Source: Gallionella sp. (lineage in GTDB: Bacteria > Pseudomonadota > Gammaproteobacteria > Burkholderiales > Gallionellaceae). Taken from it: 64,000 nucleotides of DNA. The stretch lies in the NCBI GenBank assembly GCA_028714075.1, contig JAQTMZ010000006.1, forward strand, positions 62,001 through 126,000, written 5' to 3'. The notes under the pieces were generated by a model. That model worked only from the letters and a program-made list of their open reading frames with translations. It was not told where the DNA came from and did no database searches. Shown in pieces: positions 1 through 64,000 of this stretch. The first letter of the stretch is position 1, and the number at the start of each line of letters is the position of its first letter. The translations under genes and the position numbers were made by a program.

Positions 1-2176
1 GCTTGCGCGCGGCCGCATCGGCGCGGGTGTTAAAGCCGATCACGATCGCCTTGGAAGCCAATGCCAGATTGATGTCCGACTCGGAAATCGCACCCACCCC
101 GCCGTGGATCAGGTTGACCTTGACTTCGGCGGTAGAGAGTTTTTGCAGGGATTGCGCGATCGCCTCGGCAGAACCCTGCACGTCGGATTTCACGATCAGC
201 GACAGGGTGCGCACTTCGCCCTCGGCCATTTGCTCGAACATATTTTCCAGCTTGGCGGCCTGCTGCTTGGCCAGTTTCACGCCGCGGTATTTGCCCTGGC
301 GGAACAGCGCGATTTCGCGCGCGCGTTTTTCGTCCGCCATCACCATCAATTCCTCACCGGCGGCGGGCACTTCGGATAGCCCTTGAATCTCCACCGGAAT
401 GGAGGGTCCCGCTTCGTTAACGATCTTGCCGGTCTCGTCCAGCATGGCGCGCACGCGCCCGAACACCGAACCGACCAGCACCGCATCGCCGCGCCGCAGG
501 GTGCCGGACTGGATCAGCACGGTAGCGACCGGCCCCTTGCCCTTGTCCAGGCGCGCTTCGATCACCAGCCCCTTGGCATGCGTGGTGCGCGGTGCCTTCA
601 GCTCCAGCACTTCCGCCTGGAGCAGCACGCCTTCCAGCAATTGGTCGATACCTTGGCCGGACTTGGATGAGACCTCGACGAACATCGTATCGCCGCCCCA
701 ATCTTCCGGCACCACGCCTTCGGCAACCAGCTCCTGTTTGACGCGCTCGGCATTGGCATCCGGCTTGTCGATCTTGGTCACTGCCACCACCAGCGGCACA
801 TTGCCGGCCTTGGCATGATGGATGGCCTCTTTGGTCTGCGGCATCACGCCGTCGTCTGCGGCCACCACCAGAATCACGATGTCGGTCGCCTTGGCGCCGC
901 GCGCGCGCATCGCGGTAAACGCTTCATGCCCCGGCGTATCGAGAAAAGTAATCATGCCGCGCGGCGTATCGACGTGATATGCGCCGATGTGCTGGGTAAT
1001 GCCACCCGCTTCGCCGGACGCGACACGGGTGCGGCGGATGTAGTCCAGCAGCGAAGTCTTGCCGTGGTCGACGTGCCCCATCACTGTGACAACCGGTGCG
1101 CGCGGCTCCAGCAACGCATCGTGATGCGCTTCGGTATCGGCCAGATAAGCATCGGGGTCGTCCAGTTTGGCGGCCTTGGCGATGTGCCCCATTTCCTCCA
1201 CCACGATCATTGCGGTTTCCTGATCGAGCACCTGATTGATGGTCACCATCGAGCCCATTTTCATCAATACCTTGATGATTTCGGCAGCCTTGATCGACAT
1301 CTTCTGCGCCAATTCAGCGACGGTGATGGTTTCCGGAACGGCCACCTCATGCACCATCGGTTCGGTCGGCAAAGAAAATGCATGCTCAGGTTCGGCAGCA
1401 TGCTTGCTGTGCTTGTCATGGCGCGGCGCACGGATCGGAGTCGTCCAGACGCCGGTTTTTTCGCCGGTTTTAACCGGTGTGCGCTTCTTGTGTCCCTTTT
1501 CGTCCCACGGGCTGGCCTTGGCTTCGGGCTTGGGTTTCTTGCTCGGCTTGGCTATCTTGTCGCCGGGCTTGGGTGCCGGTTTGTGCAACGTGCCTTCGGC
1601 CAGATTAACTACCGGTGCTGCTGCAACAACAGGTGCGGCAGCCTCTTCTTTCACCGCCGGCGCGGCAGGCTGCGGCTCCGGTTCAACCGCTTTTTTGGTT
1701 GTCTTGCGTTTACTGCGTTCCTGCTTGGCTTGCGCTTCGGCTGCCTGACGCGTCGCCAATTCCGCCTGCAAACGCGCTTCCTGCTCGCGTGCAGCCAACT
1801 CCTGCTCGTTCACAACCGTGATGCTCTCGCCCTTGGCCGGAACAGCGGCAGGTTCGGCAGGTGCAACAACTTCCGTGGTGACCGTCGGTGCAACCACGCG
1901 GCGCTTGCGCACTTCCACCTGAATGGTGCGCGCCCGCCCGGAGCTATCGGCCTTCTTGATTTCCGTGGTCTCGCGCCGGTTCAACGTGATTTTTTTGGTG
2001 GGTTTCTCGGCACCATGCGCCTGGCGCAAATGCTCCAGCAATTGCGCCTTGTCCTTTTCGGAGACCGTGTCGGATTCCTGCTCTTTGCTGACCCCGGCCG
2101 CCTTCAACTGCTCAAGCAGCAAGGTAACCGGCAATCCCAGTTCGGTCGCAAACTGCGCTATGTTCATTTTTCCCAT
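1..2176 (-). CDS. infB: Translation initiation factor IF-2 (3' end outside window)
   Basis: GTPase that brings initiator fMet-tRNA to the 30S subunit. The visible 725 codons contain an N-terminal IF2_N-like domain ([13 protein letters not shown]), a long charged Ala/Lys/Pro-rich linker, a second IF2_N-like segment ([19 protein letters not shown]), then the G domain with GHVDHGKT at about residue 366, DTPGHE and TKID. Domain II follows and the reading frame leaves the window, so roughly the last 150 or more residues are missing. The start at 2176 (MGKMNIAQ) has AAGGACGG just upstream; an internal ATG three codons later is the alternative. It lies 28 bp downstream of nusA in the conserved rimP-nusA-infB order. 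The long plus-strand ORFs over this gene are antisense shadows. Confidence 0.97.
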
Positions 2177-2204
2177 TACCGTCCTTTAGACAATCCTTGC
2201 AAAC

Positions 2205-3677
2205 TCAAGCAAACCAGGGTGCGCGTGCCGTCATGATCAACGCGTTGGCGCGTTCGCTATCCATGCCGGAAAGCTCCACCAACTCATCCATATCCAAATC
2301 CGCCAATTGGTCCTGCGTCGTCACCCCCTTGGCCGCCAGCGTGCGCGCGGTTTGCTCGTCCATGCCTTCCAGCTTGAGCAAATCCTCGATGCCATGCTCC
2401 ACCTGCTCTTCGCTGGCAATCGCCGCCGTCAGCAACGCATTGCGCGCGCGGCTGCGCAACTCGTTCACCGTCGCTTCATCGAATGACTCGATTTCCAGCA
2501 TTTCCTCCAGCGGCACATACGCCACCTCTTCCAGCGTATTGAATCCTTCCTGAACCAGAATATCGGCGACCTCTTCATCCACATCCAGTTTTTCCATGAA
2601 CACCGCACGCGCCTTGGAGAACTCTTCATTATGTTTCTCGCTGGATTGCTCGACCGTCATGATGTTGAGTTCCCATCCGGTCAGCTCGCTGGCGAGGCGC
2701 ACGTTCTGGCCGCCGCGGCCAATGGCCTGCGCCAGATTTTCCTCTTCGACCACCACGTCCATGCTGTGTTTTTCTTCGTCCACCACGATGCTGTTCACTT
2801 CGGCGGGAGCTAATGCGTTGATGACATAAGTGGCCGGGTCTTCCGCCCAAAGGATGATGTCCACACGCTCGCCGGCGAGTTCGTTGGTCACGCTCTGCAC
2901 GCGGGAACCGCGCATTCCGACGCAAGTGCCGATCGGGTCGATGCGCTGGTCGTGCGATTGCACCGCAATCTTCGCGCGCGAACCGGGGTCGCGTGCGGCA
3001 CTGACGATATCGAGAAGGTGCTCTTCAATTTCCGGCACTTCCAGTTCAAACAACTTGACCAGCAATTCGTTCGAGGTGCGCGACAGGATCACTTGCGGGC
3101 CGCGTGCGCTGCGATCCACGCGCAACAGATGCGCCTTGACGCGGTCGCCGATGCGCATGTTTTCCTTCGGGATCATTTGTTCGCGCGGCAACAAGGCTTC
3201 GATTTTGCCGAATTCGATAATCGCGCTACCGCGTTCGAGCCGCTTCACCGTGCCGGAAACCAGATGCTCCTTGCGATCCATAAAATCGCTCAGCACCTGC
3301 TCGCGCTCGGCATCGCGGATCTTCTGGAAAATCACCTGCTTCGCGGCTTGCGCCCCGATACGCCCGAAATCAATGGACTCCAGCGGCTCTTCGATAAACT
3401 CGCCGAGTTGAATATTGGCATTGCGCTTTTGTGCTTCTTCCAGCTTGATATGCATGTCCGGCGTCTCGAAAGTCTCGTCGTCCATCACCTCCCAGCGGCG
3501 GAAGGATTCGTATTCGCCGGTGTTGCGGTCTATCGCAACGCGCACATCGGCCTCGTCCGCAAAACGCTTCTTGGTCGCAGAGGCCAAGGCAGACTCCAAC
3601 GCTTCGAATACGACCTCCTTGTCCACGCTTTTTTCACGCGACAACGCATCCACCAGCAACAAAATTTCACGGCTCAT
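2205..3677 (-). CDS. nusA: Transcription termination/antitermination protein NusA
   Basis: RNA polymerase-binding elongation factor, 490 aa. The order is an N-terminal RNAP-binding domain ([20 protein letters not shown]), an S1 domain near residues 135-200 ([16 protein letters not shown]), two KH domains ([38 protein letters not shown]) and two C-terminal acidic helix-hairpin-helix repeats ([19 protein letters not shown] and [16 protein letters not shown]). This two-repeat C-terminus is the usual proteobacterial form. The start at 3677 has GGAG 9 bases upstream; an in-frame extension to 3767 runs through a repeat and was rejected. It lies between rimP and infB, probably in one operon. Confidence 0.97.
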
Positions 3678-3689
3678 ACTTAATTCTCC

Positions 3690-3726
3690 GGCTAGCGCAG
3701 GGTGGGTTTGAAACCCGCCCCTACAA
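3690..3726. repeat. Short palindromic intergenic repeat
   Basis: A GGGTGGGTTT...AAACCCGCCC hairpin followed by CTACAA lies between rimP and nusA. The CTACAA end is shared with a second copy at 19407-19434 (GGGGCGCG...CGCGCCCC, then TACAAA). The stop codon of rimP (TAG on the minus strand) lies inside this element. It resembles REP-like intergenic palindromes; whether it also affects nusA expression cannot be told. Confidence 0.55.
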
Positions 3727-4146
3727 ATTCGGCACCAAACGTGCCTTATCCAAATTCGACAGTTCAATTGCTACCTGACTGCCGTCCACATCCAACTGCA
3801 ATATCCCGCCGCTCACTGCGCCTATCACACCGACAAAATTCTTGCGCCCCGCCAACGGCATGCGCAGCTTGATCTGCGCCTTCTCGCCAGCGAAACGCAC
3901 AAAGTCCGCTTCCTTCTTCAGCGGCCGATCCAGGCCCGGCGACGAAACTTCGAGGCGCTCATAAACAATGTTCTCGACCGGAAACAGCCGCGTCAACTGA
4001 TTGCTCACCGTCTGGCAATCGTCCAGCGAAATGCCGCCCGGCTTATCGATGAACACGCGCAGCATGCCGCGCCCCGAGCGTTCAAAATCCACCAGCTCAT
4101 AACCCAAGCCATTTACCGTCGTTTCGACCAGCTTCACCACATCCAT
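3721..4146 (-). CDS. rimP: Ribosome maturation factor RimP
   Basis: 30S subunit maturation factor, 141 aa, close to the usual size. The N-terminal alpha/beta domain reads [20 protein letters not shown]...[16 protein letters not shown], with the family signature [15 protein letters not shown] at about residue 68 and the C-terminal SH3-like domain [23 protein letters not shown]. It is the first gene of rimP-nusA-infB; its stop codon falls in the palindromic repeat that separates it from nusA. Confidence 0.97.
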
Positions 4147-4365
4147 AAATTACTGCCCACAAATAAAAAACGGGCTCGAAGCCCATCTCAAAACGCGGCG
4201 CATTGTAGCAAAATTCACCGCCGAATGGAATTAGATTAGAACTTATCCCGATATATTTCGATAAAGTGTCGCAGCCTCGGAGAATCATCCACACTTTTAC
4301 TGCTGCGCGGCAATCTGAGTTTCATCCGTTTTCACAACCCCTTCCGAGCCGGAAAAATAACAGGT

Positions 4366-4440
4366 GCGGCAAAGTGTCGCGCGACACTTTGCCGCGCGAC
4401 ATCATGTCACATTCCCAGGCCAATTCTTCGTCCATACAAT
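4366..4440 (+). promoter_or_regulatory. Triple 15-bp operator array and promoter of the first TonB-receptor operon
   Basis: Three 15-bp palindromes abut with no gap: 4366-4380 GCGGCAAAGTGTCGC, 4381-4395 GCGACACTTTGCCGC, 4396-4410 GCGACATCATGTCAC. All fit GCGRCA-N3-TGYCRC. One base later comes a weak -35-like TTCCCA (4412-4417), then a 17-bp spacer and a -10-like TACAAT (4435-4440). A degenerate fourth copy lies at 4258-4272 (TCGATAAAGTGTCGC). The rest of the 4147-4488 gap shows no gene. Regulator identity is unknown. Confidence 0.75.
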
Positions 4441-4488
4441 CCGCCCGCTTTAATTTTCGACAATAACTATAGTTTCGGAGGATGGAAG

Positions 4489-6723
4489 ATGAAAAGGCAA
4501 AAAGTTTTTGTATTGGGCGTAATCACGCTGGCAATTAGCCAGGCGGCATATGCCGAGATGGGCATGTTGCCGGAGGTGTCCGTCACCTCCACGACGATTG
4601 ATGACCGCTTCGATTCCAAGCGCGGCGAACCGAGCAATACCAACATCATCAGCGGCAAGAAAGTGGATGACGAGCATGGCAAGAATCTTCTGGACGTACT
4701 GGAGTCCATTCCCGGGGTAACAGCGGAATTGCAGAGCGGCGACTCCATCAAGATCATGCTGCGTGGCGTGGAAAACCAGCGCTACATGGGTGAGAAGCCT
4801 GGGGTGGCGATTGTGATCGACGGCGTGCCGGTCAATGAGCGCACCGGGCGCGTGAATGTCGATCTGGATAATATCGAATCGATCAAGGTCATCAAAGGCG
4901 GGGCATCTTACTTATATGGCGAAGACGCCCTGTCCGGCGCGGTCGTCATCACCACCAAGCGCGGCGCGAAAATGGCCGGCTTCACTGCAAGCGCGGAAAC
5001 CGGCAATTTCCAGTATCACAAGGGTTTGATGCGCGCAGGATTTTCGAAGAATGATTGGATCGGGCATATCCAAACTTCGACCGCCAAGGCGCTGGACTAC
5101 TACTACCAAGGAAACTATTACCGGCATTACACCGACGGCAAGCTGCAATACCTGGTCGATGGCACCAGCGACGTCACATTCGGCTTTGAAAGTTCCAAGC
5201 GCAATAAAGACAGCCATGGCACGGTACGCGGTGCGGCCAATGCGCTGCTCGACCCAAAGAGCTTCAACAGCCTGGGAGCGAAAGATTATGCACGCAAATA
5301 CGATGTCGGGCTGAACAAGCTGTATCTGACCTATGCCAAGGATTTCGAGTCCATGGGCAACCTGATGCTCAATACTTATTCGTATGCCGATCACACTAAT
5401 TTCTGGCAAGGCGGTGCGGGGGTTTTCCTCAGGAATGCGGCCAAGACAAATTTGGGCAGCATCGGCAATTTTAACGATGCCTTTTCTACTGGGGTCGACC
5501 AGAACCAGGTGCAGCGCGGTGCCAAGGCCGAGTGGCGCAAAGATGGCGAGCGCAATGCATTTATGGCCGGGCTGGACACGCGGCGCGACAATGATCGCCA
5601 GAAACAAACAGCGCTGACCTACTATTCGGCCAAGGCCACGCCCACAAACACCACGACGAACCTCCTGATTGCACCTGGTCAGATAACAGGAGATTTTGTG
5701 AACCGCATCAATACGAATGCGCTGTACGGCGAAGGAAAGTTCAAAGTTGCGGATCCGCTGACGCTGACGCTGAATGTGCGCCACGATGATTTGAAGATCG
5801 GCTACGAGGATTACCTCAACAGGCTGAATCTTGGCACCAAGTTCAAGGTGTGGTCGGAACGTCTGGGTGCGAACTATTCGCTATCTCCTACCCATGAGTT
5901 GTACGGCAACCTGTCCACCGGTTTCCGCACGCCTACGGCGCAGCAATTGTATGCGGGCAGCATTACCCCGACCGGGGCGGTGGCCAGCAACCCCAACCTG
6001 AAGCCGGAGCATTCGCTGAACCAGGAAATCGGCCTGCGCAGCAAAACGGAATGGTTGGAGGTGCCGCTGGATATTGATGTGGCGCTGTTCCAACTGGATC
6101 GCAAAGATTTCATCCTGAATCAGGGCGGTCAGTATTCCAAGATAAATGGTACGGCGTTGACTGACATGTGGCAGAACGTAGGCGGCGTGCGCAACCGCGG
6201 TCTCGAGCTGGCACTCAAGACCAACGCCAGCCAAACCTGGTCGGGCGATGTGGCCTATACCTACCTGGATGCCAGGTTCACCCGCAACGATTCTTTCTAC
6301 TTGCAAACCGGCCCTATGGCCGGACCAACCTACACCAAGTACAACGCCACCGGCAATGTCGTGCCGCGCACGCCGCGCCACAAGCTGAACTTCGCCGGAC
6401 GTTACCGCCCAATGGAAAAAATGACGGTCACCGCCGAGGTAAATACGCAATCCGGCCTGTACGCGGATGAGCTGAACTGGATCTGGGTTGGCGGCCGCAC
6501 GGTAACCAACCTGATGGCCAGCTATGAGTTCAAATCTGACACCAACACAAAGTGGTCGCTGTTTGCGCGGGCGGATAACCTGTTCAACCGGTTTTATTAT
6601 TCCACTATCCGCGCATCTTCTGATTCAAGCGGCAACCAAGACGGGAAATTCAACATCGAAGATGCCTCCATCGTCGTCAATCCGGGCCGCGTGTTGACAG
6701 CCGGTTTGACGGTGAATTTCTAA
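4489..6723 (+). CDS. TonB-dependent outer-membrane receptor (copper-block receptor 1)
   Basis: Outer-membrane active transporter, 744 aa. A signal peptide (MKRQKVFVLGVITLAISQAAYA) is followed by a plug domain with NIISGKKVDDEHGKNLLDVL and VAIVIDGVPVNERTGRVN, then a beta-barrel ending in the typical aromatic terminus LTAGLTVNF. The TonB box is probably PEVSVTST near residue 27. GGAGG lies 8 bases before the ATG. It begins an operon with the DUF4198, polyferredoxin and DsbD-like genes, under the triple operator. No substrate motif is visible in the plug; copper as substrate is inferred only from neighbours and shared operators. A siderophore or other metallophore receptor is the alternative. 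Confidence 0.9.
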   Translation: MKRQKVFVLGVITLAISQAAYAEMGMLPEVSVTSTTIDDRFDSKRGEPSNTNIISGKKVDDEHGKNLLDVLESIPGVTAELQSGDSIKIMLRGVENQRYMGEKPGVAIVIDGVPVNERTGRVNVDLDNIESIKVIKGGASYLYGEDALSGAVVITTKRGAKMAGFTASAETGNFQYHKGLMRAGFSKNDWIGHIQTSTAKALDYYYQGNYYRHYTDGKLQYLVDGTSDVTFGFESSKRNKDSHGTVRGAANALLDPKSFNSLGAKDYARKYDVGLNKLYLTYAKDFESMGNLMLNTYSYADHTNFWQGGAGVFLRNAAKTNLGSIGNFNDAFSTGVDQNQVQRGAKAEWRKDGERNAFMAGLDTRRDNDRQKQTALTYYSAKATPTNTTTNLLIAPGQITGDFVNRINTNALYGEGKFKVADPLTLTLNVRHDDLKIGYEDYLNRLNLGTKFKVWSERLGANYSLSPTHELYGNLSTGFRTPTAQQLYAGSITPTGAVASNPNLKPEHSLNQEIGLRSKTEWLEVPLDIDVALFQLDRKDFILNQGGQYSKINGTALTDMWQNVGGVRNRGLELALKTNASQTWSGDVAYTYLDARFTRNDSFYLQTGPMAGPTYTKYNATGNVVPRTPRHKLNFAGRYRPMEKMTVTAEVNTQSGLYADELNWIWVGGRTVTNLMASYEFKSDTNTKWSLFARADNLFNRFYYSTIRASSDSSGNQDGKFNIEDASIVVNPGRVLTAGLTVNF

Positions 6724-6734
6724 GGGAGAAAGTC

Positions 6735-7757
6735 ATGCAGAAAAAAACTTTATTGAATGCGCTATGCCTGGCCGCGCCGCTGCTGTTTCCAACATTGGCA
6801 TTTGCCGCAGCAAGCGCGCCGGTGGCGACACAACCCCGACAAAGCATGGCAGCGGGCGAACACGCCGAACATGGCGAGCCTGTCGGTGCAGGCGGCGCGG
6901 AGGTTAAAGACAAAACATCGGGAGGCCGGGGCAAGTTCATGGCATGGACCGCATTCCCCATATTAAAAATCAAGATGGGCAGCGAAGGCCGTGAGCGCAG
7001 GGTCGTTACCGTTATTCCGCAGGGCATTGCGGCAAACAGCATCGATGCCTACTCCAACGACATCAAGGATGCCAAGGGGCACCGCCAGCTTCCGCTCGAC
7101 ATGGCGGGAGCCAAGCTGGACAAACCGGAGGCTGGCGGTTTTCACTGGCTGGTGGCGCGCGAAGAGCTGGACGGCGAGGTACGGGTAGCATCTACCGTGC
7201 ATTTCTTCAGCAACCCCGGCAAGAATCCGACCGCCATGTTCATGCAGCAGAAGCATGAACTGGAAATCATTCCCCAGCCGTATCCACGCGAGCATTCGCG
7301 CTATCGCGCCGACGAGGACTGGAAATTTCTGGTGCGCTTTAATGGCAAACCATTCGCCAGCCAATGGGTCAGGCTGGAAACCCAAAATGGCACCAGGACA
7401 AACTTTGTCAGCGATGCACAGGGGGTAATCACCGTGCATTTGCCGGGCGATTTCAAGGCGGAGGCCGAGCAAAAAAATGCAGACAGCCATAGCCACGGGC
7501 GGCGCGGTGCAGATTTTGTTTTGGCAACAAAATATATAGATGGCGGTAAAACCTATCTGACCGCATTCAACGGCAGCTATGGCCCGGATGCATTTGACCA
7601 GCGCAGCCTCGCGATGGGGCTGGGGTTTACGCTGTTGGGCATGATAGGTGCCGCGCCGTTGCTGCGGCAGCGCAAGGCAACGAAAAAGCCAACCGATGCC
7701 GGGCAAACCGCCGATGCATCTGCGGTACCTGAAACCAGCAAAAACAAGGAGGCCTGA
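6735..7757 (+). CDS. DUF4198-like periplasmic protein with C-terminal membrane anchor
   Basis: 340 aa. Signal peptide MQKKTLLNALCLAAPLLFPTLAFA, then a His-rich stretch (AGEHAEHGEP), a beta-rich domain with the carboxypeptidase-regulatory-like phrase FNGKPFASQWVRLETQNGTR...SDAQGVITVHLPG, a second His patch (SHSHG), and one C-terminal membrane helix (AMGLGFTLLGMIGAAPLL). DUF4198 proteins are usually linked to nickel, cobalt or other metal uptake. It starts 11 bp after receptor 1 and ends 1 bp before the polyferredoxin gene, so it is co-transcribed. A role as periplasmic metal-binding partner of receptor 1 is inferred. Confidence 0.72.
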   Translation: MQKKTLLNALCLAAPLLFPTLAFAAASAPVATQPRQSMAAGEHAEHGEPVGAGGAEVKDKTSGGRGKFMAWTAFPILKIKMGSEGRERRVVTVIPQGIAANSIDAYSNDIKDAKGHRQLPLDMAGAKLDKPEAGGFHWLVAREELDGEVRVASTVHFFSNPGKNPTAMFMQQKHELEIIPQPYPREHSRYRADEDWKFLVRFNGKPFASQWVRLETQNGTRTNFVSDAQGVITVHLPGDFKAEAEQKNADSHSHGRRGADFVLATKYIDGGKTYLTAFNGSYGPDAFDQRSLAMGLGFTLLGMIGAAPLLRQRKATKKPTDAGQTADASAVPETSKNKEA

Positions 7758-7758
7758 C

Positions 7759-8811
7759 ATGCTAAGCAAAATTTTCCCGACGCTGACGCGTTTCCGCTTC
7801 ACGATCCAGCTCATCATGCTGTTCGTTACCGTGTACGGCGGCGCGCTGCTGGGCACTTATACGGTGGATCGCATTTCGCAGGCGCTGCCTTCGCTGGCCT
7901 GCGCATACGACAAGCAGACCGGCGATCACTGCATTTTGATTGTCGCGCAACACCAGCTTCATCATCGCATCGGCGAAGCACTGGTCAAGGCGCAGGAGAT
8001 TACCTTAAATGTGTTTATTCCGACGCTCATCTCGGTGGGTGTGTTTTTCTCCCTGTTCTTTTTTCTCAACAAGGCGTTCTGCGGCTGGGTATGCCCGATG
8101 GGCACGGTGCAGGAAGTAGTCTTTCGCATCGGCAGAAGACTGGGGAGGCCGCTGAACCGCTTCGCTCCGGGCAATGTCGGCAAGGTGCGCCCGGTCAAGT
8201 GGCTGATGCTGCTGGTGCTGGTGCTCGGCCTGCCGTTGATGGCAGGCATGGGCACTGCATCCAATGAATTGGGCGACCCTTATTGCCAGGTGTGCCCGTC
8301 GCGTCTGGCGACGACCCTGCTGACCGCCGATACCGAACAGATTGCGCTGCGCACTTCAACGGGCATCAACTTCTTCCTCGGTGCAGCAGGCAACGCGCTA
8401 TTCGGTTTTGTCATCATCGCCGCATTGGCGGTGCGTCTGCCGTTCTGCCGCATCTGCCCGCTGTTGTCGTGGAACGCACTGTTCCAGCGGCTCTCGCCGA
8501 TGCAACTGGTAAAAAAGCAACATGACAAATGCGCAAAGTGCGGCGTGTGCGAGAAAGCCTGCCCGATGGATATTCACGAGATCGGCCAGGAGTACGGCAA
8601 AAAAGCATTCCACGAGGACTGCACCCTGTGCGGCCGCTGCGTGGAGTATTGCCCGGACGATGATGTGATCCAGATCAAGTTCTTCGGCATCAAATTGTTT
8701 GGTTCCTCCCGCGAGTATTACAAGCAGCGCGTGAAACTGGAAACGCCGGAAGGTTTGCCGAAAAACAAGGTGATCTGGCTGGCTCAGGCGAAGGAAAACC
8801 AGCATGGATGA
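7759..8811 (+). CDS. CcoG/NapH-like membrane polyferredoxin
   Basis: 350 aa inner-membrane iron-sulfur protein. Several membrane helices carry FCGWVCPMGTVQE, YCQVCPSR and FCRICPLL motifs; the C-terminal domain has two 4Fe-4S clusters (CAKCGVCEKACP and CTLCGRCVEYCP). This is the layout of NapH, NosR C-terminus and CcoG/RdxA. CcoG is known to act as a cupric reductase, so a role in reducing Cu(II) for uptake is a reasonable inference here; the sequence alone does not prove it. AAGGAGG lies 8 bases before the ATG. It follows the DUF4198 gene with 1 bp between them and overlaps the next gene by 8 bp. Confidence 0.85.
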   Translation: MLSKIFPTLTRFRFTIQLIMLFVTVYGGALLGTYTVDRISQALPSLACAYDKQTGDHCILIVAQHQLHHRIGEALVKAQEITLNVFIPTLISVGVFFSLFFFLNKAFCGWVCPMGTVQEVVFRIGRRLGRPLNRFAPGNVGKVRPVKWLMLLVLVLGLPLMAGMGTASNELGDPYCQVCPSRLATTLLTADTEQIALRTSTGINFFLGAAGNALFGFVIIAALAVRLPFCRICPLLSWNALFQRLSPMQLVKKQHDKCAKCGVCEKACPMDIHEIGQEYGKKAFHEDCTLCGRCVEYCPDDDVIQIKFFGIKLFGSSREYYKQRVKLETPEGLPKNKVIWLAQAKENQHG

Positions 8812-9463
8812 GTTTTTTAATCCGGCGTTGATCCCGCAGGAAACCACGCTGTTCGCCATCTGGCTGCTCGGCTTATCAATGGGTCTTACCGCCTGCACCG
8901 TCACCTGTCTGCCGTTCATGGGCACTTGGGTATTGGGGCGCGGCGGCTCCCAGACACAGGCATTGCGCGATACCGCCTTGTTCGTCTCCGGCCGCATCAT
9001 CGCCTACACCCTGCTCGGCGCAATCGCCGGCGGAGCTGGAGTATGGCTGGCGCAGGCGATGCGCGGCGGAACCGGCAATGCGGTTATCGGCCTGGCATCC
9101 ATTGCGGCAGGCGTGTGGCTGCTGCGCGGCAGCAAACCGCATGCACCTTGTGGCGTAGCGCGCGGCGCGGGCGCCACACCGCCGCTGCTGATGGGCTTCT
9201 CGCTGAGCCTGACCCCGTGCGCGCCGCTGGCTTCATTGCTGGCGGTGTGTGCCACGGCAGGCAGCGTCAAACTGGGCATGGCGAACGGCATGGTTTTCGG
9301 GCTGGGTGCGGCATTGACCCCGTTGCTGATCCTGCTGCCGCTGATCAGCCTGTTCGGCAAAAACCTGCGCGACAACCGCGAGTGGATCACGCGCTGGATA
9401 CGCTGGGGCGCGGCGGCAGTGCTGATCCTGCTGGGCTTGCGGCGGTTGATACTGGTGTTGTGA
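8804..9463 (+). CDS. DsbD/CcdA-like (DsbD_2, TauE/SafE-annotated) six-helix membrane protein
   Basis: 219 aa, about six membrane helices. It has LTACTVTCLPFMG in the first helix and SLSLTPCAPLASLLAVC in the fourth, the paired Cys/Pro motifs of the CcdA/DsbD_2 group that is often labelled sulfite exporter or UreH-like. Such proteins move reducing equivalents across the inner membrane or help metalloenzyme biogenesis. It overlaps the polyferredoxin gene by 8 bp and ends the first copper operon. Likely role: keep periplasmic copper-binding thiols reduced together with the polyferredoxin (inference). A complex hairpin (CCTCAA...TTGAGG, 9595-9620) follows 130 bp downstream. Confidence 0.78.
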   Translation: MDEFFNPALIPQETTLFAIWLLGLSMGLTACTVTCLPFMGTWVLGRGGSQTQALRDTALFVSGRIIAYTLLGAIAGGAGVWLAQAMRGGTGNAVIGLASIAAGVWLLRGSKPHAPCGVARGAGATPPLLMGFSLSLTPCAPLASLLAVCATAGSVKLGMANGMVFGLGAALTPLLILLPLISLFGKNLRDNREWITRWIRWGAAAVLILLGLRRLILVL

Positions 9464-9623
9464 GGCATGGCTGATTTTACGGTTATGCCAAGGTGGCACA
9501 GGCAATGTCCGGCGCAGCAAAAACGCTTGGTGCGTGTCGGGTTCGTGACCGATCCGACACCGGCGCAATAAACAGCCGTGTGATCTGCTCCTGCCTCAAA
9601 ATCGATAATCGAGCTTGAGGAAT

Positions 9624-9683
9624 GCGACAAAATGCCGCGCGACATCATGTCACATTCCAATTCCCGTTTATCGGAATTAGACT
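9624..9683 (+). promoter_or_regulatory. Double 15-bp operator and promoter before the GNAT gene
   Basis: Two abutting sites: 9624-9638 GCGACAAAATGCCGC and 9639-9653 GCGACATCATGTCAC; the second is identical to the last site of the first array. A -35-like TTCCAA (9655-9660) and a -10-like TAGACT (9678-9683) follow with a 17-bp spacer, the same geometry as at the other copper-block promoters. The untranslated leader to 9801 is about 110 nt. Confidence 0.7.
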
Positions 9684-9800
9684 TCGCATCGCCAAGTCAG
9701 CAACGCCAGTTGCCTCCTCCCCGAGAGCTGCCGTTGAATTCAGCGCTGGCTTGGCATCTTTCAGTCAGTACATTTTTCACAATACACACCGGAGGCCGTC

Positions 9801-10109
9801 ATGCAAAACACTTTCACCGTGCACTGCATCCCGTGGCAAGCGGGCGCCCCGCTATTGCAAGCCATCCGTGTGGCCGCGAGCAAGACCGGGCTGATGGATC
9901 AAGCCAAAGCGCAGGCTGACAAACTGGATGAGCAATGCCGCCATGCCCTTGCGCTGAGCAAAAACGGCGATGCCATCGGCTGCGCGCGTATCACGCAGGA
10001 TGGGCGAATCGAACGCATGGTAGTGTTGCCGCATGAACAGCGGGCGCTGGTCGAAACGGCGTTAACCGAAGTGTTGAACGATTATTCCAACTTGCGTTGT
10101 AAACAATAA
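9801..10109 (+). CDS. Short GNAT-like N-acetyltransferase-domain protein
   Basis: 102 aa, no signal peptide, so cytoplasmic. The stretch IRVAASKTGL...DEQCRHALALSKNGDAIGCARITQDGRIERMVVLPHEQRA matches the core of ElaA-like GNAT domains, where the GRIERMVVLP strand precedes the acetyl-CoA-binding loop. It is shorter than a full GNAT domain (about 140 aa) and the usual R/Q-x2-G-x-G/A loop is not evident (the sequence is EQRALVETAL), so acetyl-CoA binding is doubtful. GGAGG lies 6 bases before the ATG. It is a single-gene unit with its own double operator and a strong terminator. Function in copper physiology is unknown. Confidence 0.65.
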   Translation: MQNTFTVHCIPWQAGAPLLQAIRVAASKTGLMDQAKAQADKLDEQCRHALALSKNGDAIGCARITQDGRIERMVVLPHEQRALVETALTEVLNDYSNLRCKQ

Positions 10110-10212
10110 TAATTCTGTAGGCTCGAAGGGTGCATTTCCCGTCAGATAAAGCCTGCACACCATTACAGGCTCGATAGCAGGCCTGCCGCAAACCGCCCCG
10201 CCACTGTTGTTG

Positions 10213-10243
10213 ATCGCCCCACATGCTCGCCATGCGGGGCGAT
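10213..10243 (+). terminator. Terminator after the GNAT gene (module copy A)
   Basis: ATCGCCCC...GGGGCGAT stem with an ATGCTCGCCAT-containing loop, followed by TTGTTTT. The region 10170-10260 aligns with 13385-13467 after the copper-storage gene (shared GCCTGCCG, AACCGCCCCGCC, TTG/CTGATCGCCCC, TCGCCATGCGGGGCGATT and final GTGCGAC). In this copy the GTGCGAC leads into a decayed operator (10256-10270, GCGACGTATTGTGGC). Confidence 0.75.
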
Positions 10244-10325
10244 TTGTTTTGAAGTGCGACGTATTGTGGCTACGTCATAACTGAAGGTGAACTTGCGCCG
10301 CAATTATGCCGCACCAAAGCGCGGC

Positions 10326-10385
10326 GCGACATATTGTCGCGCGGCAATATGCCACATTCCAAGTCAAACAAATTGCATCGATAAT
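10326..10385 (+). promoter_or_regulatory. Double 15-bp operator and promoter of the CxxxM TonB receptor
   Basis: 10326-10340 GCGACATATTGTCGC and 10341-10355 GCGGCAATATGCCAC abut; a poor third copy (GCACCAAAGCGCGGC) fills 10311-10325 in the same 15-bp register. A -35-like TTCCAA (10357-10362), 17-bp spacer and -10-like GATAAT (10380-10385) follow. The receptor ATG is 34 bp further on with AAAGGGAGAAG as ribosome binding site. Confidence 0.75.
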
Positions 10386-10419
10386 CGCGCCGCATTTTTT
10401 ACTTAAAGGGAGAAGCGTA

Positions 10420-12669
10420 ATGCAATTGAAGCGTATAACTATCTGTGTCGCGTTGGCGTTTTCGTCCGGCGCGTTTGCGGCTGAAACAACCGGGACCACC
10501 CTGTCAGAGGTTAAGGTGATCGGAGAAAGAATCAAGCCACTGCCGGCTTTGAGCGACTCGGCGCTTGGTGGGGGAAATATTACCCATCTGCGCGCATCCA
10601 CCAGCGATACGGCAAAACTGCTTGAGGATCAGCCCGGCGTCAGCCTTTATGGCGCCGGCGGTGTTTCCAGCCTGCCGGTGATTCACGGCCTGGCGGATGA
10701 CCGTGTGCGCGTCAAAGTCGATGGCATAGACTTCATTGCCTCCTGCCCGAACCACATGAATTCGCCGCTTTCCTCTATCGACCCGACCAACGTTGGCAGC
10801 GTCAAGGTATATGCCGGTATCACGCCGGTGAGCGTCGGCGGCGACAGCATCGGCGGCTCCATCGTCGTCGATTCGCCTGCACCGGTGTTCGCCGCCCCCG
10901 GTCAGGGCAGTCTCACCAAGGGCGAGGTCGGTGCCTTCTACCGCAGCAACGGCAATGCGAAAGGCGGCAACCTTTCCGCCACCTATGCCACCGAGTCCAT
11001 CAACCTGACTTACTCCGGCGCGACCGCAGAATCCAATAATTACAAAGCGGGCGGCAATTTCAAGACGAGAACGGACACCGGTGTTACCGGGCATACCCTG
11101 CCGCTCGACGAAGTCGGTTCGACGGCTTACAAGACCCGGAATCACACCCTCGGTTTCGCGATGAAAGGCGGCAATCACATCGTCGAAGCCAAGCTGGGCT
11201 TACAGGACATCCCTTATGAGCTTTACCCGAACCAGCGCATGGACATGATGGGCAATACCCAGCATAGCTTCAATCTGCGCTATCTCGGCCAGCTCGGTTG
11301 GGGTGCGCTGGAGGCACGGGCCTATCATGATAAGGTCGATCACTTCATGGAATTCGGCCCCGACAAAAAGTTCTTATATACCGCCGGCAATTCGACCCAG
11401 GGCATGCCGATGAACACCCAGGGCAAGACGACGGGCGCCACCGTCAAGGCGAGCATCGCCCTGACCGAGCAGGATCTCCTGCGCGTCGGCGGCGAATTCC
11501 AGAATTATCGCCTCGATGACTGGTGGCCGCCCGTGGCAGGCGCTGCGGGAATGGGACCAAACGCTTTTTGGAACATCAACAACGGCAAGCGCGACCGCAC
11601 AGCACTGTTTGGCGAATGGGAAAAGAATTTGAACCCGCAATGGCTGACCATGCTTGGCCTGCGCTATGAGCGGGTAAACACGAATGCCGGCCAGGTTCAC
11701 GGCTACAACCTGGCCACTTTCCCGACGGCGGGAGCGGGTGGAATGATGAACCAGACCAGAGATGCCGTCAGCTTCAACAACGCCAAGCGCGACAAGACCG
11801 ACAACAACTGGGATATGAGCGCCTTGGCGCGTTACACGGCAAACGCCAATAACGACATCGAATTCGGTTTTGCCCGCAAAGTGCGCTCGCCCAACCTGTA
11901 TGAACGCTACACCTGGTCCACGGCGAACATGATGACGATCATGAATAACTTTGTCGGCGACGGCAACGGCTATATCGGCGACGTCAACCTGAAACCGGAA
12001 AAGGCGCACACGCTTTCTGTCACCATCGACCGGCATGATGCAGACAACAGTTGGGAGTTCAAGGCCACGCCCTATTACACAAGGGTCACCGACTACATCG
12101 ATGCCGTGCAATGGAATGGCGCGACCAACGCCGTGCGCGCTCCGTTGCTGACAAACCAGTTCGTCGTGCTCAAATACACAAACCAGTCGGCACGGCTTTA
12201 TGGTCTCGATCTCTCCGGCCATATGCCTCTGGCCAAGACCGGCATGGGCGAACTCGGCCTCAAGGGCTTGCTCACCTACACCAACGGCAAGAACCGCAAC
12301 ACGGGTGATGACCTCTACAACATCATGCCGCTCAACACCAAGCTCACGTTGACGCAGAAGTTTGGGGGCTGGGATAACGGTATCGAGGTTGTGGCCGCAA
12401 AGGCCAAGAACCAGCTTTCCAATGCGCGCAACGAAATCAGAACACCGGGCTATGGCCTTGTTAATTTGCGGGCGACCTATTCATGGAAGCAGGCACGCGC
12501 CGACTTCGGTGTCGAGAACCTGTTCAACAAGCTCTATGCCCTGCCGCTCGGCGGCGCCTATGCTGGGCAGGGAACGACCATGTCGATCAACTCCGCCGAC
12601 ATGCCTTGGGGCATCCCCGTTCCCGGCATCGGACGTTCGCTTTATGCTGGCGTAACCTTCAAGTTCTAA
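10420..12669 (+). CDS. TonB-dependent receptor with OprC-like CxxxM copper motif (receptor 2)
   Basis: 749 aa outer-membrane transporter. Signal peptide MQLKRITICVALAFSSGAFA, TonB box around TLSEVKVIGE, plug domain with RVRVKVDGIDFIASCPNHMN and a barrel ending SLYAGVTFKF. In the plug, CPNHM is a Cys-x3-Met pair in the same context as GCPNRMDPP of the copper transporter OprC/NosA, where that Cys and Met bind copper. This is the best sequence evidence in the window that the block handles copper. It is a single-gene unit with its own double operator and a strong terminator at 12685-12717. Confidence 0.92.
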   Translation: MQLKRITICVALAFSSGAFAAETTGTTLSEVKVIGERIKPLPALSDSALGGGNITHLRASTSDTAKLLEDQPGVSLYGAGGVSSLPVIHGLADDRVRVKVDGIDFIASCPNHMNSPLSSIDPTNVGSVKVYAGITPVSVGGDSIGGSIVVDSPAPVFAAPGQGSLTKGEVGAFYRSNGNAKGGNLSATYATESINLTYSGATAESNNYKAGGNFKTRTDTGVTGHTLPLDEVGSTAYKTRNHTLGFAMKGGNHIVEAKLGLQDIPYELYPNQRMDMMGNTQHSFNLRYLGQLGWGALEARAYHDKVDHFMEFGPDKKFLYTAGNSTQGMPMNTQGKTTGATVKASIALTEQDLLRVGGEFQNYRLDDWWPPVAGAAGMGPNAFWNINNGKRDRTALFGEWEKNLNPQWLTMLGLRYERVNTNAGQVHGYNLATFPTAGAGGMMNQTRDAVSFNNAKRDKTDNNWDMSALARYTANANNDIEFGFARKVRSPNLYERYTWSTANMMTIMNNFVGDGNGYIGDVNLKPEKAHTLSVTIDRHDADNSWEFKATPYYTRVTDYIDAVQWNGATNAVRAPLLTNQFVVLKYTNQSARLYGLDLSGHMPLAKTGMGELGLKGLLTYTNGKNRNTGDDLYNIMPLNTKLTLTQKFGGWDNGIEVVAAKAKNQLSNARNEIRTPGYGLVNLRATYSWKQARADFGVENLFNKLYALPLGGAYAGQGTTMSINSADMPWGIPVPGIGRSLYAGVTFKF

Positions 12670-12684
12670 AGTTGCAGCGAAAAC

Positions 12685-12717
12685 AAAAAGCCGCCGATTT
12701 TATCCGGCGGCTTTTTT
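12685..12717 (+). terminator. Rho-independent terminator after receptor 2
   Basis: AAAAAGCCGCCG, a seven-base loop, then CCGGCGGCTTTTTT; a perfect stem with a T-run, 15 bp after the receptor stop codon. Confidence 0.9.
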
Positions 12718-12788
12718 GTCGGCAGCCTATAACAAGGTGCGGGGCGACACCGTCGATAACCTGCCGCAAACCCTGTCTCAAACAGGGC

Positions 12789-12832
12789 GCGACAATATGC
12801 CGCTTATCCGCCGCACGGTGTGAGGTTATACT
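12789..12832 (+). promoter_or_regulatory. Single 15-bp operator and promoter of the copper-storage gene
   Basis: GCGACAATATGCCGC at 12789-12803, immediately followed by -35-like TTATCC (12804-12809), a 17-bp spacer and -10-like TATACT (12827-12832). Just upstream, 12752-12787 repeats the phrase CTGCCGCAAACC seen in terminator module A and forms a CCCTG...CAGGG hairpin. Confidence 0.68.
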
Positions 12833-12924
12833 TGCGCCGTGCAACATGCGCACAATGATTTTTGTGGCCGCGTGCTCATGCCTGTTTTGCCGGCTTACAT
12901 TTATCAACTTTGGGGAGATTAACC

Positions 12925-13383
12925 ATGGACAGAAGAGAAATGCTTAAAGTGACCACAGGAGGCCTGATACTTGCAGCAGCCGGGAGTACGGTGTTTGCCG
13001 CAGAAAAAACCAAGCAACCTGCCGCCCATCAGCACCAGCATGAGGCGAACAAGAACCAGGGGTTGATCGATGCCGCCGCCGACAGCGTGAAAAAAGGCCA
13101 GGCATGCCTTGGCCATGGCCTTTGGATGTTGAGCCAGCGCGAATACAAGGATATGGCCGTGTGCGCCATGCGCGTCAGCGACATGGTTGCCGCCTGTACC
13201 GCGATTGAGCAGCTTGCCAGCTACAACTCGCCGAACCTCGTCAAAATGGCCAGGGTAGTTATGGATATTTGCAAGGACTGCGAAAAGGAGTGCCGCAAGT
13301 TCGAAAAAGATGAGGAAATCTGCAAGCAGACGGCAGATTCCTGCGTCACCTGCTTCAATGAGTGCAAAAAAATAGCGGCTTGA
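12925..13383 (+). CDS. Tat-exported four-helix-bundle copper-storage protein (Csp1-like)
   Basis: 152 aa. The N-terminus MDRREMLKVTTGGLILAAAG is a twin-arginine signal, then a His-rich linker (HQHQHE) and a helical domain with ten Cys spaced along helices (GQACLGHG, AVCAMRVSDMVAACTA, DICKDCEKECRKFEKDEEIC, DSCVTCFNECKKIA). This Cys arrangement is that of the Csp family, whose members fill a four-helix tube with many Cu(I) ions; Csp1 of methanotrophs is also Tat-exported. GGGGAG lies 9 bases before the ATG. It is a single gene with its own operator and terminator. Folded export through Tat suggests it may acquire metal before or after export; which is not known. Confidence 0.88.
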   Translation: MDRREMLKVTTGGLILAAAGSTVFAAEKTKQPAAHQHQHEANKNQGLIDAAADSVKKGQACLGHGLWMLSQREYKDMAVCAMRVSDMVAACTAIEQLASYNSPNLVKMARVVMDICKDCEKECRKFEKDEEICKQTADSCVTCFNECKKIAA

Positions 13384-13418
13384 TGCCAAGCCTGCCGGGG
13401 TAACCGCCCCGCCTGCTG

Positions 13419-13449
13419 ATCGCCCCGCCTGTTCGCCATGCGGGGCGAT
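13419..13449 (+). terminator. Terminator after the copper-storage gene (module copy B)
   Basis: ATCGCCCCG...CGGGGCGAT stem followed by TTTTCTT. It is homologous to the terminator at 10213-10243, and the homology runs on into the operator at 13461. Confidence 0.8.
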
Positions 13450-13460
13450 TTTCTTGGGGT

Positions 13461-13505
13461 GCGACAATATGTCACATTTTCAGACTGCTTCTCCCTCTGT
13501 AACAT
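13461..13505 (+). promoter_or_regulatory. Single 15-bp operator and promoter of receptor 3
   Basis: GCGACAATATGTCAC (13461-13475), then -35-like TTTTCA (13477-13482), a 17-bp spacer and -10-like TAACAT (13500-13505). The ATG is 58 bp further on with AAGGGGGAG as ribosome binding site. Confidence 0.7.
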
Positions 13506-13563
13506 GCGCCGGCTTTTCAGAATTCATAAAAATTGGCCATTAAAAACACAAGGGGGAGCAATA

Positions 13564-15741
13564 ATGAAGAAGCAGTTGTTTAATAGCGGGAAATTTTTCG
13601 CATTGAGTTGTATTTATGCAAGCGTGACTACGGCATTCGCGGCGCAAGAAGCAGTAACCGAGCTTCCTGCCGTTACCGTCACCGTTGGCCGGGGTGCGAA
13701 CCTTCAGGAGATGGACATGAGCACGACGGTGATGTCCAGAGAGCAAGTGCAACAGTCTCCGGCGACTTCCGTGCAGCAGATCATCAACAAAATACCCGGT
13801 GTTTTTGCCCCTGAACAAGCCGCAGGCCAAATGCACCCTACTTCGCAGGTATTCAGCATACGGGGATTCGGTACGACCACGAACATAAATACTCTGGTGA
13901 TGGTCGACGGCATTCCCATCAATGATCCGTATTTCCGCACCATAGACTGGGAGCAGATACCAAAGGACACCATCGAACGGATCGAAGTGATCCGCGGCGG
14001 CGGCGCCACCAGCATGTGGGGCAACCTCGCGATGGGTGGTATCGTCAACATCGTGACACGCGAACCGGCAGCCGATGAAAAACGCATCAATGCCAGTTAC
14101 GGCAGCTTTAATACGAAAACCGGCGATGTGGCGGCAACCCTGGCTTCCTCCGAGAAACTTAAAGTGGGTGTAAATCTTGGCGGGACAAAAACTGACGGTT
14201 ACAACAAGGTGCCTGCCCAGTACCTGAGTTCGCAAATGGTCCCGACCGCTTCGCATGCGGGTAACCTGACATTGTCTGCCTTCTACACACCATCGCAAGA
14301 CTCAAAATATTATTTAAGGGTACTCGGGCATAAGATACAGGAACATGGTGCGCTCTGGAGCAATACGAGCAACTCCTGGGACAAATACCAGATCAACGGA
14401 GGCGGCTCGACGAAACTATCAGGCGGCGGTAGCGTCAACGTAAATGGCTGGTTCAACAAGGGTGAAATGGATACACAGAATGCTGCCACCAACCCCTCTT
14501 ATAATATCTTGACGCGCGCCGCGACCACCCCTTATGTGTCTCAGATTGAACAGGCGAAATACCACAGCCTGGGCGGTTCGCTGTTCTATAAAAACAACTT
14601 CGAAAATACCCAAAACTTTATGGCCGGCGTTGATCTGCGCGGGATAACAGCCAACGATAACGAAAATTTTTACGATAGTACTGGAGCCATGACTGCGCAT
14701 ATCGTTGCACGTGCCGAGCATCGCTTTCAGGGCATCTTTGCGCAAGGAACTTACCGGCCAAGCAGTATCCCCCTGGATGTTACGTTTGGCCTGCGCGAAG
14801 ATTTTTTCCAGACATCTAACGGTAGCCTGACCAACCAGGTCGGCGCTGGCGCTGCGGTAGTTAGCAATCTGGCTAATAAGACATATCGCCAATTCGATCC
14901 GCGCATCGGCGCCAAGTACTATTTTTCGAATGGCTTCGATGTGCGTGCTGCGCTATACAAGAATTTTGCAGCGCCGGGGATGAACCAGATGTATCGCAGC
15001 ACACGGAGCGGCACCAGCTACCTTGCCTTTAATGCAAACCTGACCCCGCAGAGCAACACCGGACAGGAAATCGGCATCGATTACAACCAGCCCGGAATGG
15101 ATGTGGCTCTTACTCTCTTTAACAACAAGCTTAACGGTTATATAGATTATGCCCCCGTGTGTTCCAGTGTGGCGGCAGGCGGATGCGATGGTAATGCTGC
15201 CATAGCCGGAACCGGGTTTAATAATGGCACCGTTAAAACAATCAACCAATACGTGAATGCCGGGGATGCCACACTGAAAGGTGCGGAACTATTGGCGAAT
15301 TGGCAGGCCAGCGAGACCGTGCAACTGAGCGGCGGGGTCACGCGGACTATCGCCTACCTCACCCGCTCCGCTTATCCAACGGCAGCGCCGATCAATCTCC
15401 AGCTTGGGCAAGTTCCAAGCTGGATGGCAACGCTTGCGCCAACCTGGCAGGCTACGCCCAGTTTGAAGCTGACGCTTCAGGTCAAAAGCTTTCCAAAGTA
15501 TTGGTATAACACCGCGCACAAGCAACAATGCGATGCGGCAACGCTCGCCGATGTTGGATTTGCTTATAAGTTTAGCAAGGCCGTTGATATTTATGGCAGC
15601 GTGCAAAACATAGGTAGCCAAAACTATAATGATAACGGGTTGAATTACACCGCGACGCAAGGCACGACTATCGAACCGACCACCGTCCCCACTTTGGGAA
15701 TACCGTTCAATATGAACGTGGGGGTCAGAGTAGCGTTCTAG
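13564..15741 (+). CDS. TonB-dependent outer-membrane receptor (copper-block receptor 3)
   Basis: 725 aa. The start at 13564 follows a strong AAGGGGGAG site and opens a signal-peptide-like N-terminus (MKKQLFNSGKFFALSCIY...TAFA). TonB box ELPAVTVTVGR; plug with FSIRGFGTTTNINTLVMVDG and the RIEVIRGGGATSMWGNLAMG strand; barrel ending FNMNVGVRVAF. The extracellular part has a Cys pair (PVCSSVAAGGCDG). It is the first gene of a run leading to the sialidase-like, TlpA-like and tonB-exbBD genes; the gap of about 115 bp after it holds a hairpin. Substrate not evident from sequence; copper is inferred from context. Confidence 0.9.
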   Translation: MKKQLFNSGKFFALSCIYASVTTAFAAQEAVTELPAVTVTVGRGANLQEMDMSTTVMSREQVQQSPATSVQQIINKIPGVFAPEQAAGQMHPTSQVFSIRGFGTTTNINTLVMVDGIPINDPYFRTIDWEQIPKDTIERIEVIRGGGATSMWGNLAMGGIVNIVTREPAADEKRINASYGSFNTKTGDVAATLASSEKLKVGVNLGGTKTDGYNKVPAQYLSSQMVPTASHAGNLTLSAFYTPSQDSKYYLRVLGHKIQEHGALWSNTSNSWDKYQINGGGSTKLSGGGSVNVNGWFNKGEMDTQNAATNPSYNILTRAATTPYVSQIEQAKYHSLGGSLFYKNNFENTQNFMAGVDLRGITANDNENFYDSTGAMTAHIVARAEHRFQGIFAQGTYRPSSIPLDVTFGLREDFFQTSNGSLTNQVGAGAAVVSNLANKTYRQFDPRIGAKYYFSNGFDVRAALYKNFAAPGMNQMYRSTRSGTSYLAFNANLTPQSNTGQEIGIDYNQPGMDVALTLFNNKLNGYIDYAPVCSSVAAGGCDGNAAIAGTGFNNGTVKTINQYVNAGDATLKGAELLANWQASETVQLSGGVTRTIAYLTRSAYPTAAPINLQLGQVPSWMATLAPTWQATPSLKLTLQVKSFPKYWYNTAHKQQCDAATLADVGFAYKFSKAVDIYGSVQNIGSQNYNDNGLNYTATQGTTIEPTTVPTLGIPFNMNVGVRVAF

Positions 15742-15792
15742 CTGATGCGCACTGCGGCAAAGGCAGTGTTGTATGATGCTCATTTGGATAAA

Positions 15793-15824
15793 GCGGTAGC
15801 GGTGGAGCAAATTCCAGCTACCGC
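15793..15824 (+). other. Intercistronic hairpin
   Basis: GCGGTAGC...GCTACCGC with further pairing inside (GGTGGA/TTCCA), 50 bp after receptor 3, followed at a distance by GGGTTTTT. It may attenuate transcription or stabilise the upstream mRNA. No operator copy lies between receptor 3 and the next gene. Confidence 0.5.
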
Positions 15825-15857
15825 AGCCAAATTGCGGGTTTTTCAAATAAAGTGAAT

Positions 15858-17105
15858 ATGAGAAATTTAGTTTTCATACTGTTTTTTGCCGCTACGGTAG
15901 CCGCGTGCCCGGCGTTGGCGGCCGATCATGCCGGGCACGGTAAAGCCGGTGCAGCCGATTCAACCGCCGCACCGGTGGATCGGGAAAAGGCCTGGAAGGA
16001 AATGCTCGCCAAGCCGTCGCTGGCGGTTAGCGCGGATTTCGATGAAAAAGGGCGTTTATGGCTCGCGGCCATCCGCGGTAAACATGTTTACGTCAGTTAC
16101 TCCGATGACCGCGGCATAACCCAGAGCGTGCCGGTCAAGGTCAATGCTGAGCCGGAAGATATTCTCGGCGACGGCGAGAACCGCGCCAAGATCATCGTGC
16201 GCAAGGGAGTGATTTACATATCCTATACGCAATGGCTGGGGAAACCCATGACCGGCGATATCCGTTTCAGCCGCTCGACCGACGGCGGGAAAAGCTTTTC
16301 TGCACCGGTTACCGCCAACGACAACCGCGAAATCATCAGCCATCGTTTCGACTCCATGGCGGTAAACGGCAAGGGGCATATCTATATCGCGTGGCTCGAT
16401 AAGCGCGACCAGAGTGCGGCGGAAAAGAAAGGCGGGAAATATAACGGTTCGGCAGTTTATTCTGCGATGTCGGATGACGGCGGAACAAGTTTCCGGCGCA
16501 ACGTCAAAATTGCCGACCATGTCTGTGAATGCTGCCGTACCGCCATGGCCGTAGATACCGACGATTATCCTGTCGTCACATGGCGCAACATCTACGACAG
16601 CAATATCCGCGACCATGCGCTGGTCAAGCTGGATGGCAAAATGGCGCCGGTACGGCTCAGCCACGAAAACTGGAATGTCGCCGCGTGCCCGCATCATGGG
16701 CCGTCCCTTTCCATCGCTTCGGACGGCATTTATCACGCCACTTGGTTCAGCAATGCGCCGCAACAGCATGGCCTGTTCTATGCGCATTCGACCAATCAGG
16801 GCAAGACCTTCTCCAGCCCGGTGAATTTCGGCAATTTCGAAGCACAACCAGCGCATCCATATGTGCTCAGCTCAGGCAGCCGCGTCTATCTTGTGTGGAA
16901 GGAATTCGACGGGGAAAGCACCGGCATTTTCGGAATGCACTCCGGCGACAGCGGGAAATCCTGGTCTGCACCGGAAAAATTGGCGGCTACGTCTGACGCA
17001 TCCGACTGGCCGCTGCTGGTCGGCGAGAGCAACCGGGTTTACCTGTCCTGGAATACCAAGAATGAAGGCTATCGCCTGATTGAAATAGGCAGCGAGAATA
17101 AATGA
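15858..17105 (+). CDS. BNR/sialidase-like periplasmic protein with CECC and CPHHG motifs
   Basis: 415 aa. Signal peptide MRNLVFILFFAATVAACPALA, a His-rich mature start (DHAGHG), then a six-bladed propeller-like repeat region with several BNR/Asp-box phrases (SRSTDGGKSF, MSDDGGTSF, STNQGKTF, SGDSGKSW). Between blades lie VCECCRTAM and ACPHHGPSL, Cys/His clusters not expected in a true sialidase and plausible metal ligands. The fold is clear; a glycosidase function is unlikely given the context. A GTG two codons upstream (15852) is an alternative start. The next gene overlaps it by 4 bp, so it is translationally coupled to the thioredoxin-like gene. Confidence 0.75.
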   Translation: MRNLVFILFFAATVAACPALAADHAGHGKAGAADSTAAPVDREKAWKEMLAKPSLAVSADFDEKGRLWLAAIRGKHVYVSYSDDRGITQSVPVKVNAEPEDILGDGENRAKIIVRKGVIYISYTQWLGKPMTGDIRFSRSTDGGKSFSAPVTANDNREIISHRFDSMAVNGKGHIYIAWLDKRDQSAAEKKGGKYNGSAVYSAMSDDGGTSFRRNVKIADHVCECCRTAMAVDTDDYPVVTWRNIYDSNIRDHALVKLDGKMAPVRLSHENWNVAACPHHGPSLSIASDGIYHATWFSNAPQQHGLFYAHSTNQGKTFSSPVNFGNFEAQPAHPYVLSSGSRVYLVWKEFDGESTGIFGMHSGDSGKSWSAPEKLAATSDASDWPLLVGESNRVYLSWNTKNEGYRLIEIGSENK

Positions 17106-17602
17106 AACGGCTTGGTGTTTTGATGGCACTGTGTTTTGCCATATTATTTTTTGCGCCCACACCGGCAGTGGCCGTTCAGCAGGAAATAAAGCCTTTTGTC
17201 CAAGGCACTTATCAGCAGATCGTTTCAGCACGGCAAGGAAAACCTTTCATTTTGGGCTTCTGGTCGTTGAGTTGCGGTTATTGCAAGGTCGAACTGGCGA
17301 TGCTCAAAAAACTGGCCAGAAAATATCCCAAACTCGATCTGGTGCTGGTATCCACGGACACGCCGGAAGAAGAAAAAATGGTTTCCGCTACCCTGGCAAA
17401 GCTTTCCCTGAACAAGGCCGAGACCTGGTTGTTTGCGGACGGTTATGCCGACCGTTTGCGTTTCGAGATCGACAAGAAGTGGTACGGCGAACTGCCGCGC
17501 ACTTATTTTTTCAACACCAACGGCGAAGTGAAAGCCATCAGCGGCAAGCTTGAGCAGGGCGAGGTGGAACAGTGGATCAAAGAGCAATATGGGCTCCGCT
17601 AG
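17102..17602 (+). CDS. TlpA-like periplasmic thioredoxin
   Basis: 166 aa. Signal peptide MKRLGVLMALCFAILFFAPTPAVA, then a thioredoxin fold with the active site SLSCGYCKVELAMLKKLA (CGYC) near residue 58 and the cis-Pro strand LPRTYFFNTNGE. TlpA/ScoI-type proteins reduce Cys pairs of copper proteins such as Sco and the CuA site. Overlapping the CECC-containing BNR protein by 4 bp, it probably acts on that protein or on copper-binding thiols (inference). tonB starts 22 bp downstream. Confidence 0.85.
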   Translation: MKRLGVLMALCFAILFFAPTPAVAVQQEIKPFVQGTYQQIVSARQGKPFILGFWSLSCGYCKVELAMLKKLARKYPKLDLVLVSTDTPEEEKMVSATLAKLSLNKAETWLFADGYADRLRFEIDKKWYGELPRTYFFNTNGEVKAISGKLEQGEVEQWIKEQYGLR

Positions 17603-17624
17603 CCCCGCAAGGACGTAGGCTTAC

Positions 17625-18290
17625 ATGATGGCTATTCCGGGTTTGGTAATCTTGCCGCTGCGCGACCGTTCGCTGATTGTAATGGTGGTCGTGCTCATGC
17701 ATGTTTTGCTGCTGTGGTCGTGGATATCGCTGCCCAACTTGCCCAAACCGGTGCCCCACGAAATGTCGGTCAGCGTGCTGCTGCCCACCCCGCCTCAACC
17801 CGCTCCTGTGGAACAAAAGCCGGAACCGAAGCCGGTGGTAAAACCCAAACCCGTGGAACCGCAGCAAGCGCAACCCGCCCCACGGATTGCGCAGGATGTG
17901 CCGATAGCAACATCCCCTCCCCAGCCGGTGGTTGCCCCGCCGGTGGTTGCCCCGCCAGTGGCTGCACCGCCACCGGTAACTGCCCCGCCCAGCGAGGCGG
18001 ATCGCGAGCCGGATTATCACGCGGCCTACCTGAACAACCCGGTGCCGTCTTACCCAATGATGGCGCGGCGTATGGGCTGGCAGGGCAAGGTGGTGGTGAA
18101 TGTCGAAGTGCTGGCGAGCGGCTTGCCCGGCCAGGTCAAGCTGCATCAAAGCAGCGGACATGACGTGCTGGATAACGCCGCGCTGCAGGCGGTGCGCAGC
18201 TGGCGGTTTGTCGCGGCACGCCAGAACGGGCAAGTAGTCACCAAGTGGTTTTTGGTTCCGATTCCATTTATTTTGAAAGAAGCTGAATGA
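17625..18290 (+). CDS. tonB: TonB energy-transducing protein
   Basis: 221 aa. One N-terminal membrane helix (SLIVMVVVLMHVLLLWSW), a long Pro-rich periplasmic linker with KPEP/VVAPP repeats, and a C-terminal TonB domain (YPMMARRMGWQGKVVVNVEV...AVRSWRFVAA). It links proton-motive force via ExbBD to outer-membrane receptors. The stop overlaps the exbB start (ATGA). Encoded with three receptors, it is probably the dedicated TonB of this block. Confidence 0.92.
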   Translation: MMAIPGLVILPLRDRSLIVMVVVLMHVLLLWSWISLPNLPKPVPHEMSVSVLLPTPPQPAPVEQKPEPKPVVKPKPVEPQQAQPAPRIAQDVPIATSPPQPVVAPPVVAPPVAAPPPVTAPPSEADREPDYHAAYLNNPVPSYPMMARRMGWQGKVVVNVEVLASGLPGQVKLHQSSGHDVLDNAALQAVRSWRFVAARQNGQVVTKWFLVPIPFILKEAE

Positions 18291-18940
18291 ATAATTTTTT
18301 ATCCTCATCGCCGATCATCAACACCACGCTTGGTTTGCTGATCCTGTTTTCCATCATCACCTGGTCGATCATCGCGATCAAGCTGTGGCAGTATTGGCGC
18401 GACAGCAAAGATAACCGCGCCTTCAACGAATCGTTCTGGGCCGCCGGGGAGTGGCAGCAGGCGGCGCGCATCAGCGGGGAAATGCCCGGCAACCAGGCAT
18501 ATCTGGCACAGGCCGGTTTTGCCGAATTGCGCGAAGTGCAAAAACAGGGCGGCGACATGAAGCATCTCGGCTCGCCGCAGGATGGCCTGGAGCGCAGCTT
18601 GCGCCAGGCGGTACAAAACCTGCAACGCAAATTGGAGGGCGGCTTGGCAATGCTGGCCAGCATCGGCTCGACGGCGCCGTTTGTCGGGCTGTTCGGCACG
18701 GTATGGGGCATCATGCACGCGCTGCAGGACATCAGCAAAACCGGCTCGGCCAGCCTGGATGTGGTGGCCGGACCGATCGGCGAGGCATTGATCGCCACCG
18801 CCATCGGCATCGCTACCGCATTGCCCGCGGTGCTGGCGTACAACTTCTTCCTGCGGCGGATGCGCTTGTCCATAGCCGATCTGGAAAATTTCGCGCATGA
18901 CTTTTTGCGCCTGGCCGCAAAGCACGACTACAAGGCATAA
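18287..18940 (+). CDS. exbB: ExbB/TolQ-family proton channel subunit
   Basis: 217 aa inner-membrane protein with an N-terminal helix (IINTTLGLLILFSIITWSIIAIKLW), a cytoplasmic loop and the MotA/TolQ/ExbB signature GSTAPFVGLFGTVWGIMHAL at about residue 125, followed by a third helix. Overlaps tonB by 4 bp and is followed by exbD after 17 bp with AAAGGAGAAA as binding site. It forms the motor with ExbD. Confidence 0.93.
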   Translation: MNNFLSSSPIINTTLGLLILFSIITWSIIAIKLWQYWRDSKDNRAFNESFWAAGEWQQAARISGEMPGNQAYLAQAGFAELREVQKQGGDMKHLGSPQDGLERSLRQAVQNLQRKLEGGLAMLASIGSTAPFVGLFGTVWGIMHALQDISKTGSASLDVVAGPIGEALIATAIGIATALPAVLAYNFFLRRMRLSIADLENFAHDFLRLAAKHDYKA

Positions 18941-18957
18941 CCCAAAGGAGAAACCAG

Positions 18958-19365
18958 ATGGCTTTCCAGAATAATTCCAGTCAGGAAATGATGAGCGAGA
19001 TCAACGTCACACCGCTGGTGGACGTGATGCTGGTATTGCTGGTGGTATTCATTGTCACCGCGCCGCTGCTGTCGCAGTCGCTGGAGGTGAAGTTGCCCAA
19101 GACGGCTGCGGTGGAGACCCGCATGGATACCAAACAGCAGGTCGTCGTCATCAACGCGCAAGGGAAAATTACCCTGGAGAGCATCGCGCTGAGCGATGAA
19201 AAACTGGCGCAACGGCTCGCCGATTCTGCGGCAGGAAAGGATAATTTCGAACTGCATGTCCATGCCGACGAGTCTGTTCCTTATGGGCGCGTGGCGCAAA
19301 TCATGGCCATCGCGCAACATGCCGGGGTAAGCAAGCTGTCGTTTATGACGATGGCGGGACAATAG
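18958..19365 (+). CDS. exbD: ExbD-family biopolymer transport protein
   Basis: 135 aa. One N-terminal helix with the conserved EINVTPLVDVMLVLLVVFIV, where the Asp in PLVDV is the proton-carrying residue, then a periplasmic domain. Last gene of the copper block; a bidirectional terminator follows. Confidence 0.93.
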   Translation: MAFQNNSSQEMMSEINVTPLVDVMLVLLVVFIVTAPLLSQSLEVKLPKTAAVETRMDTKQQVVVINAQGKITLESIALSDEKLAQRLADSAAGKDNFELHVHADESVPYGRVAQIMAIAQHAGVSKLSFMTMAGQ

Positions 19366-19406
19366 GTGGTGGGGGCGTAATTTATCGCACCCTGAACTCG
19401 GAAAAA

Positions 19407-19465
19407 GGGGCGCGGTAAATCGCGCCCCTACAAATGCAAAAAGGCACGCCGAGGCGTGCCTTTTT
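19407..19465. terminator. Palindromic repeat and bidirectional terminator between exbD and the helicase gene
   Basis: GGGGCGCG-loop-CGCGCCCC (19407-19428) followed by TACAAA is the second copy of the repeat at 3690-3726. Next, AAAAAGGCACGCC/GGCGTGCCTTTTT (19438-19465) is a perfect stem with T/A runs on both sides and can end both convergent genes. Confidence 0.8.
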
Positions 19466-19483
19466 GTTGCCGCGAATTACTGA

Positions 19484-21061
19484 TTAACGCCCGCTGCCGT
19501 TGTTGCCGCGCCCGAGTGCATAGCTTGGGCGATCCCCGCCGTGGCGCGGTGTGCTGTTGCCGCCGCGATTCTGGTTACCGAAGCTGCGCTCCTGGCTGCG
19601 CGGTTGGGCTTGGCCGCCAAAACCTTGGCTGCGACCTGGTCCGCTAACACCCAGAGTATGGCCTTGTGCGGTATTGCCGCTGGCTTGACCGTAGGCTTCC
19701 TTGCGTCCGGCATGGCTATGGCGGCTATCCGGTGCACTGTGATGAAAACCAGCACCGCCGTTATTGCCGTTGCCGGCAAAGGCACTGCTGCGGTTGCCAC
19801 CGAAACCTCCACTACGATTGCCGCCGAAGCCGCCAGCATTGCCACCGCCAAATCCACCCCCGCTACGGCGCGGACCACTGTTGCCGCGCGGACGATCCGA
19901 TGAAGGACCGCCGGTGCGCAGCTTGTATTTCGGCTCCAGGCCTTCGATGGTGTGCATCTTGATGTTTTGCTCGGTGTAGCGTTCGATGCGTTTCAGCAAC
20001 TGCGCGTCGCGGTTCGACGCAAACGAGATCGCGATGCCGGACGAGCCGCCGCGACCGGTGCGGCCGATGCGGTGCACGTAGTCTTCGGCGAACTTGGGCA
20101 GATCGAAGTTGATCACATGCGAAATACCGCGCACGTCGAGTCCGCGTGCCGCCACGTCGGTGGCGACCAGGATGCGCACGTTGCCGTTGCGCATGTTGAG
20201 CAGGGTGCGATTGCGTTCGCGCTGGCTCATGTCGCCGTGCAATGCCGCGACTGAATGGCCTTGTGCGGACAGTTGGTCGGCCAGGCCGTCGGCATCACGC
20301 TTGGTGGCGGTGAATACCAGAGCCTGATTCATATCCACATCCGTCAGCAGATGGCTGAGCATCTTGTTCTTGTGCGCCACGTCATCGGCGAACATCATGC
20401 GTTGCTCGATGTTCTCGTGTTTGTCCTTGGCCGCCGAAACGGAAATTTTCTTTGGTGTCTTGAGCAGGCGCGAGGCCAGATTGCCGACCACGCCTTCGAG
20501 TGTCGCGGAGAACAGCAGGGTCTGGCGTGTGGCCGGTGTCGCCTTGGCGATGCGTTCCACATCGTCGACAAAACCCATGTCCAGCATGCGGTCCGCTTCG
20601 TCCAGGATCAGCACTTCCAGGCGCGAAAAGTCGATGCGGCCGCGCTCCAGATGGTCGATCAACCGGCCCGGTGTGGCGACCAGAATATCCACGTGGCTGG
20701 ACAGCAAACGGTTCTGCACCGGGTAAGGCATGCCGCCCAGAATGCTGATGATCTTGAAGCGCATGTTCTTGCCGTACTTGGTCGCGGCATCGCAGACTTG
20801 CTGCGCCAGCTCGCGGGTCGGGGTCAACACCAGCACGCGCGGGCCTTTGCCGGGCATTGCGGAAGGCGTGGCCAGACGGTTCAACACGGGCAGGATGAAC
20901 GCGGCGGTCTTGCCGCTGCCGGTCTGCGATGAGGCCATCAGGTCGTGGCCGGCCATGATTTCGGGAATGGCCTGTGCCTGAATGGCAGTAGGCTCGGTGT
21001 AGCCGGTCTCAGCAATCGCCTTGAGAATGGCGGGGTTTAAATTTAAATTTTCAAATGACAT
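19484..21061 (-). CDS. DEAD-box ATP-dependent RNA helicase (RhlE-like) with Gly-rich tail
   Basis: 525 aa. Q motif (FENLNLNPAILKAIAETGYTEPTAIQ), Walker A SSQTGSGKT, PTRELA, DEAD, SAT, ATDVAARGLD and [10 protein letters not shown] are all present. The last about 130 residues are rich in Gly, Arg, Asn and Ser (SGGGFGGGNAGGFGG), an RGG-type RNA-binding tail. The 5' region of about 400 bp up to the next gene suggests a long leader. A paralogue is at 30676. Likely role: ribosome assembly or mRNA remodelling at low temperature. Confidence 0.93.
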   Translation of the reverse strand: MSFENLNLNPAILKAIAETGYTEPTAIQAQAIPEIMAGHDLMASSQTGSGKTAAFILPVLNRLATPSAMPGKGPRVLVLTPTRELAQQVCDAATKYGKNMRFKIISILGGMPYPVQNRLLSSHVDILVATPGRLIDHLERGRIDFSRLEVLILDEADRMLDMGFVDDVERIAKATPATRQTLLFSATLEGVVGNLASRLLKTPKKISVSAAKDKHENIEQRMMFADDVAHKNKMLSHLLTDVDMNQALVFTATKRDADGLADQLSAQGHSVAALHGDMSQRERNRTLLNMRNGNVRILVATDVAARGLDVRGISHVINFDLPKFAEDYVHRIGRTGRGGSSGIAISFASNRDAQLLKRIERYTEQNIKMHTIEGLEPKYKLRTGGPSSDRPRGNSGPRRSGGGFGGGNAGGFGGNRSGGFGGNRSSAFAGNGNNGGAGFHHSAPDSRHSHAGRKEAYGQASGNTAQGHTLGVSGPGRSQGFGGQAQPRSQERSFGNQNRGGNSTPRHGGDRPSYALGRGNNGSGR

Positions 21062-21470
21062 GGTGCTTCCTTTTTAAAATCAAAGGGAATCCGTTTCGTC
21101 ATGCCGAACTTAATTCGGAATGGCGAATTTTTCAGTCCCCTGAAGTAAGCGCAGGCAGTTATAACTACACGTTGAACGGGCAGACGATTAACCGGCGCAT
21201 AAAACATCGTCGCTAACCGGAAAACCCAGAATTACTGATGAGTTTTTTAGACAGGCGCGATTTGCATGCGCGCGAGAGATAGGTCAGAAAACGATGAACC
21301 AATGCCGCAAGGTGCGGCAAGGCGCGCATTATACTGGTGGGAAAAATAAAAGCCAGCGATATTTTTTGGCGCTCTGGCCGGGTTGGGCTAATATGGGCGT
21401 CACTTCAAGAATGCCTCTATTGCCGCATGACTAAACAAGGCCGCAATTAGAGATAAAACGGGATATACAA
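21062..21470. other. Divergent intergenic region upstream of the helicase
   Basis: No ORF of interest. It probably holds the helicase promoter and a long 5' leader. AATGCCGCAAGGTGCGGCAA (21301-21320) is a small inverted repeat in the opposite sense to the copper operator (GCCGCA...TGCGGC), so it is not counted as one. Confidence 0.4.
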
Positions 21471-21782
21471 ATGAGCCAGATTGAAGATCACAAGACCGAA
21501 ACGTCGCTCATAGAGAAGGAGCTGATGAGAAAAATGCTGGCTCTTGGCCTGGATTGGCATGACGACGCCACGATGAAAAAACTGGCATCGGAGTGCAAGG
21601 TTTTCGGCCCGGAACAAGCTCAGGCTGCGTTTGCGTCGAACGAGGCGGCGGCCAAGACAAAAGCGGAATTATTCGTATTGGCATCCTTGATGATGAAGAC
21701 GATGGCAAATGCCGCAAATGAAAGTCGGGAAGTGCATGGCGGAGAAGTTTGGAAGGCTTTCGGCAAGCACCTGTATGAATAA
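21471..21782 (+). CDS. Small hypothetical cytoplasmic protein
   Basis: 103 aa, no signal peptide or membrane helix, predicted mostly helical and charged (MSQIEDHKTETSLIEKELMRKM...). I do not recognise the family. Single gene facing the narK gene; the ribosome binding site is poor. Coding potential is supported by clean codon use and an absence of competing frames. Confidence 0.55.
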   Translation: MSQIEDHKTETSLIEKELMRKMLALGLDWHDDATMKKLASECKVFGPEQAQAAFASNEAAAKTKAELFVLASLMMKTMANAANESREVHGGEVWKAFGKHLYE

Positions 21783-21964
21783 ATTTGCATTGCTCGACCC
21801 GCGCCAATAGCGCGCGAAATAAAATTAAACCGCCGAAGTGTATTGCATCATGAGAAGAGCACACCCATCGCTGGCACATGAACACCGGTTGAAAGCTACC
21901 GCTCAGCACGAGCGGAAGTGCGGCAAGAATTGCAGACAAATTCAGCGAGCCGGAAAAACTCACT

Positions 21965-23632
21965 TTACGGGTTCTTGATCTCGGAGCCGCTACGCAAGTA
22001 AAACCACCAGTTCAAAACAAGGCACGCCGTATAAAACACCGCGAATCCATACATGGAATACTCTGGTGTGCCGGCCTTGATCTGCGCACCGATCACCGAC
22101 GGGGCGATAAATGCGCCATAAGCGGCTATGGCGGAAGTCCAACCGAGCACCGGACCAACCCGCGCATGATCAAAAATCATGCATACAGTGCGTGAGGTGG
22201 AACCGCAGCCCAACCCGGTGGCAGCGAACAACATCACGAACAAGATCATGAACACCATGAAATATACTTCCGGTGTCGCCGACTTGTAAGCCAACAGCAT
22301 CACGTAGCCCACCGTGGCGGAAGTCACCACCATTATCGCCGAGATGATCTGGGTGACGATGGAGCCGCCGATCTTGTCGGCAATCCAGCCTCCCAGCGGG
22401 CAAATCAGCGCGCCGATAAATGGGCCGATCCAGACATAAGTCAACGCGGAAGGCGCGTTGGGGTTTTTCGGGGTGTGCTGCATGATTCCAGCCGCATCGG
22501 GTATGTGCTGCACGCCGAAAATCACCGTGATGGCCAGCGGCAAAGCCATCGAAAAGCCGATGAACGAACCGAAGGTCGCGAGGTGGAGCGCGGCCAATGA
22601 CCATGTGTGCTTGTTGCTGAAAATTGCGAATTGTTTGTTGATGGCGACTTTCATTTCGCCGAATGCCGCAAGCTTCATCACGAACAGCGTGGCGACTATG
22701 ATCAGCGGCAAAGCTATCCACATATTGAGCAGGCCGAGGCCGGTCGGGGCCGGAAGATACAGGTAAAGCCCAACTGCGCCGACGATGCAGGTCAACCCCC
22801 ACAGATACAATATCTTGGCAAAGCCGGCCAGCATACCACCATATTTGGGTGGCGGCGGCAGCAGGTTACTCATGCCGAAAAAACCGAAAAAGGCCAGCGG
22901 GACCAATACCAGCAACCAGACAAAGCCGGCGTTCTGTATGTAAGTGGGAGTGCTGGCCAGTATCTTGCCGAGAATCCAGCCGGAGTCATTGACCAGGGTC
23001 ATCGGGGCGCCGGCCAATGCACCGAAAATGCCGGCAGTCATCACCAGCGGGATCAAAATCTGCATGGTAGCTACGCCGAAATTGCCCAGGCCGGCACTAA
23101 GCTCCAAGGCTGCACTTTGCAACCGCTCCGGGAAGAAACCGCTGATGTTAGACATCGCGCAGGCGAAATTACCGCCTCCAATGCCGGACAGGAACGCCAA
23201 TATCTGGAACACAAACAGCGGGGTAGTCTTGTCCTGCAGCACGATGCCTGTGCCGATGGCCGGAATCATCAGCAACACGGTAGCCAGAAAAATGGTGTTG
23301 CGTCCGCCGCTAAACTGGCTGAAGAGCGGTGCAGGAATACGAAAGGTCGCGCCCATCAGGCCGGCGATTGCGGCCAGGGTGAACAACTCAGTCGTTTTGA
23401 AGGGAAAGCCGAGGTTGCCCATTTGTACCGCGATGATGCCCCACATCATCCATACCGCCAAGCCAAGCAGGAGACTGGGTATCGATATCCAAAGATTGCG
23501 GTAGGCGATCTTCTTGCCGGTCGATTCCCAGAAGGCGTTATCCTCGGCATCCCACTCCACGATTTCGGCGCGGTTGTAGTCGGCCGCATCTTCAGCACCC
23601 GCCGAACCGCGTTGTTCTTTCTTGTCTATCAT
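21965..23632 (-). CDS. narK: NarK-type nitrate/nitrite transporter
   Basis: 555 aa major facilitator protein with about 12 membrane helices. The nitrate signature GGGNFACAMSNISGFFPE is at about residue 167, and a second one (GLGCGSTSRTVCMIFDHARVGPVLGW) at about 465. A longer central segment than in E. coli NarK (463 aa) accounts for the extra size. GGAG lies just before the ATG. It lies next to a decayed narK copy and downstream of NarXL-like regulators on the same strand, consistent with nitrate/nitrite exchange. No nitrate reductase is in the window. Confidence 0.92.
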   Translation of the reverse strand: MIDKKEQRGSAGAEDAADYNRAEIVEWDAEDNAFWESTGKKIAYRNLWISIPSLLLGLAVWMMWGIIAVQMGNLGFPFKTTELFTLAAIAGLMGATFRIPAPLFSQFSGGRNTIFLATVLLMIPAIGTGIVLQDKTTPLFVFQILAFLSGIGGGNFACAMSNISGFFPERLQSAALELSAGLGNFGVATMQILIPLVMTAGIFGALAGAPMTLVNDSGWILGKILASTPTYIQNAGFVWLLVLVPLAFFGFFGMSNLLPPPPKYGGMLAGFAKILYLWGLTCIVGAVGLYLYLPAPTGLGLLNMWIALPLIIVATLFVMKLAAFGEMKVAINKQFAIFSNKHTWSLAALHLATFGSFIGFSMALPLAITVIFGVQHIPDAAGIMQHTPKNPNAPSALTYVWIGPFIGALICPLGGWIADKIGGSIVTQIISAIMVVTSATVGYVMLLAYKSATPEVYFMVFMILFVMLFAATGLGCGSTSRTVCMIFDHARVGPVLGWTSAIAAYGAFIAPSVIGAQIKAGTPEYSMYGFAVFYTACLVLNWWFYLRSGSEIKNP

Positions 23633-23745
23633 GAATCAAATCTCCTTGCTATTGAAATTTGGTACTCATTTACTCAAGTGAACCTGCCACTTTTTTCTGC
23701 CTGCCTCCTTGTCGGGCGCACGCGCATCGATCCGGTATATCCGCG

Positions 23746-24122
23746 TCAGGGAAACCCGCCCATGCCGCCGGCCAACCCCGCCATACTGGAAATCACACCG
23801 GTGTTACGCGGATAATCACCGGAGATGATTCAAACACCGATGCCGTGCCTATCGCAAAAGCAACGCTAAAGACAAACATGACGATGAAGAACATTGTCGT
23901 GCCAAACCACACATGGAAAGCGGCAGAATCGCTACCATTCACGGTGTTGATGATGAGGTTGGCAGGCGGGAATAACAGGATAAGCAGGCAGGCCATCGAG
24001 TCAGCATCACGAATCAGGTGCCAGCATACCGAGCCGGGCCTCGTTGAAGCCAAGCGTCTTCTGGTCGGGAGACCAGTCGCCGCACACATCATCCGCCCCA
24101 TGAAGCACGCCGTAAATGCCAA
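23746..24122 (-). pseudogene. Decayed C-terminal part of a second NarK-type transporter
   Basis: In one frame the minus strand reads FPPANLIINTVNGSDSAAFH, then FIVMFVFSVAFAIGTASVFE, then a stop; after a one-base shift near 23820 it continues YPRNTGVISSMAGLAGGMGGFP and then stops. Together these match the C-terminal half of NarK1-type transporters, including the second nitrate signature. No N-terminal half is present, so this is a broken remnant. The remaining 23633-24319 sequence shows no intact gene. Confidence 0.75.
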
Positions 24123-24319
24123 CGTGCTCGCTTCCTATAGGCCAAGCCTTGTATTTATGCGATGTAATGGCGATCCCCTTTTTTTGGGTTTCCCCTTTTG
24201 GGGGTTCAACACAACATTGCAAGGATAGGCTTGTATAGTTGGTGCGCCCATTCTTCTAAAGCACAATACAAATGGGTGAGAAGAACTAGTTCTTTCGGGC
24301 AGAATAGCGTTTTACAGAA

Positions 24320-24973
24320 TCAAATAAGGCCGTGCTCCACCGCATATACGGCGGCCTGCACGCGTTTGGCGATGTTGAGCTTGCGCAGGATGCCTTGCAC
24401 ATGAATCTTGATGGTAGATTCCGACAGGCCGAGTACATGGGCGATTTCCTTGTTGCTGGCGCCACGGGCGAGCATAACGATGATTTCCCGTTCGCGCGGA
24501 GAAAGCTTGCCCGGATCAACATCCACTACGGCAACATTGTCCTTGGACGGAACGCGCAGAGAATCGGCCAGTTTGTGCGCTATTTGCGGCGACATCACGG
24601 ATTCACCGCGTGCCGCCCGCTGTATGGATTCCAGCAAAAACTCGGTATCGATATTTTTCAGCAGATAGCCGCGTGCCCCAGTGCGTAGCGTTTCCAGCAG
24701 ATCTTCGGCATCCTCCGAAACGGTAAGCATGACAACCTGCGTATCCGGCACATCTTCCACCAGCACACGCAAGGCTTCCAGCCCGCTGGTGCCTGGCATA
24801 TGCAGATCGAGCAGCACCACATCTGGCTTGAGTTGTTTTGCGCGCTTGATGCCCTCCAGCCCGTCGCCGGCTTCACCCACCACCTCAAACCCTTCATGCC
24901 GCTGCAATACCAGCTTGATGCCGCTACGAAACAGCGTGTGGTCGTCAACGATCAGAATGCGTGTCAGTTTCAT
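24320..24973 (-). CDS. NarL-family response regulator
   Basis: 217 aa. Receiver domain with LIVDDHTLFRSGI, phospho-acceptor Asp in VVLLDLHMPGTSG (about residue 56) and the conserved Lys in GYLLKN; C-terminal LuxR-type helix-turn-helix (LSPREREIIVMLARGASNKE...STIKIHVQGILRKL). The start overlaps the kinase stop (ATGA). Closest in layout to NarL; target is probably narK and respiratory genes. Confidence 0.92.
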   Translation of the reverse strand: MKLTRILIVDDHTLFRSGIKLVLQRHEGFEVVGEAGDGLEGIKRAKQLKPDVVLLDLHMPGTSGLEALRVLVEDVPDTQVVMLTVSEDAEDLLETLRTGARGYLLKNIDTEFLLESIQRAARGESVMSPQIAHKLADSLRVPSKDNVAVVDVDPGKLSPREREIIVMLARGASNKEIAHVLGLSESTIKIHVQGILRKLNIAKRVQAAVYAVEHGLI

Positions 24974-26889
24974 GCTTCAGAGTCTCTCCTGTGCGGCAGG
25001 GCAAGGCGCACCCAAGTGCCCTTGCCGGGTTTCGATTCCAGCGCCAAATCGGCGCCAATACGGTGCGCCCGCTCGCGCATGATGCTCAGCCCAACATGGG
25101 TATCGCCGGCATCGTGCGCGGTATCGAAGCCGCTGCCATTGTCCTTGATATTGAGAGTGCATTCTCCATCACAGGCGAGTTCCACGTCAACGCGGCTTGC
25201 CTTGGCGTGCTTGCGTACGTTGGAAAGCGATTCCTGCACAATGTGCATGGCCTGCAGCACATGTTCCGGCGGCATATCCGGTACCGTCCCGCGATGCGAG
25301 AAGACGGCGCGGATACCGGTTTGTCCCTCGAATTTCTCCAGCGCGCTACGCACGGCGGTTTCCAGATCGGCATTCCCAACCCGCGTACGGAAATGCACCA
25401 GCAGCTCGCGCACATCGTCATAGCTCTCCTGCACCCCTTCGCGAATTTGTTCCAAGCCCTGCAAGGCAGTCGCCACCTCCCCCTGTTGCAGATCGTTGCG
25501 CAACAGCTGCACCTGAATATTCAGGAACGCAAGCGACTGGGCAATACTGTCGTGCAGTTCCTGCGCCAGCAGGTTGCGCTCCTCGGACACCGCCATTTCC
25601 TTTTCGCGCGCAATGAGCCGCCGGTTTTCAATGGCGACACCGAGATGTTGCCCCACCGACTCCAATAAACGAATTTCCGATTGCGGCAAAATACGCGGGG
25701 TATCGAAAAACAGGTTAAGCATGCCCATCACCCGCTGTTTGGAGCGGATCGGAACCGCCACCACCGCCTGGAATCCGTCCCGTTTGCACCCATGCAACTG
25801 CGGGCGCGTCAATGGATTGGAAAAATCGGAGCTGACCGCAATGCCATCGCGTGCCACCTCCCCGCACAGGCAGTTGCCGACAGCGATGCAAGATTCTTCG
25901 TCAAGGAATGATTTGGAAACTCCGCGCGATGCGACAATCTGCATCTGCTCCCCCTTGGCGTCGACCAGGCGCACCACACCGTCGCGCGCACCGATCAGGG
26001 CAGCCAGTTTATCCAGCACAATGCCACACAGGGGTTCCGTTGCAGTCGATGAATTAAGGAACGCCGCCACATCGTAGAGCGCCGTGAGCTCGCGGTTCTT
26101 CACCTCGATGCTATGGGACTTTTCTTCCACCCGCTGTTCCAGCGTGACATAAAGATCCTGCAACTGGTCCGCCATCTGGTTGAACCCCTCGGCCAGTTCG
26201 CCGAATTCGTCCCGCTGGGTGAACTGCAGGCGCACACCAAAATCTGCCTTGCCCATGCGCTGAATACCCTCCCGCAGACGGTTGACAGGGCGCACCACCA
26301 TCAGCGAAAACAGATTCATCAGCAAGATCGTGCCGATAAACGCCAGGCTCACCAACCCGATCTGGAAGGAACGCAGCAGCAAAGTGGCATGGGCATTGCT
26401 CTGCTCTATCATCACCACCAAATCGTTCACAATATCGACAAAATTTTCTATGGCATACCGGTAGCTTGCCAGCATTTTTTCCTGTTCCGCGCGTTGCGTG
26501 GCATCGAGTATGCGTATGACACGAGGCTTGATGTCGGTCTGCCAGGCTTGATGCAATTTGCCCATCTGGGCACGCACGTTATCATCCTTGGGCAGCGAAA
26601 GCGGACGCCGTGGGTCGCCATGTTCAAGGTCGGACATGACTTTCTCGAATTGTGTGATCGTCGCTTCGATATCGTGCCGCAACTCGACGGAAGGTTGCCG
26701 CACCTGCTGGGCAAGCAAAAACGCGATGTGATACGGGCGCATACGTTCGCTGCCGGCATCGTTAATCGCCGCAGCTCCCCCCTCCAGCCGCCAGGATACA
26801 TAGAGCGTCGAGCTGATGGCAATCAGGGCAATGAGAAAATAAAACAACAGTAAACCGGTAATCTTTTCCTGGAGTTTCAATGTAACCAT
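24970..26889 (-). CDS. NarX-like sensor histidine kinase with Cys-rich GAF domain
   Basis: 639 aa. Membrane helix at residues 12-33, a periplasmic four-helix nitrate-sensor-like domain, a second helix (FQIGLVSLAFIGTILLMNLF), HAMP, a GAF domain (about 255-400), then HisKA_3 with the phospho-His in LLAQELHDSIAQSLAF and an HATPase domain (NVRKHAKASR, DNGSGFD, GLSIMRERA). The GAF has CIAVGNCLCGE and a later HGC, recalling the cysteine cluster of NarX. Overlaps its response regulator by 4 bp. Probably senses nitrate/nitrite. Confidence 0.9.
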   Translation of the reverse strand: MVTLKLQEKITGLLLFYFLIALIAISSTLYVSWRLEGGAAAINDAGSERMRPYHIAFLLAQQVRQPSVELRHDIEATITQFEKVMSDLEHGDPRRPLSLPKDDNVRAQMGKLHQAWQTDIKPRVIRILDATQRAEQEKMLASYRYAIENFVDIVNDLVVMIEQSNAHATLLLRSFQIGLVSLAFIGTILLMNLFSLMVVRPVNRLREGIQRMGKADFGVRLQFTQRDEFGELAEGFNQMADQLQDLYVTLEQRVEEKSHSIEVKNRELTALYDVAAFLNSSTATEPLCGIVLDKLAALIGARDGVVRLVDAKGEQMQIVASRGVSKSFLDEESCIAVGNCLCGEVARDGIAVSSDFSNPLTRPQLHGCKRDGFQAVVAVPIRSKQRVMGMLNLFFDTPRILPQSEIRLLESVGQHLGVAIENRRLIAREKEMAVSEERNLLAQELHDSIAQSLAFLNIQVQLLRNDLQQGEVATALQGLEQIREGVQESYDDVRELLVHFRTRVGNADLETAVRSALEKFEGQTGIRAVFSHRGTVPDMPPEHVLQAMHIVQESLSNVRKHAKASRVDVELACDGECTLNIKDNGSGFDTAHDAGDTHVGLSIMRERAHRIGADLALESKPGKGTWVRLALPHRRDSEA

Positions 26890-27319
26890 GTGAGTCTCTT
26901 GCCAATATTCATAAAGTGGATCACTGCTGCCCGGCCAGAAAGCCTAAATTGCAGCGCGGGTTGGCGCGGCAATTGATCCGGCTTTTCCTGTCGCGGGTAG
27001 GTATGAAAAAACGTTTGCCATTTCCAGGCAATTTTCTCAACTCCATAGAAAATGGTGAACAAATACCATGATGCTGCTTACGCAAATAACAGGGCACTAT
27101 GCCCACATGTACAGCATACCTCAATTCGACTAATGGGTTATTTGGATTCATGGCAGTCACTACTATCATAGCCGCCATTCGTTGTGCATATTCGGGAAAT
27201 GTTGTCTTCGATTATTTTATGCCAGATAAGCGGAATACATGTGTTATGCGGTGCATGCGGGAACATCACCTCTCTCTGTGCTAGAATGCGCGCCCTTTTC
27301 ACATAGCAAGGCTGTTTCC
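26890..27319. other. Intergenic region between narX-like gene and typA
   Basis: Divergent promoter region of about 430 bp. No convincing ORF or RNA was seen. The sequence is AT-richer than the flanks, as expected for promoters of both genes. Confidence 0.4.
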
Positions 27320-29128
27320 ATGTCCCGCGAACTCCGTAATATCGCCATCATCGCCCACGTCGACCACGGCAAAACCACCCTGGTGGACAAACTGCTCAGC
27401 CAGGCCGGTATGTTTTCCTCCCACCAGCATGTCGCCGAGCGCGTGATGGATAGCAACGACATCGAAAAAGAGCGCGGCATCACCATCCTGGCGAAAAACT
27501 GCGCGGTGGATTATGAAGGCGTGCATATCAATATCGTCGATACGCCCGGTCACGCCGACTTTGGCGGCGAGGTGGAGCGCGTGCTGGGCATGGTGGACAG
27601 CGTGCTGTTGCTGGTAGACGCGGTGGAAGGCCCGATGCCGCAGACCCGTTTTGTCACCAAGAAAGCGCTGGCATTGGGCTTGCGCCCGATCGTGGTGATC
27701 AACAAGGTGGACCGCGACGGAGCACGCCCCGATTGGGTGATCAACAAGACTTTCGATTTGTTCGACAAGCTCGGCGCGACAGAAGAGCAGCTGGATTTCC
27801 CGGTGGTGTATGCCTCGGCATTGAACGGCTACGCCACACTCGATTTGGCCAAACCCAGCAAGGATATGCGTCCGCTGTTCGATGCGGTGCTCAAACATGT
27901 ACCGGCACCGGATACCGATGTGGATGCGCCGCTGCAATTGCAGATTTCCGCGCTGGATTATTCCAGTTTCGTCGGCCGTATCGGCGTAGGCCGTGTGCGC
28001 CGCGGCCGTGTCAGACCGGGCCAGGACGTGATGGTGTTAAACGGCAACAACCCGCCGAAGCGCGCGCGCATCAATCAGGTGCTCGGTTTCCGCGGTATCG
28101 AACGCGTGCCGCTGGATGAGGCTCTTGCGGGCGATATCGTGCTGATCAACGGCATCGATGAAATCGGCATCGGCGTGACGCTGGCCGATATGAGCCAGCC
28201 GGAAGCCCTGCCGATGCCCAAGGTGGACGAACCAACCCTGACCATGAACCTGATGGTGAACACATCGCCATTGTGCGGCCAGGAAGGAAAGTTCATCACC
28301 AGCCGTCAGATTCGTGATCGTTTGAACAAGGAGCTGCTGGTGAACGTGGCACTGCGTGTCGAGGACACTACCGAGACCGATGTGTTCCTGCTGGCCGGGC
28401 GCGGCGAATTGCACCTGACCATTCTTCTGGAAAACATGCGCCGCGAAGGTTTTGAAATGGGCGTGGGCAAACCGCGCGTGGTATACCGCGAAATCAACGG
28501 CGAGAAATGCGAGCCTTTCGAGGTGCTTACCGTGGACGTGGAAGACACCAACCAGGGCGCGGTGATGGAAGAGCTGGGCCGGCGTCGCGGTGACTTGCAG
28601 GACATGCAGCCGGACGGGCATGGCCGTGTGCGTCTGGAATACCGTATTCCGGCGCGCGGACTGATCGGCTTCCAATCCGAATTCATGACCATGACGCGCG
28701 GCACCGGCATCATGGCGCACGTGTTCGACGACTACGCACCGGTCAAGGCCGATATGCCAGGCCGCCGCAACGGCGTGCTGATTTCGGCAGAGCACGGCGA
28801 GGCGGTGGCTTACGCATTGTGGAAGCTGGAAGACCGCGGCCGCATGTTCGTGTCGCCCGGCGACAAGCTGTACGAAGGCATGGTCATCGGCATCCACAGC
28901 CGCGACAATGATCTGGTTGTTAACCCGATCAAGGGCAAACAACTGACCAACGTGCGCGCCTCAGGTACCGATGAAGCGGTGCGCCTGACGCCGCCGATTC
29001 GCCTGACGCTGGAATCCGCGGTCGAGTTTATCGACGATGATGAGCTGGTGGAAATCACCCCGTTATCCGTCCGCATACGTAAACGCTTCTTGTCGGAAAT
29101 CGAGCGCAAACGCGCGAGCCGCAGTTAA
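27320..29128 (+). CDS. typA: Ribosome-associated GTPase TypA/BipA
   Basis: 602 aa. G domain with [32 protein letters not shown] and NKVD, then EF-G-like domains II, III and V and the BipA-specific C-terminal domain ([20 protein letters not shown]). The start [11 protein letters not shown] is the family norm; the longer in-frame extension to 27239 was rejected. Single transcription unit. Confidence 0.96.
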
Positions 29129-29322
29129 TAATTCAGTTGAACGAGTCTCTTGATTTTGATGAAATGGCCAGACAAGCACTGTCAAAACAAACTGTATCCA
29201 AGTTGTAAGGGCTGCGAACTGCAAGTATATTTAGGGTAAAATCGCATCCGGCAAGTTGTTGGTGCAAGTGAACGCGTAGCGTGGATTCTCATTCTGTTTA
29301 TCATTAACCTCTGGAGAAAAAG

Positions 29323-30402
29323 ATGAAAAAATACACAACGGTTATTGCTCTGGCTACAACGCTGCTGAATATGGCACCGGCGCAATCCAGCGAATTTGAT
29401 GGCGGCTATGTTGGCGGCAAAATTGGCGTAAACCGCACCGATGTGACGGCCGCATCAAAACAGTCGCCCATCGCTACCGGCCTTGAAGGCGGTTATAACT
29501 GGAACATGAATTCCGTACTGCTGGGCGTGGACGGTTTTCTGGATTTTAACGGCAAAAAAACACATACAGGCGTTGCGCCAGCACCGGCTACCGTGTATTA
29601 CGGCAGCCATGTTTATGGCCTGGATTTGAAGCTCGGACTGCCGAACGGCAACTGGATGCCTTACGCAAAATTGGGTTATGCGCACACCGGCGGACGCGGC
29701 GACGCCTACGCCTCGGCTGTTGGCGATAGCGGAGCGCACCTCGGTCTGGGTGTTGAATATAAGTTCGCGCCCAGTTGGAGTGTGGCCGGTGAATGGACAA
29801 ACAACTCCGGCAAAAACGGCGCCACCAAGCTGAACAACAATAATTTTATGCTGGGCGTAAATTATTATTTCGGCAAACCGGCTGCTGCTGCGCCGGTTGC
29901 CGTCGCCGCACCGGCCGTTGTAGTAGAAGAGCCCAAAGTAGCGCCTAAAGCAGCTCCGGAGCCTATCCCTGAGCCCGCACCGGTGTCTGCCCCGGAACCC
30001 GCCCCAAAGGAAGCATGGAAGGTGATCATGGATGAGAAGCCCGTGCGCATCGAGGGTGCCAGCTTCGATACTGCGTCTGCAAAGCTGAAGCCGACTGCCA
30101 ACGCCAAGTTACAGCAAGTGGTCGATTTTGCCGCAAAATATCCCGAAGCTAATCTGGAAGTGACCGGGCATACCGATGACCGCGGTAACGATGTGTACAA
30201 TCAAAAATTATCCGAAAAGCGTGCTACCGCAGTGAAGGCTTATCTGGTGAAAAAAGGGGTTGCTGCTGACCGTATTGCCGCCAAGGGTTATGGCGAGACA
30301 ATGCCGACAGCGGATAACAAGACCAAGGAAGGCCGCGCGGCCAACCGTCGCGTCGAAGTGCGCTACACCATCCGCGAGGAGAAGAGAGTACGCGTCCAGT
30401 AA
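29323..30402 (+). CDS. OmpA-family outer-membrane protein
   Basis: 359 aa. Signal peptide ending near QSS, an eight-strand barrel domain (GGYVGGKIGV...FMLGVNYYFGK), an Ala/Pro/Glu-rich linker, and a C-terminal OmpA domain that binds peptidoglycan (ASFDTASAKLKP, LEVTGHTDDRGNDVYNQKLSEKRA, RRVEVR). CTGGAGAAAAAG precedes the ATG. A terminator follows the stop. Confidence 0.93.
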   Translation: MKKYTTVIALATTLLNMAPAQSSEFDGGYVGGKIGVNRTDVTAASKQSPIATGLEGGYNWNMNSVLLGVDGFLDFNGKKTHTGVAPAPATVYYGSHVYGLDLKLGLPNGNWMPYAKLGYAHTGGRGDAYASAVGDSGAHLGLGVEYKFAPSWSVAGEWTNNSGKNGATKLNNNNFMLGVNYYFGKPAAAAPVAVAAPAVVVEEPKVAPKAAPEPIPEPAPVSAPEPAPKEAWKVIMDEKPVRIEGASFDTASAKLKPTANAKLQQVVDFAAKYPEANLEVTGHTDDRGNDVYNQKLSEKRATAVKAYLVKKGVAADRIAAKGYGETMPTADNKTKEGRAANRRVEVRYTIREEKRVRVQ

Positions 30403-30420
30403 TTGACCCCGAAAACCTGA

Positions 30421-30449
30421 AAAGCGGGCTGGCGACAGCCCGCTTTTTT
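30421..30449 (+). terminator. Terminator after the OmpA-family gene
   Basis: AAAGCGGGCT, loop GGCGAC, AGCCCGCTTTTTT; perfect stem with T-run 18 bp after the stop codon. Confidence 0.9.
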
Positions 30450-30675
30450 GTTGCCTATAATTATCTGCATGCCACTCATGCAACTGATATTTACTGCCTG
30501 CCGATAACGAATCGCTACGGATTTCACATTAGGCAGGTATAATGCGCGCCGCCCTGCACCAAACCAATCAGTGCAGCGGTCTGTTAATTCACCCCCGATC
30601 ATTTCTGATCCCTTATTCGTCTGCCTCGATTGGTGCCGCTCAAATTGCGCGGCAGGCCGTCGCAGGAGCCAAACT

Positions 30676-33201
<2,526 letters not shown>

Positions 33202-33240
33202 TAAGAGAGCCTGCCCAGCAGGCTCCATGATTCGCGCTGG

Positions 33241-34293
33241 TCAGTCTTGTGGCAGCGGATAGGGCGGCGGCAGAAACTGCAATGCTTCGCCCTGCAAAGA
33301 TTTCCAGTGTACTGTTTGCGATTCGCGGCTGGAAATATGCATCACCGCCAGCAAGTCGTAGCCGCCGCCCGGTGCGGGCGCGACGTTGGCAACCATGCCG
33401 CAGGCCTGGCCTTCCATGTCCGCGCTGAATACTTCATCGCCCGGCTGGGGCGCTTCGCTGCTGCCAAGATGGGCTCCATCGATATGAGCCAGGTACATGC
33501 GCCGTTTTGATTTGCCGAGATACTGCATGCGCGCCACGATTTCCTGGCCGGGATAGCAACCCTTCTTGAAACTCACGCCGCCGAGAAGTTCGAAATTCGC
33601 CATCTGCGGCACGAATTGTTCCTGGGTCTGCGGCAGGACGACGGGGATGCCGGCGCGGATGTTGAGCCAATCCCAGCATACGCTGCCGACCTGCTGCGCG
33701 TGTTGGCCGAGCGATTGCCAGAGCGCTGGCGCATGTTGTGCGGCAGTGCTGACCTGAAAGCGCGTGTCGCTGAATTTCAGCACGCCAGCCTGCCCGGTAT
33801 CGGTGCAGCCGAACGGCAGTTGCGGCAGCTCGCCGAATTGTTTCCCCAGGATTTCCCGCGCGTTCCCACCCGCCAGCCCGAGCGAAACGATCTCGTTGCT
33901 TGCATCGGAGATTTTTACCTTGGCGCGCAGCACGTACATGCTGAGCTTTTTGCGCAGCGGTTCGCACAGGGCGCGCGGCAGTTGCAGCAGGTAGTCATCG
34001 CCATTGCGCCAGATCAGCATGGTCGCCAGCATGCGCCCTTTCGGGCTGTTCAGGCTGCTGAATTGCGCGCGGCTGGCGCTGATTTCGTTGACGTCGCTGC
34101 TCAGCATATTCTGCAGGAAGGATTGCGCATCCTCGCCTGAAGCGCGTAGCGTGCCGAATTGGCTCAGGTCGCACAGTACCGTCCCCTGTGCCGTTGTATT
34201 CAGTTCAGCGGCAGCATCGCCAAAATGCTGCACCAAATCCGCATTAAAAATTGCGCCTTGTTGCGCGAGAAATTGCTGCCAGTCTGGGTTCAT
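33241..34293 (-). CDS. ygfZ: Folate-binding protein YgfZ
   Basis: 350 aa, GcvT-like fold that helps Fe-S cluster enzymes. The family signature KKGCYPGQEIVARMQYLGKSKRR is at about residue 240. The start MNPDWQQF lies just after a hairpin; the longer frame to 34326 would begin inside that hairpin and was rejected. The ribosome binding site is weak. Confidence 0.92.
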   Translation of the reverse strand: MNPDWQQFLAQQGAIFNADLVQHFGDAAAELNTTAQGTVLCDLSQFGTLRASGEDAQSFLQNMLSSDVNEISASRAQFSSLNSPKGRMLATMLIWRNGDDYLLQLPRALCEPLRKKLSMYVLRAKVKISDASNEIVSLGLAGGNAREILGKQFGELPQLPFGCTDTGQAGVLKFSDTRFQVSTAAQHAPALWQSLGQHAQQVGSVCWDWLNIRAGIPVVLPQTQEQFVPQMANFELLGGVSFKKGCYPGQEIVARMQYLGKSKRRMYLAHIDGAHLGSSEAPQPGDEVFSADMEGQACGMVANVAPAPGGGYDLLAVMHISSRESQTVHWKSLQGEALQFLPPPYPLPQD

Positions 34294-34311
34294 AGCGTGG
34301 AGGTACAAGAA

Positions 34312-34342
34312 GCGCCGTTCCGGCAATTTACCGGAACGGCGC
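34312..34342 (-). terminator. Hairpin terminator between the small exported-type protein and ygfZ
   Basis: GCGCCGTTCCGG, 7-base loop, CCGGAACGGCGC, followed on the minus strand by TTCTTGT. It probably ends the 34366-34641 gene. Confidence 0.75.
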
Positions 34343-34365
34343 GGTTGATCGAATTATGTTGAACT

Positions 34366-34641
34366 TCAGGCGAAGGTGTTGACGCGCCCGCCTTTGCTTT
34401 CACCTTCCATGAACTGGATACCGGACGGCTCTGCCTTTTCCTGCGGCCTGGTTTCAGTGCGTTCGGCGTTGCTATTCTGGTCTTGGGCGCGGCTCATTTG
34501 CTGCGCCTGATTGGACAGTTTCACCACGGTGGAATCCTGTTGTTTCTCCGGCTGCTTGTCATTCTTCGGCGCGGCCGGTTGCGGCTGCGGGCTGTTGACA
34601 AGCGCACTGACGGAGGTAGCGGTAGCATTGCTGACGTCCAT
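34366..34641 (-). CDS. Small disordered protein with C-terminal GGRVNTFA tail
   Basis: 91 aa, Gln/Pro/Asn/Lys-rich, no signal peptide or membrane helix. The N-terminus MDVSNATATSVSALV resembles MEVSSVTSNVNAL of the protein at 59823, and the C-terminus GGRVNTFA matches the tail shared with three proteins at 59-61 kb. The middle motif TVVKLSNQAQQMSRA recalls short motifs in flagellar-associated small proteins. Function unknown; export is inferred only from the shared tail. AAGGAG lies upstream of the ATG. Confidence 0.6.
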   Translation of the reverse strand: MDVSNATATSVSALVNSPQPQPAAPKNDKQPEKQQDSTVVKLSNQAQQMSRAQDQNSNAERTETRPQEKAEPSGIQFMEGESKGGRVNTFA

Positions 34642-34952
34642 GATTTACTCCTTAAAAAAGTTGTTGCGATAACCTTACTCGTTTTTATTATGTACGGCAA
34701 GCAAAATATGCGCAAATGCATACGGCATCTCATTGCATTTCAGATCATTCATCAGAGAGAATTCATGATGCTTGCGTCGCTTTAAATTGCTTCGTTTGCC
34801 AGACGGATGAACTCCAATATCGCGGCTCCGCATAACGCCAAACCGGACAGCACGCAACAAATAGCGGTATCACGTTCGGCAAACTGTCGTGTAAAATGAT
34901 CGCTCTTGAAGCATTGGTTTCGGCCACTGCGCATTAACATAAGGATATCGCC
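34642..34952. other. Divergent intergenic region
   Basis: About 310 bp between the small-tail gene and the Cys-rich protein gene. Contains the AAGGAG site of the former on the minus strand and an AT-rich stretch; no further gene seen. Confidence 0.35.
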
Positions 34953-35294
34953 ATGCGAACTAAAATTTTCCTCACCGGCCTGTTGTTGTGCGCGGCAATC
35001 GGGCTTCCACAACAGGTATTTGCCGCCACATATTGCCCGGTAACGGTAGATGGGAAAATTCGTATAGACGAGTGCAAATACGGCTCCAACGAAGAGTGCA
35101 AGCAAGCCAGCGAAAGCAAAAAAGATTGCGTAGCCGACCAACTTACCCCATCAGCTAAAGCACCCTATTGTGTGATCGTGGGACAACTCGAAGTTTGCGA
35201 CAAATACTATGACTATGAGTCATGCCAACAAGCCGCCAAGAAACAGAGTGGCATTTGTATCGAAAGCCCTTATTTCAAGGAATCTGGCAAATAG
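34953..35294 (+). CDS. Cys-rich periplasmic protein with internal duplication (DUF3551-like)
   Basis: 113 aa. Signal peptide MRTKIFLTGLLLCAAIGLPQQVFA, then two similar units of about 38 residues: YCPVTVDGKIRIDECKYGSN...CKQA...DCVAD and YCVIVGQLEVCDKYYDYESC...GICIESP. Each has four Cys in the same order, likely two disulfides. The pattern resembles the DUF3551 family. Function unknown. Confidence 0.65.
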   Translation: MRTKIFLTGLLLCAAIGLPQQVFAATYCPVTVDGKIRIDECKYGSNEECKQASESKKDCVADQLTPSAKAPYCVIVGQLEVCDKYYDYESCQQAAKKQSGICIESPYFKESGK

Positions 35295-35338
35295 TAACCT
35301 CTAAAAACCGAATGCTATAAAGACGCCTGATAAACAAT

Positions 35339-35809
35339 ATGAACAATCAGCCTTTCATTCTTCCCAAGCCGGTCAGCAACATCCTGTCCGTTCTGCCGGG
35401 ATACCCGAAAACTCTGCTGTTTGTCCAGGCGATTAACCTGGCGCTGGGTGACACTCTCCGCTCGGAAGCAATGCAACCCCTGCAGGGCAAGCTCATCAGT
35501 ATCCGGGTGACCGATGCCGGAGTAGCGTTCTATTTTTTCCTCAGCCCCAAAGGTTTAGTTGCCTGCCGGCGCAACAGGGAACCGGCATTGACCATCAGCG
35601 CCAGCGCCCATGATTTTCTGATGCTTGCGCTGCGCAAGGAAGACCCGGACACGCTCTTTTTCAGCCGCCGCCTGTGTATGGAAGGCGATACCGAACTCGG
35701 CCTGCTGCTGAAAAATACCCTGGATGCCATGGAATTGCCGCCTTTTAATCTGAGGTCATTATCTCCTCCCAGAGTTCTCGCTGAAATCAGGGCACGGTTG
35801 ATAAGCTGA
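35339..35809 (+). CDS. ubiT: Ubiquinone biosynthesis accessory factor UbiT (SCP2 domain)
   Basis: 156 aa. SCP2-type lipid-binding domain with GKLISIRVTDAGVAFYFFL and TLFFSRRLCMEGDTELGLLLKNTLDA, the signature of UbiT/YhbT, which is needed for O2-independent ubiquinone synthesis. UbiU and UbiV are not in the window. It ends 8 bp before cusB, so it may be co-transcribed. Confidence 0.85.
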   Translation: MNNQPFILPKPVSNILSVLPGYPKTLLFVQAINLALGDTLRSEAMQPLQGKLISIRVTDAGVAFYFFLSPKGLVACRRNREPALTISASAHDFLMLALRKEDPDTLFFSRRLCMEGDTELGLLLKNTLDAMELPPFNLRSLSPPRVLAEIRARLIS

Positions 35810-35817
35810 CATAAAAT

Positions 35818-37230
35818 ATGGCGTGGCCTGAAAAAGAACGATGCTCTGGTTTACTTAATGCGTTCGCCTCCAAATATATGAAGCGATGGCTCATCATATT
35901 TGCAATCGCCATCCTGATAGTTATCGGTTTTCTCTACGGCCGCCATTCGGCAAGCCAGCTTGGCGGCAATGTTTCCGTCGCCCCTGCCGCACATTCAAAT
36001 CTTGATCGAATAACCGCCGGCACTTCGGCAAAGAAACTCTGGGTGTGTCCGATGCATCCCCAGGTTACCAGCGATCAGCCGGGCGTATGCCCGATCTGCG
36101 GCATGGATCTGGTGGAAATGGAACCGCCAAATACGTCTCAACCCGGCGCGCCCCATAGCCACGGCGTGCATCTCGACACAGCTTCGCAGCAACGGCTCGG
36201 CGTGCGTTTGGCCGCAGCCGAATGGCAAATGCTGAGCCAGGACATCCATGCCTATGGCAACGTGGTTGCCGATGAAAGCCTGATTTTCAACCTTAGCGCA
36301 AAGATCGAAGGAGTCATCAAAAAACTCCATATAAATTCGGTTGGCCAACGGGTCGAGACAGGGGATGTCATTTATGAAATATATTCCCCGGAGTTGCTGA
36401 AATCCCAGCGCGAGTTCATCGAATTATTGAAAGAAAGCGACCTGGTTATGTATCCCCCGGACACCCCGCCGGACGCTCCGGATCCGCATACATCCGGCAA
36501 GGGAATGTCCGAGTACCAGATGATGGAAATGAGGGATATTGCCAACAGGCGTATTCCCATTGCGGAGAAATTCTACTACGTCGATGCCGGCATCGAACTT
36601 ATTGACGAGCTTTATAGAACCTATGTGCCCAGGGAAGTGGTTGAGATACACGCGCCGAAATCCGGTTTCGTCACCAAAATCGATGTTCATGAAGGCAGTG
36701 CGGTCAAACCGATGGACAACCTGTTTTCCTTCGCCGATTCGTCACGGGTATGGCTTGATGTGCCGCTTTACCCCGATCAACTGGCCTGGGTAAAAAACGG
36801 CGACGAGGTAACGGTGAAGCTGCCCAATGCGCCGAAAATCAAGGCGCGCCTGAAATTCATCACTCCGCTGGTCGATAGCGCGACACGCACCGTGCAGGCG
36901 CGCTTGAGCGTCGGCAATCCCCATAACCGGTTTCTCATCGGCTCCTTCCTCGATGTCATCATTCACGCCAAGCCGCATAAGGCGCTTGTCGTACCACGCT
37001 CGGCGGTAATGCGCACCGGCAAGGGTGATTGGGTGATGCTGTCCGGGGGCGCAGGACACTTCACGCCGGTTAAAGTGGAAACCGGGATTGAAGCCGCCGA
37101 GTCCATTGAGATCACTGCCGGCTTGCAGGCCGGCAATCAGGTTGCAGTAAACGGGCAGTTCCTGCTGGATGCGGCGGCATCGATGAGCGATACCGCACAG
37201 CGCCTGCACCACGATACAGGCAAACATTAA
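35818..37230 (+). CDS. cusB: CusB-type periplasmic adaptor of copper efflux
   Basis: 470 aa from 35818; the second ATG (35878) gives a cleaner signal anchor (MKRWLIIFAIAILIVIGFLYG) and may be the true start. A heavy-metal-binding domain (WVCPMHPQVTSDQPGVCPICGMDLVEM) precedes the adaptor region with barrel-sandwich and beta-barrel domains (VVEIHAPKSGFVTKIDVHEG; VWLDVPLYPDQLAWV). It joins CusA to an outer-membrane channel. No outer-membrane partner is next to it; the CusC-like gene at 62764 might serve. Confidence 0.88.
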   Translation: MAWPEKERCSGLLNAFASKYMKRWLIIFAIAILIVIGFLYGRHSASQLGGNVSVAPAAHSNLDRITAGTSAKKLWVCPMHPQVTSDQPGVCPICGMDLVEMEPPNTSQPGAPHSHGVHLDTASQQRLGVRLAAAEWQMLSQDIHAYGNVVADESLIFNLSAKIEGVIKKLHINSVGQRVETGDVIYEIYSPELLKSQREFIELLKESDLVMYPPDTPPDAPDPHTSGKGMSEYQMMEMRDIANRRIPIAEKFYYVDAGIELIDELYRTYVPREVVEIHAPKSGFVTKIDVHEGSAVKPMDNLFSFADSSRVWLDVPLYPDQLAWVKNGDEVTVKLPNAPKIKARLKFITPLVDSATRTVQARLSVGNPHNRFLIGSFLDVIIHAKPHKALVVPRSAVMRTGKGDWVMLSGGAGHFTPVKVETGIEAAESIEITAGLQAGNQVAVNGQFLLDAAASMSDTAQRLHHDTGKH

Positions 37231-37303
37231 ATTACCAGAATATTTGCTGTGACATAACGCCGATCCATCGCACCTCTGGCGCGAGAATTTTCCGGGCTCA
37301 AGC

Positions 37304-40300
37304 ATGATTGCACGCATCATCGAATGGTCGCTGAGAAACCGCATCCTGGTGCTGTTGGGCGCCGCGCTGCTGACCGGCTGGGGAATATATTCCTCGCGCC
37401 ACATGGCGCTGGATGCCATTCCCGATCTTTCCGACGTTCAGGTCATCGTCAAAACCGCTTATCCCGGCCAACCGCCGCAGGTAGTGGAAGACCAGGTCAC
37501 TTTCCCGCTCACTTCCGAGCTGTTATCGGTGCCGGGCTCGACCGCAGTGCGCGGTTTTTCGATGTTCGGCGAATCGTACGTGTATGTCATTTTCAAGGAC
37601 GGCACTGACCCGTACTGGGCGCGCTCGCGCGTGCTGGAATACATAAGCCAGATCGAGAATCGCCTGCCGCAGGGAGTCGGGCCCACGCTGGGGCCGGACG
37701 CTTCCGGCGTAGGCTGGGTATTCGAATACGCGCTGGTGGACCGGCATCACCGCTACGACGCCGATCAATTGCGCGCCGTGCAGGATTTTTTTCTCAAATA
37801 CGAATTGCAAAGCCTGCCGGGTGTGGCCGAAGTCGCCAGCATCGGCGGCATGGTGCAGCAGTTCCAGATCGAAGTGAACCCCAGCCGGCTGGCGGCATAC
37901 AACCTGAGCCTGGAGCGCGTCGGGCAGGCGATCCGCGACAGCAATATGACCGGCGGCGGCTCGGTGATGGAAATGGGGCGTGCCGAATATGTCGTGCGCG
38001 CACAGAATTACCTGAAGAACCTGGATGACTTCCGGCACATCCCGTTGACGACCAATGCGCAGGGAGTGCCCGTCCGCCTCGAGGATGTGGCGCAAATTCA
38101 GGTCGGGCACGAATTGCGCCGCGGCGTGACCGATCTGGACGGGCAAGGCGAAGTGACCGGCGGCATAATCATCATGCGCCACGGCGAAAACGCGCTCGAG
38201 ACCATCACGCGCGTCAAGGCGCGCTTAAAGGAATTGCAAGGCGGCCTGCCGCCCGGCATCGAGCTGGTGGTCACTTATGACCGCTCCGGCGTAATCAACC
38301 GTGCCATCAAGACGCTGGGCGAAAAACTGGTCGAGGAATCGCTCATCGTCGCGCTGGTATGTCTCGCGTTTTTGTTCCACCTGCGCTCATCTTTGGTGGC
38401 GGTAGTTACGCTGCCAATCGGCATTCTGGCCGCTTTCGTCGTGATGGAAAATCAGGGCATCACCGCCAATATCATGTCGCTAGGCGGCATCGCCATCGCC
38501 ATCGGCGCGATGGTGGATGCCGCCGTGGTGATGATAGAAAACATGCATAAGCATCTGGAGCGCGCCGGCGACCAGCCCGACTACTGGAAAATCACCACCC
38601 GGAGCGCGCTTGAAGTCGGCCCGGCGTTATTCTTCTCGCTGCTGATCATCACCGTATCCTTCCTGCCGGTGCTGACGCTCACCGGGCAGGCAGGCAAACT
38701 GTTCGCCCCGCTCGCTTACACCAAGACTTATGCGATGGCCGCCAGCGCGCTGCTCGCAATTACTTTGGCTCCGGTGCTGATGGGTTATTTTATCCGCGGG
38801 CGCATCGCCACCGAACAGAGCAACCCGTTGAACCGGTTGCTGCATGCGCTTTACCGCCCGCTGTTGATAGCCGCATTACAAAAACGCAAAGTTGCCCTGT
38901 CGCTCTGCCTGGTGTTTTTGCTGAGTGCCGCCTGGCCGATTGCAAAACTGGGCAGCGAGTTCATGCCGCCGCTCGACGAGGGTGATCTGCTGTATATGCC
39001 CACCACGCTGCCCGGCGTATCGATCGACGAAGCCGCCAATATCCTGCAAATCACCGACCGCCTGATCGCGCAAATGCCCGAAGTCGAACGCGTATTCGGC
39101 AAGGCCGGGCGCGCCGATTCCGCCACCGACCCAGCACCGCTGTCGATGCTGGAAACCACAATCCTGCTCAAGCCGCGCGAGCAGTGGCCAGCCGGCGAAA
39201 CCATGGAAGAACTAATCCGCAAGCTGGACAATCAGGTGCGCCTGCCGGGGCTGACCAATTCCTGGGGATATCCGATCCGCACGCGCATAGACATGCTGTC
39301 CACCGGAATCCGCACGCCGCTGGGCATCAAGATTACCGGCCCGGAGCTCGCCGGCATCAGCGCGCTGGCGATGCAAGTCGAAGAGGCGATCAAAAATACC
39401 GTACCGGGCACGCGCAACGCTTTCGCCGACCGCGCTTCCGGCGGACGCTATGTGGATGTTGTACTGGATCGCGTGCAGGCGGCACGCTACGGTGTTACCG
39501 CAGCCGATGTACAGCGTCTGGTGCAGGGTGCCATCGGCGGGGAAAATATCGGCATGATGATCGAGGGGCGCAACCGCTTTCCGATCAACCTGCGCTACCA
39601 GCGCGCTTTCCGCGATTCGCTCGGCGCGCTTGCGGCGAGCCGCATCATGACGCCTTCCGGCGCGCAGGTACCGCTGGGAACGATAGCGAAGATAAGCGTG
39701 AATGATGGCCCGATCGAGATCAAGAGCGAGAATGGCCGCTTGGTGGCCTACGTCTATCTCGACTTTGCCGGGCGCGACTTGGGCAGCTACATCACCGATG
39801 CACAAGCCGCCGTGGCCGAAACTGTCAAGCTGCAACCGGGTTACGCCATCGCGTGGTCGGGGCAATACGCCAGCCTGCAGCATGCCAAGGAGCGTTTCAT
39901 GTGGGTGATACCGCTCACGCTGCTGCTGGTGGTGCTGCTGCTTTACTTGAATTTCCGCCATGGCGGCAAGGTGCTGCTGGTGCTGCTGTGCCTGCCCTTC
40001 TCACTGGCGGGCGGCTTCTGGCTGGTGTACTGGCTGGGTTATCACCTGTCGGTGGCGGTCGCAGTCGGGTTCATCGCGCTGGCAGGGGTGGCGGCCGAGT
40101 TCGGCGTGGTCATGCTGCTCTATCTGGATCAGGCCATTATCGAGCTGCGCCAGTCCAGCCGCCCGGTGAATTACCAGAATCTGCAACTGGCCATCGTTCA
40201 AGGAGCACTGCTGCGCATCCGCCCGAAAATCATGACGGTATCGGTGATCGTGGCCGGCTTGATCCCGGTGATGGTCAGTTCCGGCACCGGAGCGGATGTG

Positions 40301-40423
40301 ATGAAGCGCATTGCCGCCCCGCTGGTGGGCGGCATGGTTAGCGCACCGCTGCTCTCCCTCATCGTCATTCCGGTCATCTACGCCTGGTGGCAGGAAAGAA
40401 GCTCGCTCAACCAGCCTTCGTAG
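37304..40423 (+). CDS. cusA: CusA-type Cu(I)/Ag(I) RND efflux pump
   Basis: 1039 aa, 12 membrane helices. The HME-RND signature includes GSEFMPPLDEGDLLYMPTT. The periplasmic Met phrases SMLETTILLKP, IDMLSTGIRTPLGIKITG and MMIEGRNRFPINLRY correspond to the three copper-binding Met of E. coli CusA, so specificity is for monovalent Cu/Ag rather than Zn/Co/Cd. Lies 73 bp after cusB. No copy of the 15-bp operator precedes the pair. Confidence 0.93.
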   Translation: MIARIIEWSLRNRILVLLGAALLTGWGIYSSRHMALDAIPDLSDVQVIVKTAYPGQPPQVVEDQVTFPLTSELLSVPGSTAVRGFSMFGESYVYVIFKDGTDPYWARSRVLEYISQIENRLPQGVGPTLGPDASGVGWVFEYALVDRHHRYDADQLRAVQDFFLKYELQSLPGVAEVASIGGMVQQFQIEVNPSRLAAYNLSLERVGQAIRDSNMTGGGSVMEMGRAEYVVRAQNYLKNLDDFRHIPLTTNAQGVPVRLEDVAQIQVGHELRRGVTDLDGQGEVTGGIIIMRHGENALETITRVKARLKELQGGLPPGIELVVTYDRSGVINRAIKTLGEKLVEESLIVALVCLAFLFHLRSSLVAVVTLPIGILAAFVVMENQGITANIMSLGGIAIAIGAMVDAAVVMIENMHKHLERAGDQPDYWKITTRSALEVGPALFFSLLIITVSFLPVLTLTGQAGKLFAPLAYTKTYAMAASALLAITLAPVLMGYFIRGRIATEQSNPLNRLLHALYRPLLIAALQKRKVALSLCLVFLLSAAWPIAKLGSEFMPPLDEGDLLYMPTTLPGVSIDEAANILQITDRLIAQMPEVERVFGKAGRADSATDPAPLSMLETTILLKPREQWPAGETMEELIRKLDNQVRLPGLTNSWGYPIRTRIDMLSTGIRTPLGIKITGPELAGISALAMQVEEAIKNTVPGTRNAFADRASGGRYVDVVLDRVQAARYGVTAADVQRLVQGAIGGENIGMMIEGRNRFPINLRYQRAFRDSLGALAASRIMTPSGAQVPLGTIAKISVNDGPIEIKSENGRLVAYVYLDFAGRDLGSYITDAQAAVAETVKLQPGYAIAWSGQYASLQHAKERFMWVIPLTLLLVVLLLYLNFRHGGKVLLVLLCLPFSLAGGFWLVYWLGYHLSVAVAVGFIALAGVAAEFGVVMLLYLDQAIIELRQSSRPVNYQNLQLAIVQGALLRIRPKIMTVSVIVAGLIPVMVSSGTGADVMKRIAAPLVGGMVSAPLLSLIVIPVIYAWWQERSSLNQPS

Positions 40424-40577
40424 CGCTCGTCTTATAGTCAAACGCCCAAATTATCCCTGGCGTTCCGGTTACTTCGGTTACGCAAACAAATATGTATTCC
40501 CAACTGGAAAATTGACTCGAATTTGTAATGCTGCCACGCGCAAGCCAACTTGCGAACTGGCAATTATGCACAAAGAG

Positions 40578-40609
40578 AAACCCTTGCTGGCAGAAACCTG
40601 CAAGGGTTT
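40578..40609. terminator. Hairpin between cusA and nirK
   Basis: AAACCCTTGC, loop, GCAAGGGTTT; perfect 10-bp stem. It may end cusA transcription or strengthen the nirK terminator on the other strand. Confidence 0.6.
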
Positions 40610-40624
40610 AATTGAACCAAAAAA

Positions 40625-40652
40625 AAGAGCAAGACCGTCAAGCCTTGCTCTT
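40625..40652 (-). terminator. nirK terminator
   Basis: On the minus strand AAGAGCAAGG, loop, CTTGCTCTT and a run of T follow the nirK stop codon by about 20 bp. Confidence 0.85.
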
Positions 40653-40670
40653 CTGGGTATTACTTAATTA

Positions 40671-41696
40671 TTATTTCTTTGGTGCTTCTTTCTTTGCATC
40701 CAGCTTGCCTTCATGGAATATTTCAGGCACTGCTGCACCTTCGGCTGTCAGGATAGCGACGTTACCCTTGCCCAAGCGGCCAAGCGCATGGTCAACCAGG
40801 ATGAAATTAGCCGGAACTCGTGCTTTGAATTCCACCATTGTCGCGCCACCAGGGGGAACTACGGTAGTTTGTATATTTTTGTGCACGTCGCCAAGAGCAG
40901 CCTCAGGATAGACTCTATCCCAAATAGTTCCAATCCCGTGGAAAGCCGAAGTCAGGTTAGGACCGCCAACGCCAAAGAAAATACGGACATTGTCACCCAC
41001 TTTAACTTTCATCGCGTTAGCGCCCGTCAAGGCGGAGCCAGTTCCGTTCATCACCACGTTGGTAGGATGCTCGGCTGCCATCAAATCATCGTTATAGTCT
41101 TTATGGGCACCCTTGCCATCGGCATAAAGTTCACCTTGCATGATATAGAATTCTTTCTCAACCTTTGCCAAGCCGCCTTCTGGTTCGATCAGGATCATGC
41201 CGTACATGCCGCTCGAAATATGCATCGGGATAGGGCCGGTGGCGCAGTGGTAAACATACAAACCTGGGGTCGTTGCCTTGAAGACAAAAGATTTTTCTTC
41301 ACCAGGATTAACCTTTGTCGCTTCAGCGCCGCCACCTTGACCCCATACCGCATGCAGGTCAATGTTGTGCTGTACTGTGCTGGTTTTGCTATTTTTCAGC
41401 GTAAGTTCGATCGTGTCTCCCACGCGGGCACGCAGCATAGGACCGGGTACTTTTCCGTTGAATGTCCAATATTTGTATGTGGTCTTGGCTCCAGCGTCAA
41501 GAATTCCCTCCAGCTCTATAGCTTCCAGAGCCATTTTAACTGTTGTTGCGGCACGTTTACCTACCGGCTCTCCTACCTTGGTTGGGTCTTGATGAATGTC
41601 TACAGCCGCAGGACCTGCGCCTGCAGCCCATGCTGCCGACGATCCAAACGCCAACATGCCCAGTGACAACGCTCCGATGATTGCTCTTACTTTCAT
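40671..41696 (-). CDS. nirK: Copper-containing nitrite reductase NirK
   Basis: 341 aa periplasmic enzyme reducing nitrite to NO. Signal peptide MKVRAIIGALSLGMLAFGSSAAWA, two cupredoxin domains. Type 1 copper ligands are in HCATGPIPMHISSGM, type 2 ligands in HNIDLHA, the YHC His and SAFHGIG. Upstream (41853, 41970) are two copies of the same 15-bp operator that precedes the copper-block genes. Together with narK and NarXL this fits denitrification or nitrite detoxification. Confidence 0.95.
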   Translation of the reverse strand: MKVRAIIGALSLGMLAFGSSAAWAAGAGPAAVDIHQDPTKVGEPVGKRAATTVKMALEAIELEGILDAGAKTTYKYWTFNGKVPGPMLRARVGDTIELTLKNSKTSTVQHNIDLHAVWGQGGGAEATKVNPGEEKSFVFKATTPGLYVYHCATGPIPMHISSGMYGMILIEPEGGLAKVEKEFYIMQGELYADGKGAHKDYNDDLMAAEHPTNVVMNGTGSALTGANAMKVKVGDNVRIFFGVGGPNLTSAFHGIGTIWDRVYPEAALGDVHKNIQTTVVPPGGATMVEFKARVPANFILVDHALGRLGKGNVAILTAEGAAVPEIFHEGKLDAKKEAPKK

Positions 41697-41852
41697 GATG
41701 ATTCCTCTCCCTTAGTTTCATTAGATTATGAAAAACAAAACATACCACACCACACGCCGACAGTTGTGCCACCGATCGAATGGACAAACACTACAAAAAC
41801 AAACTTTAAACTACCGATTTAAATAAACAAACATCAATCGCCAAAACACGTT

Positions 41853-41984
41853 GCGACATTTTGTCGCATCATGCCTAAAGCTAATTCAGCCGTCAAGGAC
41901 AGCTAATAAAAATAACCCTAACAACAATTGTAAAGTCAGCCCACGAGAATCACGGATATCAATCACACTGCGGCATTTTGTCGC
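41853..41984 (-). promoter_or_regulatory. Two 15-bp operators in a direct repeat upstream of nirK
   Basis: 41853-41867 GCGACATTTTGTCGC and 41970-41984 GCGGCATTTTGTCGC. Each starts a 45-bp near-identical direct repeat (41853-41897 and 41970-42014; both continue ATCATGCCTAAAGCT and end CGTCAAG). They lie between the 3' end of rlmJ and the nirK start, so nirK is the only plausible target. The -35/-10 spacing seen in the copper block is not clear here. Confidence 0.68.
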
Positions 41985-42088
41985 ATCATGCCTAAAGCTG
42001 GCTCTACCGTCAAGAGAGCGCATTGCTCTCAAATTAAACGCCCTCCGGCAAAGCCGGAAGCCTATGGTCGTGACTACTACAAATAAGG

Positions 42089-42934
42089 CTAGCCTTCTTG
42101 GCATTCCAGCGTAAATGCTGCCTGCTCATCCCGCCCCAAGTGCTTGACCAAATAAGGCATCACCTCCTGCAACATGCCATGCAAAATCCATGGCGGGTTA
42201 ATTACGAACATGCCACTGCCATGCATGCCGAACCCCTCTTCGCTGGGGGCACACACGCTGAGCGCAACATGCAGCCAGCTCTTCACCGGCAGTTGCTTGA
42301 GTTGCTCGGCTAACTGCCGCGCTTCGGCGCGCTGCAACTGCGGATACCATACCGCATACACGCCGCTGGCAAAGCGTTTCAACCCTTCACGCAATGCCGC
42401 AACCACGCGCCGATAATCCTGTTTATCCTCATACGGCGGGTCGATCAGCACCAGTGCTCGCCGTGGCGGAGGCGGCAGCAAGGCTTTCAGCGCGCCAAAA
42501 CCATCGACGGCCTGTATCAGCACGCGCGCATCTTGCGCGGCAAAATTTTGCTGCAAAATTTCACTATCGCTGGGATGCAACTCAAACAGACGCATCCGAT
42601 CCTGCTCGCGCAACAGCCCCAGCGCGACCAGCGGCGAACCTGGATAGAGTCTCAACTGCCCATCCGGGTTGAGCTGCTTCACCAGTTCGACATACTCCGC
42701 CAGCGGAGCGGGCATATCACCCCGCTCCCACAACCGCGCAATGCCGCTCTCATATTCCGCGTTCTGCGCCGCATAGCCACTATCCAGCGCATAGCAACCC
42801 GCCCCGGCATGGGTGTCGATGTACCAGAACGGCTTGTCTTTCTGCTCCATGTAGCGCAGCAGTTGCACCTCGACAAAGTGCTTCAGCACATCGGCATGAT
42901 TGCCGGTATGAAAGGCGTGACGGTAACTCAGCAT
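42089..42934 (-). CDS. rlmJ: 23S rRNA (adenine2030-N6)-methyltransferase RlmJ
   Basis: 281 aa, usual size. Begins MLSYRHAFHTGNHADVLKH, with THAGAG (SAM-binding) and the catalytic DPPY in LVLIDPPYEDKQDY. An in-frame extension to 43045 was rejected. Confidence 0.95.
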   Translation of the reverse strand: MLSYRHAFHTGNHADVLKHFVEVQLLRYMEQKDKPFWYIDTHAGAGCYALDSGYAAQNAEYESGIARLWERGDMPAPLAEYVELVKQLNPDGQLRLYPGSPLVALGLLREQDRMRLFELHPSDSEILQQNFAAQDARVLIQAVDGFGALKALLPPPPRRALVLIDPPYEDKQDYRRVVAALREGLKRFASGVYAVWYPQLQRAEARQLAEQLKQLPVKSWLHVALSVCAPSEEGFGMHGSGMFVINPPWILHGMLQEVMPYLVKHLGRDEQAAFTLECQEG

Positions 42935-43104
42935 GAATTTTAAACCGGATATTGTGCAGGGCGCGATTGTGCCATGCCACCCGAATAATGCGCCACAGGG
43001 CAAAACAACCAAACCGCCCGGCGCGTACAACCGCACTTTCATCAATGAAGTAATTATGTTATTTTCGCAACTGTCCTTTGCGCTACAGAAATCAGGAAAA
43101 AATT

Positions 43105-43530
43105 ATGCGAGTTGCGTTATTTGTTGTTTTTATATTCATATCCGGATATTCCCTTGCAGGGACCCAAGACAAGACTTCCCAATGTCTGGAAGAATTAAAA
43201 AAAGACAGCAGATTTTCTTCGATTGCAGAGCATCTGGCGCTTGATGGGCAAGATGTGACAAAACCCCAGATGCTTACCGATAAAGCAAAGCCCAACGAAC
43301 AGCAAAAACAGGCTATAGCCGATTGGATTGATGCAAGATCGCTATGCGTCAATCTCAGCCTGATTAAAGTTTCGGTCGATCTTCATATGCTTTTCTTGAG
43401 TACCGTACCGGAGTTATACAACGGCCAGGCAACCTTTGGCGAATTTAACAATAAATGGCGGATGCTGTTCAAGGAAACTATGGAATTACCCGCTTCGTAC
43501 GAAAAACCAGCCGCCCATCATCATCATTAA
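43105..43530 (+). CDS. Hypothetical periplasmic protein with His-rich C-terminus
   Basis: 141 aa. Signal peptide MRVALFVVFIFISGYSLA, then a helical domain with two Cys (QCLEELK and RSLCVNLS) and a C-terminal AAHHHH. AGGAAAAAA precedes the ATG at 43105. I do not recognise the family. Metal binding by the His tail is possible. Confidence 0.6.
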   Translation: MRVALFVVFIFISGYSLAGTQDKTSQCLEELKKDSRFSSIAEHLALDGQDVTKPQMLTDKAKPNEQQKQAIADWIDARSLCVNLSLIKVSVDLHMLFLSTVPELYNGQATFGEFNNKWRMLFKETMELPASYEKPAAHHHH

Positions 43531-43618
43531 TAAGTTACCGGGATTGGACTCTGGTAAATAGCACTTATCAATCTGTTAGAATTTACGGGGTTATTTTTCA
43601 CGCAGCATAATCGGCAAT

Positions 43619-44224
43619 TTGTCACCATTCGCACTCGTGCGAGGAGCAACCAAACTGGCTAACCCTACCGAATTATCCCAATTTCTCAGTACGGTAGAAC
43701 GCCGCGCTTACAAGCAAGCGATGTATGCCATGCGTAACGAACACACCGCACTGGACATCGTGCAGGACGCGATGATCAAGCTCGCCGAAAAATACGGGGA
43801 CAAACCGGCCGCAGAATTTCCGATGTTGTTCCAGCGTATTCTGCAAAACACCATCCGCGATTACCACCGCAGGCAAAAAGTCAGAAATGCCTGGTCGACC
43901 TTGTTTTCCTCATTAGCACCCAAAAATGAAAGTGAAGAATACGACCCGCTCGATAGCCTGAAAGATGATGAAAACCAGAGCGTACCGGCCACACCCGAAG
44001 ATTCCCTACAGCAACGCCAAACTATTGCATTAATTGAACAAGCGCTCGGTAAACTCTCATCGCGTCAACGAGAAGCCTTCCTGCTGCGTTACTGGGAGGG
44101 TATGGACACGGCAGAAACTGCCGCAGCAATGGGATGCACCGAAGGGAGCGTAAAGGTTCATTGTTCGCGCGCGGCGCATGCGCTTGCCGAGTCCCTTAAA
44201 GCAAAAGGAGTAAATATCTCATGA
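43619..44224 (+). CDS. ECF-type RNA polymerase sigma factor without an ATG start
   Basis: Up to 201 aa. Sigma-70 region 2 (ALDIVQDAMIKLAEKYGD...FQRILQNTIRDYHRRQKVRN) and region 4 (LSSRQREAFLLRYWEGMDTAETAAAMGCTEGSVKVHCSRA). No in-frame ATG precedes region 2: the candidates are TTG 43619 (used here), GTG 43637 and CTG 43655. The CTG has GAGGAG 8 bases upstream, and the protein from it (LANPTELSQFLSTVERRA) begins where I recall homologues beginning. The next gene overlaps by 4 bp. Confidence 0.88.
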   Translation: MSPFALVRGATKLANPTELSQFLSTVERRAYKQAMYAMRNEHTALDIVQDAMIKLAEKYGDKPAAEFPMLFQRILQNTIRDYHRRQKVRNAWSTLFSSLAPKNESEEYDPLDSLKDDENQSVPATPEDSLQQRQTIALIEQALGKLSSRQREAFLLRYWEGMDTAETAAAMGCTEGSVKVHCSRAAHALAESLKAKGVNIS

Positions 44225-44580
44225 ACACCAGACCACAAAATAACGAGCGGCAACCCCTCACCATGGAGTCTATTGCCAAGCTGCTTACATGTGCCACGCA
44301 GCAGCTTGATACCAACACCGTCGATGCGTTGCGCCGGGCGCGCAATGTTGCGCTGGAAAGACAATTGCAGAAAAAACCGGCTTTTGCGCTCAGCGCGGGG
44401 CACGGTGCGCACTGGCTGATACCGCATTCAACCCACCAATGGGTGGCAGCGATCATTCTGTTTGTGGCAGTCCTTTTCGGCGGGGTAAATTACTGGCAGC
44501 ACACTCAAGAGCATGACATGGCCCATCTGGATATCGCCATCCTGACCGACGATATGCCCTTGGAGGTTTTTGTTGATTAG
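44221..44580 (+). CDS. DUF3619 family membrane protein
   Basis: 119 aa. Soluble N-terminal part (MESIAKLLTCATQQLDTNTVDALRRARNVAL), then one membrane helix (WVAAIILFVAVLFGGVNYW) and a short C-terminal DIAILTDDMPLEVFVD. DUF3619 is a betaproteobacterial family found after this sigma factor and before a DUF3106 gene; an anti-sigma role is plausible but not shown. Overlaps the sigma gene by 4 bp. Confidence 0.85.
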   Translation: MNTRPQNNERQPLTMESIAKLLTCATQQLDTNTVDALRRARNVALERQLQKKPAFALSAGHGAHWLIPHSTHQWVAAIILFVAVLFGGVNYWQHTQEHDMAHLDIAILTDDMPLEVFVD

Positions 44581-44601
44581 TTTCCATATTTATCCTGATC
44601 A

Positions 44602-45060
44602 ATGAGAAATTCGGTAATCGCCGTATTTTTATTGCTGTGTTTAGCCAGTACAGGCGCCGTCGCTGCGGCAAAACCCTGGGGTTCGCTCACGCCTGTACAA
44701 CAAGAAGCCCTCGCCCCATTGTCGCAGCAGTGGGACAAGCTGCCGGAACTACAGCAAAAGCGCCTGCTCAATACAACCAAGCGCTATCCACATCTCGCCC
44801 CCGAACAAAAACAGCGTTTCCATAACCGTTTGGAAGCATGGAGCAAGCTCACCCCGGAACAACGCCAAGCCGCCCGTGAAAAATACCGCGCCTTCAACAA
44901 ACTACCGGCGGAAGAACGTGAACGGATCAAACAGATGGTCAAGCAGGAGCAGGTGAAAGAGCAGGAGAAACAGCGCTCGATCAGCGATGTTCCGGCCGTA
45001 TCTGATAGTCCTGCCGTACCTGATAACGACCAGCCTACCGCATCTGATAGCGACCAGTAA
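44602..45060 (+). CDS. DUF3106 family periplasmic protein
   Basis: 152 aa. Signal peptide MRNSVIAVFLLLCLASTGAVAA, then the family repeats WGSLTPVQQEALAPLSQQWDKLP, YPHLAPEQKQRFHNRLEAWSKLTPEQR and FNKLPAEERERIKQMV, ending in a Pro/Asp/Ser-rich low-complexity tail. Third gene of the sigma operon. Function unknown. Confidence 0.88.
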   Translation: MRNSVIAVFLLLCLASTGAVAAAKPWGSLTPVQQEALAPLSQQWDKLPELQQKRLLNTTKRYPHLAPEQKQRFHNRLEAWSKLTPEQRQAAREKYRAFNKLPAEERERIKQMVKQEQVKEQEKQRSISDVPAVSDSPAVPDNDQPTASDSDQ

Positions 45061-45128
45061 GAGCCTATTTCAGCAGGTTTCATCCCCCACGTTGAGCCCA
45101 CATGAATCTGGGCGCCAATGGATACGGC

Positions 45129-46205
45129 CTAGCGTCTTTCGGTCCACCACAGCATCAGCATCCCCAATAACAGGAACAATCCCGTCATCGCCGAAGCGCT
45201 GATAAATGGCTGCCAGTCGTTTAGTGCGCCCAGGCTGGCGAACAAGCGCCCGACAAAATGGAACACCAAACCCAGCACGATACCCATGAATATCATCGCG
45301 CCGATCCCGCCCGCGCGCCGGTGGTAAGACGCAAACGGCAGCGCCAGCAGCATCATCACCATTAACGCCAATGGATAAACCAGCTTGTTCCACATGGCGA
45401 TTTCGTAGCGCAGACTCTGTTGGCGGTTATCCTGCAAGTGGCGGGTGTACAGGTACAGGTCGTAGACGGACATTTGCTCCGGCACCACCAACAGCACGCT
45501 CAGGATGCCCGGGTTCAACGCCGAGCGCCATTCCTGGCTGCGAGCGGTATTGACACTGGTTCCCTGTTTGCCGAAGCGCGTCTCCAATACATCCTCAAGC
45601 TGCCAAAGCCCCTGTTCGATAAAGTTTGCCCGTTTGGCATTGGTGATCGCCTGCAAGTGATAGGTTTCGTCGAATTGATAAATGTCGATATTCGACAAAC
45701 TGGTATCCGGCATCACATTTTTTACGTTCACAAAACTGTGTTCATCCTTGACCCACACACCGGAACGGAACTCCTTGAGCGAGACTTGCGCATTCTGGGC
45801 TTTCAGGCGCAACTGTTGCGCCATCCGTTCGCTGGGCGGGGCGATAAACTCGCTGAATACAAAGCTCAGCATCACCAATGGCAGCGCAATCTTGAACAGC
45901 GCGCCCATCATTTGCCATAACGACGCGCCGGAAGACCGGTAAATGGTCAATTCAGAACTGGCCGCCATCTGCACCAGCGCGAAAATAGTACCCACCAGCA
46001 CCGCGACCGGAAACAACTCATAGACATGGCCGGGAATGGTCAGCGCCACGAATAACAGCACGTAGCCCATGTGATACTTATCCTGCCCCATCACATTCAG
46101 CTCATGGATCAAATCCAGAAAAGCAAACAACATGATGAGCGCGGCAAACACCAGCGCGATGCTGAGGTAGATTTCGCGTCCGAGATAGCGCGTCAATAAA
46201 TTCAT
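45129..46205 (-). CDS. lptG: LPS export ABC permease LptG
   Basis: 358 aa. Inner-membrane permease of the LptB2FG complex with six membrane helices and a central periplasmic beta-jellyroll domain (SGVWVKDEHSFVNVKNVMPD). Typical start MNLLTRYLGREIYLSIALVF. Overlaps lptF by 4 bp. Confidence 0.95.
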   Translation of the reverse strand: MNLLTRYLGREIYLSIALVFAALIMLFAFLDLIHELNVMGQDKYHMGYVLLFVALTIPGHVYELFPVAVLVGTIFALVQMAASSELTIYRSSGASLWQMMGALFKIALPLVMLSFVFSEFIAPPSERMAQQLRLKAQNAQVSLKEFRSGVWVKDEHSFVNVKNVMPDTSLSNIDIYQFDETYHLQAITNAKRANFIEQGLWQLEDVLETRFGKQGTSVNTARSQEWRSALNPGILSVLLVVPEQMSVYDLYLYTRHLQDNRQQSLRYEIAMWNKLVYPLALMVMMLLALPFASYHRRAGGIGAMIFMGIVLGLVFHFVGRLFASLGALNDWQPFISASAMTGLFLLLGMLMLWWTERR

Positions 46206-47317
46206 GGCCGAGGTGCTTCAGAATGATGACGTCGTTTGGCCAACACCCGGCGTAACGAGAATAATGCCATGCGGCGATAAAACATCAGCAGCATAATGAT
46301 CAGCATCACCGCATGGATGCCCCACAGCCCGACGCCGGGCGACAGCTTGCCCTGCCCGACCCACGCATTGGTCACACTGATCATGTTGCTGTAAAGCATA
46401 TACAGCACAATTGCCAAAACCATATTGAGCGAACGCCCGGCGCGCGGGTTGACGTAACTCAACGGAATCGCCAACAAGGCGAGCATCGCCGCGCTGATCG
46501 GCAACCCCAGCCGCCATTCCAGTTCGGCGAGATGCCATGCCGTGCGTTTGCGCCACAGCTCCGGCGTCGACATGGTGCGCGCCCAAGGCAGGGTTTGTTT
46601 GGTCGGCACGCTATCGATGCGAATCGCATAGCGTTCGAATTCCACGATGCGATAATCAAGCTGCCCGGGCGTGCCTTCATAGCGTGTGCCATTGAGCAAC
46701 ACCAGGAAGCGATCCCCGTTCGACAATGTTTCCTGCAAGCCCTGCTGTGCCACCATCGTGCCGAGCTTGCCGTTCTGTTCAGACTGCACAAAGACGTTAC
46801 CGACACGGTTGGAGCCGACGTTGACGTTCTCGATGAAATACACCCGGTCAGCCTGCTTCGACTCGCGGAATGTGCCGGGTGTAGCAGAAACGACATCATC
46901 GCGGCTTTCCAATTTATTCTTGAATTCATCGGCTTTTTGCAACGCCCACGGTGAAAGCACCAGGCTGAGCAGCGCGATCAATGACACCACCGGCACGGCA
47001 TACCACAAGACCGGGCGTATCCAGCGTGTCAGCCCAATACCCGCGCAAAACCACACCACCATTTCACTGTCGCGATAACAGCGCGACAAGGTCAACAGAA
47101 TGGATATGAATAAACTGATGGAAAGCAACACCGGCAGATAATTTACGGCGCTGAAGCCGAGCAGCGCCAGCACCCCATCCACCGCAATCTTGCCGCCGAC
47201 CGCATCGCTTAACAGGCGTATCAATTGGCTGATCACCACAATGCCGATCAACACCGTGAATACCAGCAAACCGTTGCTGACAAATTCGCCCACCAGGGCG
47301 CGGTGAAAAATGCCCAT
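46202..47317 (-). CDS. lptF: LPS export ABC permease LptF
   Basis: 371 aa from MGIFHRALVGEFVSNG, the usual family start; an in-frame ATG at 47365 would add 16 residues. Six membrane helices and a periplasmic domain (FIENVNVGSNRVGNVFVQ). Divergent from pepA with about 80 bp between them, the conserved arrangement. Confidence 0.93.
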   Translation of the reverse strand: MGIFHRALVGEFVSNGLLVFTVLIGIVVISQLIRLLSDAVGGKIAVDGVLALLGFSAVNYLPVLLSISLFISILLTLSRCYRDSEMVVWFCAGIGLTRWIRPVLWYAVPVVSLIALLSLVLSPWALQKADEFKNKLESRDDVVSATPGTFRESKQADRVYFIENVNVGSNRVGNVFVQSEQNGKLGTMVAQQGLQETLSNGDRFLVLLNGTRYEGTPGQLDYRIVEFERYAIRIDSVPTKQTLPWARTMSTPELWRKRTAWHLAELEWRLGLPISAAMLALLAIPLSYVNPRAGRSLNMVLAIVLYMLYSNMISVTNAWVGQGKLSPGVGLWGIHAVMLIIMLLMFYRRMALFSLRRVLAKRRHHSEAPRP

Positions 47318-47397
47318 GCGCAACGGCTTTGACTTTATACGGTGAGTTTGCGGATAATCGAACATTGAGCGGTAGGTTTTTCTATAAGGAGCAACAC

Positions 47398-48885
47398 GTG
47401 GAATTTAGCATAAAACAAAGCAGTCCGGAAAAACAGCGTAGTGGCTGCGTGGTGGTTGGCGTGTATGAAGAGGGCAAACTTTCGCCGGCGGCGCAACTGA
47501 TCGACAAGGCGGCAGCACACCAGTTGAGCGGCCTCATCACGCGCGGCGACATGAACTGCAAGTCTGCATCTACCCTGCTCCTGCACGAATTACCCGGCGT
47601 CACTGCCGAACGCGTCTTGCTGGTCGGACTGGGCAAAGCGAGCGAACTGGACAGCAAGACCATTGTGGAGATATTGCGCGCAATCTTCGCTGCGTTGAAC
47701 GCCACCGCAGCCAAAGATGCTGCGCTATATATTATCGATGAAGGCGTCGGCAAGGATGCCGAGTGGGTCATCAAACAGGCCGTGTTCGCTGCTGCCGAGC
47801 AGGCTTTCCGCGCCGACGGCATGAAGAGCAAGCCGGCCAAGGCCGCCACGCTGAAGCACATCACTTTCGCCACGCTGGATAAACCGGCTGCCGCACTGAA
47901 GAATGCAGTCGATCAGGCCGCCGCGACCGCGCACGGCATGGAACTCGCCAAGACGCTGGGCAACCTGCCTGGCAACATCTGCACTCCCACCTACCTTGCC
48001 GCCAAAGCGCTGGCGCTGGGCAAGGCGCACAAAAGCATCAAGACCACCGTACTGGAAGAGAAAGACATGCAGAAGCTGGGCATGGGTTCATTCCTTTCCG
48101 TCACGCGCGGCAGCGACCAGCCCGCCAAGCTGATCACGCTGGAATACCACGGCACGGACAAGAAGCACAAACCTGTCGTGCTGGTCGGCAAGGGCATCAC
48201 CTTCGATTCCGGCGGCATCTCGCTCAAACCGGGTGCCGAAATGGACGAGATGAAATACGATATGTGCGGCGCGGCCAGCGTACTCGGCACGCTGCAGGCC
48301 ATCGCCGAGATGGGGCTGAAGCTCAACGTGGTCGGCGTGATCCCTGCCTGTGAAAACCTGCCCAGCGGCACGGCCACCAAGCCCGGCGACATCGTCACCT
48401 CCATGTCCGGCCAGACCATCGAGATACTCAACACCGATGCCGAAGGCCGCCTGATCCTGTGCGACGCACTGACCTATTCGGCGAAGTTCAAGCCGGACAC
48501 CGTGATCGACATCGCCACCCTCACCGGCGCGTGCGTCATTGCGCTGGGGCATGTCGCCAGCGGCCTGTTCAGCAACGAAGACCAGCTTGCCCAGGAGTTG
48601 CTTAAGGCGGGCGAACAAACGCACGACCGCGCCTGGCAATTGCCGCTATGGGAAGATTACCAGCCGCTGCTGGACAGCAACTTCGCCGACATGCAGAACA
48701 TCGGCGGACGTGCCGGCGGCACCATCACCGCCGCGTGTTTCCTGTCGCGCTTCACCAAGGACTACCGCTGGGCGCATCTGGATATCGCCGGAACCGCGTG
48801 GAAATCCGGCAAGGAAAAAGGCTCAACCGGGCGTCCGGTGCCGCTGCTCACCCAATATTTAGTTAACCGGGCCAACAGCAAATGA
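47398..48885 (+). CDS. pepA: Leucyl aminopeptidase PepA, GTG start
   Basis: 495 aa, M17 family. Catalytic and metal-binding segments include GKGITFDSGGISLKPG, KYDMCGAAS and the signature NTDAEGRLIL. GTG at 47398 has AAGGAG 6 bases upstream; the longer frame to 47329 overlaps the lptF start region and was rejected. Confidence 0.95.
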   Translation: MEFSIKQSSPEKQRSGCVVVGVYEEGKLSPAAQLIDKAAAHQLSGLITRGDMNCKSASTLLLHELPGVTAERVLLVGLGKASELDSKTIVEILRAIFAALNATAAKDAALYIIDEGVGKDAEWVIKQAVFAAAEQAFRADGMKSKPAKAATLKHITFATLDKPAAALKNAVDQAAATAHGMELAKTLGNLPGNICTPTYLAAKALALGKAHKSIKTTVLEEKDMQKLGMGSFLSVTRGSDQPAKLITLEYHGTDKKHKPVVLVGKGITFDSGGISLKPGAEMDEMKYDMCGAASVLGTLQAIAEMGLKLNVVGVIPACENLPSGTATKPGDIVTSMSGQTIEILNTDAEGRLILCDALTYSAKFKPDTVIDIATLTGACVIALGHVASGLFSNEDQLAQELLKAGEQTHDRAWQLPLWEDYQPLLDSNFADMQNIGGRAGGTITAACFLSRFTKDYRWAHLDIAGTAWKSGKEKGSTGRPVPLLTQYLVNRANSK

Positions 48886-48890
48886 TTTTT

Positions 48891-48986
48891 GCCACAGAGA
48901 TCACAGAGAGTGACGCAGATGGTCTTGCGAGTTGGGCAAAAAACCGCCCATCCCTGCTTAACCCCCTGCTCTGTGCACTCTGCGGC
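48891..48986. repeat. Inverted CACAGAG-type repeat after pepA
   Basis: GCCACAGAGATCACAGAG at 48891-48908 and its near-exact reverse complement at 48969-48986 (GCCGCAGAGTGCACAGAG on the other strand) flank about 60 bp that holds a GGGC...GCCC hairpin. The CACAGAG phrase is a common intergenic repeat in environmental proteobacteria. Confidence 0.55.
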
Positions 48987-49003
48987 TAATTTGTTTTCAT
49001 ATC

Positions 49004-49441
49004 ATGACTAAAGTAGATTTCTATACCGGCTCGCAAGACAAGCTGCGCACCGCCTGCCAGTTGAGCCACAAGGCGATACAGAACGGCGTGCGCACGGTCA
49101 TCAGCACGCACGATGCTGCGACCATCGATGCACTGGATAAGCTGCTGTGGCATTATCCTGCCACCGCCTTTATTCCGCACTGCCGCAGCGATACCGCCGA
49201 AGCCGTACAGATGAGCGTCGTGCTCAGCCATGGCAGCGACAAATTCCCGCATCACGATTTACTGATCAGCCTGCACAACGAGTGCATGCCGTTTTTCAGC
49301 CGCTTCGAGCGCGTCATCGAAATTATCGGCCACGATGCGGAAGACAGCCGCTTGGGGCGCGAACGCTTCAAGTTCTACCGCGATCGCGGCTACGAGCTGC
49401 GCCATATCGATCTAGCCAATACCGATTCGCCCCAAAATTAA
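49004..49441 (+). CDS. holC: DNA polymerase III subunit chi
   Basis: 145 aa. Clamp-loader accessory subunit that contacts SSB. Starts MTKVDFYTGSQDKL, with CQLSHKAIQNGVRTVI and the C-terminal RFKFYRDRGYELRHIDL. Located between pepA and valS as in many beta- and gammaproteobacteria. Confidence 0.93.
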   Translation: MTKVDFYTGSQDKLRTACQLSHKAIQNGVRTVISTHDAATIDALDKLLWHYPATAFIPHCRSDTAEAVQMSVVLSHGSDKFPHHDLLISLHNECMPFFSRFERVIEIIGHDAEDSRLGRERFKFYRDRGYELRHIDLANTDSPQN

Positions 49442-49462
49442 GCTATTCGGGATACAAAACAC

Positions 49463-49969
49463 ATGATCTCGACCGAGTTATCCAACACTGGCTTGCCGGA
49501 CAATCTGCCTTTGCTGACCCAGGTGGTGGAGACGGATGCGCCGGACGACTTGCCCACCCTTACCGAAGTCGTCGCCGATGCCGCCGATATTGCTGCGGAT
49601 ACCGCCAATACTGTCGCTGGTACCCCAGATGTCGCTGATACACCAGATACTGTAGCTGACACCGAAGACAGGCAGCCCGCTATTCTTGCCGCGCAAGAAA
49701 ATGGAATTGACACCGCAACAGCAGAGCCCGACGGCGAATCCCAGCCAATCACCAGCCGGGAAGCTATCGCCCACGAAACCGCCTCCAGCGAAACCGTTGC
49801 TCCCGAAGCTGCGGCTCCGCCGCCGCGCGCGCTCAGCGAGGCGGAATTGCAGCAAATATTGCAGCATCTCGAAGCGCACCTCGATACCATGCTGGCAAGC
49901 AAACTCAGCCTCCATTTTGAAAAACTGCGCGACGCGCTGAACGCGCATCTCGACTCCAAAATTCCGTAG
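49463..49969 (+). CDS. Acidic low-complexity protein between holC and valS
   Basis: 168 aa, rich in Ala, Asp, Glu, Thr and Pro. Two short related N-terminal motifs (LPDNLPLLTQVVE and APDDLPTLTEVV), a disordered middle and a helical C-terminus (LSEAELQQILQHLEAHLDTMLASKLSLHFEKL). Such proteins sit between holC and valS in other Betaproteobacteria. Function unknown. Confidence 0.7.
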   Translation: MISTELSNTGLPDNLPLLTQVVETDAPDDLPTLTEVVADAADIAADTANTVAGTPDVADTPDTVADTEDRQPAILAAQENGIDTATAEPDGESQPITSREAIAHETASSETVAPEAAAPPPRALSEAELQQILQHLEAHLDTMLASKLSLHFEKLRDALNAHLDSKIP

Positions 49970-50111
49970 GCTGGAACAGCACTGGCTTTTGGTCAGATGC
50001 CGGCATCGGCCCGCGCCGCAAATCGCGCAAGCCCGTCAATATCGCTCTATCAATCCGTTATAATCACATCCTTATTCCGCCGCACCCCAATCAAACAATA
50101 AAAGTACGCAT

Positions 50112-52964
50112 ATGGAACTCGCAAAAAGTTTTGAACCGAAGGAAATCGAAGCGCGCTGGTACCCCCAATGGGAAGCATCCGGCCACTTCAAGGCCGGGCT
50201 CGACGCCTCAAAAACAGAAAATTTCTGCATCCTGCTGCCGCCGCCCAACGTCACCGGCACGCTGCACATGGGGCACGGTTTCAACCAGACGCTGATGGAT
50301 GCGCTGACGCGCTACCACCGCATGCGCGGCGACAACACGCTGTGGCAACCGGGCACCGACCACGCGGGCATCGCCACGCAGATCGTCGTCGAACGCCAAC
50401 TCGACGCGCAGGGCATCTCGCGCCACGACCTCGGCCGTGAGAAATTCATCGAAAAGGTGTGGGAGTGGAAGAAATACTCCGGTGACACCATCACCCAGCA
50501 GATGCGCCGCCTCGGCACCTCACCGGACTGGTCGCGCGAGCGCTTCACGATGGATCCCGATTTGAACAAGACCGTCACCGAGACCTTCGTGCGCCTGTTC
50601 AACGAAGGGCTGATCTATCGCGGCAAACGCCTGGTGAACTGGGATCCGAAATTGCATACCGCCGTGTCCGACCTGGAAGTCGTGCAGGAGGAAGAAGACG
50701 GCTTCATGTGGCATATCCGCTATCCGCTCGCCGAGCCGGACAGAGAAAAAGGCCTGACCCACCTGACCGTCGCCACTACCCGCCCCGAGACCATGCTCGG
50801 TGACGTCGCGGTAATGGTGCATCCCGAAGACGAGCGCTACAAACACCTGATCGGCAAGCAAGTGAAATTGCCATTATGTGAGCGCAACATTCCGATCATC
50901 GCCGACGACTATGTGGACAAGGAATTCGGCACCGGTTGCGTGAAGGTCACGCCTGCGCATGACTTCAACGACTATGCGGTCGGGCAGCGCCACAAGCTAG
51001 AAATGATTTCCATCCTCACGCTCGATGCCAAAATTAGCGAGCATGCGCCCGTGCAATACCAAGGTTTGGATCGTTTTGTCGCGCGCAAACAGATCGTGGC
51101 CGATCTCGAAGCAGCAGGTGTGTTTGAAAAAGCCGACAAACACAAATTGAAGGTGCCGCGCGGCGACCGCACCGGCGTAATCATAGAGCCGATGCTTACC
51201 GACCAGTGGTTCGTCGCGATGAGCCAGCCCGGCAACGAAGGAAAATCCATCACCGCACAGGCGCTGGAGTGCGTCGCTTCCGGCGAAATCAAGTTCCACC
51301 CGGAGAACTGGGTCAACACCTACAACCAGTGGCTGAACAACATCCAGGACTGGTGCATCTCGCGCCAGCTGTGGTGGGGACATCAGATTCCGGCATGGTA
51401 CGGCGTGAACGGCGAAGTGTTCGTCGCGCACGACGAAGCCGAGGCACGCCACCTGGCAGATAAAGCAGGCTACGCCGGACAGCTGGACCGCGACGCCGAC
51501 GTGCTCGACACCTGGTTCTCGTCCGCACTGTGGCCGTTCTCGACGCTGGACTGGACGCCGGAATATCCGGCGAAGTCCAACCCCGCGCTCGACCTGTACC
51601 TGCCGTCTACGGTGCTGGTTACCGGCTTCGACATCATCTTCTTCTGGGTGGCGCGCATGGTGATGCTGACCAAACACATCACCGGCAAGATTCCGTTCAA
51701 GGACGTGTATGTGCATGGCCTGATCCGCGATGCGGAAGGCCACAAGATGTCCAAATCCAAGGGCAACGTGCTCGATCCGATTGATCTGATCGACGGCATC
51801 GGCATCGAGGAACTGGTGAAGAAGCGCACCAGCGGACTGATGAACCCGAAACAGGCGGAGCAGATCGAGAAGCGCACGCGCAAGGAATTCCCGCAGGGCA
51901 TCTCCGGCTTCGGCACCGATGCGCTGCGCTTCACCTTCGCCTCGCTCGCCTCGCCGGGACGTGACATCAAGTTCGACATGCAGCGCTGCGAAGGCTACCG
52001 CAACTTCTGCAACAAGCTGTGGAACGCGACGCGCTTCGTGCTGATGAATTGTGAAGGCAAGGACTGCGGACTGGCTGAGCACGGCAAGGAATCCTGCCAC
52101 AGCGGCTATCTCGATTTCTCGCACGCCGACCGCTGGATCACCAGCCAACTGCAGCGCGTCGAGGACGAGGTGGCGAAGCATTACGCCGACTACCGCTTCG
52201 ACCTGCTGGCCAAAGCGATCTACGAATTCGTCTGGGACGAATACTGCGACTGGTATGTGGAGCTTGCGAAGGTGCAGATGCAGAACGGCAGCGACGCACA
52301 GCAGCGCGCCACGCGGCGCACACTGGTGCGCGTGCTGGAAACCGTGTTACGCCTCGCCCACCCGCTGATCCCGTTTATCACCGAGGAGCTCTGGCAGAAG
52401 GTCGCGCCGGTCGCCGGTCGCGGCAAAGGGGACGGCTCCGAATCGCTGATGCTGCAAGCTTACCCGCGCGCCGACCTGACGCGCTGCGACGCGAAATCCG
52501 AAGCCTGGGTGGCGACGCTGAAATCCATGGTCAATGCCTGCCGCAGCCTGCGCGGCGAGATGAACCTATCGCCCGCCCAACGCGTGCCGCTGATAATTGC
52601 AACGGGGACGGCTGCCGAGGATACCGCCACGCTCACCGCACTGGCACCGTACATCAGCAGCCTCGCCAGGCTCAGCGAAGTACAGATCGTTGCAGACCTG
52701 CCGCAGGCCGATGCGGCAGTCGCTATCGCCGGGCCATTCAGGCTGATGTTAAAGGTCGAAATTGATGTCGCCGCAGAACGCGAACGGCTGGACAAGGAAA
52801 TCGCGCGCCTGCAAGGCGAAATCGCCAAGACGCAAGGCAAACTGTCCAACAGCAGCTTTGTAGACCGCGCTCCGGCGGCGGTGGTAGGGCAGGAACGCAA
52901 GCGCATGGAGGATTTCAGCGTAACGCTGGGGCAACTGCAAACCCAGCGCGGCAAGCTGGGTTAA
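50112..52964 (+). CDS. valS: Valyl-tRNA synthetase
   Basis: 950 aa, class I synthetase. HIGH motif [15 protein letters not shown] near residue 42, editing domain, KMSKS motif [14 protein letters not shown] near 552, anticodon-binding domain and the C-terminal coiled-coil arm ([20 protein letters not shown]). Its TAA shares bases with the stop of the convergent tusA-like gene. Confidence 0.97.
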
Positions 52965-53191
52965 CGGCGGCGAATCAGGAACACAAATTCGCCGTCCTGT
53001 TCAACCGAGGACAACAGTTCGTTGCCGGTCTGGCGGCAGAACACCACGAAGTCTGCGGGCGACTCCGGATCGGTTGCCAATACCCGGAGCACCTGCCCGC
53101 TGCTCAGTTGCGCCAGGGACTTCTTGGTGCGCAGAATAGGCAACGGGCAACTCAATTTGCGCGCATCCAGTTCCAGATCAAACTCCATCAT
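52961..53191 (-). CDS. TusA-family sulfur carrier protein
   Basis: 76 aa from [26 protein letters not shown], with the conserved CPxP motif (CPLP) that carries the persulfide. AGGGGG lies just upstream; the longer frame to 53335 was rejected. Convergent with valS, with overlapping stop codons. May supply sulfur for tRNA thiolation by MnmA encoded 1.2 kb away (inference). Confidence 0.88.
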
Positions 53192-53409
53192 GCGCCCCCT
53201 GCAACACCGCTTTCGACCCCGGTGTTGTGCTGTTTTTGAAACCTGCCATCCCTTTATTCCTTCTTTGACATAACCGACCAGTTTCGATTCTAACGCAAAA
53301 TAACCTGCATTCATTATTCCGGTGCCACCTGACAAAGTGGCGGTTTATTCCGGAATTGCTCGAAACATTTGATGCAACAGGTTAATTCGTGGATAATGCG
53401 CCCCGCTTG

Positions 53410-53494
53410 GCCGGGGTGATGGAACTGGTAGACGTGCCGGACTCAAAATCCGGTGCCGCAAGGCGTGGGGGTTCGAGTCCCCCCCCCGGCACCA
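53410..53494 (+). tRNA. tRNA-Leu (anticodon CAA)
   Basis: 85 nt including the encoded CCA. Acceptor GCCGGGG/CCCCGGC, D-arm, anticodon arm CCGGA-CTCAAAA-TCCGG giving anticodon CAA, a long variable arm (class II) and the T-arm GGGGGTTCGAGTCCCCC. Reads UUG. Confidence 0.96.
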
Positions 53495-53603
53495 CAAAAG
53501 CTGTTAACGGTGTCAACCGAATGCAGTTGCAGTGCGTTAAAGCCACTGACACAAGTAGTAGTGTCATAAACGTTTACTAACCTACTTAAAATTGGAGTTC
53601 ATA

Positions 53604-53840
53604 ATGAGCAAACTGTTATCCGTACTGATCGCTGGTGTATTCGCCGCTGTTTCTTTCGCTGCTGTTGCTAACGAAGCACCAGCCAAGGCTGCCGCTCCTG
53701 CTGCTGCCGCTGCCGCTCCTGCTGCTAAGGCAGAAGCTGCTGCTCCTGCTGCCAAGGCTGACGAAGCCAAGCCAGCTAAGGCTGCAAAGAAGCACAAGAA
53801 AGCAAAGAAGGCTGAAAAGGCTGAAGCTGCTGCCAAGTAA
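53604..53840 (+). CDS. Small Ala/Lys-rich periplasmic protein
   Basis: 78 aa. Signal peptide MSKLLSVLIAGVFAAVSFAAVA, then AP-rich and KK/KA-rich low complexity (AKKHKKAKKAEKAEAAAK). GGAG lies 8 bases before the ATG. Such small highly basic proteins occur in many betaproteobacteria; function unknown. A terminator follows. Confidence 0.75.
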   Translation: MSKLLSVLIAGVFAAVSFAAVANEAPAKAAAPAAAAAAPAAKAEAAAPAAKADEAKPAKAAKKHKKAKKAEKAEAAAK

Positions 53841-53859
53841 TACACGTATGTTCAAAGAA

Positions 53860-53883
53860 GGCAGGGGCGACCCTGCCTTTTTT
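53860..53883 (+). terminator. Terminator after the Ala/Lys-rich gene
   Basis: GGCAGGG, GCGA loop, CCCTGCC and TTTTTT, 20 bp after the stop codon. Confidence 0.9.
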
Positions 53884-53901
53884 GTTTTTACAGAGTAAAA
53901 A

Positions 53902-54348
53902 ATGATCTGGAAGCCTAACGTCACCGTCGCCGCTGTCATTGAGCGCGAAGGAAAATTTTTGCTGGTCGAGGAAGAAACCTCGCAAGGGGTGCGCTTCAAC
54001 CAGCCTGCAGGGCATCTTGAAGCCGATGAATCGCTGCTGGCCGCGGTAACGCGCGAAGTGCTGGAAGAATCGGCCTATTCATTCATCCCGCAGCAGCTGC
54101 TCGGCATTTATCGCTGGCACTCGCCGGAATCGGACACCACCTACCTGCGCTTCGCCTTCACCGGCGTGATCACCGGGCATGATGCCGCCCGCCAACTGGA
54201 CGCAGGCATCCTGCAAGCCGCGTGGCTGCCGCCCGACGAAATCCGTGCCGCGCAAGAACGGCATCGCAGCCCGCTGGTGCTGCGCTGTATCGAGGATTAC
54301 CTCGCCGGCAAACGCTACCCGCTGGAACTCCTCACCCATTATGAGTAA
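53902..54348 (+). CDS. nudJ: Nudix hydrolase (NudJ-like)
   Basis: 148 aa. Nudix box [20 protein letters not shown] is complete. Size and the W-x-P-N-V-T-V-A-A-V start match NudJ, a phosphatase for thiamine pyrophosphate precursors and nucleotides. It overlaps mnmA by 8 bp, an arrangement conserved in proteobacteria. Confidence 0.9.
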
Positions 54349-55423
54349 ACGTGTTGTCGTCGGCATGTCCGGCGGCGTGGATTCCGCTGTCGCCGCGCTG
54401 TTGCTCAAGCAGCAGGGCCATGACGTGACCGGCCTGTTCATGAAGAACTGGGAAGACGACGACAACGATGAATACTGCTCGTCGCGCCAGGATCTGCTGG
54501 ATGCGGTGTCGGTCGCCGACACCATCGGCATCCCCATCGAGGCGGTAAATTTTTCCGGGGAATACAAGGAACGTGTATTCGGCTATTTCCTGCGCGAATA
54601 CCAGGCCGGGCGCACGCCCAACCCGGACATCCTGTGCAATTCGGAGATCAAGTTCAAGGCGTTTCTCGACCATGCCATTCAACTGGGTGCGGAAGTCATC
54701 GCCACCGGGCATTACGCGCAGGTGCGCGAAGTGGACGGCTTGTTCCAGTTGCTCAAGGCCGCCGACGACAGCAAGGATCAAAGCTACTTCCTGCACCGCC
54801 TGAACCAGGCGCAATTGGGCCATGCGCTATTTCCGCTCGGCAAATTATTGAAAACCGAAGTGCGCGCGATTGCCGAGCAGCACGGCCTGTCCAACTACGC
54901 CAAGAAAGACAGCACCGGCATCTGCTTCATCGGCGAACGCCCGTTCCGCGAATTCCTCAACCGCTACCTGCCGACCCAGCCGGGCGAGATGCGCACGCCG
55001 GACGGCAAGACCGTCGGGGAACATATCGGGCTGTCGTTCTACACCATCGGCCAGCGGCAGGGGCTGGGCATCGGCGGCGCAAAAGATGCTTCGGGCGAAC
55101 CGTGGTTCGTGGCCGGCAAGGACATGGCGAACAACCGCCTGATCGTAGTGCAGGGACACGACCACCCGGCGCTGCTCAGCAACCGGCTGACCGCGCTGGA
55201 CAGCCACTGGATCAGCGGCACTGCGCCGCTGCCCAATCACCCCTATGCCGCCAAGACACGCTACCGGCAGGCCGATGCGCCGTGCCGTATCACGGCGCTG
55301 GATGGTGAACGCTGCTCGTTCGAGTTTGACCAGCCGCAATGGGCGGTCACCCCCGGGCAATCGGTGGTGCTCTACGATGGCGAGGTATGCCTCGGCGGCG
55401 CAATCATCGAAGAAAGTCTCTAA
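54341..55423 (+). CDS. mnmA: tRNA-specific 2-thiouridylase MnmA
   Basis: 360 aa. PP-loop [15 protein letters not shown] at the N-terminus, first catalytic Cys in [12 protein letters not shown], second Cys in [14 protein letters not shown]. Makes s2U34 in tRNA Glu, Gln and Lys. Overlaps the Nudix gene by 8 bp. Its last four codons and stop lie in the left arm of a palindromic repeat. Confidence 0.96.
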
Positions 55424-55553
55424 TAATCTACTGCGCGACTCGATAGCGGCGTTGCGCGGTACTCGCTCCTCGCCTACCTATTCGGTATGTCTAGTTCGCT
55501 GCGTTCCGTGCGCCTTGCTCTCGAATCGCTCGCTACGATTCTTAGAGACTTCC
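55412..55553. repeat. Long imperfect palindrome between mnmA and purB
   Basis: Left end GAAAGTCTCTAATAATC (55412-55428) pairs with GATTCTTAGAGACTTCC (55537-55553) at 15 of 17 positions; inner arms (GCGACTCGATAGCG / GCGATTCGAGAGC on the other strand) also pair, with the centre near TATTCGGTA. The left arm encodes the end of mnmA. Confidence 0.6.
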
Positions 55554-55556
55554 TGA

Positions 55557-56984
<1,428 letters not shown>

Positions 56985-57186
56985 GCCGGATTTATCCGCG
57001 AATCGCCAGCTCATCCTCCTGCTCCGGGAACATTCGCCCCCGGAAATAGTGTTCTGAAAAATCCATGCTATTATCGTATGGTCTGAGGCGTTCCGGCATC
57101 ATCCGGATTGGGGATCAGGCGCTACAAAACGGCACGTATTTAAATATCGAAACAGTCTGTTGATTTACTTTTTAGGGAGGATAGTC

Positions 57187-59226
57187 ATGTCAGGTGGTTT
57201 ATGGTTTGCGTTGTTATGTGCAATCGCGGCGCTGTTGTACGGCGCCATTTCAATCAAATGGATTCTGGGTAAATCGACCGGCAGTGCAAGGATGCAGGAA
57301 ATTGCCGCCGCGGTGCAGGAAGGCGCTTCCGCCTACCTGAACCGGCAATACACCACCATCGCCATAGTTGGCGCCGTGCTGTTCGTCATTATCTTTTTCA
57401 CCCTACACTGGCAAACGGCTATCGGTTTCGCCATCGGCGCGATCCTGTCGGGATTGACCGGCTATATCGGCATGAACGTATCGGTACGCGCCAATGTGCG
57501 CACCGCCGAAGCGGCCAAAGAAAGCCTGAACGCAGCGCTGAACGTTTCCTTCAAAGGCGGCGCAATCACCGGCTTGCTGGTCGTGGGCTTGGGGCTGCTC
57601 GGGGTGGCGGGCTATTACGCTTTCCTCACGCTGATGATGGGCACCTCTACCCAGGAAGCAACGCATGCTCTGGTGGGCCTGGCTTTCGGCGGTTCGCTGA
57701 TCTCCATCTTCGCCCGTCTTGGCGGCGGCATTTTCACCAAGGGCGCTGATGTGGGTGCCGATCTGGTGGGCAAGGTCGAAGCTGGCATCCCCGAGGACGA
57801 CCCGCGCAACCCGGCGGTCATCGCCGATAACGTCGGTGACAACGTCGGCGACTGTGCCGGTATGGCGGCCGACTTGTTCGAAACTTATGCGGTCACCATC
57901 ATCGCCACCATGGTGTTGGGCGGCCTGTTGATTACCGGTTCCCCCGAAGCAGTGATCTATCCGCTGGTGCTGGGCGGCTTCTCGATCATCGCCTCCATCG
58001 TCGGCACCTTCTTCGTCACGGCACGTGATGGCGGCAAAATCATGAACGCGTTGTATCGCGGCTTGGCCGTCTCCGCAGTTCTGGCGGCGATCGCCTTCTA
58101 CCCCATCACCACCAAGGTGTTGGGCGAAGGCGTGATGATAGACGGCAACATGGTTACGTCGCTGCATCTGTACTTTGCCTCCCTGATTGGCCTGGCGCTG
58201 ACTGCCGCCATGGTGTGGATCACCGAGTACTACACCGCCACCGAATACGCGCCGGTGCGCCATATCGCCGAGGCTTCCACTACCGGCCACGGCACCAATG
58301 TGATCGCAGGTCTGGGTGTTTCGATGAAGGCCACTGCCGCTCCGGTGCTGGTCGTGTGCCTGGCGATCTGGGCATCCTTCGCTCTGGGCGGGCTGTATGG
58401 CATCGCGATCGCCGCGACCTCGATGCTGTCGATGGCCGGCATCATCGTGGCACTGGATGCTTATGGTCCGATCACCGATAACGCCGGCGGCATCGCCGAA
58501 ATGGCTAAATTGCCACCTGACGTGCGCAAGATTACCGACGCGCTGGATGCGGTGGGCAATACCACCAAGGCCGTCACCAAAGGCTACGCCATCGGCTCCG
58601 CAGGCTTGGCCGCGCTGGTGCTGTTCGCCGACTACACCCATGCTCTGCAGGTCAAGATGGGGGACGTGGTTACCACCTTCGATCTGTCCAACCACATGGT
58701 CATCATCGGCCTGTTCATCGGCGGCATGGTGCCCTACCTGTTTGCCGCGATGGGTATGGAAGCGGTCGGACGCGCCGCCGGTTCAGTGGTGGTGGAAGTG
58801 CGCCGCCAGTTCAAGGAAATCCCCGGCATCATGGAAGGCACCGGCAAACCGGAATACGGCACTTGCGTGGACATGCTGACCAAGGCGGCGATCAAGGAAA
58901 TGATCGTCCCGTCGCTGCTGCCTATCGCCGTACCGCTGATCGTCGGCCTGACGCTTGGCGCACAGGCGCTCGGCGGTGTGCTGGTCGGCACCATCATCAC
59001 CGGCATCTTCGTCGCAATCTCCATGACCGCCGGCGGCGGTGCGTGGGATAACGCCAAGAAATACATCGAAGAAGGCAACTTTGGCGGCAAGGGCTCCGAA
59101 GCGCACAAAGCTGCCGTAACCGGCGACACCGTGGGCGATCCCTACAAGGACACCGCAGGCCCTGCGGTGAACCCGCTGATCAAGATCATCAACATTGTTG
59201 CACTGATGATTGTGCCGCTGCTTTAA
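57187..59226 (+). CDS. hppA: K+-independent proton-pumping membrane pyrophosphatase
   Basis: 679 aa, about 16 membrane helices. PPi-binding motif [20 protein letters not shown] and [27 protein letters not shown] carries Lys where K+-dependent enzymes have Ala, so this is the K+-independent H+ pump. GGGAGG lies 7 bases before the ATG at 57187; a TTG 27 bases upstream was rejected. It uses PPi from biosynthesis to build proton-motive force. Confidence 0.95.
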
Positions 59227-59250
59227 GCCGCAGCAAGCCGTAATGCAAAA

Positions 59251-59280
59251 ACAGGGCGGAAATTTCCGCCCTGTTTTTTT
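59251..59280 (+). terminator. hppA terminator
   Basis: ACAGGGCGG, loop AAATT, CCGCCCTGT and a run of T, 25 bp after the stop codon. Confidence 0.9.
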
Positions 59281-59356
59281 GCGCTTGCAATACCGCGCGC
59301 TCTTCAAAATAGTCGAACCCTAAAAAAACTTCGCCGCTATTCATATTCCAGTAGAT

Positions 59357-59388
59357 AAAAAAAGCCCACCGAAGTGGGCTTTTTTTAC
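59357..59388. terminator. Bidirectional terminator before the FlaG-like gene
   Basis: AAAAAAGCCCAC, CGAA loop, GTGGGCTTTTTTT. Ends the minus-strand FlaG-like gene and backs up hppA termination. Confidence 0.85.
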
Positions 59389-59401
59389 GGGGTAATCGTG
59401 T

Positions 59402-59776
59402 TCATGCCCTAGCGTTTATCAATTGTCCTTTTTTTGCCTGCGACTGGCTGATCACTTCAGCAAATGCAATGATTGCTTTTGACGGGAATTGGCTGATTAC
59501 TTCCCTGGTATTTCTATCTGAAACTTTTACCACGTTGATACCGGTAGCCTGGTCTTTTTCAACAGAAGCATAAAGATTCTGCCCATTTTGGGCAAAGGTA
59601 TCATTCACTTGCTTGACTGCTTGAGCGACATGCTCGGGAGACGGTGTTGGCGCGCTGACATCCACTCCACCTGCTGCCGTTTTTGGAGCAACTGAATCTG
59701 CGGATTGCACAAGACGCCGCGTGCCTTCGCTCGGCGCGACAGCATCTGATCTTGGGGTAACTGAAGAAATGGCCAT
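59402..59776 (-). CDS. FlaG-like small protein with C-terminal GQLINARA tail
   Basis: 124 aa. The C-terminal half (NLYASVEKDQATGINVVKVSDRNTREVISQFPSKA) has the FlaG domain pattern: a beta strand, then V-x-D-x2-T-x-E-V-I-x-Q-x-P. The N-terminal half is low-complexity. The tail GQLINARA fits G-x2-[IV]-N-[AT]-x-A seen on three other small proteins here. FlaG proteins are linked to flagellar filament length, but no other flagellar gene is in the window. AAAGG precedes the ATG. Confidence 0.75.
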   Translation of the reverse strand: MAISSVTPRSDAVAPSEGTRRLVQSADSVAPKTAAGGVDVSAPTPSPEHVAQAVKQVNDTFAQNGQNLYASVEKDQATGINVVKVSDRNTREVISQFPSKAIIAFAEVISQSQAKKGQLINARA

Positions 59777-59822
59777 ATTCAACCTTTCTTGCTAACTGTT
59801 GGCATCATACCGAACATAAATA

Positions 59823-60029
59823 TCAGGCTTTCGTGTTAATGATACGGCCGACTACCTGACCACTGGTATTGATAGAGTGGCGGGGTGCTACAGCCTTGGA
59901 AGTGCCGTTGTCTTTATCCTTGTCATTTCCCACTTCTCTGGTGCGAGCCGGCTGATTTTTCGGCTGAACAGCAGTAGCGTTTTTCACATTTAAAGCATTC
60001 ACATTTGAAGTAACTGAGCTGACTTCCAT
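59823..60029 (-). CDS. Small protein with C-terminal GRIINTKA tail
   Basis: 68 aa, polar and disordered, no signal peptide. Starts MEVSSVTSNVNALNV, like MDVSNATATSVSALV at 34641; ends GRIINTKA. It lies about 45 bp upstream of the FlaG-like gene on the same strand. Unknown function; probable paralogue of the 34366 protein. Confidence 0.6.
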   Translation of the reverse strand: MEVSSVTSNVNALNVKNATAVQPKNQPARTREVGNDKDKDNGTSKAVAPRHSINTSGQVVGRIINTKA

Positions 60030-60180
60030 GATGTAGCCTTTCCTTGAATTATGGATAAAATCCAACTTGCGATAGCTGGATGTTTGTTATCGGCAAGTTT
60101 TAGCCTTACTTTAGGATTGCCGGAAAATAAAAAGGCTTCCGAAGAAGCCCTTTGGGTGTTGCCGAGTATTCGTATTACTA

Positions 60181-60522
60181 TCAATGGCAATCGCGACCAT
60201 CTTTCCATCCGATGCTGCCGTCTGGAAGATAGACCAGCTCAGCCTTGCACTTCGCCGCCTGCTTGCCTTGGACAGGCTGCAGCAACTGCACGTTCACCAC
60301 GTACTGACCATCCACCTTTTTAACTGCCCCAGCGTAGAACAATACACAAGCAACTTCCTTGGTATCGTCCCCGGCGTATTTGAGACAGGTATCTTGGGCA
60401 ACCGCAAGCCCTTGAGCGGGCTGAACGACATCCTTCGTAGGGCCCGACGCGTTCACGGAACCAACAAAACCAAAGGTGGCAGCCAAAACGAGCCAGACGG
60501 CCAGAACTATTTTTTTCTTCAT
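60181..60522 (-). CDS. Hypothetical periplasmic protein with four Cys
   Basis: 113 aa. Signal peptide MKKKIVLAVWLVLAATFGFVGSVNA; mature part with TCLKYAG, VACVLFYAG, AKCKAEL and the final RDCH, likely two disulfides, and a C-terminal LVYLPDGSIGWKDG. GAGGAAAAA precedes the ATG. I do not recognise the family. Confidence 0.65.
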   Translation of the reverse strand: MKKKIVLAVWLVLAATFGFVGSVNASGPTKDVVQPAQGLAVAQDTCLKYAGDDTKEVACVLFYAGAVKKVDGQYVVNVQLLQPVQGKQAAKCKAELVYLPDGSIGWKDGRDCH

Positions 60523-60937
60523 ACTATTTTTCCTCTTGAAAAAATTTAAAAAACAAACCAACACTAACGTCCTCTAACCAAGTTACTTTGACTCCAGCAA
60601 AGGCATTTAAATAAACCTTCAATAAGGTAATGAACCCGGCTAAAAGTTCCCGGATAAATCCGCTATGAGTTTTTTATAAGCATCTGTCAGAAAGCCTTAA
60701 CCCCTGTTTATTTTTATACCTACAAACTGGACGAGTCGAACCAAAGATGTGAAACAGGGACAGCTCACAGGAGCAAATACCCATACTCCCGAAAACTTAT
60801 AAGGAAGAAAAAATTTGCTTCATTCGCCCTGCGCCTCCCCCGCAGCAAAACGGCGGAGGTAGACACAGAAAAGCAAAACCGGTGAGCTATGCCTCAAACC
60901 GTATTCCACACGCGCCAAGAGCGCGGGGAATACAAGT
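60523..60937. other. Intergenic region with a hairpin at 60902-60932
   Basis: No supported gene. TATTCC...CGCG-loop-GCGC...GGAATA (60902-60932) is a strong hairpin just after the stop of the EF-hand gene (minus strand) and probably its terminator, though without a T-run. A 21-codon ORF at 60889 was not accepted. Confidence 0.45.
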
Positions 60938-61366
60938 TCAGGCAGTCGTATTGATGTTTGATCCAATCCTCATTTGATTCAAACCAGAGAGGCTGGCATC
61001 GATTGTTTGTTTTGGTGCGGGCGCGGATGTCTGTGCAGCAGACTCATAGTTATGCAGCCGTTGCTGCCGGATTTGCGACATCATCTGGGTCATACCGTTT
61101 TTGAAATCCTGCTTTGAAACCGAACCCGTACCATTCGGGTCAAGCTTTGCAAACACCGCACTCGCACCCATGGACTTGAATTCGGAAGGAGGTTTAAGTG
61201 TGCTGAATGCCTGCTCGAACTGCGCTTTCGAGATTGATCCGGTACCACTGCTATCAATTTTATCAAAGAGATTGGCCATCTTTTGCGCGGGAGGCATACG
61301 CATACTCGCCCCGGTCATTGCCTGAGATGCTCCAGCCATACCCATTCCAGAAATTGCTGTACTCAT
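60938..61366 (-). CDS. EF-hand calcium-binding protein with C-terminal GSNINTTA tail
   Basis: 142 aa, no signal peptide. Two EF-hands: DKIDSSGTGSISKAQFEQAF (about residue 36) and AKLDPNGTGSVSKQDFKNGM (about 76). The Ala/Met/Gly-rich N-terminus MSTAISGMGMAGASQAM and the GSNINTTA end are similar in style to the other tailed proteins nearby. GAGAGG precedes the ATG. Calcium binding is likely; export is inferred from the tail. Confidence 0.75.
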   Translation of the reverse strand: MSTAISGMGMAGASQAMTGASMRMPPAQKMANLFDKIDSSGTGSISKAQFEQAFSTLKPPSEFKSMGASAVFAKLDPNGTGSVSKQDFKNGMTQMMSQIRQQRLHNYESAAQTSAPAPKQTIDASLSGLNQMRIGSNINTTA

Positions 61367-61668
61367 ATCGACCTCTCTAAATAAATTACACCGAAACAAA
61401 GACATACAATCATGCAACGCACCGCAACATTAAAGCTTGGCTGCACCAAGTTATTGGTTATCGGCGTTTCCACAAAATACCTGAATAAACTTTGTATCAA
61501 ATTGTAAACAGCAAGAATGCCCGTTAATCTCCTGTTGAAAATATGCAAAAACCGCCCTGCCATCAAAAGCGCTTAAAGCTGTCTTAAGCGAACTTTGTTT
61601 GCCGGGATGTGCATGATCTGCAACGCTTTGTATTTGACAGAGTTACCGATTTTTGCCAAGCTGCACAT
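61367..61668. other. Divergent intergenic region before the metal-efflux cluster
   Basis: About 300 bp, AT-rich near the EF-hand gene. No copy of the 15-bp operator and no gene seen. Confidence 0.4.
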
Positions 61669-62067
61669 ATGTCGCGTCCAATCAGAAAACTTATTGCATT
61701 ACTTTTGGCCGTTTGGTTGCCGCTGTTCGGCGGCAACGCGCTGGCCGGATCGGTTGCGATGCAATCGAAGAGCGGGGATTGCCATGCTGCGGTGGCGCAA
61801 CAAAACGGACATCATTCACAGCACCAGTATGCGCCCCAAGCGCAACTTGCCGCGCATCACGACACGCCTTCCGGCCAGCACGACCAGCAAAACTCATCCT
61901 GCCAAGACCACTCCCCCTGCCATCTGGTGTGCTGCGGGTATGTTGCCGGCTCCGCATTGGTGATTGCTGTGGAGCAACAGCCGGATCACGCCTTTACCCC
62001 TTACCTCGTTACACCCCGCACGCTCACCCTGCCACTGTTCGACCCCCCTCCTCTCGCCCGCGCCTGA
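61669..62067 (+). CDS. His/Cys-rich DUF2946-like periplasmic protein
   Basis: 132 aa. Signal-like helix MSRPIRKLIALLLAVWLPLFGGNALA, then a His/Gln-rich stretch (QQNGHHSQHQYAPQ, HHDTPSGQHDQQ), CQDHSPCHLVCCGY and a Pro-rich end. Such small His/Cys-rich proteins often precede copper or cation efflux operons. Likely periplasmic metal binding. The ribosome binding site is weak, so the start could be further upstream (61609). Confidence 0.6.
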   Translation: MSRPIRKLIALLLAVWLPLFGGNALAGSVAMQSKSGDCHAAVAQQNGHHSQHQYAPQAQLAAHHDTPSGQHDQQNSSCQDHSPCHLVCCGYVAGSALVIAVEQQPDHAFTPYLVTPRTLTLPLFDPPPLARA

Positions 62068-62189
62068 CACGGGGCGAGCCGCTTCCATCGTTTTAGTCAC
62101 GCCGGCTTCACCGGTAAAAAGCTCTCGTCCCAAATCGATAAGCAGCCGTTTGCGGCTGCCTGTTTGTCACTCTTTCGAGGATTCGGATC

Positions 62190-62696
62190 ATGAATACGAA
62201 CAATGCAAGCTTCGCTAACACACACTCACCGGCCCATGCCATCTTGCGCAGCCTGATGCTGTGCGCCGCACTGGCTGCGGCTTGGCCAGGTATGGCACAA
62301 CCCCTTCAACCAGGTCCAGGGCAGACCCTGCCTGCCGTGGATGTTTATAAAAGCCCGGATTGCGGCTGTTGCAAAACCTGGGCAGAGCACCTTCAGAAAA
62401 ACGGTTTTACGGTGATTTTGCACGATGTGGCCGATGTGCCCGCAACACGCAAAAAACTGGGGATGCCCAACCGGTTCGGAGCATGCCACACCGCCAAGGC
62501 CGGGGAGTATCTGGTCGAAGGGCATGTGCCTGCGGCGGACATAAAAAAGTTGCTCAAAAAGCATCCCAAAGCCATTGGCCTAGCCGTACCTTCGATGCCA
62601 CCCGGATCACCCGGCATGGAAGGCGAGCGCAGCGTTCCCTATGACACCTTGCTGGTTAAGGAAAATGGCCATGTCAAAATTTTTGCGCATCATTAA
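62190..62696 (+). CDS. DUF411 metal-binding protein
   Basis: 168 aa. Signal peptide, then the DUF411 hallmark YKSPDCGCCKTWAEHLQKNGF, GACHTAKAGEYLVEGHVPAADIKKLL and a C-terminal Met/Pro segment (VPSMPPGSPGME). DUF411 proteins are found with copper and silver resistance genes. It precedes an outer-membrane efflux gene by 67 bp. Confidence 0.88.
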   Translation: MNTNNASFANTHSPAHAILRSLMLCAALAAAWPGMAQPLQPGPGQTLPAVDVYKSPDCGCCKTWAEHLQKNGFTVILHDVADVPATRKKLGMPNRFGACHTAKAGEYLVEGHVPAADIKKLLKKHPKAIGLAVPSMPPGSPGMEGERSVPYDTLLVKENGHVKIFAHH

Positions 62697-62763
62697 ATTG
62701 GTGCAACAGTCTGGATAAGTGAATTTCAGATAGTTGTTTGCAACTGGTTCCGAGGAGTGGATC

Positions 62764-64000
62764 ATGAAAATACGACTTCTTGTTAGATTGACAGCTTGCG
62801 GGTTAATGGGAGCATGGCTGCTGCCTGCCTATGCAATTGATGATCTGGGCTCCAATCTCGCCGGGCTGCTGGAATATGCGCGCGAGCACAATCCGGAACT
62901 GGCAGCAATGCGTTACGAAGCGGACGCAGCGGCACAACGCGTTCAGCCTGCCGCAGCCTTGCCCGATCCGGTGTTGCGCACCGAGTTGATGGACATCACC
63001 AATCAGGGCATGAATAAATCCGCGAGTTTGCTGCCGTCACAAGTGGGCAGCACGCGCTACACGTTGATGCAAAGCGTGCCGTGGTTCGGCAAGCGTGATT
63101 TGAAACGGGAGTCGGCCGAGGCCAGCGCAGGCCAGGCACAGGGGCGAACCACCGCAACCTGGGCGGAATTATCGGCACAAATCAAGTCCGCTTACGCGCA
63201 GTATTACTACGTTGCGGGTAGCCAGAAAATCACCCGTGACCTGCTCGATCTGGTGGTGCAGATGGAAAAAGTTGCGCAGGTTCGTTATGCCAACGGCCTT
63301 GCCGCGCAGCAGGATGCGGTGCGCGCGCAGGTTGAACAAACGGCCATGAAAACCGGGCTGGTCATGCTGGACAATACCAGGCGGCAAATTGAGGCACGGC
63401 TGAATGCCTTGTTGTCGCGCCCGGCAACCATGCCGCTGACCGCTCCGCAACACTTGCGCAGCATTCCCGCAGCAGTCAGCCTGGAAAAATACACGGCACT
63501 GGAAAACCGCATTCGCGAACACAACCCGGATTTGTTTGTGGACGAAGCGGGTATCAACGCGGCTGAAAAAAACCGCAATCTTGCTTACAAGAACCGTTAT
63601 CCGGATTTTGTGCTGGGCATTTCTCCGACCCAGTCCGGCGCTGCGGTGCGCGAGTGGGGTGTGATGTTCGAACTCAATATCCCGTTGCAGCAGGAGACAC
63701 GCCGTTCGCAGGAGCATGAATCCGAGGCGATGCTCGCGGCAGCAAAAGCGCGCAAGGAAGCAACCGCCAACCGCATCCTGTCCGTGCTGGCCGAAAACCT
63801 GTCCGGGCTTGACGCGGCGCAGCGCACCGAGTCGCTGAGTTCCAGCGGCCTGTTGCCGCAAGCAAAAATCACTTTTGAATCTGCGCTGGCCGGCTATCAG
63901 ACCGGCAAGGTGGATTTTGCGACGCTGCTGGATGCGGCACGACAAATCCTGAACGCCAAGCTGGAAGTGCTGAAAGCCCAGACGGATGCACAGATGCGTT
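62764..64000 (+). CDS. CusC/CzcC-type outer-membrane efflux channel (3' end outside window)
   Basis: At least 412 aa. Signal peptide, then two related TolC-like halves: LLEYAREHNPELAAMRYEA with VPWFGKRDLKRESAEA, and NRIREHNPDLFVDEAGI with LNIPLQQETRRSQEHES. FGKRDL is typical of CusC-like channels. The reading frame runs off the window; adaptor and pump genes probably follow. Confidence 0.85.
   Translation, partial: MKIRLLVRLTACGLMGAWLLPAYAIDDLGSNLAGLLEYAREHNPELAAMRYEADAAAQRVQPAAALPDPVLRTELMDITNQGMNKSASLLPSQVGSTRYTLMQSVPWFGKRDLKRESAEASAGQAQGRTTATWAELSAQIKSAYAQYYYVAGSQKITRDLLDLVVQMEKVAQVRYANGLAAQQDAVRAQVEQTAMKTGLVMLDNTRRQIEARLNALLSRPATMPLTAPQHLRSIPAAVSLEKYTALENRIREHNPDLFVDEAGINAAEKNRNLAYKNRYPDFVLGISPTQSGAAVREWGVMFELNIPLQQETRRSQEHESEAMLAAAKARKEATANRILSVLAENLSGLDAAQRTESLSSSGLLPQAKITFESALAGYQTGKVDFATLLDAARQILNAKLEVLKAQTDAQMR

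Follow-up and report, generated by a model that had tools for sequence, protein, structure and literature searches.

A 15-bp palindrome located in front of genes of a copper block and of nirK in Gallionella sp. is probably the binding site of a regulator of the RegA family (ActR/PrrA/RegA/RegR), with a regulon that would have copper supply at its core, uptake being activated and nirK perhaps restrained. The window, i.e. the whole stretch of 64,000 nucleotides analysed, contains 18 matches to the strict pattern GCGRCA-N3-TGYCRC over both strands, corresponding to eleven distinct places, and these agree exactly with the coordinates given in a preliminary description of this DNA. In 100 dinucleotide-preserving shuffles of the window the pattern occurred 0.23 times on average and at most twice, confirming that the eleven sites are genuine and far above chance. 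Arrays of three, two and two boxes abut with an exact period of 15 bp, as had been described, and positions 4366-4395 form a perfect 30-bp palindrome. The centre of the box is variable in sequence. The copper block comprises the following features:

4366..4410, plus strand: array of three boxes upstream of the TonB receptor operon; -10-like TACAAT at 4435-4440, 24 bp past the array
4489..6723, plus strand: TonB-dependent receptor, substrate not assigned
6735-7757, 7648-8811 (4Fe-4S) and 8804-9463 (DsbD_2): ORFs after this receptor
9624..9653, plus strand: double box before ORF 9801-10109; -10-like TAGACT at 9678-9683, offset 24
9801..10109, plus strand: 102-aa ORF
10326..10355, plus strand: pair of boxes upstream of the second TonB receptor; -10-like GATAAT at 10380-10385, offset 24
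10420..12669, plus strand: second TonB-dependent receptor; TonB-copper model TIGR01778, 121 bits, under the cut-off of 472
12789..12803, plus strand: single box before csp1; -10-like TATACT at 12827-12832, offset 23
12925..13383, plus strand: Csp1-type copper storage protein; TIGR04401, 139 bits, exceeding the cut-off of 100
13461..13475, plus strand: one box upstream of the third TonB receptor; -10-like TAACAT at 13500-13505, offset 24 (a 4/6 match only, with a second 4/6 candidate at offset 22)
13564..15741, plus strand: third TonB-dependent receptor, substrate not assigned

These data support a shared operator and a candidate regulon that is largely copper-related. The stricter statement that the boxes lie only before copper-block genes held in part: the targets are mostly copper-related, but the pair 9624/9639 precedes the 102-aa ORF, which has no Pfam or NCBIfam match at E <= 0.001, and a copper assignment is absent for two of the three TonB receptors.

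The preliminary description knew of no described regulator with this site, a view that has to be revised as the core GCGRC-N5-GYCGC has the plan of published RegA, PrrA and RegR boxes. Compared with the motifs quoted in the accessible part of PMC5506826 (RegR, GNGRCRTTNNGNCGC; RegA, SSGNVRDNHYSNCSS; PrrA, YSCGGC(5)GWCRMA), three of the eleven window sites match RegR exactly, five RegA and two PrrA; with one mismatch allowed these numbers rise to eleven, eleven and nine. Furthermore, 33 RegA ChIP sites of Rhodobacter capsulatus, taken from PMC5359404, score in register with a matrix of the window sites, giving a mean of 1.0 as compared to -21.0 (sd 1.4) for shuffles, none of 2000 shuffles being equally high (pseudocounts were larger here than in the co-occurrence and tree tests described below). 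The operator agrees with published RegA/PrrA/RegR boxes to within one or two mismatches, and RegA very probably binds the window boxes. Each 15-bp palindrome would accommodate one RegA dimer, and adjacent boxes would place dimers side by side. CusR/CopR and CopY/BlaI boxes are also short palindromes before copper genes, but their spacing and flanks differ: all eleven sites read GRCA-N3-TGYC, unlike TGACA-N4-TGTCA of CusR/CopR, and are likewise unlike TACA-N2-TGTA of CopY/BlaI in spacing and bases, in agreement with the preliminary description, from which both patterns are taken.

The search for a co-conserved regulator gene proposed there led to a regB-regA pair, which is located outside the window (L027) and divergent from a gene for a PCu(A)C copper chaperone, the gap between regB and this gene containing one box and a degenerate copy. 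RegA (182 aa) consists of a receiver domain (PF00072, 85.7 bits) and a Fis-type HTH (PF02954, 47.8 bits) that can be aligned with PrrA (1umq) and with 3rqi; the best NCBIfam models are ActR/PrrA/RegA for RegA (NF033791, 189.6 bits, under the curated cut-off of 250) and ActS/PrrB/RegB for RegB (NF033792, 251.3 bits, under the curated cut-off of 350). The alignment with 1umq places a His at the position of Cys156, which is invariant in group 1 RegA, so that the protein is not filed as group 1. RegB carries the motifs GGSTNPF (quinone) and AHELGTP (H-box) and a redox Cys in GCKRIL. As the quinone-binding and redox-cysteine features are retained, its input signal is likely a reduced quinone pool, a state that copper shortage of heme-copper oxidases could bring about.

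To place the motif in its genomic context we scanned the whole genome (2.83 Mb, 27 contigs), in which the strict pattern occurs at 30 distinct places, eleven in the window and 19 outside, compared to six and seven matches per strand for a reversed-pattern control. All 19 outside places lie inside a longest mechanically called ORF. Two of them, once read, are promoter regions, one (L021:4985) upstream of an outer-membrane protein gene without a copper assignment, which ORF 9801 also lacks, and one (L027:4994) in the regB/PCuAC gap; the remaining 17 are taken as coding background, and some of the mechanical ORFs may be spurious. A promoter profile of 53 rows, chosen from 70 having a box and a -10-like hexamer, rises above noise at four promoters of the window, at that of the PCuAC gene next to regBA and at that of an outer-membrane protein gene; the boxes of csp1 and nirK score at noise level. 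These matches are partly circular, since the profile contains promoters of the same genomes, including some of the window, and the selection of rows builds the -10 element into it.

In five window promoters the -10-like hexamer begins 23-24 bp past the box, and the same distance separates the last box from the -10-like element at the copper-block promoters, PCuAC, regB and one outer-membrane protein gene. An unbiased offset count over 39 boxes has its peak of -10-like hexamers at offsets 23-24. This spacing puts the midpoint of the box near -44, where a class II activator would sit, suggesting that RegA probably activates the copper genes; we infer both this polarity and the response to copper.

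The boxes upstream of nirK have a different geometry:

40671..41696, minus strand: nirK, copper nitrite reductase; TIGR02376, 311 bits, exceeding the cut-off of 296
41853..41867, minus strand: nirK box 1, abutting a promoter-like TTGACG (41896-41891), 17 bp, CATGAT (41873-41868)
41970..41984, minus strand: nirK box 2, abutting a promoter-like TTGACG (42013-42008), 17 bp, CATGAT (41990-41985)

The arrangement TTGACR-17-YATRAT occurs only twice in the window, each time abutting a nirK box, and the promoter-box arrangement of nirK is the same in genome G020. The box directly follows the -10-like hexamer and would extend over the start site (about -6 to +9), a repressor-like position at which RegA, once bound, would more likely prevent transcription. 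Repression of nirK by RegA is accordingly a possibility, less likely than activation of the copper genes.

We also asked how widely the box is conserved. In 21 of 24 genomes of the same genus regB is preceded by a box within 300 bp; G004, G010 and G018 have RegA, with neither a box before regB nor a profile match. Around 80 relatives of the receptor gene, 38 boxes fall in 31,878 bp upstream of receptors and 17 in 1,124,318 bp elsewhere. A box, called above the 99th percentile (12.9) of 745 control stretches, lies upstream of the receptor in 42 of the 47 genomes with a RegA homologue and in four of the 33 without; L118, L122 and L163 have RegA and no good box, and Dechloromonas agitata (L131) is a relative having both. 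This co-occurrence is confounded by ancestry: in a tree-aware test (threshold 12.7, which adds L104 and L107 at 12.8) the box was unchanged in 5.2 of eight independent pairs differing in RegA, and a sign test gave p 0.25, the independent pairs being too few for confirmation to lie within its power.

The four box-bearing genomes in which RegA was not found, together with the mostly copper-related targets and a CRP/FNR-like gene seen by eye next to the receptor at some loci, would also suit a different, directly copper-sensing regulator (CusR/CopR, CRP/FNR or other) that owns the boxes, regBA being merely another target. We regard this as unlikely: the RegA ChIP sites of PMC5359404 fit the motif, and a CRP/FNR-like family is found in seven of the 80 neighbourhoods as compared to RegA in 47 of the 80 genomes. 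OmpR-type regulators were rejected as owners, as none of the five in the genome lies within 20 kb of a strict place. The listing of 4366-4395 as a minus-strand stem resembling a terminator could mean that the palindromes are RNA hairpins, terminators or repeats instead of protein sites; this is highly improbable and was set aside, given the fixed spacing from a single box to the -10-like hexamer in many genera, the varying centre, and Rfam, which yielded only a single chance-level match in the nirK gap (E 1, 16.7 bits versus a cut-off of 49).

A weightier alternative, if still an improbable one, accepts RegA as the ligand of the boxes and takes the regulon to be an ordinary, global redox regulon in which the copper genes merely retain the clearest sites. 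RegA systems elsewhere are global in scope, according to the sections seen of PMC5359404 and PMC4064962, and weaker sites could escape the strict pattern, the relaxed core GCGRC-N5-GYCGC being present at 95 places. These are, however, outnumbered by the 224 places of the reversed control, so that the core does not discriminate genome-wide, and promoter regions account for just two of the 19 strict places outside the window. COX1-family loci have no box before their genes, the sole relaxed match being intragenic, which also counts against a global regulon.

The candidate RegA system described here shares with RegB/RegA, PrrB/PrrA, ActS/ActR and RegS/RegR the kinase and regulator families, the HTH, the quinone-binding and redox-Cys motifs of RegB and the 15-bp GCGNC-N5-GNCGC site plan. 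It differs in that its sites are close to perfect, form arrays and mainly precede copper genes, that the position of Cys156 lacks a Cys, and that PCuAC adjoins regBA; senC, which in group 1 operons is cotranscribed with regA or regB, was not evident among the neighbouring ORFs as read by eye. RegR of Bradyrhizobium japonicum also controls denitrification genes and copper genes, copCAB; in the extracts of PMC4064962 available, nirK is not under RegR control, the copper genes are others, and neither receptor nor Csp1 is seen among the targets. The copper-binding RegA of R. capsulatus likewise links RegA to copper, but through Cys156 (PMC9147068, in part), where Gallionella RegA has His. CrtA transporters of Bordetella and others connect TonB-dependent copper import to heme-copper oxidases, sometimes with PCuAC, their control being post-transcriptional via an upstream ORF (CruR), unlike the promoter boxes here (PMC12914433, passages seen), and TonB genes of Methylomonas are RegA-dependent yet not directly bound, as stated in the available text of PMC13274454, which counts against the RegA reading. 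Among the matches listed for open PMC papers, none reports RegA-type boxes joined to TonB copper receptors or Csp1. The components are already known; the copper focus and the dual geometry seem new.

The location of a RegB/RegA-like site mainly before genes for copper uptake and handling suggests that copper supply is tied to the state of the respiratory chain. Tentatively, RegB/RegA might act as a copper-economy switch that senses shortage indirectly, via the reduced chain when copper oxidases fail, turning copper uptake, storage and delivery on from the -44 boxes and copper-consuming nirK off from the start-site boxes. The bacterial response to copper shortage, unlike that to excess, is poorly known, as are copper-acquisition systems according to the consulted part of a survey of beta-proteobacterial copper proteomes (PMC6769254). 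If our reading is true, it would provide an unusually clean RegA-type motif, where published RegA-type sites are described as degenerate and dissimilar, with no motif for A. ferrooxidans, in the accessible part of PMC5506826. A compact regulon built around copper and governed by a redox two-component system would also answer, in concrete and testable form, the question of how bacteria cope with too little copper.

All eleven copies of the 15-bp palindromic box GCGRCA-N3-TGYCRC claimed in the preliminary description were recovered at their positions (4366, 4381, 4396, 9624, 9639, 10326, 10341, 12789, 13461, 41853 and 41970), where shuffles of the window expect 0.23 matches. The strict box occurs at 30 distinct places in the whole genome, 19 of them outside the window. 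All 19 are covered by mechanical ORFs, and two were recognized as promoter regions on reading: L021, before an outer-membrane protein gene, and L027, between regB and a PCuAC gene. As these two and the 11 window sites read as promoter regions, 13 of the 30 places are promoter sites and the other 17 look like coding background.

We propose the redox two-component system RegB/RegA, encoded at L027, as owner of the box. The best NCBIfam model for the L027 response regulator is ActR/PrrA/RegA (189.6 bits, below the cut-off of 250) and for the kinase ActS/PrrB/RegB (251.3 bits, below 350). The HTH of the regulator can be aligned with PrrA 1umq and 3rqi, and the kinase carries the motifs GGSTNPF, AHELGTP and a cysteine within GCKRIL; from such RegB sensor motifs we infer a putative input signal. 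Copper might act on RegA directly: the R. capsulatus protein is copper-binding, with a disulfide formed at Cys156 (PMC9147068), a residue that the alignment with 1umq shows as His in the own-genome RegA. At L241 (genome G011) and L222 (G012) a regB that shares about 57% identity with the own-genome regB adjoins a box, divergent from a TonB receptor; G011 additionally has a second RegA.

The RegR, RegA and PrrA motifs quoted in PMC5506826, which terms RegA-type sites degenerate, share a common 15-bp plan. Among the 11 window sites, 3, 5 and 2 match the RegR, RegA and PrrA patterns exactly, and 11, 11 and 9 with at most one mismatch. Scored with the window-site matrix, 33 R. capsulatus ChIP sites (PMC5359404) gave a mean of 1.0 compared with -21.0 (sd 1.4) for shuffles, 0 of 2000 being as high, and rotation of the sites abolished the score; the tabulated sites appear to have been chosen by motif, so their palindromy may be partly built in.

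In a set of 39 upstream boxes, TATAAT-like hexamers fall at offset 23 in nine cases and at 24 in six, with three in total over the 34 other offsets tested. In the window the offset is 24 at 4396, 9639, 10341 and 13461 (the last with an equally good match at 22) and 23 at 12789; elsewhere it is 24 at L021 and on the PCuAC side and 23 on the regB side. If the -10 element spans -12 to -7, these offsets centre the box near -44, where class II activators sit. A sequence profile was built from 53 such promoters, among them four of the window, that of L021 and many of the genus. Seven own-genome matches to it reach E <= 0.0011: four are the promoters at 4396, 9639, 10341 and 13461, and the others are L021, the 9624 box read on the opposite strand, and PCuAC, which is absent from the 53. 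The next match is C4:18535 (E 0.079), below which rank the boxes of nirK (0.11, 0.13) and csp1 (0.13). Matches at E <= 0.003 were found in 16/31 genomes (16/19 in the genus, 0/12 outside it). In the 46 loci read, TonB receptors, PCuAC and regB are among the genes downstream; for many rows, including opposite-facing ones, the reference set used gives no match. In relatives (L227, L229, L234, L237, L242 and L249) box promoters separate a downstream gene, in most cases one for a TonB receptor, from a divergent gene whose product is by eye a TolC-like outer-membrane protein. On the downstream side of the receptor, L111 (10993-11043), L130 (10914-10964) and L136 (10966-11016) each have another box with a -10-like hexamer, placed in L136 after a gene that is CRP/FNR-like by eye.

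For the 10420-12669 receptor, 240 related loci were reduced to the best 80. GYGRCA-N3-TGYCRC lies within 700 bp upstream in 36 of these 80, with 38 sites in 31,878 bp (up to 400 bp upstream) versus 17 in 1,124,318 bp elsewhere. RegA homologues (E <= 1e-30) occur in 40/50 and 7/30 genomes of the two sets behind these loci. RegA is present in 33/36 genomes with and 14/44 without the strict pattern (Fisher p 4.9e-8, with ancestry a confounder), and the matrix score exceeds the 99th percentile of 745 control stretches in 42/47 RegA-positive versus 4/33 RegA-negative genomes. The co-occurrence is confounded by ancestry because many RegA-negative genomes are Burkholderiales: in eight independent pairs on the receptor tree differing in RegA, too few for a firm comparison, the box differed the same way in 2.6, the opposite way in 0.1 and not at all in 5.2 (p 0.25). 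Absences are soft, many of the genomes being MAGs. Within the genus, 24/25 genomes have a RegA orthologue (the exception, G017, is 79% complete), and 21 of these 24 carry a box within 300 bp upstream of regB (119-243 bp scanned where the locus ended); G004, G010 and G018 have neither a box in that range nor a profile match.

The link to copper is based on models for Csp1, NirK and PCuAC above cut-off and a TonB-copper match far below its own; the L021 gene, ORF 9801 and two of the receptors are without copper assignment. The 102-aa ORF (9801-10109) has a double box of its own and matches no Pfam or NCBIfam family; its product looks by eye like part of a GNAT acetyltransferase. Classical oxidase targets have no clear box, as the sole relaxed box at the genome's five COX1-family loci (four above cut-off) falls inside an ORF. 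A NarL-type regulator and kinase pair (24320-26889, by eye), near a NarK-like transporter, has no box.

Each nirK box starts right after TTGACG-17-CATGAT on the nirK strand, and the only two window matches to TTGACR-17-YATRAT are those adjoining these boxes. The promoter-plus-box unit occurs twice in 41850-42047, 117 bp apart and nearly identical, a duplicated promoter. The arrangement recurs before nirK of G020 and is thinly conserved, this being the only one of 10 other nirK-like loci fetched with boxes. According to PMC5435760, RegA can act on nirK in either direction, and the sites through which it represses are located close to the 5' end of the gene. The box here would span roughly -6 to +9, a position suggestive of repression. 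RegA would switch on genes for copper import, storage and delivery together with its own operon and would restrain nirK, a combination consistent with both box positions.
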